From: Liolophura sinensis
Lineage: Eukaryota; Mollusca; Polyplacophora; Chitonida; Chitonidae
DNA length: 64,000 nucleotides
Assembly: GCF_032854445.1 (NCBI RefSeq)
Contig: NC_088306.1
Location: forward strand, 10,907,386 to 10,971,385
Direction: 5' to 3'
In this document: piece after piece, positions 1-64,000 of the stretch
Layout of the letters: each line of letters opens with the position of its first letter
Numbering within the stretch: position 1 is the stretch's first letter
The notes under the pieces: generated by a model
Seen by the model: only the letters and a program-made list of their open reading frames with translations
Databases searched by the model: none
What the model was told of the DNA's origin: nothing
Translations under genes and position numbers: made by a program

Positions 1-90
1 ATACTTTTGGTCTGACGTGACACGGCTTTGATCCCAGATCTTCCCACTTCGAGGCAGACGCTCTAACCATTTGGCCATCAAAGCGATCGG
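1..90 (-). repeat. tRNA-like head of SINE family B (fragment)
   Basis: Read on the minus strand this matches the head of the SINE copies at 49.2 kb and 60.6 kb, including the B-box-like TCTGGGATCAAAG. Only the head is present and the window edge truncates what follows. Confidence 0.6.
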
Positions 91-267
91 GTCTATCATT
101 TGTCATATTTTGTCATCATGTAATACGGTTGCACTGAATTCATTCCTGATTTGCATCATCTACTCATACCATTCGTACCTTGCTTCCGCCTTTGGTTTAG
201 GCCTATTTGTTACTGTTGTCCTGTCATGAATAACAGTATTATCGTTATTAAAGATTACTTGGTCTTG

Positions 268-352
268 CAGCAACCTGCGGATAGTCGTGGGTTTCACCTG
301 GGTTGGCGGGCGTCGTATAAGTTAAATATTCTTGACCTCGGCGTAAAACAAT
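268..352 (+). repeat. SINE family A, 3' fragment
   Basis: Holds the family-A core (CAACCTGCGGATAGTCGTGG) and a decayed 3' tail ending in GGCGTAAAACAATC. The head is absent. Confidence 0.65.
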
Positions 353-1713
353 CGATGGTGGATGTCAGTTAGAAGGTGGATTTTCTGTAATCCACTCTCA
401 GCATTACAATCTGTGCATTATCCAGAAAGTGTAACCCCGATACCAACGAAAGATATTACTGTCACTTAAAATCCGCTTTCCAAATGACATCTACACCAAT
501 CTGATGTATTCAGATATACGTGGTCTGTGTCATATATGATGTTCAGAAAGGTAATGAATGTTCGTTGTAAAGTCTACCGGTCGCCTATGCCTTTTAGTTT
601 TGTGGAAAGCCTGCAGGTCGAGTCGCTGTGTATAGCTGATGATTTTGTGCTCGACTTTGAGGTCGAAGGTTCGGAACCCGGACTAGTCTTACCCAATCTT
701 CAGCACTATAATCTGAGCTCTATCCAGGGAGTGTAATCCTAATAACGACTTAAAATCCGCCCCCTAAATGACATCAACCAGTCAACGTAGAGCCGGAACA
801 TTTCCCTTTTTTTTTGCATGGATGATTTCAGTATTCGGCGTTACTTCTGTTAATTGCTCTATTCAAAGAAAGGTTCTGTCGTATAGTACAGTGGTAAAAC
901 ATTATGACAGTACATATGGAAAAAATGGTGTTGCAATGCATTGGCAAAATACATCTCTAAACACACAAAACGAAAAAAAAAAATAGTGCAAGATAAGAGT
1001 TTGGACTTACGACAAGTAGCTAAGGAGGTAACAAAGCAGTTAAGGAGAAAAAATGAGAGAACCAGAAAGTGTGACCCAAGTACAAGGGGAAATCGGGCAC
1101 TTAAAACATAACGTAGAAAACAGCAACGAGGTGAAGTAGAGGTCGTAAGGAAGAAAACCACACGGAGTGAGGTGAGGTAGAGGTGGCCCTGGGCCCGGGT
1201 ATCCTGGCCGGGGTCATGTTTACTGGTCTGCAGCGGGCGGCAGCGGCCTTAAACAGGTGTGCCACCGGCGTTCCAACCAGATGCAAAAGTCAATAGAAAG
1301 ATGTCGAGTGCAAACATATTACACGGGTCCGAAACGATTCGGGATAATGAACTGGAGAAGGCCAACTAGGGTTTACACCGCTGTTCAAAAAGTCAACTCA
1401 AATGCCATTAACCCTTTAAGCATTTTTTTCGCAAATCTGAAACTCACAAAGCTCTCTTTCAGTTTTATATAAGGACATCCTCTGTGTTGTTGAAGTAGTA
1501 GGTAGACACCGTTAAACCCCCGATGCATTTTTCTTGATTGTCAGTTATTTCTTTATGTTCTTATCGAATTTAAAATTTATCGTAGTGAAATCCCTTTCGT
1601 TACTGTTGGAGAAGGGTTAACTCCAGCTGAACCAGGACAACTTCTTACTGCAAGGGGTGGGGAATTGGGTCTCAGTTGTGAAAAGATAACGAAGACGAAG
1701 ACGGACAACGAAA

Positions 1714-4700
1714 ATGGCGGAAATGCATGCTACACTGTCTCTCTGGGTTTCTTTTTTAATGGCGGGGATACTCATCGGCTCTTTGCAGGGTAAGGCACTG
1801 TTGTTCCTTTTGCGGGTTAAAAATGTTCTCTTTATCTGCATCTGGATGCTTTTGAGCCACTGATTTCGTTTCAGTCATAACACAAATATATAGCATGCAG
1901 CACGTACATCTCTTAATTTCTGCCTTTAAGTCCTACAGTTATATCTCTTAGATGTCTTAGATGAATCAAGCGACCGTCTAACTTAACGCGGTGTTCTTGG
2001 GTTCGGCGGAAATGTGGTACAAATCCATTAATTTTTCTGTAGTCAAAATGTTATCTGATGACATGCTTTATACTCCAGGCCTCGAGTGGACACGTGGAAG
2101 TTAATTGAGATTTATTAATTTGATGGAATTTCAGTCTCGAATTCAACTAGGAATCCAATGTTCGTTGAAAATCACCTTTTTCCGCCAAAAACTGTGTCCA
2201 TATATGTACGCCATACGTGTGAGAGTTCGTAAGTAATATGCCAAAGGTCCATGGTTTATCCATGACACTTATAAATAAAACAAATAATCAGTACAGAATT
2301 CTGCGAGTATACGATGGTGGCCAGGCTGTGTGTGGAGTTACGGGCTCTATCTTGCATGTATAGGCAATGTAAGCCTTTGTTTTTGTACATTCCCAATCCT
2401 TGCAGGGTAGTCCGTCACGACGGCACAAGAAAGTTGCATGCAGGAAGGCTTCACAATCTAAATGCTACATTGAAAAGAAATCTATGGCATTTCCTGGTGA
2501 ACAAAAATCAAAGCAGTAGAATAATACGGGTTTGATAGTTTCTGGCCAATCGCTCTAACAAAAGACTTCATGCAGTCTGATAAATTAAGTTCAGCGTCTC
2601 TAGTATTTATTATTTTTTAAAAGTTCAACGATTGTATAACCAAAGTCCAAACGAAATCAATAAAATGACAAATTAATAACTCATTCATAAAATATTCCGT
2701 TTCTCATATATATACACAAAGGTCACCCCCATGAGGAGGAAGTGGAACACGCCGTAGATCATGAGTCCCATCTGTATTACCACCTCTTAGATCACTATGT
2801 CCGAGATATCCGGCCTGCGGCTAATGACACGGATCCCGTCCGAGTGGCCGTCAAACTCAGCATTCTCAATCTGGACGGTCCGGTAAGATGGGACAGGTGT
2901 TAATAGGTGTTAATAAGGCGTGATATTCGGAACAGACGTGCACTAAATTGGTGTTTTGGATAACGATGTGCTATATGCGGTATAAGATAATGCATGTTTG
3001 CGTGTACAACGGGGTTGGGCTAAGGGGTTGGAGCAAATGACGCAGATGTACATGTAATAAAGTCGTTCATGCAGGTAACACGTACATGCATCTGGACGTG
3101 TTCTGTGTGCAATGATGTATGTGTAGGTGCGTATACTAAATCGGGATAGGTGCTAAGGTGTATAAAGACGGTGCATGAAATGTAATAAAATGAAATGGTA
3201 ATGAAATGATGCATTCAGAAGTGTAGTAAAGGGAGCATGTGTTGTGTGTATTAATTTGTAACGAAATAAGCCTGGTGCTGTAGGTGTGTGGTGTATGGGA
3301 TATTTTAACAAACCGATCTCATAAATAAGTAAACAAAATAAATCGGTACAAGTTATTATGCCCATATAATTAAGATGAGGGGGTTAGATACTCCCCCCCC
3401 CCTTCCCTCCCCAATAGGCTGCTAAGAGCTCACGCCCAGCTCATGCTGACTTCCAACCCGATCTGTCGACAACCTGCGGATGGTCGTGGGGATCCTCCGG
3501 GCTCTGCCTGATTTCCTGTAAGAGAGGTGTTCATGAGTTCGGCGTAAATCAGCAATCAAATAAATAAATAAATAAATAATATGCTCGGTGTTACAAAGTG
3601 TCGAATTTAACTTCAAACATAAAATTATTAAAATGGTGGATTATTTGCAGAAAACTGTCCTATGCATTTTTGCCAGTGTAATTTCCTTAGTTGAAAACCC
3701 TTGTAACTGTAGTAAACATACATGAGTGTGTACTTATATGCCCTATTTCTTTTCAAAACTTTAGGGTAGGACTGGGATTGTGAAATTAACGTTTCTCATG
3801 AGAATGGTAAGTTCAGCAGTTAACTTACGGCCATGGTACTCATATGAGAATGAGTTTAGTTGGTCGTCTTTGCTTTGTCGTTGAGCTCCAAAGAGTTCTG
3901 TTTCTTTTCATAAAAGTGTTGCTTGTAAAATTTATCTGGTGAATTTAGCGTTCAAATCCAGATTTCGTTTCTTTTGCCTTCAGCTCACTTGTTCTCTGTA
4001 CATGTGTGTAGGAGTTCCAGCCAGCAGAGGTCGGCAATGGCCCATTTCCCACTGTCATACTTCTCCTTCTGGTTGGGACAGTTGCAGGGACAGCAGTATT
4101 AGTTGTGTTGTTGCTTTTGTATGTATGAATGTATGTAGCTTAACCTTTCAAACTACATGATGGGTTATCTTGTTTTATATATACTGATGCAATTTTTGAT
4201 TGGACCCTGAAGTACATGTGTCCTGTATATTTGTTTTCTCTGTGAAGGCCTTGGGGAAGAACAGTGTCAGTGTAAATTGACCGAGCTACGTTCGATATTA
4301 TTATCATATATTATAATTTCCATTTTGCACTGCACAACTGACGTTTTCGGCCATCTTCTCGTTTGTCACTTGCCGAATTGGCGTTAATCCATTATGAATT
4401 TTGGCCTATTCCCGTGGCCCATTGAAACTAAAGCTTGATGGGCTATTTCCATTTTCCATTATGTTATTACCTTTTATTAAAATGTCAACATGTCATCCTT
4501 TGATACAGCTATTTTCGATCCCTTCATACATCACAAATTGGTATTATTTTTTCCCCTCTAGTCCTGGCATGATCCACGACTGAAATGGAATCTCACAGAC
4601 TACGCTGGACTTCAGACATTATCCCTTTCCTCACATCAAATCTGGCAGCCAGAGTTAACGCCCTTAGAGAGGTTGGTTACTTAACATCTAAATTTAAAGG

Positions 4701-7700
4701 GATACATAATCGATTCTGATAAGCTGGTGTAAGAGACAGGCAAGTCCAGGCTACATTTAGCCTTAACTGAATTTTAGGTATGGTACATTTATTCAAGGTG
4801 GCTTAGGCTGCAAGAGTTAAACCAGGAAACCTTATCTCAACTGCCAGGCAATTAGCGTCGATTCTGCATCCTTTTAAAAGAAATGTTGGATAATTACGTC
4901 CTGGAGCACTAAGTTAGAATCTTATTCTACATATCACATGAGGGTAAAGACTTAATAAAGTATATAACCCAAAGCATCCAAGTTGGATACATTTGTTTGT
5001 GACAAGCATTCTGTAACGAGAGAGAATACTAATCGGCTAATTGGCTTAGGGTTTAAGACAGACATAGTGCCATGTGTATGTGTTGCAAGATAACACCGTG
5101 ACATGGTATAGCTTCTCACTTGCAGTGAAATCCTGAACTCTGGCCACGGTCCAGATGAGGCAGCCGCCATCACACACAAGGGTGACGTCAGCGTGATGCA
5201 CACTGAGAAAGCACACCTCACGTGCACGCCCGTGAATCCTGGTCACTTCCCATCGGACTCGCTGAGGTGTGACGTCACGCTTATGTCAACATCATACAAC
5301 AGCAAGGAATTAAAGCTCGTGCTGGATGCGTACCAGACTATGGAAGAGGCTTACGATGTCAGCATGGCCGCTCCGGAAACAGGGTGGAGGCTGGACAAAG
5401 AGGGCACTGAGTTTGTGGTCCAAGTGAAAGGTGCCCGGATCTCCGGTTCCGGTCACCCCGGAATTAAAATCTCTTTGGTGTTCCACAGAGAACGAAACTT
5501 TTACTGGAACCTATGTGTTATTCCGGCAGCATTTTTGGCCTTTCTAATCCCCCTGGAGTTTATCCTTCCTCCAGGCTCAAATACAAAAGCTATCATGGGT
5601 TAGTAATTTTCTTGTTTTCATTCCGTCATATTTCGTCTTTCCTCTGGTGTCAGATGCCAACAGTGACACTAGTTTACCTCGTCAAGCACACAAGTCAAGC
5701 ACATCATAGATTAGAATTCATGCCTTCAATACACAAATACCTTCCCCAGACACTACCACTTTGTTCATGTACTAACTTCAGTACAGTAGTCTTCCTCCTT
5801 CGGCCACAGTTTCTGTTACTTCCAAGTTCAAACACCGAAGACATTGTGGGTTGGTGTTCCCGTGGCCTTCAACACGTTTTAAAATCGTCCTTTTTCAGTA
5901 TGAGTTCATCCAGCCATGTGGGTCAATGTCAAAGTTTTCAGTGGTTAGTATTTACGTTGCCTTAATTTAGTACACGAAGGGCGTCCTTATTCAGCTTATA
6001 CTTTTCTCTTCCATGATAAAATGTGACGTTATGATGAGTCTTGGACAGAAATGGTTCAACAGTAAAATTATTTTGGTTAGCTTTGAATTTAGCTTCAAAC
6101 TTACAAAATCATATTTTAAATGTTTGTGCTTTTAGTATACGTACAAGTAATTAACATTTTACGGTGGGGGCCACCAACGTATGAACTGAAGAAACCAATA
6201 TTGAGTAGCCCGGTAAGGATTTGTGTGTTTTCTCACTGCACCGGACCCAATGTTTCTCTTCAGAAACTTCGTCAGTCCATTTTCAACCATACTATGTACT
6301 TTGTTTCGCCATTATCTCTTGTAGAATACAATCAGACTGGGTGATTTGCAAGAGTGTGAAAAATTTGACGCTGTAGCCAACCAATAAATTGGATGATACT
6401 GTTTGCAGACGTTGTTTCTTCTGTAACACTAAAAATAAATTTTATGAGTTATTTTCTTGGCAGGCGTGGTGATAGCCTTGGGTGAAATCATCGTGTTAGC
6501 TGAGCTCAGTACAGCTTGGGCGGGAGGGGCATCAATAATCCCAAACGCAGGTGAGTTACTTACCCTGTGATCAGTGTACCTTGTGGCTAATCCATGTTGT
6601 CTGTCATCCATTTAGGGGATTAAGAAGAGTAAATTATAAATACTGTCTTCTGAAATGGTGTAATTGTCGAACCCACCTTGTGATTTACCAAAAGTCTTTA
6701 ACATAATTTCTTTCAGTCAGATAAAAGCTGTTGGTTAAAGTCTCAACGTTAATCTCATAAATTCAGGCACATGCACTGTTCCGAAAAACCACATCTACAA
6801 TTTGTTCTTCTTAATGTTTAATTTGACCAAATATTAGTTTAAGCTTGCCGATCTAAAACGAAGTGAGGGCGATTTCTGTCCCTCGTCTGGTGATTTCTAT
6901 AACAGCGTTTCGTTTCTCTCTTCCGGACAGGATTGTTCTGTGTCTCCTCCATCGTCGTGTCCTGTTTGGCCGCCATCTTGTCCGCACTGTTGAACTCCTT
7001 GACCCCCAGTGGAAGTCGCTACAAGGATGTGCCCCACTGGCTCAGATCGGTATTGTTCTGAGTAGAATTATGTATTAGACCTTGCGAGTTAGCATTCGCT
7101 TTTAAAAAAAATATAGGTTTCTGTATGTGAATGAATAAACTCATAAAATAATTTCCCTAATGGAGAACATTGTCTTCATCTCTGCCCAGTTTTAAGGCAA
7201 CGTTGTGATTTAATAATGTTAGCTGAGATACTTTCCAACAATGTTCATGGCTTAAGAGTCAGATATTAAAGATCACCCACAGCGTACAAGTGAAGAGCAA
7301 TGAAAAGGAGTATCAGGTTAGGCCTAGATTTTGTAAGCCTATTTGGAAACTGCAGATATTCTCTCTTGGTTTAATGAGAACTGTTTAGGGCGTGACGTAG
7401 CCTATGATTTTTTTCCAGTGTACCCTGTAAATTTCTGTCTACCTTCGTCTTCTTGTTCTGTACCTCTATAGCTGTGCTTCGGTCGGTGCGGAATTCGACG
7501 CTTTGTTTGCCTGGATGCTTACTCCCCTGTTGGAGCTTCGTCTCGCATGGAAGGCTTTCACCGCAAGAATGGTGCCATTTTCATCGACCCCGAACCGATG
7601 GCGGTCACAGATCAAGGAACGAGACCAGCCCAGGATGCAGTTCAACCGGAAGTGCTCAAAGACCTTCACTCATTGGTTACCAGGCTCACTGCAGACGACA

Positions 7701-7813
7701 TGACAAAGCGCGTGACTGAGGAATGGCAAGAAGTAGTGCGGGTTTTGGAGCGAATGTTCTTTGTTATCTTTTCTCTACTGGTTTTAGCTACAGCATTTGC
7801 CTTTCTGTTCTAA
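1714..7813 (+). CDS. Cys-loop (pentameric ligand-gated) ion channel subunit, 8 coding exons
   Basis: Exons 1714-1789, 2722-2882, 3765-3806, 4562-4671, 5126-5598, 6464-6550, 6931-7049 and 7472-7813 join with consistent phases and GT-AG borders into 469 residues. Seen in order: a hydrophobic signal peptide (about 1-24); the family signature WHDPRLKW with DYAGLQTL and IWQPELTP (about 94-128); Cys-loop cysteines near 163 and 178 with FPSD between them; M1 (254-277); M2 (about 283-306); M3 (about 316-340); a cytoplasmic loop; and M4 ending the protein (451-469). By family knowledge it is a nicotinic-receptor-like subunit gated by an extracellular ligand. Odd points: 14 rather than 13 residues lie between the Cys-loop cysteines, there is no vicinal Cys pair in loop C so it is not alpha-type, and M2 carries a glutamate in mid-helix. 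The ligand and ion selectivity cannot be assigned. The very short 42-nt exon 3 rests on phase and fits the usual gene structure. Confidence 0.93.
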
Positions 7814-8010
7814 AATTTAACCAACAAAAGCAGTATTATTAAGCTGTTACAAAACAAGTAACGGTGAAGAGTTTCAATTAGAATTCTTTGTTCCACTGCA
7901 TAAAATCGTGGAACATTAGGCAGCGGTAAGTTTTATGCACAGTATGCACTCGATTAGGTAGACTGGAATTAATATCAGTCCAGAATTAAAACCTTGTACA
8001 TGTATTTCTG

Positions 8011-8016
8011 AATAAA
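8011..8016 (+). terminator. Polyadenylation signal AATAAA of the channel gene
   Basis: A canonical AATAAA about 200 bases after the channel stop codon is the first such hexamer in the 3' flank. Confidence 0.55.
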
Positions 8017-8590
8017 ACTTTTTAAACTTTTATATGACTTCTGTGTGATTTTAAAGTTCTGGGACAAACGAGTGCACAAACGAGTGCAGTAGTTTCAAGA
8101 GACACACAATCCTCCAATGCAATATACATGTATTTAGTGGACAAAGTACGGCAATTATCAACACAATCTTCTTGGTATCTTTTATTTCACTACCTATGAT
8201 GAGCCCTTGTGCAAGATCTAGATCTGATATATGAAGAACAATAAGAGAAGAACATTTATAGAAGCTGCTCAGACAAAATTTGCTCAAATTCTGGTCCAGC
8301 TGGATCAGTGGCAGGTTAATGTCAGGCAGTCTGCAATGTAGACCTACAATCAACCTGTAACAACCTGTAACCTATGAGCAAGAGGTATGCGCGAAATATT
8401 GTTGTACATATGTAACTGAAATCATGTAAAAATAAACATTCAAATACCATTGTTGTTGTATTTTAAAACTAATAGTATGGTAGTAACAATTTGCTAATGA
8501 TTGATTGGTGTTTTTAATGGTCAAGAACTCGACAGTTTTAACGACCCAGCACTTTAAACCTCTGAGTCATCGAGAATCCACCTTGACAAT

Positions 8591-8637
8591 GAAGAAGAAG
8601 AAGAAGAAGAAGAAGAAGTAGAAGATGATGATGATGA
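8591..8637. repeat. (GAA)n/(GAT)n microsatellite
   Basis: About nine GAA triplets, then a TAG, then several GAT triplets. Confidence 0.9.
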
Positions 8638-8821
8638 ATGAAAATTGAAGATATTTGAAACTTATGTATTGTATTTCATACTATTTAGCTGGACCAAACT
8701 TGTCCATGCACAGAGAATTTGTGGATTCACTCGCTTTCACTGTTCCTGGGAATTTGGTGATAAATAAATTATTTATTTATTTCATTGGTGTTTTGAGCCG
8801 CACTAAAAAAAAGTGTCTTTA

Positions 8822-10438
8822 CATAGGCGTCGGAACCGGGGGGGGGGGGGAGGCAGAGGAGGCCCTAGAGGGGCGCAGATATCTTTTCGACCCCCTTCAC
8901 CACAACCCCCCCCCCCCCCCCCCCAATTTTTCAAATCAAGGCGAATGTTATGAAATGCTTTGGGCCGTGACAAACAAGGGATGAGAAGCTACGACAGATT
9001 AAAGGATAGTCGTACTTTACTATATATGTACGCCACATTAGGGCTAAGGCCTAGGGCCACTTGATGTAGCTCTCAGAACTCAAGCTTTTAATTTACCCAG
9101 ACATTATTGTGATATTTTATATCAAATTTCAAAAAAGGAGTTTGGATATGGTTTATCTTTTCCTGCGTCACCAAATTAGCCAAGAAAGATTTCCAGCTAA
9201 TGTAGGCCTCTATGAGCCTATAGGCCTGTCAATCAGTATCTGACGCCAAACCGCAGCTAAACTCTCATATTTAATGTCTCTGGATAGAGATCTAATTGAT
9301 GTCAACATTGAACAATCAGGAAATAACTTGGAACGTGGAAACTGTTAAAAGACAATTTTATCTTGATGTTCTGTAAAAATCAGGGGAATTCCATGTGTTG
9401 ATTTTTTGTAAGCTGTGCGACATGTAAGAATGTATGATCAAATGCTTCTTCCTGTCTCCATTTGCCGTGTTGCACATTAGGTTGAAGGACTCATTTTGAT
9501 TTAACAGTTTGTTGGAGTTTTTCCCAGTGAAAAGGTGCAAATTTATTTTCAACTGTTTCAAAATACAAAGATTATTAAAGTTTAAAATAAATGTAACTAA
9601 CAACAGCAAAATAAAACCAAATACAATGTCACGAAGTGCACCAGGATATTGTGTGAGTGATATTGCCGTATTCATGCGCGACACGCGCAAATCTCAACTC
9701 CAGGTTTAGTCCTTGGCTTATTCGCATCTAAGACCAAAAACTGAGGAAGTTGCTGCTTCCTCGCTCACTATTACTGAGAAATTTAAATGACTGTATGGTC
9801 ACCCCGATATAATGGGTTGGGTGTCTTCGGCAAATCCTCACGTTGAGGCAGCACCTAACAAAAGAGGGGTGCAGTATATACAAATGACACTTCGTCGTCA
9901 TATGACTTAACTATTGTTGACGTTAAACCCCAAGCATCTCAGCATCCAGTAGACTTAAAACCGTGATGATGTCTGTCCATTTAAGTTACCATGGCATTCC
10001 CCCCCCCCCCCGCACTCAGAGTCCATATCTATGCACCAAGTACAAGAATATTTCTTCTCTCATGCATATACCTTATTTCTAAATGATACTCTAATGATAG
10101 AACTTAACATAAAGATATATTCTCACTTCTAATCATTACACATCATACAATCATTCATACCACTGATATGAATCAATATTTCTGAAAACATATATCTGCT
10201 AATATAGCATAATACTTGAGACTCAAAATTTTGAACACGTACAGAAACCAGCTGAATCTAATTTTAAATAAATAAAGAATTAAATTAAAATTCACCTCTT
10301 CGTTTTTAGAGGCATAATATCTCCGAGCATCTTGGTGTGCGGGGCTTCCGGGGCCTAGGCGCCTCCTGGATCCTCGCCTATAGTGGGCTGTGATAGTCGA
10401 TCCGCTCCCCCAGGTAACGACGGCTTCCGACGCCTATG
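8822..10438. mobile_element. Candidate non-autonomous DNA transposon bounded by 14-bp inverted repeats
   Basis: CATAGGCGTCGGAA at 8822-8835 is exactly inverted as TTCCGACGCCTATG at 10425-10438. Directly inside the left end are a G13 run and a C-rich run. No transposase reading frame is visible between the ends, and a SINE fragment at about 9.8 kb lies inside. The ends could instead belong to two separate small elements. No convincing target-site duplication was resolved. Confidence 0.35.
9800..9945 (+). repeat. SINE family B-like 3' fragment
   Basis: Contains the shared tail motif (CGTCATATGACT, then GTTAAACCCCAAGCA) preceded by a body resembling the 3' half of family B. Confidence 0.6.
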
Positions 10439-10444
10439 CTATGC

Positions 10445-10612
10445 GATGGCGGCCAGCATTATGATGGGAGGAAACCGGGTAGAGCACGGAGGAAACCTAC
10501 GATCATGACCGAAGAAGAAGCCAGAAAGAAATGGACTAATAGCGACCGCATTTGTTGATATGCTACTGAGTCATTAGCGTGCTCCGCCAGCACGCTAACC
10601 ACTCGGCTCCTT
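10445..10612 (-). repeat. SINE family A, partial copy
   Basis: Minus-strand copy with the GGCCAGCATTATG core and a degenerate tRNA-like head. Its tail is cut off close to the right end of the candidate inverted-repeat element. Confidence 0.65.
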
Positions 10613-10636
10613 GGTGACAATAAGCTGGTGATCACG

Positions 10637-10700
10637 CTTGTTTGATCGACGCCCAGTCTAACGTTCACGTGAAGATCAGTTGTCTTCGGCCATGCCTTTA
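10637..10700 (+). repeat. Fragment related to the body of the SINE at 40.5 kb
   Basis: CCAGTCTAACGTTCACGTG followed by CAGTTGTCTTCGGCC resembles bases 40630-40680 downstream of the tRNA-like head there. Short and diverged. Confidence 0.35.
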
Positions 10701-11164
10701 CGTCATACGTGGAAAAGATCGTCAGTAACTTTCACAAAGTAGATGGTTTATCCCAAACCGCCGTTGGGACAAATTCTTGAGCATGGCGAGTTCGTAAACA
10801 ACAATCAAATAAATAATAATTAAATGCACATATACAAACATGCACAAAATACATGTGCTAGATCTTGTCACATGTTGACTCAATCAAGTTAAGTCAGGCG
10901 CTGATGAGCAACTCGGCTTGATGTGAAGTTTGGTTTTTGACTCAACCCTGAACTCTTTATCTGTGCTCACTTCAGATTGTGCAGACGGGTTTACAACACT
11001 TACAGGAGACGGTAGCTGAGTCCAGAAGTGCCTATAGACAACCCGCTTACTCTGGGATTTCAGAGACAGGGTCTTATATCTAACCAACGGTAAAGCACGC
11101 TGAGAATAAACTGGGTGAAAATGACAAAAGATTTCAATGCATCATTCAAGTTCTATTCACAAAC

Positions 11165-11835
11165 CTTATCATCCAGACTGATGTAAGTCTTTTTGCATGC
11201 ATCTGTGAATGTGGTATTTTAACAGCGCTGCCAAAGTTTTTTCCTGCATAGACTTGCCAAAACCTTTCTTCAGCTTCTCTTGCAGGTGGCCACAGATTCC
11301 CATTAATTGTCCATGTGCGACAATGATAACGTTTAGCGCTGTAGCTCAGTCCCAAACATTCCGTGACCAAGAAGCTTTGGTGCATACCTGGCCCAGCCTG
11401 TGAGAAAGAAGCCATAAAAATCTTGACATAGGTTGACCGTCAAAATCCGGATCTTTCTATGCCGGCAGCTGGGAGGGGTGCCTATCAACGCCAAGGGGAC
11501 GTCACTCGCAGCCTCATCACCATCTGTCTCCATGTTTCCTCCCACCCAGAATTTCAAACTTTCGTCATTAAAACTCATACCTGCCCAAAACTTAGACCAT
11601 TTCAATCATCTTGATAACAAGCATACACCTGCACAGCAATAACGGCAGGCTGACTAAAATACACAGAATTACATTCGTCCCTCCGCAAAAATGGAAGTTG
11701 TAATGGGGGTCTGTGTACAGATGTAGAAGTAAGAACGAGAATTGGCGGGATGACTTTCGGTTCTCAATTCGTCTTCCAGCAGCTCTTCATACCTGGCGGC
11801 CGCCTCCATGTACAAACTGGTCTCGAAGATAAACA
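11165..11835 (-). pseudogene. Broken partial paralogue of the coiled-coil gene at 16.8-19.0 kb
   Basis: Two blocks match the last exon of the neighbouring minus-strand gene. Block 11720-11835 encodes FETSLYMEAAARYEELLE, against FETSLYVEAARYEELLE in the intact gene. Block 11165-11292 encodes the HLQEKLKK segment and the stretch after it. The blocks are separated by about 430 bases of unrelated sequence. The first has an extra codon and a deletion of about 20 bases that breaks the frame. No continuous reading frame survives, so this is a pseudogene and not an alternative exon. Minus-strand sequence at 10884-11087 may be a further decayed piece, but I could not match it. Confidence 0.75.
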
Positions 11836-13561
11836 CTGCTATTGACGGTGCCATTGAGATACCAGATGTAATATCTGTAGATGTAGTATGATTGAAGTTA
11901 TTCACAGGGCCGCCCCTGATGTGGTGTTCATACATCGAAAGGATCAAGCGATAGCGCATACTAAGTTTTATACATGTAATACACCAAGACTGAATTCCTT
12001 CGAATAATCTTATTGGAGATTTGGCCGACCAGACAACTGTTCAGGCTGCTATCCACAGTGGTGCCTCCTGATATCATATTCAGGAATTGTGAATATCACC
12101 TGATAGCTCGTATTAAGTTTTATTACTATACCACGTATGAAGTGAGTGTGTGTAGTGGGCTATTACTCGAGATGCAGAATATTGTATAAATATTGCAGAA
12201 CTCTCGCCTCCTCTAAAAAATTTAATCGTACTTAAATGACTGCGACTAGTCCATCGCGCACTTTCCCAGCTCATTAAACAACGTTTTGGCACAGAACTTG
12301 GCTCCAGAACACTGACATCCATAAAACCAGAAATTTCACAGGCGCTGGCCTCCTTGATTGATGAAATAAGAACAACAAAGGGCGCAAAAAAATGCGTACA
12401 GTTACATCCAAGAATATGTCCACTGCTAATCCTCGGCCCCCAAAACCATGCCCCCTGTGTAATTAAGCTAAGAGACCGAGCCGTCATTCCTTGAGCGAAT
12501 GTTAATACCTTCCAGAACGAGACCGCAAATAACCTGGTGACGCCATCGATGAAGTAGTCGTCGACAACGAGGCTGATCGAAATACCGACGACTCACCTAT
12601 CGCAGAATACACCTCAACCTATGGAATACAGGTATGCCAATCCCCTCACATGGACGTGTTTTATGGCCACCAAAGTACACGAATCACAACAGGCAGTTGG
12701 TCAACAGGCAACATGATACGCATTTCTACAGCAAAACGGTTAGGCCTGACGATTACGAAAAGTTTCCAGTCAGCTCACCTGGTGGACGGATCCTCTCCAC
12801 TAAATGTCGTTCGCGAAGTTGACTTTACATTGATTCGTGACAACCGAAAATTCATCTTTTGTGGCCTATTAGTTGAAAAGTTGGGCGTGGAGATGCTCGC
12901 GGGAACCCCTTTTATCGAACGCAATGACATTGCCGTCCGGCCAGCTAAACGTGTGGTCACGCTTAGTGACGGTACCAATTACACGTACGGCTCCACCAGC
13001 CCGCCCCGACCAGTCACACCATGAGTGGGGCCCATCTAATTCGCACCCCAGGTCACCCCACAACAATATAGACAAGTGAATTCTTTGAACTGGACGTGCC
13101 GGATGAATTGTATCCAGACGACACGTACACCCTAGAGTCCCAATAATATCCGGTCTCGAGACACAATCAACCCAGAGCATATTGAATACAACGGCGCCTG
13201 GGGCCCATTCGAGTCTCTTGTAAACGTGGGCCCCGTTCAGTCCCCACAAAGAAAAGGAGGCCACCCATTTATTCCCACGACAACCTTATCGAACTTCAAC
13301 ATAAGTTTGACTAGTTACGGTAAGTAAGAGTATTCAAACGCTCTGGGGAAGCTGGGATCACTGTCGATTACCTGAACCCTTCATTTCTCGTTAAAAAAAA
13401 AACAAATTGTGGTTCCCAGTCTCGTGACAGCGTTTGCTGATGTTGAACGCTATAGCAAATCTTAACCTTTGGTTAGGCCAGACGTGAAAAGGCTCGGTAA
13501 AATATTGCGGTGTCTCTACTCCGTTTCATGGCATCCTTGTTTATGCCCTGCCCGCACTGGG

Positions 13562-13680
13562 AATGCCAACCTGTGGATAGTCGCGGGTTTCCCCCGGGCT
13601 CTGCTCGGTTTCCTCCCACCATAATGCTGGCCGCCGTGGTATAAGTGAAATATTCTTGAGTACAGAGTAAAACACCAATG
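13562..13680 (+). repeat. SINE family A, 3' part, inside the decayed retrotransposon
   Basis: Core and tail of the family, from CCTGTGGATAGTCGCGGG to AAAACACCAATG. The tail is interrupted by the solo LTR that begins at the next base. Confidence 0.85.
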
Positions 13681-14381
13681 TGTTATGCGCACGACTGCCG
13701 TCAGTTTCTAAATTTAGCTTGCCACTGTTTACATACGGCGCCTGCTGTCTGCCTCTGCCTTAGAGTGTTCCAGAATGCGCGCAGTTCGGTGCCTGTTTGT
13801 TTACATCAAGTGTTCAGCAATTTTCTTATTCTAGACAATTCCACCAGGCTACATAAGACCTATGAAAGCAGGTCAAACGGAGAGAACGGAGAAAGGAGAA
13901 TTATTGAGAGCTTGGATGCTTTTGCTGTGTATTACTTTAGTAGGCCATTTGTGCTGAATTTTGGTGTCTCTATAGCCTCTGGCTTTGTTATATCCTATAT
14001 CCACCGAGCACTTGTTCAGTCTGAACTTGTATGTTTAATTTGTGCTCTTGTATACACAGTGCCTATTAGTGCACGGACCCTGTCTGTGGAATTTTGTGTA
14101 TATTTCGTCATACACTCAGTTGTACTGTGGATTTTCCCTCTTGTGAATTTGCCTCTGAGGATTTATGCCTGTGTGGTATATATTGTGGAATATAAGCGTC
14201 CGTTTGGACTTGACACCGTAAGTACTTTAGTATTTGTATAAGTCTTATTATCTGTTCTTGTTAAAGCTAATAAACTGTTGTAAAATAAAATCTGCTGGTT
14301 TTGGTTACTTTTTTGTGCGGCTAAACTGTCGTGTATTTCGAACAAGCCATCTCTATAATACAGACAGTTCGGGTCGTAACA
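13681..14381 (+). mobile_element. Solo LTR, about 701 bp
   Basis: Begins TGTTATG and ends CGTAACA, so the ends carry the TG...CA signature and a short TGTTA/TAACA inverted repeat. AATG flanks both sides as a 4-bp target-site duplication. An AATAAA-type signal and T-rich sequence lie near 14.27 kb, as expected inside an LTR. The 187-residue reading frame within it is hydrophobic but explained by the LTR, so I do not call it a gene. Confidence 0.7.
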
Positions 14382-15732
14382 AATGTCCAATCCTTTGAGA
14401 CGCTATAGGGTGTGGAGTTTTTTGCCAGCCCAAAAGTATCTACTTTTCTGTCCACCGTCCGCCACCTAGCTGGTTCTGCTACATTCCTTCAGATTTCGCC
14501 AGCAGAAATGCTCCTGACTGTGACATGCCGTCTTGTCAAGTTGCTCCTTTTTGAAGGATTCTGAAAGTTGTGTTGTTCATCTGTGTTCATCTAACGACAT
14601 TCTCAGTGGCGTTACTAAATTCGCTCCTACAACTCGCTCTGACTGTCTGACGCTTCAGTCCGAATTTCCCGATTTACGCTGTGCTCATGCCCGCCTGAAA
14701 CAAGTTACACGCCATTCCAAGAAGTTAACTGTCATTAAAGACGTAAAGCGATAACTTAACCCGTCACCATTGCCAAAGATGGTCTTCTTGTTCCTCCCTA
14801 CAGTGACCCATTCGCAACTGACAATGCGTCGTAGTTCCGCGACAGATTTTTGACGGGTTTCCGACCTCACTACAAATGTAACTTGATTATCCGTCAAGCC
14901 ACCAGCTGACACTTGTAATGCGGCGACACTTCTTCGCTTTGGATGTAGATAAAGCGTAGAACGGGTATTTGGCGCCTGCCATTACTGCGGGTCACTGAAG
15001 AAGACACCACACCACGCAGTGGAAAAGAATACTGATGAACATCCGGAGGGAACAGGTATTTCATTTGCTGCCGATGTGCTGGATGTGTGACTTGTTTCAC
15101 TTGTACTGCACTCCTGGATGATAGGAAACACCGGAGTATACATGATGCCCTCCTTCGACTTTCAGGCATGTGAAAGTCACTTGAGTATAACGAACTTCTC
15201 CAGAGACACAGAATAAGTATTAACCCGGACCAGTCAAAAACATTAATAGGAACCCGCCGGCAGGAAGGGCCATCCAGGGATAATAGTCGGAGATACACCA
15301 GGACCCCTTGGGTGGTATGTTATCCCACTTACACCTGTCCGGTGCCTTCACGCCAGAATCAGAGACAGAGGACTATCGGCACGAGAAATGTTTTTCCAGA
15401 ACAGAGTACCTGAGATACCAACCATACAAATCGGCGACATAGTATACCTCCAGTCCGATCGTAACAAACCCAGGTCTCAGGACCGATATCTTGTTGCCAC
15501 TATGAATGGCGACTGGTGCCATGTAAGAAAGTTTGCTGGTTCTCAACTCCGGTCACAAATATATCGCGATAAATCGGAGTGCTTCACAGTGCCATAGTGT
15601 TTCGGCCTGAAGTCTCAGATCGCCTTCTGGACTCCTCCTGTAGACTCTTCAGAAGGAAGAGTCTACATGTTCTTTTCCGACTCGATCTTCACCCGTCCTG
15701 TCACAAATATCCTCTGTGTTGTCCACACCTGA

Positions 15733-15987
15733 TGATTTATTTCATTTGATTGGTGTTTTACGCCGTACTCAAGGATATTTCCCTTATTCGACGGCGGCCA
15801 GCGTTATGGTGGGAGGGAACCGGGCAGAGCCCTGGGGAACTCATGATCATCCGCAGGATGCTGACAGACCTTCCCTCTTACGGCCGGAGAGGAAGCCAGC
15901 ATGAGCTGGACTTGAACTCACAGCGACCGCATTGGTGAGAGGCTCCTGGGTCCTTGTAGCGCTAACGAACTGAGCCACGGAGGCCCC
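15733..15987 (-). repeat. SINE family A, near full length
   Basis: On the minus strand it runs from the tRNA-like head (GGGGCCTCCGTGGCTCAGTT) through the core to a tail ending GTAAAACACCAATC with A/T-rich sequence. Confidence 0.9.
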
Positions 15988-16784
15988 TCCACACCTGATG
16001 TTGGCTGACACACATTATTCCACAAGGTCAGTCTGTCCCACTACTCAAGAAGCCAGCATGGACAAATACAATGATTCCATTTCTACCAAAGACGACTCCC
16101 CGTCGATCCTCTCGTCAGCGATTACGACCGAAACATCTAGATGACTATTTTGGTTAAATGCCATGTTTAGTTTGGGACACAATAATCTCCATGGGCCAAA
16201 GGTCAGTCTGTCCAAGGTTAGCGCCCTTCTTTCAAGTGATGATCATGTCTCTGAGACTTTTAATACCATTATTCAGGTTTATTATCAGTTTGTGTTTTCA
16301 CCATGCTGTTACAACGACATTTTCGTTATTTACCTTTCTCTAAAGGAGCTGAATTCAAATCTCAGAAAGAAAAAATATATATTGTTTGTATTTCATATAA
16401 CTTATATGCAGAGTTAACCCCCCCACCCCACCCCACCCCCTTTGTCTTAACAATGGCACTTTCTCACTTTTCCTGTTGTTCTTGGGTTACATTTTGGGTT
16501 TGTACGTTGTCAAGCGAAAGTACAACTCTACCTTACCGATATACAGACATCTCGCTTGTTGTTTTATCACTGTAATAATCGAGATCTCCTCCTCTTTCAA
16601 CTGCAACGAGCATATTTCCAGCAAAATACAAGCACAAAAAGACTTTATATGAACAAACTAAATGTATTTCTCAAAATAGTCAAGATATATACAAAACATT
16701 TAAGGCGTATTCTGGAAGCTATACGGAATATACATGTACATGGAAAATTATTTGGTCTTGCACTAATTATTTTGTGGGCCAAGT
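15988..16784. other. Gene-poor spacer
   Basis: AT-rich, with a short (CCCCA)n run at about 16.42 kb. No supported gene. Confidence 0.5.
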
Positions 16785-16790
16785 TTTATT
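16785..16790 (-). terminator. Polyadenylation signal of the coiled-coil gene
   Basis: AATAAA on the minus strand, about 30 bases after the stop codon of the minus-strand gene. Confidence 0.45.
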
Positions 16791-16818
16791 ATTTCGGAAT
16801 AAATTTCTAAAGAATTTC

Positions 16819-19042
16819 TTAAACGTTGAAATCTAGAAAACTTCTTTTTCTCTTTTCTAGATATGCTTTTCTCTGTATCAGTCGCCCCCAATTCTCTGTT
16901 GTATTTAAAGGTTGTCTCAGCAGAGGCGGACTTGACAGGCTGTGGTATTCTGTCTGGCGTAGGGCCCTGGTATGACTTGAATAAGTCTGAGGGGGACATA
17001 ACAGGGCTCGTGAGTCTGACCAGTTGTCGCTATCATCCAGACCAAAGTAAGTTTTTTTGGCATCCAAGTGCGGAATTCTAACAGCGCTGCCACAGGTGTT
17101 AGGTTCCATGGAATCAACCAAACATTTCTTCAGCTTTTCTTGCAGATGTAGAAGAAGTGAGAATGAGGCAGGGCAGGACGACTGCCGGTTTTCAATCGTC
17201 GTCTTGAGGGTATCAAACGCTTCCAGCAGCTCCTCGTATCTGGCGGCCTCCACGTACAAACTTGTCTCGAAGTTTTTGGCTTCCATCTTTGTGGCGTAGA
17301 CGTCCGCCAACATCCTGTCTCTGTCAGCCTCCATTTTTCTCTTCGCCACTTTGAGTTTCATGAGCCTGTCGTGTTCTCTCTCAGTGTTTTCTATCACTGT
17401 TTCCATCTCCCTGTCGGAAAGAAAATGATCAAAACAGCATGTACATTTATTTATTTTATTTATTTAAATTCTCTCAGTACAATAAATAAAGGGGTTGCTT
17501 TTGCACACTCGAAAAGAAAAGAAAGAGTCGACATATAAGATCATGTATTCAATAATCCTATATGCTTGGAGAAATCGGTTTTGCTCTGTCTTACCTGTCC
17601 ATCCTGTCTTTGACCTTGTAGTATTCCTTCCTTTTCGCCTCTTGTCCATCTAGTTTTCTTTTCAGTTCCTCTATTTTGTCATCATCTTCTTTGATACTCA
17701 AATCCACATCTTTAAATGAAACAACATTGGATTTACTTACAGTAACGTATATGTATAACGAGTTAACTACGTTAATAAATTTTAACAATAATGTGATTTT
17801 TAGTTGTTTTTTTGTTTGTTCTATTTTTGTTTTGTTTTTTTTTCTTCACAGCTTTGGAGATTTACCTGATGTAGCACGTGGAGACTGAGCGGCTGTCAGT
17901 TGGTCAGTGCTAGATTGATCAGTGATTCTCTTGTTGCTGTTTAGCTGAAACACGTCCTTTGGGGCAGCCAGGCTTATTGACTGCTTATCTATTTCTGTGA
18001 ATGTCAAACATTGTCAGAATGCTATATTCTTCTGGGTTTTTACACAATAACACAATTCTTCTACAGAGAGAGACGAGTACAAAGGACTTTAATAGAGTAA
18101 ATTTGGAAGCCATTCAGAACATGCACATTTACAGAGGTGTTAAAAAATCTGTGTTTGGTAAAAAAAAAGAAAAATTGGCTGCTAGGTACACATACAAAAA
18201 AAGCAACGTCAAATTTACACAACAAAACTGCCATCTTTTCTGCATGTTATATAAATGAAAGTTATAATTAGCTCAACAAATAATGCTATAACAATATTCC
18301 CATTCACTGTAGAATACACTGTTTCATTTTTAAACGTTTCCTTATGAACAGCTGTGATCAGTTAAACAGTTAAACTCTTATAAAGCTGAATGTCTGACAT
18401 ACAGCTACTTTTGAGATGAGTTCTTATTTTCCATGCGCTCACCTAAAGATTTACCGGCGCCTGAGTGCGTTTTGAAGCCTGTCAGGGAGGGTTTTCTGGG
18501 ACGATCGATTGGTTTCTGTGAGGCAGCATTTCCATTGCCTGTTTTGTTTGGAAGGGCAACGAAGTCAGACATAGATCGTCGGTTGAGCTTGTCTATAAAG
18601 CCAGGGGAAAAGAAAGGATATTTATACCATAACGATTGAGTTTTCTTTTTTTTTTCTTTTCTTTTTACCCCAAAGTATTACTTTTTACAGAATAAATGCA
18701 TCTAGAATAACGTATAATACAAATGCTAATACTGTTCAGAGTTGACCTGCACCCCTCGGAAGTCAATAACCATTGAGTATTTTTATTTAACACCAAATAT
18801 TATTTTTTACAGAATAAATGCATCTAGAATAAAGTATAACACAAATAATAATACTCTTTAGAACTGACCTGCACCCCACGGAAGCCGCTTCCAGTCGACC
18901 AATGGCTTCCCCTTCCTTACAGACATGTCCCGAGGATTTCCCTCTTGAGAAGGGGTTTCCCCGCCGTTGGGAAGGACTCTCCTATTTTTGTCTACCTTTG
19001 TGGCCAAATAAACTGACTGCTTTTCGTTGTCCATATTCTGTC
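16819..19042 (-). CDS. Coiled-coil protein of unknown function, 5 coding exons
   Basis: Minus-strand exons 19042-18869, 18592-18443, 17994-17866, 17709-17595 and 17410-16819 join in phase through GT-AG borders. Taking ATG at 19034-19032 gives 383 residues. The first exon may be longer, because it opens with an acceptor AG and two bases of a split codon, so an upstream exon, perhaps only 5' UTR, is likely. The N-terminal half is basic, serine-rich and low in hydrophobics, as in disordered regions. From about residue 150 it is a charged coiled coil (KEDDDKIEELKRKLDGQEAK, then ENTEREHDRLMKLKVAKRKM). The C-terminus is serine-rich and ends KRSFLDFNV. There is no membrane segment or signal peptide. 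I do not recognise the family. A broken partial copy lies at 11.2-11.8 kb, so it belongs to a locally duplicated set. Confidence 0.82.
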
Positions 19043-19920
19043 CTGTAGGGAACAATAGAAGTGGTTTGCAAATTTACAATTTTGGTTGTGTGAAGTAACA
19101 GAGATATTACTTCTTAACATCGGATATATACCGTGATAGGTAAACAGGAAAATTAGGTAATATTATTTGTATAAATCTAGAGAACCGGCTCCGATTCGCG
19201 AAAACTAGATTTAATAAATCAGTTATTAAACAATACATGATCTTATGAAGCAGACCCTTAAATATACTTATATGCCAATTTTTGTTTCGTGATAAAACTC
19301 TCTTGCTTAATCTTCTAGTGTGGCCATTGATGAACACTATTAGTGCAGTCATGTAAAACTGTCATCTTAAGAAATATGCTGTCATAATAAAAGCGAAATC
19401 ATAACAGAAGTCTTATCTCACAATAGCTATACTTAACATGACACAATGGCAACAACAACCTCATTTTATCTGAGTGTAAAGACAAAAAAATCCTTAGGCC
19501 CCGAAAATGATAATTTACTGATACGGATATATATTGCACAACAGTGTAAAAGAGTTACACACGTTAGATGTGTTAATTTAAATATGACATGAAATTGTTC
19601 GTGTTCCAATCTGGGCTCTGGTATGGTCCTGACGTTTATACAAACCTCTTACATAAGAACTATAAAACTGTCATGAATAAATCCTGACACATTCTACTCG
19701 ACTGTACATTACAACATTTACATAACTTATACAGATACTTACTCGGTTGACTTGTGCATACGCTATGTATTTTGTTCGCTATAAAGCTCCTGATTTACAA
19801 TGAAGGAGTAAATCTGGAAAGATCAGCAGCTGCTGTTTTGTTCGGCTTTACCGTGAACAATGAGGGTCAAGAAGACTGTAAGGCGTCATGTGTTTGTGAC
19901 GTATTAATATTCCATCTGAC
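19043..19920. other. Spacer upstream of the coiled-coil gene
   Basis: No further convincing exon was found. It probably includes the 5' UTR and promoter of the minus-strand gene and runs into the assembly gap. Confidence 0.4.
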
Positions 19921-20120
19921 NNNNNNNNNNNNNNNNNNNNNNNNNNNNNNNNNNNNNNNNNNNNNNNNNNNNNNNNNNNNNNNNNNNNNNNNNNNNNNNN
20001 NNNNNNNNNNNNNNNNNNNNNNNNNNNNNNNNNNNNNNNNNNNNNNNNNNNNNNNNNNNNNNNNNNNNNNNNNNNNNNNNNNNNNNNNNNNNNNNNNNNN
20101 NNNNNNNNNNNNNNNNNNNN
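19921..20120. other. Assembly gap (200 N)
   Basis: A run of exactly 200 N. The last 12 known bases on the left (ATTCCATCTGAC) are repeated as the first 12 on the right, so the contig ends may overlap and the gap may be of nominal length. Confidence 0.98.
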
Positions 20121-20128
20121 ATTCCATC

Positions 20129-20479
20129 TGACGTCATACTTGTGTGACGTAGACCAAAACTGGCGCATTTGTAGTGTCGAACCCCTTGTGATGGTGACGT
20201 CAGAAAGCGAAGTTTTCACCAGCATCATTGCTTGTATTACCTCCCTTTATTCCATGTCTCCCTAATAGGGATGCGGTATATTTTTTTAATCCCGTGAGGT
20301 GGCGCTAGTGTGAAACAGGGCCTCGAGCAATTGTTACGTAAAGAATTGATCTTAGCGTAACGTTTACACCGTTAAAATGTATCACTTTCTATTGTAAGGT
20401 CGTACTGTCTTTATTGTGACGCCATGAGATGGGTAAGAAACATTTGATGTCAAAAAAAAAAAAAAAAAAAATGACGTCA
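20129..20479. promoter_or_regulatory. Cluster of three palindromic TGACGTCA (CRE/ATF-type) sites
   Basis: Perfect TGACGTCA at 20129-20136, 20195-20202 and 20472-20479, with a half site TGACGT near 20145 and another left of the gap. The cluster lies between the minus-strand coiled-coil gene and the plus-strand PELP1-type gene. By established knowledge this 8-mer binds CREB/ATF factors. Its use as a shared promoter here is inferred. Confidence 0.4.
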
Positions 20480-20914
20480 TAGCTATGTGAAGCGCTGAGA
20501 ACTACATACTGTATAGGCTGTACTGCTTACCTTCGCATATAGCGAAGAAAAGTGCAGATATTGACATTAAAGGTCAGTGTTCTTTTATGCAGTGATACAT
20601 CTTTTAGCAACATTATGTTTAAACATTGTGAAAAAAATTCAGAACAAAAATTAAAGAATCTTATTTGCATTTCTGATAAAGCAATGCATGATTCAGAAAT
20701 ACTGTGCTTGCCATTCAGACAAGGCCTGTCCGTGAGAAACATGTGGCAAGCAGTGTGCTACTCCCTTGCTATTGAGGCCTGATGCGAGTAATGGACGTGT
20801 AAGTAAAACGTTTAAATATATTGGCATATATAAATAACCTAGCTATTTCATTGCGGGTAACTTTAAGTTTGAACTTGGTAATAAGCAGTGAATTTATTCA
20901 TTTATTCATTTATT

Positions 20915-21105
20915 GAGGCCTGCGTGGCTCAGTTGGTTAGCGCGCTAGAGCAGCCTAACCCTGGAGCCTCTCACCAATGCGGTCGCTGGGAGTTCAAGTC
21001 CAGCTCATGCTGGCTTCCTCTCCGGCCGTTCGTGGGAAACTTTCCCAGCAACCTGCGGATGGTCGTGGGTTTCCGCCGGGCACTGCCCGGTTTCATCCCA
21101 CGATA
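20915..21105 (+). repeat. SINE family A, head and core
   Basis: GCGTGGCTCAGTTGGTTAGC head through the core to GTTTCATCCCACGATAA. It abuts a minus-strand copy, forming an inverted pair. Confidence 0.85.
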
Positions 21106-21106
21106 A

Positions 21107-21270
21107 AGAAATATTTATTTATTTAACTGGTGTTTTACGCCATACACAAGAATATTTCAATTATACGACGACAACCAGCATTATGGTGGGAGGAAACCGA
21201 GCAGAGCCGGGCCGGGGAAACCCACGACCTTCCGCGGGTTGCCAGCAGATCTTCCCTCGTGCGTTGCACC
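21107..21270 (-). repeat. SINE family A, 3' part, inverted partner
   Basis: Minus-strand tail and core directly after the plus-strand copy. The shared core sequences are complementary over roughly 80 bases. Confidence 0.8.
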
Positions 21271-21766
21271 GAATTTAAAACGAAGGAAAAGGTGCATGAT
21301 AACATACTGTACCCATGCTGGACCCTATTTCGGCCGACCGGTTCACTTCAGACTGCATAATCATATCACTACTGATACAATTTTGCATTCCATAAAGTTA
21401 CTTCTTGAAAGTTTAAAACCTCCTCACAATGCTTAGTTTTTCGTTCTGGAAGTTGAAATTTTGACACATATGAGATTTAGGCTAACATTTATGAAGTGTT
21501 TTAAATTTTAATTGTTATGATTCAAGATTAACCTCCACAATATTTTTACTTAAACCAGAAATGGATTTTGGGAATGAGCTATGACTTTTTCGGAAGGGGG
21601 GGGGGGGTGCTCATGCAGTTGGTACCGCTAGGCTTCGTTACCTAACTACACTGTTAAAACTATTGGTCTGACCATGCTTGTTTTGTTTTCCTTTGTTTTT
21701 ACGATTTCATTCCCTTTTTTCAGTGTGAACCTATGAACATAAGTGCATCTTATTCGATTACACTGG

Positions 21767-21885
21767 TCATGGGTTTCTCCCGGGCTGTGCCCGATTTCCA
21801 CCCACCATAATGCTGGCCGTCGTCGTATAAGTAAAATATTCTTGAGTACGGCGTAAAACACCAATCAAATAAAATAAATAAATTC
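21767..21885 (+). repeat. SINE family A, 3' part
   Basis: From CATGGGTTTCTCCCGGGC to a GTAAAACACCAATCAAAT tail with AATAAATAAA. Confidence 0.85.
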
Positions 21886-23072
21886 GATTACACGTGTAAG
21901 GCAGTCCGTGTTCGTGAAAATTTATTATTAGCAATTGGCTTCACCCAGGAATGGCGGACTACGACCATGTGGTTTCTGTTGTGGGCAGCGTTTACACAAA
22001 AACTGACATTCCTCCCAACTGTATGTCCAAATTTCTAGATAATATCGTCGAATGGAAGTTATGTTCGGTTTTGGTAAGGCTGTCACCGTAACAGATGAAT
22101 AGTATAGTCGCAAAGTACATGTTTTGATATCGAAAACTGGACCCAGAGTGGTCAGATTATGTTAACGCCAGCCCAATATCATTTACAAAGTTTATGTTTT
22201 CAGCATATTTTCTGTTTCATTTAAAATGCCTCGTGATGTTTACATTTTACACGTTTTAAAGTTTCATTTATATGTATGGAATTATCTTGCAAACAGATAC
22301 ATCCGGCCCAAAACATTAAAAATAGAACTCCTAGAGAACCACTTGAAGACCAGAGTCACGTTGTTAACATAAGTCATCTTACATTTGCATATGTAAGGCT
22401 GTTAACGTGGTTGACACCTCAGCCTCCAGCGCTCATCGCCCATCCCCCTCTTTCATTTGCATACCTGTGGAGAATTGCCTCTTGTGAAAACATTCTTTGT
22501 CGTACTGTAATGTACGTCCTTTTGTGAAAGACTAGGGTAATATTTACGTGTAACTTCTTCTTCACCACTTACGTCAATTCATTCATGCTTCCCTGGATGA
22601 GGCTGGCCCAATGTCAGTGGGGGGGCCCTTTTCAGATGTAGTCCACATGACAAAGTATGTCTGCCTTAAAGTCGTCACAAAAGCACGTTCTAGCACAACA
22701 ACTCGAGCAACCTGTTATGGACTTGGCAGGCTGTCTGATGGAACATCGAATCCATAGCGTTTCACATCAGATTACGAAAATCCTTTCAAAAATGTATGAA
22801 TTGCGAATAATACTTCATACATATATATATAACATAATATAACTCGTATATAACAATAGCACGTGACAGAAACTAGAATGATGAACATCTTATTTATGCT
22901 GTTTTTCATTGTATGCAAATTTAACATCTCCCCATGCAATTGTAACCAATGAAAAATCTGTTAAAGAGTGTGACCGTGGCAAAAAAATGACGTCATAATG
23001 TACATGAAAATCGGTCCGAAAAAATTACCCTAGCCTTTACAACTCCCTTTCTTTCTTTTTTTTTTTTTTCAG

Positions 23073-26000
23073 AAGAGTAACAGTCTACAGGACTTAGTGG
23101 GACACACCCATACCTGCCTGGGATCGGCCAAACACAGGTGAGGTTTGAACTTTGATACCAGCTGGATGCCGTACGCTCTCACTATATGGTACCAGTATCC
23201 TGCAGGTTAAGTCATAGGTGAACACAGTGTTCTATCCACAGTTTCTGGTGTTCAAGACTGCAGACATCAGGGCACTTTACTTGTACGAGGCAGCAACAAG
23301 CAAACGGCGAGGTGAAAGATAACATGGGAGGGTATGGAGGATGAACAACACTGGACAATATTCAGTGAATACCACTGGTAATAACCAGAAATTGAAGGAT
23401 GTAAGACAACAGAACAATGTACACAGCATATATAAATTGTAATAGTCGACACAACATGGTTTCGGCCTTATTTATCCGTGACGCTTATTTAGCCGTGAGT
23501 TTTTCTTATTAACTCCATGCAGTAAAACTGCAAATGCTCGGATGTTCGTGGTCTCGAATTATGTTGGTGCCAATTTTTGTTTTTTTTTTGATTGGTGTTT
23601 TACGTCGTACTCAAGAATATTTCACTTATACGACAGCGGCCAGCATTATGGTGGGTGGAAACCGGGCACAGCCCGGGGGAAACCCACGACCATCCGCAGG
23701 TTGCTGCCAGACCTTCCCACTTTCGGCCGGAGAGGAAGCCAGCATGAGCTGGACTTGAACTCACAGCGACCGCATTGGTGAGAGGCTCCTGGGTCATTAC
23801 GCTGCGCTAGCGCACTAACCGACTGAGCCACGGAGGCCCCTGTTGGTGCAATTGATGACATGACTACTTCTCGTCAAAACATTCTCATACTTGGGAGGAT
23901 CTTTACTGTATCCTACAGTCTCATGGAATACAAGTAAAATTGGGGTTTACCTGTTCCTGTTGTACATTTTCTCTGGACTCACCCCGTTTTTCCATGTGCT
24001 AAAACTAACCTGAAAATTCACAGTTGTTCTCAGCGTGATGGTCGTCCCTTATATCATCTTACTTCAATTTGACTCAAAACATGCGATCTGGCGATGATAC
24101 AATGTGCACGAGAAAAGAGAAACAAAATGATAAGGAATTAAATTGCCCTAAATGACTCTAAAATTTCACCCACAAAAGGGGCATTTTTAGGGGCAAATAA
24201 ATGTCACAAATATTCTTTTTGTTACTGCAACTCCCAATTTTCAGTAGAATATCATCCCTTGTTCCAAGTAAACCTCAAAACACCTTTCTAAAATCAATAG
24301 AACTCTCAGAATCAGGAAAAATGGACAAACTAGTCATGATCGAAGTTTGTGGTCATTTAGGATAGTTATTGATTATGCCGGAATATGATGTGGTATGCTT
24401 GTGACATTTCAAATTTGACTTCGTGATTGTTTTCAACTGTGACCAAGCTGCTGTATAAGTCTGTGGCTCTGTGGATGAAATTTATGCCTTCTCTTTTAAT
24501 TTGGACCATTCATTCATGTAACAAGACACATGGGAGAAAGGTGATACAAAATTGTAAGCGAGAGATGTTACAGGTTCTGCGATTCTTTCTTTCTGATTAG
24601 CCAATTCTGTGCCTATTTAATTTATTCGTGTAGCTGGAGGAATAAGAGAAATAGGACAGTTTTGCAATTTTGCACGTTTGATTTGCCAGTTCTCAGACTA
24701 TTATATAATGCTTTTTTATTTATTTATTTATTTGATTGGTGTTTTACGCCGTACTAAAGAATATTTCCCTTATACAACGGCAGCCAGAATTATGGTGGGT
24801 GGAAACCCACAACCATCCCCAGGTTGCTGGCAGACCTTCCCACGTACTTCCAGAGAGGAAGCTAATGCTTTTTTTAAATGACAAGTATGTGGGAAAGTCT
24901 GTCAGCAACCTGCGGATGGTCGTGAGTTTCCCCCGGGCTCTGCCCGGTTTCCACCCACCATAATGCTGGCCGCCGTCGTATATAAGTGAAATATTCTTGA
25001 GTAGGGCGTAAAACACCAATCAAATAAATAAATCAAATTTAAATGTCAGAATGATATTTAACTGACCAATCAGACATGCAGATAAATACATGAATGACTT
25101 GACGGAATGTTGTAAATATTTTACACATACAGGATTGAAGGTTTGCTTTTGCTGGAGAAGATTGTCTGTCAGAGTAATACAGAAGTGTTTGTGAAACATG
25201 TCCGCAGTTGGATGAACTTGCTTCTGCAAGTCTTGCAGGTAAATATTAGTGTTGGTTGATTTTATTCATTTGAACTCTTTAAAATTTACAAATTTGCTAA
25301 TCAAGCTCAAAGTAAAAAAAATGCCATAAAAACTCAGCCGTGATGTATTTTTCTTGGACTTAAGACAAAATTTTAATCATGAAGATTGGTGTTTTCTTTT
25401 CCTTTATTTTAGCTGAAATTTGGTGTGTAACAACTTGCCTAGAATTTACGTTGACAAGCAATATTTTGTTCAAGCAATATTTTGTTCAAGCAATATTTTG
25501 ACCTTTTATTACTCATCAGAAGTAACAAGCTCAAAGTGATTTGAAATTTTGACTCAAGTCTTAGATTGCTTTGTGATCTCAAGGTCTGTTTTCATAACTT
25601 CGCATTTTAGTCTAACAAAGAAAATCCTCTCATGTTTGCACAGTTTGAGTGTTTTTTATGGTGAACTAAAGGTTAACTTAACTAATAAGTTTCACACAAG
25701 CAGTTGTTTTGTGTGTGTGTATATGCTTTCTCGCCATGATATGGCTGAAATATTGCTGATGTGGCGTAAGGCCATAATCATTCATTCTTTGTGGATAGGA
25801 AAATTACCCAAATTCCTCAACCTTTTCGTATATGAAAGAGCAACTTTCAGTGCAATTTATGCACATATTGATTTTGGAGATAAAACAACATTTTTTTAAT
25901 TGGCCAGTTTCAGGGCTTTTACAAAAATTATAAGTTGATCAGTCAACACAGAATAATGGCATCAGAGTATGCTAGAGTAAGCACCTTGCGAACACTACTG

Positions 26001-29000
26001 AAGAATTACAGTACTGTATGACTTAGCCTTTGATATGGTTGTATTAAGAGAAAATTTGTGAACATAGTTAGGAAATAAAATGTTAAGAAAGTAACTTTAT
26101 TTTGCACACATCTGGTTACTATGCAATAATGACTGCATTTATCCACAATTAAAACTTAAACAAAAAAGGACCTTGGTACTCCGGCATCTATAGGAATGGC
26201 AAGCAGTCAAAGCCTGCAGACATGGTGCACTGATTACCTCCCTTGATGCCTTTTTTTTTACATGTTTTAGGCACACTGCCCTGCAGCTCATCGCCATTTG
26301 ACTTGTCATGTGGTCAAACTCTTGCTGATAGAAAGTAAAAGTTTACCAGAGCTGGCCAGAGAGGTGTCCACATCATTTCTTTCTCAACTGTTACCACTAC
26401 TGCTGGGGGCATCGGAGGAGGTAGGATTTGAGGCTGTTATTGGGTTACCCCTACCTAACCACCTACATGTATCTTGGTGACATCAATAAGTTAACTCCAC
26501 TCATACAATGATTGAAGTAGTCTATACACAGAATTTGTCAGAAGAAATTAATTACTCAACCATGGAAAAGTTCACGAGTTACATGTCAGAGGCTGATGGT
26601 TTATGCCTGGTTGATTGGTTCCCTGAACCCATGAAACTGGCCTCATAAACATGAGAAGTGGACAATTCCTGGGTTGTACATTTAACAACAATCAAATCAA
26701 ATCCAATCAAATAGGGTTAATAAACTTTACCTGTACTGAACTCCCGTAAGAGAAACCTGGAGTGTGTACCAAATACATGTGCTCTTAACAATGGTACTAA
26801 TGGTTTTGATTAGCACCAGGGTCCATACATGAGTAAATCTGAAAAATCATGGGTTTTTGTGGTTGGACCGGGAAAAGCCATGAAATTAAGTCTTCAGAAC
26901 CAATATGAACTACTGTGTATTGTATCCTGACTTTTTCTTGGAGAGATTTGTTTTCTGGCATTTTTAAAATTGCTTAATGGACTTGTGTGTACGTTCGAAA
27001 GACTAAATGTTCAGCTTATCAGTATTTTTTAATAATAACATGGCTTCAATCTTGTACAATTTTCAAATTGTACTAGCCTGGTAAAATGTAATTTTTTTTG
27101 TCCAGAAAAGCCTTATAATTTCAACTCTTTAGTGAGCAGGAACCCTGATTCCAGTATTCAAATTTAGTACATCTGAATAAATTAGTTACAAAACCTTGTA
27201 AAATGCATCACTTGTATGTGGTTAGGATAGGTCAAATTTCTTCATACCTGCTGACTGGGCAGTTAGCGTCATTGTGTCCGTCCATCACTCAATCGATCTA
27301 TCATGGTTTTTGTTCTCCAGTGGGCGCCCTCTTCTATTGGCTGCATTAACACTTGTATCAGACAGTACCCTGGGGCTTGTGGAGTGTTTAAGGTTTGTTC
27401 ACATTGATCGAAATCTTTCGTTATTTAAGTCTGGTTCTCATAGAACTGACTAACCCTTACCAGTGGTCCCTGCTGACTGTATGAGAACACAGCCACTGGC
27501 AATGATGTATCGCCTGTAGTCCAGTGCCAGTCTGTACTGATGAACATACTTACTGGTGAATCAGTGCAATGAGAACACTTATATAATTGTTGCTGGACTT
27601 GGAAGACTCAATGTCCAGCCACCAGGTGTAGGAGATCAGGCTTTATGGTATCACTGCGTGTAAATGAATTTGAGAAAACTAAAAAACATTTTTCAAAAAC
27701 TTCACCCTCGTAATATTTAAAAGTGCATGTAAAAGAATATGTATTTGAATTCCATATTTAATACCATATTCCATATTCAGATAGATAAATCTGAAATAAA
27801 TGTACTAGTATCTTTTCGTTGCAGAAATTAAATGTTGTATTAAAAAAAAGCTCCATATCTGTATGTATGTTTTCATTTTCAGGGAAAAATTGAAAGCTTC
27901 ATATTGCTTTACTTGGACAGAGAATATCCTGCGGAGGTAAGATATTTGTTATTAAGGGCAAATTTAGGGATACCTGTACCATTTAGGATTTACTAAAAAA
28001 AAAAGCTGAATGTACAGTGTAAGGAGATTGTTATCAGTTCAAAATTGTGATGTGTTTTTGGAGTTCTGAAGTTAGCATAGCACACCTTACAAAGGGACAT
28101 CACTCTGGTGAAATAAGTTGAAATCCTTGTATTGCCTTCTGCTAGATTTTAGATATCTGGGCCCATATGCTGACTAGACTGCACACTAGTTAATGTTTTG
28201 GATCTTGAAATCTTGAAAACATTTTTCCCCAGGAGGCCATAAGATGTTTTGCCCTGTTAGCTGTCTGTGGTGGTAGTGGCAACCTGGGGGTGAAGTACAC
28301 AGAAGGCTGGGGTAGACAGTGTCATAGAGCCCTGGTCAGTCTGTGGTCAGTGGTAGCCAAGCTATATGCTCATCTGGATCAAGGTGAGTTTTACACCTAC
28401 CCAGGTAGACATGAGCAGTGAGAGATACATGTACATCTGTTACCTGCAAAGTTTTGAGTGCTAGATATGTGACGTGGACATTTTTTTCTCTCTTGATATG
28501 ACTGTCCCTTTATTGATTCAGTAAATACATATATAAGTGATAGGTACCTTTTGTGGCAGGCATGTTTAGAAGTTTTGATTGAATTCAGTTTCCTGTGGAG
28601 AAAGTGTTAATTTTAAAGAAAAAATTTGATCCAATTCATTATGATACAGACATACCTGAACAGAAAGAGAGTGGCCTCCCTTACATCCGATCCCAGAGTC
28701 TGAGCCAATGAGAAGCAGCCAACTGGAGGCCAGATATGAAATGCTGAGTCACTGTCTCTGCTATCCTGTTGAAGTAAGAATGGTTATCCCTCATAGCAAC
28801 ACTATTATTGAAGGACAATCTTCTGGCGGTATTATAAATTGGGGAGTGCTGTCTGAAGTCAGCCACTGATACTTGTGACATAAATAACATGTACAAGGCT
28901 AATGGCACTTCATTCCTTGTCTCGAGAGAGAATATTGTGGAACATTGGTGTGAGCGGCGTAATGATTTTCATTTTTCATTATCATTATTTTGACTATCTT

Positions 29001-32000
29001 TTGTAATAATCTTTCCTTGTTTGACAAATTACAGGGCTCTGCCCAATTTCTTTCCACCATAACACAGGCCACCGTTGTTTTAGTGAAACATTCTTGAGTA
29101 CAGCGTAAAACCCCAGTGAAATAAATAAACAGATAAATAAATATTTGGCAAAAACTGAAAAAATGAGTTTCAATATCGGGGGGTGGGGGGGGGGGGTGGG
29201 GGAAATGGTGCGCTGACAGTGACGCGAAAGTAGCCTAATATAAGTATGGCCACAGTGTGATACTGGCTGGTAACTGTAAGCCATAGAACAGTGTGTTTTA
29301 CATTATAAATGAAGAAAACGAAATATGTAAAACAATAATTAATTTTCTGTGTTTTTAGTATTGTGCTTTGGGTAGACTTGTACACATGTGACTGGTTACC
29401 GACTAATTTAATTGTTTTGCAGAGAGGAGTTGTCAGCCACAGCCAAGATTCCTGTGGAAGACATCTTAACACTGATATGCAGAACGTTGTCTGTTAATAA
29501 CAAAATGTTGGTAAGTTTTACACTTAATTGGGACCAGTTGCCATAGTATGTATGAAATACTGCCCGGAAAAATCATTTATTCATATCTGATTATCTCATG
29601 TCATTCCCAGAGCATTTCTGTCCAATAACAGGGAAAGCAATTAACAAAATGTTAGGGGTGGTATCTCAAAATGTACTTCATGTATTGAGGAGACTTTCAG
29701 TTTTAAATGCATATAAAGCATAGTGACAAGAGAGGAGTGTTCCATAGCTGATGATCTGTGTGCATTTTAATTACCGTATATTACCAAATACTTTGTTTAT
29801 TAAGCTGATGCACAGGTGAGCTCTGTCGTAGTCTTGCTGCAAAGGCTAAGTTTTATGAAAGTGGTTAGTTATCTATATGGAGGAAATGGGAGAGAGCTCA
29901 GAGAAAACCTTTATGATTCCACATCCACCTAAAAAAACATCTTGACAAAAACCACAGCTGAACATGAAGATGTTGGATTTGAACTTCTACCCTTATTGGT
30001 CAGGACGTGTTGACCAACTAAATCAGCTTGTACAGGAATCCTCTGAAATATTCTTACAAGACAAAAAAGTATTATACATGTACACCATTCCACTTTAATC
30101 TTGTGGAAGGAGACTCTGTTGCAATGTAAGGAAAATAATGTTTAAAGTGTTCGTTACCTTTAACAAATAATTTAACTATCAAAGCTGTTTATTATGTCTT
30201 GTTTTACTCAGCTATCCAAACGCACAACAGAGCGCCTCATGCTGGGGTACATCATTCCTTCCATTCACAAAGCAGCTCTTCAACTCTTATCAGCTCTCAT
30301 ACTCTGGTAAGCTTAAGTTTAATTTCTTTGTGGTTTTTTTTTTTCCATTACTTTTTAATTTATGATTTTTTCCTGTGGCAAGTTTTCACTTTTAAGGCTC
30401 TTTTTAATTTTGCAAGAGTTCTTCAATAAAATTTATATTATGTATGAAGGGCAAAACTTCAAATAGCGTGCTTAGCTTTTGCATTGAAAAAGAATATGTA
30501 AGTTCTGTGGAGCCTTTACACAGTATTTATTTATTGGATTGGTGTTTTAAGCCATACTGAAGAATATTTCACTTATACGACGGCGGCCTTGATGGCGTGC
30601 TAACCCCCTCAACCACGGAGGCCCCTACACAGTATTTGGATGGGACAGTAATTATGTGTATTGACCTTTATAATGGACATTACAGGATAAAGTAATATCT
30701 TTGTAATATTTAGTTATGTATCGTTAGCTGTGTCACCACACATCTTCTACCTGTGCCTGAGGATTAGAATTTCACACCCTGAGTTATAAATTGACACATA
30801 CTCTACTCAACATGGGGATAACGATTTTGTCCTTACAATATTTGCGAAAGAACTGAGCTGAGAAAAAGCAAGCAAGCCATGTCGACAGCAGATAACACGG
30901 GGATGCAGCGTTACAATGCAAAATAATGCCAGTCTGCGCAGTAATTTAGCTGTGCAGGGTTTAAATTTACTGTAATTCTTTAACCTTTTTGCATGTGTGC
31001 AAGGTGTGTATTCAAGCATATTCTGAAGACATTGTTCTATGTATATTGATAAAATTATACTTTTTGTGAAGCATTGAAAATGACCAATCAAACCAATGTA
31101 ATTGTGTCCGGATTATTCAAATTAAGTGTACAAATGTTTCTCTGAAAATTGCTCCTTCGTGTGCGAAATGGTTACAGTAAAGAATGATGTAAGTCTATCC
31201 AGTGATTTAGCTGCACAGGGTTTAAATTTCATATACTTCTTGTGGGCATGTCATACAGCTCTGGCAAGTGTATATCAACATTTTAACCTGTCCATGATCA
31301 GCCAGTGGCCATCGACAAACACATTATTGACCGATCACTTTGTGGGCAGATGTGTATGAATAAACACAATTACTGTAAGAATCCCATTCATTACCTGAAG
31401 CTAATGTGTTGTGTGCTGTGTTACAGGGTATGTGAACAGGAACTCTAAAGTGAAAGTTATGCCTAAAAAAAATTTAAAAGAAAAGTTTTTTGGGGCATAA
31501 TTTATATCTCTAGCTCTCCCCTCTATTTTTGCAAATTTTCTGTCACTGGTTGAAAGTTTTCGGAAAGGACATCATTGATGAATTTACTGGGAATGCTTGA
31601 CCAGTATAGCACCCCCCAGTACTAGCTCTTCCTCACCCCCTTCCCCTGCAGAATTGTTTTGACTGTATATTAAGTGTTTCAAGTATCCTTTACCAATATT
31701 TTGTGTTTTTACAGCACAAAGAAAATCCTGGTGCCATTCTGTGGGTGTATCATCTCCCAGCTCACACAGACTCTCAGCTGGACACATGTTAACTGTTACA
31801 CCGTGGGCATGGACAAACCATACAGGTACTGATGTCAGCATACCGTGCCATGTTAGGCTTACTATTTTCAGTTTGTGTTTGTTTATTATTTGTTTATTTA
31901 TGGGTGTGGGGATTTGTATTTAATTCTTCAATTCACCATGTGACTGAAACTTTGCAGATGTGGCATTAAAAAATAATCATTTATTTATTCATTTCAAAGT

Positions 32001-35000
32001 CTTAATTCCTTTAAAATTTTGAAGATAACAGTACATGGGAAGGTCTGCCAGCAAACTGCAGATGGCCGTGGGTTTCCACCGGGTTCTGCTCAGTTTCCTC
32101 CCACCATAATGCTAGCTGCCGTTGTATAAGTGAAATATTCTTGAGTACGGCGTAAAACACCACTCAGATAAATTAAAGGTCACAATCATTTGTACATGCA
32201 CAGCAAGATACTTTTGTTGACTCTATTTTGATATGTTAAGCAACGTTCTAAAACTTTCATCTTTCACATGGAGTTATTCATTTTTCAAGTTTTTTTTTTT
32301 ACTAAGTTTGAGTAATTTCTTATCAGAGCATTGGTGCCATTCTTTGACCTTTATTTTCTTCTGAGAGTGCATTTTTACACACCAAACTTCAGGTGAAATA
32401 TAAGTCCAGTAGAAACTTCAGTTTACATTTAGTATTCAAATTTATGCTTTGTAGTTAATTGTAGTCTTGATGTGTTAATAACTATCCCCAATATTTGTGG
32501 AATATTTGTGGTGTATAATCTCTGTTATATCCAAGGTATTTATTAAAATTCAGTAAAATTAAAACATGCATTAAGTTTATGCATGGATTCACTTTTGTAT
32601 GGAAATGTGTGAAGAAAAAAAATATCAGTAAGTTATTACGTGAAAACTTGAGCAAAGACTACATGTAAACATCAAACAGACTGAATGATACATTGATTTA
32701 ACTGATTTCAGTCACCTGCGGGAAACTGTGTATGCCGTGACTTGTGATTTGTTAAAAACTCTGGGAGGTTGCTGTGACCTGGGGTTGTTGGGGTCAGAGT
32801 TCATTCAGGAGCTGTTGTCAGACATCAGAGCTGAGGAAATAGAACTGAAGGTATGGTTGAGTTGTCACATTCATGTAGACTGAAATTGGAATTGAACTCT
32901 TGACAGTGATGACAAAATGGAAACATAAGTAAGGCCTGGACTTGAACTCACAGCAACCGCATTGGTGAGAGACTCCTGGGTCATTACACTGCACTAGCGT
33001 GCTAACCAACTGAGCCACGGAGGCCACCATAAAATGTTACTTTTGTAGTAATGAAATATACATTTTTCTTGTTAGATATCACCCTGCCTTATAAACAAAC
33101 TTCAAAACACCTTTTTGTGATTAACAGAACTCTCAGAATCTGGCAAAATGAGGAACTTTGTTATAAACAAAGTTTTAGGTCATTCACATGTATAACATTT
33201 TAATCCTGTTCAATTGGCAGTGGTGGAATACTGTTAAATATCAGGGAACACCTGTCCATGTATATAAATACGAGGCTATGTACAACGTACTGCACTGATT
33301 TAATGACCTTGTTGGGGCCTCAGTGGCTCAGTTGGTTAGTGCGCTAGGGCAGCGTAATGACCCAGGAGTCTCTCACCAATGCGGTCGCTATGAGTTCAAG
33401 TCCAGCTCATGCTGGCTTCCTCTCCGGTCATACGTGGGAAGGTCTGGCAGCAACCTGCGGATGGTTGTGGGTTTCCAAGAGCCCAGTTTCCACCCACTAC
33501 AATGCTGGCCGCCGTCATATAAGTGAAATATTCTTGAGTACGGCGTAAAACAACAATCAAATAAATAAATAAATCAAATGACCTTGTTAACTTCACTTGC
33601 TAACAAGAGTATGAGGAGATCAAAAATCGTTATGATTGAAGGCAGTGTTTAATAAAGCATTTGGTGCTACTCTATTAGTATTCAAAAAGCATTGGATGAA
33701 TAATCTTGAATTCCAGCACAACGCAATGACCTACAGGCCTCTCACCAAAGCAGTTGCTGTGAGCTCAAGCCCAGCTCTGGCTTCCTCTCTGGTTGTACGT
33801 GGGAAGGTTTGTCAGCAACCTGCGGATGGTCGTGAGTTTCCCCCGGGTTGTGCAAGGTTTCCTCCCTCCGTAATTCCGGCCATCGTCATATAAGTAAATG
33901 TAGCTGGAAAAAAAAAAATGGAAAAATGTTCTAATTTCTAGAGAACCGCAGGGTTCATATAGGGCCTTGAAAACCTTGAAAAACCTGGAATTTAAAAGTA
34001 ACTTTTCCAGACCTTGAAAAACGTGGAAAAATAGAGGTTTCTCTAGTTTGGCCTGGAAAAGCCTTTAAAATCTAATTCTTTTGTAGTTCTGCCTTGGCCA
34101 AACCTTGGCCAAACCTTGGCCACAGTAATGTGCTGACATTCTCAACATGAGAAATTTGTCTTTCATCAAATTTTAAGTTGATTACTTCAAAGTTTAACCA
34201 TGTCAACTATTCATTTATTTATTTATTTATTTGATTGGTGTTTTACGCCGTACTCAAGAATATTTCACTTATACGACGGCGGCCAGCATTATGGTGGGAG
34301 GAAACCAGGCAGAGCCCAGAAAAAACCACGACCATCCACTGGTTGCTGTCAGACATTCCCACTTATGGTCTGACAGGAAGCCAGCATGAGCTGGACTTGA
34401 ACTCACAGCGACCGATCAACTGTTCAAGTTCTTTTCACATTGCTCTGAACATGTGTAAGAGTAGAATATTTATTCCATGTAGCCTGGAAAATGTTAATGT
34501 TGTGCTTGGAAAAAGTTTTGAAAAACCTTGGAATTACCAAACCATTGGAATTACCAAACCATTGGAATTACCAAACCATTGGGTCTATTTCTCATTAGGA
34601 CAGTACATGTAGACATTTACATAAGGTCATACTATCTGTTTGAATCTTTTTTTTTTTAAATATTAAGTTATGTTTGGAATTGATTAATTTGCTAATGTTC
34701 AGTTTTTCTATTTCGTCATAGATAAACAGTTCAAAACTGAATAAGAATAACAGTTCAGACGGCCCATCTTCTTCCAAGAAAAGGAAGAAAAGTGGGGGTT
34801 ATCAGGAGATAAGTCGGGGCCAAGGACTGGCTAAAAAGATCAACAAAACAGCCAATCACAGCACTTGTTCCATGGCTCTGGAAGGTAAAACTAAAATGCA
34901 TGAATATTATTTCAGTGACAGAAACTACTTTTTTTACACATCTACACAGCAGAAATGAAAGCATTATAATCAATTTACAGGGTATACTTGTCTATAATAT

Positions 35001-38000
35001 TTCAAACGCCTTGTGGAATCATACTGAAGCCAAGTTTAATACATTTTAAAATCCCCCAGGAAATTGTTACATCAAATTCTGCTGATGTATAGCCACACAT
35101 GCTGTTGCTGTCAATCCAGCAAAATTTCTTTACGTGACTTTATTTATAACATATTCATCATCCCATCAGGAATATGTTCTCTCAGCTGGCCAGCTAGTAT
35201 CAAGTTTTAAGTCTGTTAAGTTAAGCGAGATGCAGTGTGAAAAAGACTCAGCCTGTTTATCCGGACTTACCCTGATTCCTCAAACTTTTGCCATATGAAA
35301 GATCAGCTTTTAGGGCAATTTATGCACATATTTGATTTGGGAGACAAAACTACATTGGTTGGATTGTCCATTTTGCAGGACTTTACAAAAAGTATAATTT
35401 TATCGATCTCCACATAATAATACCTTCAGAATATGCTTGCAGACATGCAAAAAGGTTGAAGAATACCACACCTTGCACACAAGCAATATTTGGGTCATAT
35501 CATGGTGATCAGAAAAGGATAAATGTCATAAAACCAGACAAACTGAAATAAAAAAATTATGCAAATGGTGCATAAAATATACCCTAAAGTAACGGCCAAT
35601 TACATGCACTTATACAAAAACAGCGCATGCAGCTACGAAATTCTCTGACTTCGTTAAAACTTACGTAAGGATTTTTATGTCATAGGAGAATTTTTGTTTT
35701 TCCTTCAAGATGTTTGCTGTGTAAGACGTGTAATGCTGTGAATGTTGTTGTTGTTGTTGCAGCACTGAGGTGGCTCTTACATACAAATGGCAGTACAGTG
35801 ATGACAAAGACAATGAAAGTAAGTTTTACCGTTCTACATAAATATCGGGTTTAACTTTTGGTTTGATTAATTTCCTTTATAAAGCTAAGGTAATTCATTT
35901 ATCGGAAAATTGGAAGAAGAAATGTGATATGTTTTTTTCTGCGTTACATGCTACAAGAGAACATTTTGAATTTTGCCTTATCAAAGTCAATGACGGAGAT
36001 GATGGAAGACAGTCATAATAAAGCACTTTGCAAATCCGTGGTATGTAACATAGCGCAATGACCTAAGAAACTTTCACCAATACAGTTGCGTGAGCTCAAG
36101 TCCAGGTCTTGGTGGATTCCTCTCGAGTAGTATGTGGGATGGTCTGCCAGCAACATGCGGATGGTGGTGGGGTTCACTGGAGCCCAAATTCCTTCCGGCA
36201 TAGTTCTGGATGCGGGTCATAGATGTGAAATGTTCTTAAATAAACATCCTAAAACATGAATTAGATAAATAAATTCAAATACTACAACTTGATTTGAACA
36301 GGCAACCGTTTATATCAGCAAGCCAGTGATTTAATCATTCTTCTGTGTTTGTTTTCAGGAGATAATCATTCTTCTGTGCGTGTTTTCAGGAGAATATCAT
36401 TCTTCTGTGTGTGTTTTCAGGAGAATATCATTCCTGTGTGTGTGTTTTCAGGAGATAATCATTCTTCTGTGCGTTGTTTTCAGGAGAATATCATTCTTCT
36501 GTGTGTGTTTTCAGGAGAATATCATTCTTCTGTGTGTGTTTTCAGGAGATAATCATTCTTCTGTGTGTGTTTTCAGGAGAATATCATTCCTCTGTGTGTG
36601 TTTTCAGTTGATAATCATTCCTCTGTGTGTGTTTTCAGGAGAATATCATTCCTCTGTGTGTGTTTTCAGGAGATAATCATTCCTCTATGTGTGTTTTCAG
36701 GAGATAATCATTCCTCTGTGTGTGTTTTCAGGAGATAATCATTTTTCTGTGTGTGTTTTCAGGAGATAATCATTTTTCTGTGTGTGTTTTCAGGAGATAA
36801 TCATTTTTCTGTGTGTGTTTTCAGGAGATAATCATTCTTCTGTGTGTGTTTTTGGGAGGTAATCATTCTTCTTTGTGTGTTTTCAGGAGATAATCATTCT
36901 TCTGTGTGTGTTTCAGGATATAATTTTTCTTGTGTGTGTGTTTTCAGGAGAATATCATTCCTCTGTGTGTGTTTTCAGGAGATAATCATTCTTCTGTGTG
37001 TGTTTTCAGGAGAATATCATTCTTCTATGTGTGTTTTCAGGAGAATATCATTCTTCTGTGTGTGTTTTCAGGAGATAGTGCATTGCCTCATGGAGGTAAG
37101 CAACCGCATGCAGCAGTGTGCTGACTCCCCTGCCCTCCCGTACGCTCACCCAGCCTGCCGAGTGGGAATATATCGGGCAGTGTTAGCCTTAGTACTAGTG
37201 CCACACCCTACTGTTCCACCCCCGGTACACCTGGCTTTCAGACTCCTACAGGGGGGGCTTCAGACCCAGACTTGCAGGTAATGTTAATACACTATGTAAC
37301 AAAAAGTTGATGTGTTATGTAAATCAGCCACAGCCACGCATGTTATATTAATGAGATGTTTATGTTCGTGAGATTAACAAAGACTTTAAAAATTTTACTT
37401 GCTGCTGCACTGAGAGGTTAGAGCAAGGAGACTTGACTGGTTGGCCTGGTGTCAGTATAATGTGACTGGGTGAGGTGTCATGTCTGGTGTCTTTGATGTG
37501 ATAATTCAGTAGCGGCAGCACTTTAACAGCATGGACTCGCCCTGCCACAAAAAGACACAGTATATGTACACACTCATAATGACTCGTCGTTGTCGTATGA
37601 CTGAAAAATTGTTAAGGACAATGTTAAAACCCAAGCATTCGTTCGTTTATTCTTCAGCAGATTGGCGTAGGGCATGTCGTGTGGGGGACTCCGATGTTGC
37701 ACATAATGATATTTTCTGCTTGACAGATGCAATGTAGCGTACGTTACACCGACAGTTCACATTGTTGATGTAAAGCTCATTCCACACGCTCATCATGCCG
37801 TAACTGTCTCAAGCCAGCAATTCACCATGTTCTACTTTGCAACATGCTATAATTCTGTAACATCTATATTTAGATGACCACTGAGACATCTTATGAAGAA
37901 AACAATATGTAAACAAGTTTTAGTTTAGTTGTGATGTAATCAAACGTATGGGAACTGACAGACAAGTTTGGATGCAAATTTCAAAAATGCACCCCAACCA

Positions 38001-39724
38001 GTTTTACGTGCATGTCATGCAAAATGCCTGCACAATATATTGGGCAGGTGTGTTTTGATAGTTATTATGGCATTCAAATTTATACACTCATATTTTCAAG
38101 AACTTGAATCTGTTGTTAAATATGTAAACACAGTAAATCACCGTTGTCTTCGTGGAATTTGTTTGCTGGTCATTGCCCAGCTAAGAGAATGGTAATAACT
38201 TTGAGTTATTAATGTTAATGTTTGAGAATTAATTAATGAGTAAACCACATGTGCTGTAATTTCACATAATTTTTCTCCACTTTAGTATAGCACGGTGCTT
38301 AGTTGATGAAAATTCCATGAAGTTATAAGTAATTTTAATACTGTAAGTGAAATATGTAACTTACAGCAACTGCAACCTAAAAGAAATTTATTTACATTCC
38401 TGATTAAGAACTGACCAATTGTGCTGTGTCACCGTTGTTGTTGAAGGTGTCATCGTGCTGTAGAGAAGCTGTGAACATTGTAGAGGTTATTGTGCATCCC
38501 AGAGCACCATGTCTCCAGCCAGTGGTCAAGATGACTGACCCTCCCATCCTGATTGGGCAGAGTACAATGATGAGAGGTGGGACGAATGTGGAATCTAACA
38601 ATATGACGTGCGAACATGATGGTGAAACGTATTATGATATTCCAGGTACACATGGTGGAAATCCATGGAGGAAGCTGGGAGCTTTCAACCCTCTTGATGA
38701 CTACATTAGAAGTCCTCACCACAAAGATGTATCGCATGAAACAGTCGAAATTTCTGCGAGAACTGTTAAGCGGAGTGAGGAAACATTTACAAGCAGTCAA
38801 ATGCAATTACAAGCCAAGGCTTCAACATCAAGCCTTGAAAGCCATCTTGATAACTTTCTTGCTACTAACTGTGACCTGCCAGCCAATCAAATGGTTTGTA
38901 ACATTGATTTTGAAAGAACTAATATGATTGATCAGAAGAAAGTTGAGGTTGTGTCATCTTCTGTTGCTATGGTAGCAAAAAACCCTTTGGATTTGTTGGA
39001 GGTCCAAAAAACTTGTACAGTTGATGAAGAAGTGGAGGAAGCGGGTGATGTTGTTCCTGTGAGTTTAGAAGGGAACGCAGTCTCTAAAACTGATACAGAA
39101 TGCAAAGTCATCTATCCAGATGTCCAACAAAAGTCTCTATTGGCAGATACAAGTGATTTGAAAGAGGTAATTGAGATATGTGCCGGTGATATGTGCACAT
39201 GAAACACAAGGAAAAGCTACCCAGAAGATGTTATCACACCTGTGAATGAAGTGGAAAAAATTGTTAGGAAATTTTGCTTCAAGATTTAATTTGCCACAAT
39301 TTTAATTTAATGTTCCTTCAAGAATTAATTCACACGCCAGAGCTAAGTTTAATCACCACCAAAACCAGGGAAGCTTTTTGTTGTAGGTGTCATTGTATTT
39401 GCTGTTTTTATTTCTCTTTTTTTCTGTGAACAAGGGTTTTAAATTTACTACCAGTGCAAACTTTGGCTAAAAATTTGCTTCTTTTTAGACTCACGTGACT
39501 GCAAGTTAAAATATTTGAATGGAATGGACTGTGAATTAATTTCATTTGTCATTTTAAGATATGGTTGAGTTTCTTCATGTAAGTGAAATTTAGTGAATTA
39601 TCTGCTAGCCCTTTGACTTTCTCAACGAATGAATATGTTCTGTTTCTTTCAGAATGAAGATCTCGAAGATATGCTGTCCAGTTTTGTTGACGCGAGCCCC
39701 GACAGAGACTCTGAAAATAATTAA
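23073..39724 (+). CDS. PELP1: PELP1 (Rix1-complex) homologue, 16 coding exons resolved, 5' end missing
   Basis: Exons: 23073-23137, 25133-25238, 26271-26420, 27321-27392, 27883-27936, 28233-28383, 28664-28773, 29427-29510, 30212-30306, 31715-31825, 32712-32850, 34722-34884, 35763-35818, 37072-37277, 38447-39166 and 39653-39724; about 784 residues. Phases agree at every junction except the one after 37277 (see findings). The exon borders at 28664 and 29427 rest mainly on phase. Recognised from colinear segments of the PELP1/Rix1 family: IEGLLLLEKI, PVEDILTLICRTLSVNNK, PSIHKAALQLLSALIL, LLSDI, VSSCCREA, and the C-terminal EDLEDMLSSFVDASPD. By family knowledge it is an alpha-helical-repeat scaffold of the PELP1-TEX10-WDR18 complex acting in the nucleolus in 60S ribosome maturation. 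A basic SSKKRKKS tract at about 34.78 kb is a likely nuclear signal, and LXXLL-type motifs occur in FLSQLLPLLL. The long glutamate- and proline-rich regions of the vertebrate protein are absent. SINEs crowd the introns. Confidence 0.9.
23582..23841 (-). repeat. SINE family A, full length
   Basis: Complete minus-strand copy in a PELP1 intron: tRNA-like head GGGGCCTCCGTGGCTCAGTC, core, and tail ending GTAAAACACCAATC with A-rich sequence. One of the best-preserved copies. Confidence 0.92.
24714..24863 (-). repeat. SINE family A, 3' part, left arm of an inverted pair
   Basis: T-rich reversed tail (TTTATTTATTTATTTGATTG) followed by the core. It faces the plus-strand copy that starts about 20 bases later. 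Confidence 0.88.
24885..25035 (+). repeat. SINE family A, 3' part, right arm of an inverted pair
   Basis: GTCAGCAACCTGCGGATGG to GTAAAACACCAATCAAATAA. It ends about 100 bases before PELP1 exon 25133-25238. Confidence 0.88.
25454..25500. repeat. 16-nt tandem repeat, 3 copies
   Basis: CAAGCAATATTTTGTT repeated, in a PELP1 intron. Confidence 0.9.
29033..29142 (+). repeat. SINE family A, 3' fragment
   Basis: Begins GGGCTCTGCCCAATTTC and ends with an AAATAAATA-rich tail. Followed at about 29.18 kb by a G-rich run. Confidence 0.75.
30524..30626 (-). repeat. SINE family A with internal deletion
   Basis: Tail and head are joined directly, with most of the core deleted (CGACGGCGGCC then TTGATGGCGTGCTAACC). 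Confidence 0.75.
32036..32174 (+). repeat. SINE family A, 3' part
   Basis: GGGAAGGTCTGCCAGCAAAC through GTAAAACACCACTCAG, in a PELP1 intron. Confidence 0.85.
32934..33029 (-). repeat. SINE family A, head only
   Basis: GGCCTCCGTGGCTCAGTTGG head with the B-box-like GTTCAAGTCC, all on the minus strand. Confidence 0.85.
33315..33577 (+). repeat. SINE family A, full length
   Basis: Complete plus-strand copy: GGCCTCAGTGGCTCAGTTGG head, core, GTAAAACAACAATCAAAT tail and AATAAATAAA. It has a short deletion in the usual CCCCGGGC segment. Confidence 0.92.
33718..33898 (+). repeat. SINE family A, diverged partial copy
   Basis: Begins in the head at CGCAATGACCTACAGG and loses the terminal tail after CATATAAGTAAA. 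Confidence 0.75.
34092..34122. repeat. 11-nt tandem repeat, about 3 copies
   Basis: CCTTGGCCAAA repeated, PELP1 intron. Confidence 0.85.
34209..34414 (-). repeat. SINE family A, tail and core
   Basis: Minus-strand copy ending within the head at CAGCGACCG. The rest of the head is missing. Confidence 0.88.
34525..34582. repeat. 17-nt tandem repeat, about 3.5 copies
   Basis: TTGGAATTACCAAACCA repeated, PELP1 intron. Confidence 0.9.
36046..36276 (+). repeat. SINE family A, strongly diverged
   Basis: Recognisable by GCTCAAGTCCAG, CAGCAACATGCGGATGG and a damaged tail. Probably an old copy. Confidence 0.65.
36359..37071 (+). repeat. Minisatellite of 31-nt units, each carrying a 3' splice-acceptor sequence
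   Basis: There are 23 units spanning exactly 713 bases: 21 of 31 nt, one of 32 and one of 30. Each begins GAGATAATCATT or GAGAATATCATT and ends with a GTGTGTGTTTTCAG-type pyrimidine-AG. The last AG (37070-37071) is the acceptor of PELP1 exon 37072-37277, and that exon begins GAGATAGTGCATT, the same start as the unit. The AG is lost in the unit ending at about 36855 (TTTTTGG). A partial unit precedes the array. Confidence 0.95.
37415..37652 (+). repeat. SINE family B, headless copy
   Basis: Shares with the copies at 49.2 and 60.6 kb the CAGTATATGTACACAC motif and the tail CGTATGACTGAAAAATTG then AAAACCCAAGCATTC. Confidence 0.75.
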
Positions 39725-39741
39725 ATTGACTTTATACTTGT

Positions 39742-39747
39742 ATTAAA
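39742..39747 (+). terminator. Likely polyadenylation signal (ATTAAA) of the PELP1-type gene
   Basis: The common variant ATTAAA about 20 bases after the stop codon. It is close to the stop, so a further signal could be used. Confidence 0.35.
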
Positions 39748-39777
39748 GTAATCATATAAACCTATGTGCATTGTTCA

Positions 39778-39879
39778 TATATTTATTTATTTACTTCATT
39801 TGTGTGTTACGCCGTACTCAAGAATATTTGACTTATACGACCTCGGCCAGCATTATGGTGGGAGGAAGCCAGACAGAGC
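39778..39879 (-). repeat. SINE family A, 3' fragment
   Basis: TACGCCGTACTCAAGAATAT and GGCCAGCATTATGGTGGGAG in minus orientation. Confidence 0.8.
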
Positions 39880-40032
39880 ATTGTTCTTATAGTTATTGAA
39901 TCTAAGATAATTAGGGGTAGATGCCATGAGGCCATTTTTCACTTCAACTTTAACAGTACTTAAAATGATAAATAATTTTTGCCTCAAATGAAATGTAACA
40001 GAAAACTTTATAAGGCTCAGTAAGGTTACATG

Positions 40033-40321
40033 AGCATCCGTGGCCGATGGTGTAGTCTGCTAGTGCAGCAGAATGACCCAGGAGCATCTCACAAATGTGG
40101 TCGATATGAGCTCAAGTCGAGCTCATGCTGGCTTCCTCTCCAGTAATACGTGGGAAGATGAAGATGGCAGCAATGTGCAGATGGTTGTGAGATTCCCCCG
40201 GGCACTGCTCTTGTTCAGTCAGTGGTACTCCGGATATCTCAACACGTAAAAGTGAACCTCATCGTGTAAGTCAAACAGTCTTGAGTATGGCGTTAATAAG
40301 GAGTCAAATGAATAAATGAAT
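40033..40321 (+). repeat. SINE family A, diverged long copy
   Basis: Head (CCGTGGCCGATGGTGTAG), B-box region, core and a damaged tail ending in AATAAATGAA. Confidence 0.7.
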
Positions 40322-40454
40322 CGTACTGTACAGATCTGTATATCGGTATACGTCCTCCGGTATCAAATTGGTAATAAAGCATACAGAGCATTTTTTGTCG
40401 CTTCAAGCGTGAATCTGCCGAAAATTCAATTTCCACTAAATGCTACGAACAATC

Positions 40455-40690
40455 CATAACCGGGGAGTTGGTCGAGTGGTTAAAGACACTTGTGTTTCAG
40501 TCGTAAGGGTCACACGAGGTACGGGTTCAATCCCTGCCTTGGACAAGGTTTTTGTACATTCTCCAGCTGTCACTGTTTCTTGGGCCTTGGTGTTATTAAG
40601 CGGTCAGCGACGCTGATACGAGATCCAGTGAACAGTCTAGCGTTCGTTGAAAACCAATTGTCTTCCACCAGTGTGGTGTGCATATCTGCA
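40455..40690 (+). repeat. tRNA-headed SINE with a Ser/Leu-type head (or tRNA pseudogene)
   Basis: The A-box-like TTGGTCGAGTGGTTAAAG and B-box-like CGGGTTCAATCCC, with a long variable arm between, recall a tRNA-Ser or tRNA-Leu. I could not pair an acceptor stem, so it is not called a functional tRNA. The downstream body resembles a fragment at 10.64-10.70 kb. Confidence 0.55.
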
Positions 40691-41012
40691 TCATAAGTGG
40701 GGAAGTTTATCAGCATCTTGTCAGCGATCGGTGCATGTGGCGTGTAATATAATGACAGATTACAGCAAGTGCTGTGACATATTCACATGACGACATGCCA
40801 GCCAAGGTCTCTCACTGGCTCTGGAAACTTAAAACATTGTTCACCCCCCAACCGATCGGACTATACAATGATGTAGGCTAACGGGCTCGAATCCAGCTTT
40901 CGCAGGTTTGGCTTTGCTTTTGGAAAGTTTGTTAGGTACGTAACAAAAAACGACGGTATATTCCGTACATTCCGATTGGCCATCACTTATAAACTTGTCG
41001 CACAAGTGTTTT

Positions 41013-41034
41013 TTTATTATTATTATTATTATTA
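41013..41034. repeat. (ATT)n microsatellite
   Basis: About seven ATT units. Confidence 0.8.
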
Positions 41035-41640
41035 TGGTTGTTAAGCAATTATAGGTTCTTAAACACCTTCGGCATTTTTTTTTTTCAAATTTATACTAAA
41101 AGTCAAGATTTTATCTTTGAACAGAATCCCCATTAAATGACGACACGCACGTCAATTCTATAGTTAATCTCCAAAGAAGACGTAAAACATTTTTATTTAT
41201 TTATTTTTTTTTGCCAGTAGATGTTTACTACGTCACATTTAAAGATAAGCCGTTCCTTTCTCTATGGTCGAGAGAACACTGTTTTCACAGAGTGCAACTA
41301 TCAGAAAAAAGCGCCTAGAGCTAGACAGATAATTAAGGTTACCGGCAAACTTCAAAGTCGTTTTAACGCCTCACTGCAAAGGTAGTAACTTGAGATTTAC
41401 TTACTTTAGGACTTTATCCATCTATTTTTAAGCAAACATGACAGATGAGGACAAGTTCAACATTTAAAACGATTATTTAACATAACGTCAAACGCCACTG
41501 CAGAAAGAACCATTTTCTTTTTCTCAGTAGGCAAAGAATATCTTGTAAAGAATGATCAAAAATACAAAGTTGTATTCCCTGATAAATAAATCTATACTAT
41601 GGCGTCTGTATTAATTAATTCTGGGTTTCCTGCCACCATA

Positions 41641-41936
41641 AGGGGTCTCCGTGGCGCAGTTGGTTAGCACGCTAGCACAGCGCTATAACCCAGGAGCCTC
41701 TCATCAATGCGGTCACTATAAGTTCAAGTCCAGCTCATGCTGGCTTCCTCTCCGGCCGTAAGTCCAGCTCACGCTGGCTTCCTCTCCGGCAGTAAGTGGG
41801 AAGGTCTGTCAGCAACCTGCGGATGGTCGTGGGTTTCCCCCGGGCTGTGCCCGGTTTCCACCCACCATAATGCTGGCCGCGTCGTATAAGTGAAATATTC
41901 TTTAGTACGGCGTAAAACACCAATCAAATAAATAAA
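41641..41936 (+). repeat. SINE family A, full length, with internal duplication and flanking TSD
   Basis: Complete copy flanked by a direct repeat TCCTGCCACCATAA on both sides, the hallmark of target-primed insertion. Inside, a segment of about 33 bases (AAGTCCAGCTCATGCTGG and following bases) is tandemly duplicated. Confidence 0.9.
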
Positions 41937-41937
41937 T

Positions 41938-42009
41938 CCTGCCACCATAATGTTCGCTGCGGTTGGATAAGTGAAATATATACGACGTTAAGCACGAATC
42001 TAATAAATA
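41938..42009 (+). repeat. Older SINE family A 3' fragment that hosted the insertion
   Basis: CCACCATAATGTTCGCTGC, GATAAGTGAAATATA and an ACGTTAAGCACGAATC tail. The intact SINE inserted within its core. Confidence 0.75.
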
Positions 42010-42594
42010 ACAATAGCAACATATCAACTGAGATCATCCTAACAAGGAAAAAAATAAACCAAAAAAAAAAAGAAATAGGACTATACGTTTTATTAGTGTA
42101 GCAATAGTTACTCTTCCCGGACTGGTTTAACTGTATTTCTTAAAGGGGCGACAGTTAAGTGGTAACGCTCCACATGTCAGTCTGAACAGAAGAACATGGG
42201 CCTATGTATAAACACTCGCACGAAAGCGTTCAATACTGAAAGCTAAAGCTTGCAATAAAACCTTCTAAAAAGACTAAATGTGAGACGTATTAATTTATGA
42301 GTATAAAAGGCACAATCTTAGGTAAATCAAGTAACTTACCACCCAAAGAATGTTTAGCTTATAGACCTGTTTGTCTAAACATGAATACAAGACCAGTCAA
42401 ATAAATAAATAAATTAAACTTACTAGTTGACTGTGTATGTTATAAAACAGCAAATCTGTAGACTTCAAACTGGGTAGTTAGTCTGGTTCCCTGACGTATT
42501 CTGCGTATCTTGAATGTGCTGAAGCGATTAGCGGTCGTCAGGTACAGGGAACTGGCCAAAGCGGGCAGTTAGTCACATCCTCAACAGCATACAC

Positions 42595-42730
42595 CATAAC
42601 GTTGAGTATGACGTCATGGAGCATTAGAGCGTCATTGACGTTGTAATAACGTGCGCTAAAACGTTCGGCGTCGAATCAGACGTTAACGCTTTCGAAACAT
42701 TTCAACACAACGTCTTGGACGTTGGGAAAT
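42595..42730 (+). promoter_or_regulatory. Presumed promoter of the 42.7-kb gene: CRE site and many ACGTT motifs
   Basis: A perfect TGACGTCA at 42609-42616, plus about ten AACGTT, GACGTT or ACGT-containing motifs within 140 bases just before the start codon. No TATA box is evident. Promoter function is inferred from position. Confidence 0.35.
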
Positions 42731-42734
42731 ACGT

Positions 42735-45700
42735 ATGCAACCACTCGACAGCAAAATGTCTTTTATCCGGAAATTCGTCAGTAAACTTCAAGTAAGGAAA
42801 CGTTCAAACGCCTCCGTAAGTGAGAGCGAAAACGTGGCCTTGACTCAGGACGTGGATACCTTCCCGGAGGTCTCACCGACAGCATCATGGCCGCCTCCGG
42901 GTCGTCAGGCGGGGGTGTCGGCGGCAGCCTGGCCGGAGCCCATTGATGATAGAGTCAATGATGATAACTCTTCCTTCCTTTCCGTCCGAGGGGAACCGGA
43001 AGACGGTGAAGTGGAGGGAGGATGTGAGCGCTCTTCCTCCGCGTCGTCTGTTGATAGGAGAATAAGGAAAGATCGGAAAAAGATAAACAAGAAACTGGAT
43101 AAATACAGGTATAGGCTGGGCCACATTTACGAACGGATACATGTATTTGACTAAATTACCGAGTTATTTTAACCAACTTAGTCCAGGTGGATATACATGG
43201 TATCTTTACAGCCCGGAAAGTCTGTATGAATGTGTGAAAAATGTCTAGGAAAAAAGTATAATAATAAAAAAATATAATGCGTCTCATTTTCTGTTTAGTA
43301 GTATACTGGAAAGCGTGAGATTGTAAAGAACATAAAGCATCTTAGCAGAGAATTCTTTAAAAAATGAACTAGACGTGTTAAAGGTTTTCTGTTCTAAATT
43401 TATATTGCTCTATAAATCATTATGTTGTTTATTTCTTTCTCAGACAATCCTGCTCCGAGAGCGTATTAGATTTTATATTTAGGATTTCTGCCTAATAGAG
43501 CAGCCAATGCAGTTGTCCAAAATCAAAGTATAAGAGCAGTAGGTTTAGTTCATATTTAATAGACTGTTTTGCAATTATTTGTGGGGTAAGCACAAAATTA
43601 AAAACTTGGCTTAAATTCAAATCTGGTAATAACAGTAATCCTGTGTCCCGGTCATGGTTTCTCTCGTGATGTCAATTATTTGTATATATTTCATGTTGGA
43701 AAATAACTATCACTCATTCCCCAATGCACTGGTGTGATTTGCAGACGCGAACGCTGGCGGGTACAGCGTAAAGCCATGGAGCTTCAGCATTTACAGGATG
43801 AGATCTCTTCTCTTATGAAGATGCTGACTCAACTGAAAAAGCAGAAAAACTTGCTGGAAGCGGAGAAAAATAACAAACTGAGAGAAATGGTGCTGACATG
43901 TAAATTAGGTGAGCTGTTTTAAATGTTGTTTAGAACATGAAAATGGTGCAAAAGGATCAAGCCTAAGAGATGCTTAATACGCCTGCTCCCGAAGCCCTCT
44001 TAACGTTAAGAGCACGTAACTACCATGGCGACGTAATGCCTATAGTGCTCGTAGCCATGGTAGTTAAGTGCTCATAACGTTAAGAGGGCTTCGTGCAAGT
44101 GGGCACAGACCCCGGGATCACGAAGCAAGCTTAGACTTAAAACAAGATATCTAAATCACTTTAAAATATTTAGTTCTTACGTAACATGGACAAAATATTG
44201 CCTGAAGGAATAAATTTTGGGTAAGTTATTGTACAACAAATTGGAGCTAAAATAACGGAAACGAAGATGCCAAATTTAATGACTGAATTTTGACTTAAGT
44301 CTGAGATCGTTTCGTGATCCTATCCTAGCATATGATTGGTCCGAGACTCACTGGGCACTGACTTCGGGGGCCGATTCCACAAAGCCGTTTCTAACTTAAA
44401 GGGACATAGGCCTTCCGCCGAAACAAATTCAGAATTTTTCAGTTGGTTTAACTAGGTACAAAAATGAGTTGCATTTGGTTCCTAATTAACGCCAAAAAAT
44501 GTCAATTGAGAGAATTATAACATGCAAATATCATGAGAGAACATGCATATGCAGCGCACGGACAATAGATCGCAAATGTAAAGAATACAATAGACTGAAA
44601 GCGAATCATAAGTCTTATAAACCAAATACGATCTTCCTCTCTATTGAAAATGATTTATAAAGTATTCGTAACTCCCAGCGGTCAGCACGGTAGACCTGAA
44701 GTTAGCTTACATAGTACATGCAGACCGCATAATTACAACACAATACCGAGTCTGACTTGTCAAGTTCGCTGAACCTCTCCCGTCGTCTAGACAACGAGGG
44801 GGGTAACTGATTTAATAAATCAGGTTTTCGAAATACACACGACTGGAGTGAGTTGATGGTCGAAGGGAATACTCGAATAAAACTGAACATTCGATTTTCA
44901 CTCAAAGGCAGACAAGTGTCAGCAAACATCTGAAAGTCTCAACATTATGTAGATGACGTCTGAAATAACAACCATAATTTTGTCGACGTCGGCTGTATGT
45001 CCCTTTTTTTGTCAAAATTTAAAATCTCATCACTATGCTTATTTCTGGGTCCCGTAAGTTGAAATTTTGATAAATTTATTTTAAGATGACATTTATATGG
45101 TGGTCTAAATGGCAATTTCATGGTCCCAAGAGTAATCTTTAAAATTGTATTTGAAGTCAGAAATGGCTTTGGGGGATCGGCTCCTGATGGGTACTGATTT
45201 GGGCGCTGAATTCAGGTGGCTACTGATCTCAGGTGGCCGTTGGTTTCAGGTGGACGCTGATTCCAGGTGGGCACTGGTTTCAGGTTGCTCTGAGTTCAGG
45301 TGGGTACTGGTTTTAGGTTGCTCTGATTTCAGGTGGGCACTGGTTTTAGGTGGACACTGATTTCCGGCGGCCACTGATCTCGGATGACCACTGGTTCCTG
45401 AAGGACAGTAACAACAGATGCTACCACAGTCCGATGTTCCGACCCAAAGACGATTTTTGAAATAAAAAATGTATTAGTTCAACTCCAGACAAATGCTAGG
45501 AGTGTTTCTTTATTACCACATGTCAAAATGTTCCCAGCATAGAGTAGAATTAGCTTCCAAGAAAGCTAGTAAGTGTTTAAGGTGACAGAGTGCAATAATA
45601 GGTTACATTACGGTTTGTAGTGACGGTCAGACAGTTTGCTGGCACACATACGTAATTCATGCATTCTACTGTTTCAGTTCCAGAAGACATCAGTCCAGAA

Positions 45701-46087
45701 ATGAAAAAGAAAGAACCGTTACAGTTTAAGAAGTATCACAGCGCCAAATCCGTGGCGGACACACAGAACTTGCTGCAGAGCATCCACATGAAACAACAGG
45801 CACTGCAGCTTCTGGAGGTGCTAACCTTCAAGAAGATGTTAAACTTCGAACACAACGGTTTCACCGGGCAGCCCAAAAACAACAACAACAATGTGCTGAT
45901 GGAAGAGGGTGCCATCGAAAACTTCATGCAAGACGCCATGACTCATATTGAGCGCATGGAAAGAGACAAAGACAGACTGCATTTAATCACTTCAAACTTT
46001 TTTCTGCGGTCAAGCCCAGATCCCGTTATTCTCCCCGTGGGACCTATTCCTTTGGCGTTCGATAACCCACTATTTCATACCGAATAA
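42735..46087 (+). CDS. Basic/coiled-coil protein of unknown family, 3 exons
   Basis: Exons 42735-43108, 43745-43908 and 45678-46087 join in phase through GT-AG borders to give 315 residues from the first ATG. The second ATG at 42756 has an A at -3 and may be the true start, giving 308 residues. The N-terminus is basic (FIRKFVSKLQVRKRS) and is followed by an acidic, serine-rich, probably disordered region. A basic/coiled-coil block comes next (RRIRKDRKKINKKLDKYR, then MELQHLQDEISSLMKMLTQL). After it come SPEMKKKEPLQFKKYHSAKS, an amphipathic helical region, an Asn run (NNNNN), a second charged helix (TLMTHIERMERDK-like, as encoded around 45.93-45.97 kb) and a hydrophobic-proline C-terminus ending NPLFHTE. 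No signal peptide or membrane span. I do not recognise it. Confidence 0.85.
43991..44093. repeat. 103-bp near-perfect palindrome (foldback/MITE-like)
   Basis: CGAAGCCCTCTTAACGTTA at the left is mirrored by TAACGTTAAGAGGGCTTCG at the right. The complementarity continues through CTACCATGG / CCATGGTAG, leaving a loop of roughly 15-20 bases. It lies in the second intron of the 42.7-kb gene. Confidence 0.85.
45190..45395. repeat. Degenerate ~18-nt tandem repeat
   Basis: About eleven imperfect units of the type TTTCAGGTGGNCACTGG. It stays open in one frame by virtue of the period but has no sign of being coding. Intronic. Confidence 0.8.
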
Positions 46088-46306
46088 TAATCGTGTATTT
46101 GAAACGGAAAAAATAAGACATCACGGAAGAAACAAATTAAAAAATTATGTGAAGGACAGTGGGATTTTGTATTATCTGTACATCCAGCACCCTAGTTCTA
46201 GTTCTGGAAAATTAGGATGAACTCCTTTGGGAAACCATAACTGGTCTAACATTTAAGAATATTCGTCTAATATGAGACTATCGCGAAGTTTACAGCGAAA
46301 CGGAGG

Positions 46307-46312
46307 AATAAA
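46307..46312 (+). terminator. Polyadenylation signal AATAAA of the 42.7-kb gene
   Basis: First canonical hexamer about 220 bases after the stop codon. Confidence 0.5.
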
Positions 46313-46829
46313 ATGTGGTTCCTTGCCTCGCAGTATTTTAATATTTTGTTATTTATGTAGTTCTTTGTGGAGCGTTCTAAATAGTAATAATATATTAAAA
46401 TACTTTGTCGCATTTGTAGTAATCAGTTGAGTGAATATTACTCCAGGGTCTAGTTTCTTGAAAAAAAATGTACTGTGCAGATGACGTCATTTTATGCATA
46501 CGCAATACTGACTTGATATGTGTTGTGCAATAATGCATTGGCCTGCTGGCGGGCGTTGATTAAATTAGATTTTAAACAGTATAGCTTTCGGTGTTTAATG
46601 TAAACTACAAATCGCATTTGTTTTTAATTAGTATACAGTAGTGAAAAATTTTAACTGTGTAGCATTTGGAAGGAAACTTTAGCTTCCACATTAACCGCTC
46701 TGAATCATTACAATCACTGATCTGGAACTCTGCGCTGCTCTCAAAGGCCCAACGTTGTCACATGCTTGTAACTGACATAGAATATGAATACAGTAGTATG
46801 CTGTTGTGTATAAGAGCATTCGCTCGAGA

Positions 46830-47330
46830 ACACCAGGAGAACAATGGCAAATTCGTCTTTGAATCGAACAGGTACTCTATTATTCAGTGAATACAGTCGT
46901 ACATTTCAGGGTAGGTACTTAAATCGTTAGCTAGTTATAATTCCCGCGGGCAACAAAGTTCAGTTGACGCATGTGCGATGCAAATAAACCACTTGGAGGT
47001 CAGCAGGCATTATATACAGTTGACCATGCATTTACTCTTTTACACTATTCTCCCTGCGTGTTGTTAAATGTACGCTCAATTAAATTGCACACGCTTTTGC
47101 TCATCTTTGTTGAAATTGACTTTTATCGCGCGAAGATCTTCATCCATGACTGGCACTGCACCAAGATCGAGTGTTTTATCGCCAAATATTACTGAACGAT
47201 CCCTTGTGGAATAATTGGGTACGTTATTAATAAATGTGTGAAGCCAGTAGTGATTGTGATTTGTAGCGACCAATGCGATGTGTGTGGTTGTGCCTGTCTT
47301 TTGTTGCACAAACAACAAACTGTCGGGTGA
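46830..47330. repeat. Third copy of the transporter upstream flank (duplication fragment)
   Basis: CATTTCAGGGTAGGTACTTA and AAATAAACCACTTGGAGGTC also occur at 63.83-63.94 kb. The part around 47.20-47.28 kb (AATAAATGTGTGAAGCCA) also occurs at about 52.09 kb. No coding part of the transporter accompanies it. Confidence 0.75.
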
Positions 47331-47702
47331 CATCTGCAGTACTTTCTGTGACTTTTATGGTCTACTCACTGTGACGTCGCCCTGATGACGCTGCAGTACC
47401 TTCTGTGACTTTAATGGTCTACTCAAGTGATGTCGCCTGATGACGCTGCAGTAGAAATATTTATTTAAAAAAAAAAACGTTTTTTTTTTTTATTTTTCAT
47501 CGTATAAATAGCCAAAAATATTTATTTCTTGCCATACGATTGACTGGTCAAGTGTTAGACCCTTTTGAAATACTGAAAAACGCCGATCAAAGCCACATAT
47601 TACACCGAGACAATGGATTCCTAACTCTTCCTGCCTACAGTGATCTCATCTCAGCAGACAGACCACCCCATGCTGACTGACACCTTTGTCCATAGTTGTC
47701 AA

Positions 47703-47946
47703 AGGCCCGGCCCCAGTAGCACAGTTGGTAGAGGGTCCGCTTAGTATAAGTATCAGTATAGTGGTTCGGGCGGGGCAGCTTACTTCACTTCGGTAAGCCG
47801 TCTCATTGAAGCAGGCATTAGATAAAAGACCTGTGGAAATCCGTTTGCGACAAGAGGGCACATTACACGCGCCTTAAGGATTCCTTCGTCATATGACTGA
47901 AAAAATTGTTAAGTACGACATTAAACCCCAAGCACTCACTCACTCA
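47703..47946 (+). repeat. SINE family C (distinct tRNA-like head, shared tail)
   Basis: Head CCCAGTAGCACAGTTGGTAG with GGTTCGGGC, unlike families A and B. The tail CATATGACTGAAAAAATTG then ACATTAAACCCCAAGCAC ends in CACTCACTCACTC. Confidence 0.75.
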
Positions 47947-48300
47947 AAGGCTATTGTTCAACTAATGTATGTTTCGTCTATTGTATGCTTCATCTATTGT
48001 TCAATTGCCTTAATCAACAACGCCAACTGAATAAATAGAAAGTGTTATACATAAACTCGTTCTGGCATCAGTTGACAGACTAACATAGCGCAAATATTGT
48101 ACTTGATGAACATTTAGTGTGAAAATAAAGTCGTTGCGGTTTTCCATTAGAATCATGGTTTATATAAGAATGCAAACAGCCAAGACATTGTGACAGTTGG
48201 CAAAATTGTAACTCTATAACCGCTGAAACCTTGCCTCTAGTCAACTCACTCAGTATTTATTTTACATTCGTCTGTTGCGGCTTTGTGTGCTTTCGGGGCT
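47947..48300. other. Spacer without gene
   Basis: AT-rich, nothing recognised. The duplicated block begins soon after. Confidence 0.4.
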
Positions 48301-49206
48301 AAAGGTCCGTTCTCACGCTTTTTCCTCGTTCAGTTCCCTTGCTAAGGATGTGGCGTTTCGTTAACACGTTTGTGATGATGAGTTGTTTACCGGTACTGTA
48401 ATTTACGTAGTGTGTAATTTCATAGTAGATCTTGATAGAGATTATAAGCAATAAATTGCTGGGTTTCAGTGAGCGGTACACTATTCGGATTTTCCAGGTA
48501 CACGCATAGTTGTGGACTGTAAAGATCTGAAATCGACCAATACGATGTGCTAGAAGAGTTACGGTGAGAAACTGCTAATTATGTGGCGGATCGACGGTAA
48601 ACCACATTTACTGCATATTCACAAGCGCATTAAAATTTCCCGAGAGTAAATCCATGTTAACCGGGTGGTCCCCATAATCAACTAACCTGATCTGAGTCTT
48701 GCAGGACCAAACATGATCCATGGCAACCGCATAAATTCACCAAATAAAAATATTTTCAGACACTCGTTCTACTTTATTACCCATAAAATTATAATCGGGA
48801 TAAACAACATTGATAGGTGTATAAGGCCACATAAGTTTCCCTCCGCCCAAAACAATCTTCCAAAACTGGTAGCACCAACCAGTAGTCCAATGATCTTCCC
48901 AGTATGTGTTTTTGGATATAGCTCAACATTTAGACGGAATATGACAATGCACGCCATGCAGTTAGTCGTCGCTGCAAGAAAGGAATATTTTCATTATTCA
49001 AACAATACTGCATAAAGACAGGAACAATGCTTGGAATGAAGGTTACCTTCGAAAATAAAAGTTTACAGTTTGCAAACGATTTCAAACGGTTCAAGTACAA
49101 ATCAATAGTTGTCCAGGATTTCGGATAGAGGACGTTAAGAGACAGCTATAATACAAGCAAGTCGACAATACGGCTCAAACATATCGCTGTTCTCAAAATG
49201 GATCGT

Positions 49207-49535
49207 TTGACTGCCTCGGTGGTATGATGGGGCTACTACTTCGAAGTCGGGGGGACCTGGGATCAAAGTCGGGCCAGGTTATAACAAAAGGACTTTTTAC
49301 TGCTTTCCTGGCGCTCATCTCAGAGAGATTAGGCCCAGTGTCCAGTATAAGGTGACTGGGTGGTATCTTTGGCATGATACTTCAGTGACGCCAGTACTTA
49401 AGCGGCATGGACTCACCCTGTTATAAGAGGACACAGTATATGTACACACCTAATGACTCCTCTTTGTCATATGACAAATGAAAATTGTTAAGCACGACGT
49501 AAAACCTCAAGAATACATCCATCCATACATCCATC

Positions 49536-49567
<32 letters not shown>

Positions 49568-49601
49568 CATACATACATACATACATATATACATACATAT
49601 A
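49207..49601 (+). repeat. SINE family B, full copy with (CATA)n tail, inside the duplication
   Basis: Head GCCTCGGTGGTATGATGG, GGGATCAAAGTCGGGCCAGG, body, CATATGAC motif, tail ACGTAAAACCTCAAG and a CATACATA microsatellite. It occupies the same position in both duplicates, so it predates the duplication. Confidence 0.88.
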
Positions 49602-51214
49602 TTCAGACCGGTTTCTTCGGTATCAATGTAAACCGAGATTATCATGCCTGGTGTCTTCGGCCATGGTGTTTTAATTAGGCAGCACTATAAACGTATCGGC
49701 ATTATAATTGGCCTGCTGCAAGAAGAGACTGTGGTCGCATGAAGAAAATCATGTTGAAAGCAAAGTTCATTTTGACTGACTCTTGTTTTTACCGTATATG
49801 TAAGCATATGTACATATCACGCCTTGTAACATTTGATAGATCCTGTGTGTTGTTTGAAGAGGTTATTCCATCAAATGTCTTTACTCTAGGCCTTTTTAAA
49901 GTTTCAGAATGAGTATAATTGTCTTGTATAAGTAAATATGATCCTCTGGAGCTCTGCTTCATAACTATGTCGAATTCCACTTAAATCGGATCTACGGTTA
50001 TCAACAACTGATATAGTACACGTACCATGGTACGCTATTTGGATACTGAATATATTCATTCCCCTAGAACATTCCTGTTGTCTTCCAACATAACTGAAAA
50101 CTGTTGACTGCTTATCTTTGAGTGAACCTGTCTTAACTTCGTATATTATTAGTTATTTAGTGGTTTGTGTTGAACGTTGTTTTGGGGAATTCACCCAAAA
50201 CGTCCATTTTGTTGAAACCTGGCATACTTATGTCTGTGACGACTAGATACTGAAGAACTTTTGACTTGTATGATGGTATTGTGTCACTTTAATACGTGGA
50301 GAAATCCGGAATGTTCAGAGTAAAGCATTGACCTATGACACGTTACTGACAACAAAGCAAGGGAATTGCAATTTAAACAGGTCTTCATTTACGATCGGAC
50401 TTCTAATTGGAGTCGTCGTCAAGATATGACGCCTAAATATGACGCCTTGTAAATCAAAAAATCAACTAACACATGCGTTATTTCTGAAAGGAATACTACT
50501 ATACTTACATAAGGACAGCTGAGTCAAGTAAATCAGAAGTGGTCTGTAGTGGGTGAAAGTGCTATGGATGGTTAAGAGGGAAAATATCAGACTGGACACC
50601 GGCATCCCGATCCAGGTGAGGAGAAAGGCGGCCTTATACCCGAGAGTGGCGGTCAGAAGTGTCTCCAGAAAACACAAGCCACTCCCTATGGATCCCATGG
50701 ATGCTACAATTTTCAACTGGAACAAAAATATGTCCATTTATTGATGAATTGTAAAAACTTAACTGGTCTATAAAGAAGGCGGTCGGTTAGTAACATTTTA
50801 AGCATTGTGTATTTTATTATGGGTCATTTACTTAACGAGTTTCAGAGTGCAAGTCAACAAACAAAATCATATACCAGATGTTGCCAGTCTTGTGAATGTA
50901 GGAGACCGTGAACTCTTCCCTCGTGCAATGATGTTGTTGAAAGGGCAACTGATACACCGCCACACAAAGGTGGACTGTCGAGAGGGACTATTCTCTGTAA
51001 AATATATTTAATGTATTCTAGAGTTGCTTACAGTCGTAGTGTTTTGACTTTAGCAATTCGTTTTGTCCACGAAGCATACTACACTAGTGGCGACATACTA
51101 CATGAACTACGTATACAGATATTCGCACCATGGCCCAGTTGTTCGAAAGTGCATAAGCGAAAACTGGTATTAAGTCAATTAATAATTAAGATTTTTAGAC
51201 AAATTCAGACAAAT

Positions 51215-51310
51215 ACGACGGTGGTCCGGAGAAGGGAAACCTGGCAGAACCGGGGAAAACCACGACTCTCCGCATGTTGCTGGCAGCCTTCCCACCTACG
51301 GCAGAGACCT
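51215..51310 (-). repeat. SINE family A core fragment (left duplicate)
   Basis: GGAGAAGGGAAACCTGGCAG to CCTTCCCACCTACGG. The same fragment sits at 63207-63292. Confidence 0.7.
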
Positions 51311-52149
51311 TCGCGATAAACGGCTTGCAGATTAGCGTGGCGTGTTACGTATATACCTTGAACCTGTGTCAGGTTGAACGTCCTCTTTCAGAGGAATGGC
51401 ATACACGCTAAATGCCATATCTACATATAAATGCCGATGATAAAATGCTGAATGTCAGGCAAAGAAAGGTCAGCACCTCCGCCCGGGAAGGCATCTTTCA
51501 CCGCCGTAGGTGCCCTCAATACATCGCGTTTTTTCTCACTGAAACGTACGTCACCCTGGCTTATTACACTCTTCACACAGTTTGACTCATCTAAACGAGA
51601 GGATCGTACGGACTGGTAACCGTGTGTAGATAGTATGCACGTGTAATGAAACTTCTTTTTCTTCAAAGTTTTCTCTTACTTATCGGGTTTTTAGCCTCCA
51701 GCTTTCATAATAACATCACTACTCAGTGTTATTAGTTGTACCGCTTTGTCAAGAACAGTTGTGTTCCACTGTCACTGAACCGAAAAAAAAACAGAATTCG
51801 TCTTTGGATTGAATAAAGATAGAACATTTCAGGACATGTACTTAAATCGTTAGCTAGTATTATAGATACTGGGAGCTACAAAGTTTTTACTCTTTTATAT
51901 TATTCTTTCCATGTGTTGTTCTACGCTCTATTAAACTTCCCACGCCTTTGCTCATCTTGTTAAAATTACTTTTTATCACATGAAGATATTCATACATGAC
52001 TGGCCTGCAACAAGGTTGAGAGTTTTCATTGCCAAATTTTATCAAATTTTTATTCCCGTGGGGAATAACTGACACGTCATTAATAAATGTGTGAAGCCAT
52101 TAGTGATTGTGATTTGTAGTGATCAATTGCGATGTGTGTGGTGGCAAAC

Positions 52150-55100
52150 ATGGTGACAGCCGCAGTTCCCTCTGTGACGTTTATGATGTACTGACTGTGA
52201 CGGTCGCACTGATGGACGCTACAGTACAATGTTCATTAATGTTCATTGGATCGAATAAATAGCCAAAATATTTATTTTTTGCCACTCGGCTCATGTACAA
52301 AAACGGAAATTTTCTTGTTGGCAAATAAAACATAATTTGCCTCCTTTTGTACTGTGAAATGTCAAGCTATTTATTGTGCACCATAAATTGGTTATTATAA
52401 AAACAGCTTAATATTTATTAAATATTGATATTTACTGTTAAATAAAATGATTTTTTTTTGGTCATATAAATATCTAAAAACTATTTCTCTTTTGGACCCG
52501 ATTTACCAACAAATTATACCATCCTTTATAGTGATTTGTTCTAAAATTCACAAAGCAAACATTCTTATAAATCAGTAATCCTTAAAATATGTTTTGAATA
52601 CTTAACCAGTAGATAAGTGGACTTTACGTCAACGTTTCTCAGTTACATAGGCCCTATTATTATTCACTTCCAGGGATCCCACAGGGTGAAAGCGCAGGAG
52701 TTCGTCAACTAGTGCGCCCGTTTTGTTGAAACCTGTATAGGAAAGCAAGTTCTATTGCCATTTTCAAGCTTTATTTACAATGATATTGTTTTTGTTTTTG
52801 TTGTTTTTTTTTGTTGGTGTTCTTTTTGGTGGTGGGGGGGGATGGGGGTCTCTGTGGGAGAGGGAAGGGGTTAAGGTGTATTTTTTAAATAATATTCAGA
52901 TCAGTTCCAAGTAGTTTTACACTTTCTTCACGCTGAATTTATACACTATATTATATACTACAATATATGAGCATAGAGAGTAAAACCAGAGCAGCAACGA
53001 CAGTTTGGAAACGGCATCAGAAATACCAGCAAAATTATGTTGAAAGCGAGGTTAAACCTGAAGCAAACAACCATATACTGAAAGCCAGTACTTGTTAATG
53101 TCTCTGTACTGGTCTCATCTACAATACTTTCCTTCCCTGTGTTAGACAGCATGCATGCTTGACCGCCTATATCGGTCAAACTGTACAGAACTAACGAACT
53201 GTAAATAATAACTTAAATGTGAGCATATGGTACCTTCTGGTGTCATTTCTCCCCACCAGCTTTAGTGTAAAAAGTCAATTAACCATATGCGTGACGAATT
53301 CGTTATTTTACTCTCACACGCGATGGCTCTGTATTCCTGTACGTGATTCTGGTGATGTCAATTTGAAAGTGGATAAAGTGGATTTTTCAGTAACAAAGTA
53401 ATCCCTATTAACGATATTACTTACACATATACGTGCTCAGAAGATAGCAGGAGAAAAGGACATTTGCAAATATTTTTGCATGGTCGGTGTTTGAGACCAC
53501 AATTTGATATATATCATCTTTGTTAAATAATTCTCTAAATAAGGAGGTGATACACATGTAATAAAGTTATGTGAAAGTAAATTTATTGTTTATATCCAAA
53601 CATTTATCTTTTATGAAAATTATAGTAATGTTTATGATTATATTAAAATATAAATATTATCAAAATCTAGGTTGAACACATTTGTTACCTGAAAAGACAA
53701 AATATTAGTACAAATATATTTACTAAACAAATGCTATACATCCTTATCTATAGCTTTATTAAACAAACACAGTATGTACCAAGAGGTGGTCCCAAGTACC
53801 CACCATACAACTTTTTAAGTGTCTTTCCTCTTTAGAAAAAAATGGGGGAAAAAAAACCTTTGAAAACTATATTTACAATTAACTTTCCGCACTCTTTTAT
53901 CTGAATTATATGTAGCTTTTTTCCACTTTTAAGATTTGACACCAGATTTAACTTCAAGCCAAGTGTAATACCAGGTTTAACTTGAAGCCAAGTCTAATAC
54001 CAGGTTTAACTTGAAGCCTAGTCTAATACCAGGTTTTTTCACATTTTGTATTTGGTCGTTTTTATTGAAAGTTGCTTTAGGAAATTATTTTTGCGATTAT
54101 TGACCAGGAACGTTCATTTTGGTCGACAGATGACATACAGCAGTCCGTTGTGACCTTTAGATTTTATGTTTCATGGAAAAAGGAGCTTTCGATTTATTGG
54201 GTTTAAACATGTTCTTGCGTCGAAATTGCTGTAAAGCTATCGCCACATTCATTCACTCGCTCATTTCTGCTAGGCTTATTCATGCGGGGTCTTGGTATAG
54301 CAATAAACTCCGTTATCAATCACCTTTGTAGGGTAAGAGTATGGGATGTTACGATTTAATGTTGAACGTATAAACATGCAAGCGATTGTCCACAAGAATC
54401 ACCACACGTACTGTGAACTTCCAAATGCCACTTAAAGATTGAAGTGGAATTCGTGATGACGTAACAAGGGCATACTCGGTAGTTAAAACGTGGCTATGTG
54501 TAAAAAGCAGCGAAATAAGTCCATTTGTTGAGTAGTTCGACGAATTAGTACTGGATACTTGCAGTGTCCTCCGGCAGGTGGCAATATAAGTGTGCCGGCA
54601 TCAGTTGCCCTGCTACATTTATAACACAGTCTGTTATGATGAGATCCAAATAATGTCAAAAGTTATATTAAACTCCAAACAAACCAGTATCATGACCATG
54701 TTAGCTGCACAGTGTTAAAAAGGAGAACTAATGAAAGGTGCTAAATCGAAAACGTAGAGTTAAAATGAATTATAGCACATAGTAGTTGGCGGTCACAATT
54801 TCCACAATGTAACACTGTCTAGCATCATGAGGTCCGGAAGTTGTGTTAAACTCTAAATAAACAATTAAATGAGTTGCTGAACACTTAAGATGCTTAATAC
54901 TTCAGGCAATTGAAAATAACAATAGATATTTTCAGGAAATCATAAATACATGTGCTGAAGGCAGGGCGGCTGTCCAAATATGGCGTGTAATATACGAAAA
55001 GGCTAGGTGGCATCTTGTCTTTATGCAGGTACATGTCGCCTACTATATTATACATAGTATACCTTCAAATAAAGCTTTCTCGAACTATTGAAATGTCAGA

Positions 55101-58100
55101 TATGCGAATTCTCAGTTGTTGTTTTTTTTCGGATTGTCTATGCGTTTGAAGTATACTAAGCTTATTGGTGGATTAACACGTTTTTGATACCTTGATATGC
55201 TACAAGCATTTAATCTCACTCAACCACACGTTATTTCATCATATATGGTTGTAAATTTACGTCGACTATATCCAAGAATGCACAACTTTTACAAGGGCGG
55301 TCAAGCCCATGGAAGGGGTAAACAGAACATTCCTCCCTTAGAAAAGGAAACGCCCAGGCCTGAAGCACCAGACTGAGGTTTGTATCAGAAGTTCAACTGA
55401 ACAATACAGCCTGTACTACATGACATGTAAGGTTGATCCCAAAGTGACATCTGTTAACACAAGCGATTACACAATGCACTCACGCGCATTTTTACACGCA
55501 TTCACAGGACAAGATCGGCAGCTTTGCCCGCCCATCACGTGAAGACATATCTGATTTCACAAGTATAATTTACGATAGATTTGATCCATTGATTAAAGAT
55601 CGAATATCCTAGGTACATCAGGTAAGGCACGCATTATTAAGGCAATATTCTAACCTTCAGTGACGTAGCTCGGTGAAAGCCCTTTACAAACCACGTAAAG
55701 CGTGATAACTATACAACTGCACGTCTTTCAGTCGTGAAACCAAAGCAAAATGAATTATAACTGGTTATCTTCAGTCCCTCAGAGATTTACTTAGTATTAA
55801 ATATTTTTCACGATCACGATCACGATCTCACGATTCTCTCGTGTGGGAAGTGCCCGTTTGAAAGGTTTCATCTGAGCTGGCCCTTTGTAAACCGGGGTGT
55901 GCCTGCTTTTGTAAAGCTACACCTGTGTGGAGTTTGACTCCGGTAACGCCGCCACTCAGTTTTCGAAGGTTTAACTTGTAGCGAAGAAGACTGCCCACCT
56001 ACATTAACGGTTTGGTGTGCTTTAGTGCACTTCCCATAGAGACAGGTCGTTCGCAAAATGAAAACAGAAATGAACGTTTACTAGCAGTGTTGGCGACGAG
56101 TACAATCTCTTAGTGGAATGTCCATAGTTAAAAAAAACTAAGATTACGTTTTATCCCGAAACATGTTTGGCTAAAACTGACTGTATATAAAGGGAGAAAT
56201 ATTTTGCTAAGCCATTTACAGCGAAAAACTAAGCAAAGAAGAAAATTTATTGTTGATCAAATAGCCATTTACTTTTGTTGATTATCCACATGTATCACCT
56301 TTTTTTCTTTTTTCTACCATCTTATTTCTTCTAAGCCAATGACAAAGCGTGGTGGGATGAATTGAACAATCAGAAGTGGTTCCAGAGTGAATGAATAAAT
56401 TGAACTGGAGCCCTACCTTGCTTTGAGGAGAAGTCCAGCTGATGCTGGCTAATCCCTCGAGTTAATTTTCATCCAGCTTCCAGACTGTCTGGTTTCGAAA
56501 CCATTAAAAAAACTTGAGATGAATCAACAACACTCAGTGGTGTAAAGGGATAACGTCAGTGAATTCTGATTGGCTTTATTCGCTTTCTCAACGTAAACTT
56601 GTTTATGTTGGTGTACAGGAAAACGTTTCTGCGCATGTCATGCCTAGCAGAGCCACCGGGAGTTATTAGAGCTCCCATATCAGATTTCAATGAAGGGGAG
56701 TAAACCGTACAATTTGGGGTGTTACTATAAATATATTTTGAGATTATTCTGGCTGTGACGGAGCCATTGCGATCATCCATCCACGGCACTGAAAGCCATG
56801 CTTTCCTGAAAGTAATTCTGCTCCGGCTCTGCATTAATAGCGATGTGTATCTGCATGGACAGCGATGAATGCTGCTCTCCGATACATAGGTAAAGGTTTG
56901 TTGGTCGCATCAGTATGAACTGCATTGCTCAATGGGAAGTTAGAATGATAGTTTCGTATTTGCCACTACAGACTGAAACGTGTACCAGTCATTGCTGCTT
57001 ACATATGTTACTTTCATGAGGAATAAAACACTGCATAAAATATCAATCTGCATTATTGAACTTCTTCAGATGGCCACTTTGTCCATGAGCATACATTACA
57101 ATGTAATTTAGGACTACACTGATAAAATATTTGGTATAGCACAAGTTTGAAGTACACACATTGAATGGGAGAAATCTATCCGACATAAGTAACACGATTT
57201 TGTAAGGTACAGGATTTTAAATACATAATGAGATACATTTCTAGGCAACTGTACAATGTCAGTTTTCAGCATATCAGACCAGGATCTAAAAAGGATGTGT
57301 ACAGAAACGTGCAGCTAAATATTGCTTTCTAAAAACCGTGGAAATCTACATTTCAGAGAACACTAACAATGTTCATCTTCATCTTTATTGCATTCGAAAC
57401 ATACATATAATAAAAGACGTCCATCACAAAGAGTAAGACCAGAACAGCGACGACGGTGTCATAGCCGGTAAATCGTCATATGTAACCGGTAAAATACAGC
57501 CTCTTATTAGTTTACCTCAATCAGGGTTTTATTCTAACTGTTCATGTAAATGTATAAAGAAAAGTAATTTACACGCCTCTAGCACCATGGCTTAAGCAGA
57601 ATTAGGTGAAAAAAATGTGCGGTGATGTTATTTGCAATTTATTGAACCTCACTGTTTCAGAATTTTAATATTTTAATATATAACTAAAACACACACAATA
57701 GTTTATTGTATTTTACAGATAGAGAGACAAGAACACTGCAAATACTTTACAAAGCACATTGGCTGAGAAAAATTATAAACGAATCTGTACGTCGAAACGT
57801 CGTTTACCAGCCGTCAGCCAAAATGGCCGTTCCGGATCAAAAATCGCAAGGCCAATTCCCAAACATAACACTAACAACCAAAGAACGAAGAAAGTATCTA
57901 AAATTGGACAAGATCATTCGGCGACTAATTAAGTTACTGGTTGTAATTTCAGATTTACTTATTTTCAAGTTTACTACCAAATGACAGACGATTATTTACA
58001 GAAAACTACAATGTGGTGCAAAATATCAGATACTTTTGCTGTCACAATGCATCATTTGTCCCCACCGCATTGAAGTCAGTTCCTTGCAGGTTTGGAGGTC

Positions 58101-58980
58101 AGGAGCCATCAAACGTTTTAAGACTTAAGACAGAAATTCAAACACACCTACCAAAAATTAAAATGTTTTCCTTCAGCAAGTGTAAAATTTGTACACTGAT
58201 TCGTTTTCTGCAGAAATATGTACAAACCACAATTTCACTTCTTTTCTGCTCTGAGACTGGCATTTCAAGAACTTAAAAGTCCTAAGTTGCTCAATACATA
58301 CAAGCCCTGGGCTAACAGTGTTCAGCTCAATGCACCATAAGTTGTAGATTTATCGATAGTAGTGTATGCTACTCTAATTTCATTGAAAACAAATGCAGAG
58401 TATTGCCGTGTGTCTGTATAGTGGGAGATGTGTGCAGTTTGTTGTGACGAATTTTCGTGTTCTCGGAGTGCCTAGGTTATTTAGACGACGATTTCCTGCT
58501 CGATTTACCCTGTTTACGGAAAGCGTTTGTGGAAACTTTTCGCATTTTACTGTTAGAAAGTAAAAACACAAGTGAACACCTCGGTCGTCAGTTCCGCGTG
58601 CCCCTGATGCAGGCGTGAATGTGTGAAGTAAATGTTAATGCAAATATTATCCAGAACCAAACGAGCCCAACACAGATGTCGCCCCTATCCGAGCCATCTG
58701 GATCTTGTGAGATTATTGTCACGGTTTACGTTCGTTAAATGCCTAACAAAAAATGCACTGGTTATAACTGTAATTAGACGAAAACACCTGGTTTTCAGGT
58801 AGGAGTGAAAAGTGACGTAATATGTACGTGAGTTGTCGCAGTAACTTGACAACAACAACATGACGGGTAAAAGCCCGTTCTCACGATGCGCTTTAGAGTA
58901 CCAACTACCAGTCTAGCAATTGACTTGCAGTGTTGGAAACAATTCGCATGTAACATGATCGCACGCGACATGTCTCGGAT
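52150..58980. other. Long gene-poor region
   Basis: AT-rich with scattered short frames, none supported by splice sites or family similarity. It holds a 29-nt tandem repeat (53941-54036), a short (GATCAC)n at about 55.81 kb and two mutually similar segments at 52.94-53.01 and 57.40-57.47 kb (see findings). Confidence 0.5.
53941..54036. repeat. 29-nt tandem repeat, 3 copies plus a partial
   Basis: Units begin ACCAGGTTTAACTTGAAGCC. The first differs at a few bases. Confidence 0.9.
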
Positions 58981-59343
58981 ATCGTGTTTCCTCGTTTCAT
59001 TTTCGTTTGTAGGGTCTAGCGTTTTTGTTAGCACGTTTGTTCGTGATGAGTTGTTTACTGTAATTTGCATAATGTATAAGTTTATAGTATATCTTTATAA
59101 ATATCATAAGAAATTAATTGCTTGATTTCAGTGAGCGAAACACTATTCGCATTTTCCCGGTACAGGAATAGTTGCGGATTGTAATCCACCAAGATGAAGT
59201 TCGACGAGTTACGGGGAGAAACGGCGTCCAATGTGTCGGATCGACAATGAACCACATTTACCGCATCTTCACAAACGCATTAAATCTTCCCTACGCCCAC
59301 GCTGTTGTGTTCATCGTCTGGCGAGGGAATCGTCCATGTTGTA

Positions 59344-60888
59344 TTACTCCTTTCTCCTTGTCGGAATACATGTCACTCGGACACAGATAAATGTCTGAGT
59401 GCATGCAACTAGAAGTGTTAATATTAGCATCAAGAAAAACGACCAGAAGAAGCAATCTTTCCCCACGCAAAACAAGCCTGAAGAGCCCAGATTGTCACTG
59501 TTAATATCGTAAAAATAACCAATTAACAGCTGTATGATTTGCTGTATAGCCGCAACAGCGGCGTAAAACAACGCAGTTAAGACTCCAATCTTGGACCGTC
59601 CAAAATGGACAGCAAATAGAGACACGTAAATAGACATGCCGGTTCCTTGACCGACGCCAACACATAGGATGACCAGATACACGGAGTAGGCGTTGAACCA
59701 AACCATGCCTGTTAGCATAGCTGCTGAGAAAGTCAAGTAACCCACGAATAATAAAACGAATCCGCAAAGCTCGGAAGAGAATTGATCAAAGACGAAACCA
59801 AAGGTTAAACGTGTCAGGAATATCACAACAGATATCAAATACACGCTGACAAGAGAATGTCTCATGTTCACGGAGACCGCTATTGCAGTGATGTTGTTAA
59901 GGCTGGCGAATGAACATGCGTAGAAAACCACAGAAGGCCAAAACGTCGTGTGGAAAAAACTGGAACGTAGCAAATCGTTGAGGGTCACTTCTGGATCTTC
60001 CTGGGTACAAGAGCCAGGATCTTTAAGCAGCCCATTTCGGTCTTCCTCTTTTCCGTTCAAGCACACCTCGTCATCAGCTTGCTGTTTGTGCTCGGTGAGT
60101 CTCCAGTAAAGAAGTAAATAACAAACGCTAAAGGCAATGGCACTGGCCAAGGCCAGGGTGACAAAAAATCCAGGCAAATTATTGGAGAAGAACAGATCAA
60201 TGATTCCAGCGAAAACAATCTTTCCAAAACTGGTAGCACCAACCAGTAGTCCAATGATCTTCCCAGTATGTGTTCTTGGATATAGCTCAACATTTAGACG
60301 GAATATGACAATGCACGCCATGCAGTTAGTCGTCGCTGCAAGAAAGGAATATTTCATTATTCAAACAATACTGCATAAAGACGGGGACAATGCTTGGAAT
60401 GAAGGTTACCTTCGAAAATAAAAGTTCACAGTTTGGAAACGATTTCAAAACAGTACAAGTACAAATCAATAGTCCAGGAAATTTCAGACGGACGACGTTA
60501 AGAACAGAGCTATCGACAGAAGTCGACAATACGGTTCAAATAGATAGCTGCTCTCAATCTGTATTGTTTGAATGCCTCGGTGGTCTGATGGAGCGACTGC
60601 TTCGAAGTCGGGGGACCTGGGATCAAAGTCGGGCCAGGTCATAACAAAAGACTTTTTACTACCTTCCTGGTGCTCATCAGGGAGGGATTAGGTCCAGTGT
60701 CAGTATAAAGTGACTGGATGGTATCTTCGGCATGATACTTCAGTGACGCCAGTACTTAAGCGGCATGGACTCACCCTGCCATGAGAAGACACAGTATATG
60801 TACACACACTCAATGACTCCTCGTTGTCATATGACTGAAAATTATTAAGCACAACGTAAAACCCCAAAAGTACATCCATACATACATG

Positions 60889-60920
<32 letters not shown>

Positions 60921-60930
60921 CATACATACA

Positions 60931-60963
<33 letters not shown>

Positions 60964-63476
60964 TCAGACCGGTTTCTTCGGTATCAATGTAAAGCGAGAT
61001 TATCATGCCTGGTGTCTTCGGGATGTCTTTTCAGTTAGGCAGCACTATAAACGTATCGGCATTATGATTGGCCTGCTGCAAGAAGAGACTGTGGTCGCAT
61101 AAAGAAAATGATGTTGAAAGCAAAGTACATTTTGAATGAATTTTGTTTCACGCTATATATAGGTATATGTATATATCACGCTTTGTAGCATTTGATAGAT
61201 CCTGTGTGTTGTTTGAAGAGGTTATTCCATCAAATGTCTTCACTCTAGGTCTTTTATAAGTTTTAGAATGAGTATAATTCTATTTTATAAATAAATATGA
61301 TTCTCTGGCGCTCTGCTTCATAACTGTGTCGAATTCCACTTAAATCGGATCTAGGGGCTATCGACAACTGATGTAGTACACGTACCATGGTACGCTTTTT
61401 GGATGCTGAATATATTCATTCGCCTAGTACATTCCTTGCGTCTTTCCAACATCACTGGAAACTGTTGACTGCTTTTCTTTAAATGAACCCGTCCTAACTT
61501 CGTATATTATTAGTTATTTAGTGGTTTGTGTCGATCGTTGTTTAGGGAATTCACCCAAAACGTCCATTTTGATTGAAACCTGGCATACTTATGTCCGTGA
61601 CGACTACATGCTGAAGAACTTTTGACTTCTATGATGGTATGGTGTGACTTTAATACGTGGAGAAATCCGGAATGTTCAGAGTTAACCATTGACCCATGAC
61701 ACTTTACTGAACAACAAGGGAAGAGGAATCGCAAAGTGAACAGGTCTTTATTAAAATCGGCCTTTCAGTTGGAGACATCGTTCAGATATGACGCCTAAAA
61801 ATTGCAATCAACGTTAAATCCTTTGTAAATTAAAGAATGAACTAACACATGGGTTATTTCTGAAAGAATACTGCTATACTTACATAAGGACAGCTGAGTC
61901 AAGTAAATCAGAAGTGGTCTGTAGTGGGTGAAAGTGTTATGGATGGTTAAGAGGGAAAATATCAGACTGGACACCGGCATCCCGATCCAGGTGAGGAGAA
62001 AGGTGGCCTTATACCCGAGAGTGGCGGTCAGAAGTGTCTCCAGAAAACACAAGCCACTCCCTATGGATCCCATGGATGCTGCAATTTCAACTGGAACAAA
62101 AACATGTTCATTTATTGATAAATTGTAAAAACTTAGCTGCGACTATAAAGAAGGCGGTCGGTTAGTAACATTTTAAGCATTGTGTATTTTAATATGGGTA
62201 ATTCACTTAACGAGGTCCTGCGTGCAAGTCAACAGGAAATCATATACCAGATTGTTGCAGGTATAGCGAATTTTTTTATGGCACCACATAGAATTGGAAT
62301 ATTCCAAAACTTCAAAATGTTAAATATCAGTGTAACGTTTTTGTAATTTTTGACTGGTGTTTTGCTGTAAACTTGCTGCTACGCCAGCTTTTTCAATTTA
62401 TCGATAGATAAATTGACCTTTTGTGGCTGTTTAAATCCATACCATGTAGTGTTGGCCAGTTTTATGAATGCAGGAAACCGCAGAGCCCGGAATAAACCAG
62501 TGGCCACTGGTATCGTTCTGGTTAACTCTTCCTCGTGCAATGATGCTGGTGAAAGGCAACTGGATACACTGCCACACAAGAGAGTGATCGAGTGCTTGGG
62601 GTTTAACGTCGTAGACAAGAGAGAACTGTCCAGAGGACTATTCTCTGCAAAATATATTTAATGTATTCGAGAGTTGCTTACAGTCGTAGTGTTTCGACTT
62701 TAAGCACTTCATTTTGTCCCACGAAGCACACTACACTAGTGGCGACATAGTACATGAAACTATGTATACAGATATGCGCACCATGGCCCAGTTGTTTGAA
62801 AGTTAGCGAAAACTGGTATTAAGTCAATTTAATAATTAAGATTTTTAGACAAATTCAGCAACAAAGTCTAAAGAATAACAGCAGCAAACTTAGTTCACAT
62901 TTAATATACTGCTATGCAATTATTTTTGGGCTAAGCGGAAAATTGAGGACTTGGTTTAAAGTTAAATATGGTATTAAGTCTTCAACCAGTTTTGAACAAC
63001 TGGGACCATATTAGAGGACATCAAGTGGACGTCACACACGTCTACGACAGTTCATTATCAGCAAGGCTCCACACACAATTAGAGAGGTACATGTAGTCTA
63101 CAAATTTTCTCTGCAAGACGGGGATCGAACCCACACCTGTTTTTTCATTTGATGTTTTATGCGAAAACGTCCGGGAGTATTTAGAGAAAATATTTTATAT
63201 TTATATATAGTGAGGAAGGAAACCGGGCAGAGCCCAGGGAAACCCACGACCAGGATGCTTGCAGCCCTTCCCACCTACGGCCAGAGACGTTCGGGATTAA
63301 ACGGCTTGCAGATTAGCGTGGCGTGTTACGTACATACCTTGAACCTGTGTCAGGTTGAACGTCTCTTTCAAAGGAATGGCATACACGCTAAATGCCATAT
63401 CTATGCCATTGATGGCCGATGATAAAATGCTGAATGTCAGGCAAAGAAAGGTCAGCACTTGTGCCCGGGAAGGCAT
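59344..63476 (-). CDS. Major facilitator superfamily transporter, 3 exons, intact
   Basis: Minus-strand exons 63476-63338, 62090-61884 and 60335-59344 join in phase (1, 1) through GT-AG borders to give 445 residues ending RRKE. The start MPSRAQVLTFLCLTFSIL opens membrane helix 1. Exon 2 encodes helices about 2-4 (EIAASMGSIGSGLCFLETLL, WIGMPVSSLIFSLLTIH). The long last exon encodes the rest, with a central hydrophilic loop (TEHKQQADDEVCLNGKEEDR) dividing two six-helix halves, and FGFVFDQFS between helices of the second half at the place of the MFS loop motif. The NCMACIVIFRLNVELYP / GKIIGLLVGATSFGKIV region recalls nodulin-like or monocarboxylate-type MFS carriers. The substrate is unknown, and an SLC16- or SLC43-like identity is possible but unproven. 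Residues before CGACGACT at 60335 in the open frame are intronic. A degraded duplicate lies at 48.8-51.5 kb. Confidence 0.9.
60567..60964 (+). repeat. SINE family B, full copy with (CATA)n tail (right duplicate)
   Basis: Same insertion as at 49.2 kb, in an intron of the transporter. Its CATA microsatellite tail is interrupted by TATA steps. Confidence 0.88.
63207..63292 (-). repeat. SINE family A core fragment (right duplicate)
   Basis: GGAAACCGGGCAGAGCCCAG to CCTTCCCACCTACGGCC, in intron 1 of the transporter. Confidence 0.7.
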
Positions 63477-64000
63477 CTTTCACCGCCGTAGGTGCCCTCA
63501 ATACATCGCGTTCTTCTCACTGAAACGTACGTCACCATGGCCTTGTACACTCTTCCATAGAGTTTGACACATCTAAACGAGAGGATCGTACGGACTGGCA
63601 ACCGGTGTGTAGATAGTATGCACGCGTAATGAAAACTTCTTTTTCTTCAAAGTTTCTCTTGCTTATCGGGTTATTCGCGTCCAGCTTTCAGAATAACATC
63701 ATTAACTCAATGTTATGATAAGTTGTACGGCGTTGTCAAGAACAGGTGTATTCCATTGTCATTGAACAGAAAATAAAAACAGAATACGTCTTTGGATCGT
63801 ATAGGCACTCTATTAATCAGTGAATACGATAGTACATTTCAGGGTAGGTACTTAAATCGCTAGCTATTTATAAATACCGGGGGCTACAAAGTTCAGTGGA
63901 CGCATGTGAGCTGCAAATAAACCACTTGGAGGTCAGCAGGCATTGTATACGGTTGACCCTGTTTTTACTCTTTTATTCTATTTTTTCCATGTGTAGTTGT

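Follow-up and report, generated by a model that had tools for sequence, protein, structure and literature searches.

The question raised by this locus is which acceptor the splicing machinery would choose when an intron offers a long series of nearly equal ones. The window analysed here is a stretch of 64,000 nucleotides from the mollusc Liolophura sinensis. An earlier note on it proposed that the real acceptor of a PELP1 exon, together with the first bases of that exon, had been amplified into a ladder of near-identical and mostly frame-breaking copies, and both tandem-repeat analysis (TRF) and a table of the individual units bear this out. The features referred to below, in window coordinates, are the following, each with its basis.

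35763..35818, + strand: presumed preceding coding exon, 56 nt, ending with a complete codon before the donor GTAAGT (35819); sequence
35819..37071, + strand: PELP1 intron, the last ~740 nt of which are the array; sequence, TRF
36332..37077, + strand: minisatellite of ~24 copies; TRF, unit table, exact-match search of the genome
36357..36358, + strand: first (most upstream) duplicate acceptor AG; unit table
36825..36855, + strand: sole unit with a destroyed acceptor; unit table
36977..36978, + strand: only frame-keeping intact upstream acceptor; frame table
37070..37071, + strand: presumed authentic 3' splice site AG, final array copy; sequence, with the last copy as the probable choice
37072..37277, + strand: PELP1 coding exon, 206 nt, first 6 bases in the repeat; sequence count, PDB 9dum_C, 7uwf_C and 8fl2_NX (PELP1)
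37096..37101, + strand: donor-like GTAAGC within the exon, probably not a regular donor; sequence, PELP1 alignment spanning it
37278..37283, + strand: exon donor GTAATG; sequence

The PELP1 exon

The assignment of the exon to PELP1 was based on searches against PDB chains. The exon starting at 37072 matches a PELP1 chain with an E-value of 0.0046, and a stretch at 28209-28421 does so with 0.0017. When the three frames of 24001-39002 were scanned, one of them matched PELP1 residues ~104-143, 235-284 and 322-358, with an E-value of 1.7e-6 for the whole, the second matched weakly at the 37-kb exon (E 0.78) and the third gave no PDB match. Altogether, residues ~104-143, 235-284, 322-358 and 551-608 are matched in gene order, each single match being weak. 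The PELP1 identity put forward earlier thus stands on weak but specific PDB matches and on three earlier stretches in the expected order. The frame of the exon, which begins EIVHC, is the frame of the PELP1 match, and the exon itself has one match in the genome. Pfam recognised no PELP1 domain in the single exons. The presumed preceding exon, bounded by a CAG acceptor and a GTAAGT donor, reads without a stop in the frame that leads into EIVHC. It showed no homology itself, and its presumed identity is based on the frame and the splice consensus. The donor-like GTAAGC at 37096-37101 is present as described, but the 24-base micro-exon that it could define is unlikely as a constitutive exon, because the PELP1 alignment begins before 37096 and continues through the exon, although it is weak near that end.

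Architecture of the array

The minisatellite has a period of 31 bp, 24.1 copies and 90% matches, with a TRF score of 1168; for periods of at least 10, first-order Markov resampling of the window, repeated 40 times, gave a top score of 60. What is repeated is the 3' splice site of the PELP1 exon and the first 6 exon bases. The repeat had previously been placed at 36359-37071, and we find its start 27 bases further upstream and its end 6 bases inside the exon. A typical unit, of which there are a few variants, consists of a branch-point-like ATCAT, a tract of (TG)n and T-rich sequence, TTTTCAG and then GAGATA or GAGAAT from the start of the exon. From 36358 to 37071 the array offers 24 acceptor positions, 23 of them upstream of the presumed authentic one, and they are spaced by 31 nt with the exception of one interval of 32 and one of 30. 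The AG is intact in all but one (36855, which reads TTTTTGG), in agreement with the 23 copies and 22-23 intact AGs counted before. The remainder of the exon is contiguous with the last copy only.

The upstream copies are very close to the presumed real acceptor. In an ungapped comparison from -20 to +3, five of the 23 are identical to 37071 and 17 differ by at most one mismatch, the apparent divergence of copies 36483 and 36916, each with a one-base length change, arising mainly from the shift. ATCAT, which resembles the branch-point consensus TNAY, occurs in 23 of the 24 units, the exception being unit 36947 with ATAAT; the A of ATCAT precedes the last intronic base by 20-22 nt. In nearly every unit there is no AG between this A and the unit's own acceptor, the previous AG lying upstream of the A, so that each AG-bearing unit looks like a self-contained 3' splice site. 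Most units contain a TG run, and the motif TGTGTG occurs 21 times within the 746-nt array. A recursive, or ratchet, splice site, which has a donor such as GTRAGT immediately after the AG, was considered and rejected: the AG is followed by GA in 22 of the 23 intact units and by TT in the other, never by GT. The window contains a second acceptor-like array, at 45200-45393, with 17/34-bp units that carry TTTCAGGTGG (5.3 copies of 34); it is upstream of a coding-exon candidate near 45678 and stops ~280 bp short of it.

Reading frame of the upstream acceptors

The period of 31 does rotate the frame, as had been pointed out, but not quite in the regular way that would put every third acceptor in phase: owing to the intervals of 32 and 30, seven of the 23 upstream positions are in phase, six of them with an intact AG. 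Among the 22 intact upstream acceptors, 36978 is the single one that keeps the frame open, adding 93 nt (31 codons) free of stops exactly as first read; the other 21 shift the frame or run into a stop. The nearest neighbour of the presumed site, 37040, would add 31 nt and meet a stop after 27 codons. Upstream of 36978 its frame is shut by a TAA, which is present as reported, at 36829-36831 and not at about 36833.

This arrangement could be taken as a sign of regulated use of 36978, which would insert 31 residues into PELP1, the more so since the AG is gone from 36855, the one other in-phase copy with an open frame, so that a single intact one is left. One open copy in 22, however, needs no special explanation, the added peptide would be a translated intronic repeat, and no Pfam family scored above its cut-off for the 149-aa frame that includes this peptide. 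We regard such a regulated isoform as very improbable.

Probable origin at the locus

The array seems to have arisen where it is found. A genome of 609 Mb in 632 contigs was searched with the 19-base unit motif TTTTCAGGAGANNATCATT, and all 20 exact matches lie inside the array, which makes birth at the PELP1 locus probable; masked and gap stretches are invisible to this exact-match search. With one mismatch allowed, the motif is also found scattered at other places, in some cases clustered. One such variant, TTTTCAGGAGAAAATCAGT, forms clusters on contig 4 (21.29-21.34 Mb) and contig 11 (13.23-13.24 Mb) with spacings of ~0.8-8 kb and belongs to another local repeat. GTGATT stands before the first unit, and after the last one the exon goes on with GTGCATT. 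The repeated piece begins with TA and is again followed by TA, which is weak evidence compatible with a 2-bp microhomology. A 31-bp piece containing the branch-point-like sequence, the pyrimidine tract, the acceptor AG and 6 exon bases may thus have been duplicated once, perhaps at this TA/TA match, and may then have expanded to ~24 copies by slippage or unequal exchange. Mean identity is 0.890 between all units and 0.901 between adjacent ones, and the order of unit variants gave no significant sign of local slippage (330 of 5000 permutations were as high as the observed order).

Similar arrays elsewhere in the genome

Two samples of arrays were taken from contig 1. Acceptor arrays were defined by three TTTCAGG motifs with gaps of 12-42 nt (20 clusters among the matches listed, contig 1 to 93 Mb) and donor arrays by three AGGTAAG motifs (17 clusters among the matches listed, contig 1 to 5.2 Mb). 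Their flanks were read by eye, with no blind rule, and the candidates were then searched against Pfam and PDB. Two of the 20 acceptor arrays end at exons above Pfam cut-offs and two more at weaker candidates; likewise, two of the 17 donor arrays start at homology-supported exon ends and two at weaker candidates. The remaining 16 and 13 sampled arrays, respectively, showed nothing convincing by eye. Four exons were compared with NCBIfam and gave no match. The eight cases are:

L010, acceptor array: GH18 exon (Pfam 3.1e-10)
L019, acceptor array: prefoldin subunit 3 exon (PDB 2.1e-11, Pfam 6e-6)
L021, acceptor array: tetraspanin-like candidate (Pfam E 0.0042, below cut-off; no PDB match)
L023, acceptor array: candidate 55-codon open frame to GTAAGT (no family match)
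L030, donor array: RRP7A (PDB 1.2e-10; Pfam 0.0008, below its cut-off)
L037, donor array: core-2/I-branching enzyme (Pfam 1.4e-6)
L036, donor array: open frame only, with a 207-nt gap from the first donor to the next copy
L041, donor array: open frame only

The array of L023 (237-1731) has 37 copies of a 40-bp unit (TTTATTTTCAGGCCATGTGAGATG...) and ends at the 55-codon open frame with its GTAAGT donor. None of its 31 upstream TTTCAG sites keeps the frame. In the four acceptor cases besides PELP1 together, L023 included, there are 46 TTTCAG sites in the 1.6 kb upstream, no fewer than two of them outside the arrays, and none keeps the frame open. We take this to mean that such arrays could persist in conserved genes only if the upstream copies are little used.

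These further cases bear on whether the PELP1 array could be an assembly artefact, with its copy number inflated or the array misplaced. Short tandem arrays are easily miscounted and the data come from one assembly; the units, on the other hand, carry individual variants in an irregular order, the exon has its single match in the genome, and further boundary arrays are found elsewhere. We give this explanation next to no weight.

Acceptor motifs do not appear to be specially amplified. Genome-wide, three-TTTCAGG arrays were found at 856 places (529+327) and arrays of the reversed motif at 608 (341+267), while the single word occurs 127,801 times and its reverse 59,512 times. Acceptor arrays per single motif are therefore less frequent than in the reversed control, with no sign of special acceptor amplification, and a neutral birth fits this result. 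On contig 1 to 93 Mb there are 20 acceptor clusters versus 14 reversed-motif clusters, clustered by eye among the matches listed, and the rate at which the sampled arrays touch exons stands without a base rate from these 14. For the donor motif, 2394 array places compare with 1213 for the reversed control (singles, 85,904 and 79,919), counts in which places overlap within arrays and the matches listed come largely from a small number of long arrays; no enrichment is claimed. Donor-motif arrays crowd the beginning of contig 1 (L025-L041 and others, 0.49-5.19 Mb).

In none of the nine mirage candidates, PELP1 among them, is the period a multiple of 3, whereas it is in 9 of the 28 other arrays sampled. 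Fisher's test gives p = 0.08 and a one-sided binomial test against 1/3 gives p = 0.026 for this post hoc comparison, which we do not claim as a result. L016, which has no usable TRF period, was dropped from it, and L036 has a TRF period of 113 with a commonest spacing of 40. A lack of periods divisible by 3 might come about if arrays that preserve the frame either became part of exons or disappeared. A minisatellite-rich genome would be expected to found some arrays on splice junctions by chance, and where splicing ignores the upstream copies such arrays can persist.

Two other observations were made in the same genome. Within 12 kb of contig 8 (37,880,506-37,891,931) lie eight consecutive hemocyanin beta-sandwich domains (PF14830), in open frames of 429-529 aa of which the last is the longest, a complete-looking 8-unit molluscan gene; 8-unit hemocyanin marks molluscs. 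None of 14 control genomes had the domain, a contrast of little weight because those identified are prokaryotes. Contig 99 carries seven copies of mitochondrial COX1 at a spacing of ~15.5 kb, that is, head-to-tail mitochondrial genomes, probably an assembly concatemer.

Comparison with known boundary repeats

In amphioxus, minisatellites that duplicate an intron-exon boundary have been called “mirages” and are reported, in the passages cited here, not to disturb splicing (PMC3087553, PMC3902484). By its structural features the PELP1 array is a mirage of this type. The repeat spans the predicted exon-intron boundary, passing through the AG at 37071 and on into the exon by 6 bases; its units carry copies of the splice signals (AG and ATCAT, each in 23/24); and it is specific to the locus and not dispersed (20/20 exact matches of the 19-base motif). 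The amphioxus genes named in these passages are Adh3, with units of 10-72 bp, TnC, the globins BflGb6 and BflGb9, and PGBD5 (PMC3087553, PMC3902484), and the mirages of Adh and TnC are said there to generate no aberrant mRNAs (PMC3902484). The amphioxus system, as described in the same passages, and the present one share a tandem duplication of the boundary with splice signals in many units, and in both amphioxus and Liolophura sinensis acceptor and donor sides occur. They differ in that the PELP1 array belongs to a mollusc and has 24 copies, whereas BflGb6 of amphioxus, a cephalochordate, has 6 and 3 in two haplotypes.

In the literature found, as far as its passages go, the term “mirage”, with this meaning, is applied to amphioxus genes, and boundary repeats are also described in human genes (PMC5954066, PMC2812944). 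The VNTR in intron 18 of human ABCA7, according to the passages of its report, has a 25-bp unit that is present in 23.7 copies in the reference genome and has the splice donor of exon 18 as its first two bases; an isoform that retains one repeat unit amounts to 2 +/- 1% independently of array length, and longer arrays go with more skipping of exon 19 and lower expression (PMC5954066). This repeat is on the donor side with measured length effects, whereas the PELP1 array is on the acceptor side and is known from sequence alone. In human paralogs within segmental duplications, boundary minisatellites (mean 30-bp units, 4 copies) may give rise to new introns by way of cryptic splice sites (PMC2812944); those are recent human duplicates with transcript evidence, and the passages of that work describe no acceptor ladder.

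Two further human systems resemble the array in part. The minisatellite of 6-16/IFI6 reportedly contains multiple splice donor sites, so that it and the PELP1 array, with its acceptors, are both minisatellites supplying many splice sites. In intron 8 of CFTR, a (TG)m(T)n tract, with a TG repeat and a T run in a TDP-43/CELF-type binding context, stands directly before the 3' splice site; there one acceptor has a variable tract, whereas here the acceptor itself is repeated along with a similar TG/T tract.

Splice-site choice

Since the units are locally equivalent, the choice among them cannot rest on local strength. A branch point functioning in any one unit would select that unit's own AG, and the decision would have to come from beyond the repeat, that is, from the 206-nt exon with its enhancers and donor. 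By exon definition, an established principle, the nearest acceptor, 37071, would be favoured. We consider it likely that the PELP1 array is a mirage-type minisatellite in which 37071 is mostly used, with a small upstream leak, and which is otherwise neutral and likely variable in length. Most transcripts would use 37071, and a few per cent or less may leak to 37040, where the 31 added nucleotides would shift the frame and the product would be removed by nonsense-mediated decay (NMD). Known cases suggest that the authentic site is mostly used as normal: because the amphioxus mirages are reported without aberrant mRNAs and ABCA7 leaks little, use of 37071 with a small leak is to be expected, and the ABCA7 data leave room for an effect of length.

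A rule by which the first acceptor to be transcribed wins would instead lead to use of the upstream copies, and an alternative is that several of them are appreciably used, with frame-broken products going to NMD and PELP1 output falling as copy number rises. The local signals of many copies equal those of the real site, and all but one of the 22 intact upstream acceptors would lead to a frameshift or a stop. In the passages on ABCA7, skipping of exon 19 and expression depend on the length of a donor-carrying repeat (PMC5954066), a dependence that favours the idea, already in the earlier note, that array length could alter splicing. Against this, the Adh and TnC mirages reportedly give no aberrant mRNAs (PMC3902484, in the passages cited), and the presence in the same genome of several mirages at conserved exons without a frame-keeping alternative suggests that strong leakage would be intolerable. 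We therefore hold appreciable upstream use to be unlikely, if a good deal short of negligible. A bolder variant is that the array acts as a copy-number rheostat, in which UG-coating proteins of the TDP-43/CELF type, which are specific for UG runs, hide or expose decoy acceptors, and PELP1 dose is set through NMD by array length and by these proteins. We think this highly unlikely; if it were true, the mirages at many exons of Liolophura sinensis would amount to a heritable, fast-changing layer of splicing control.

With predominant use of 37071 as the preferred reading, what the case adds is the extension of mirages to a mollusc and their recurrence at both intron ends. Several mollusc exon arrays, on acceptor and donor sides alike, suggest that mirages arise wherever minisatellites are common and that splicing tolerates them. 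Boundary-spanning arrays may also be a route to new introns. Each array is a natural experiment, in which near-identical splice sites differ mainly in their distance from the exon, and thus tests how the spliceosome chooses among equals.
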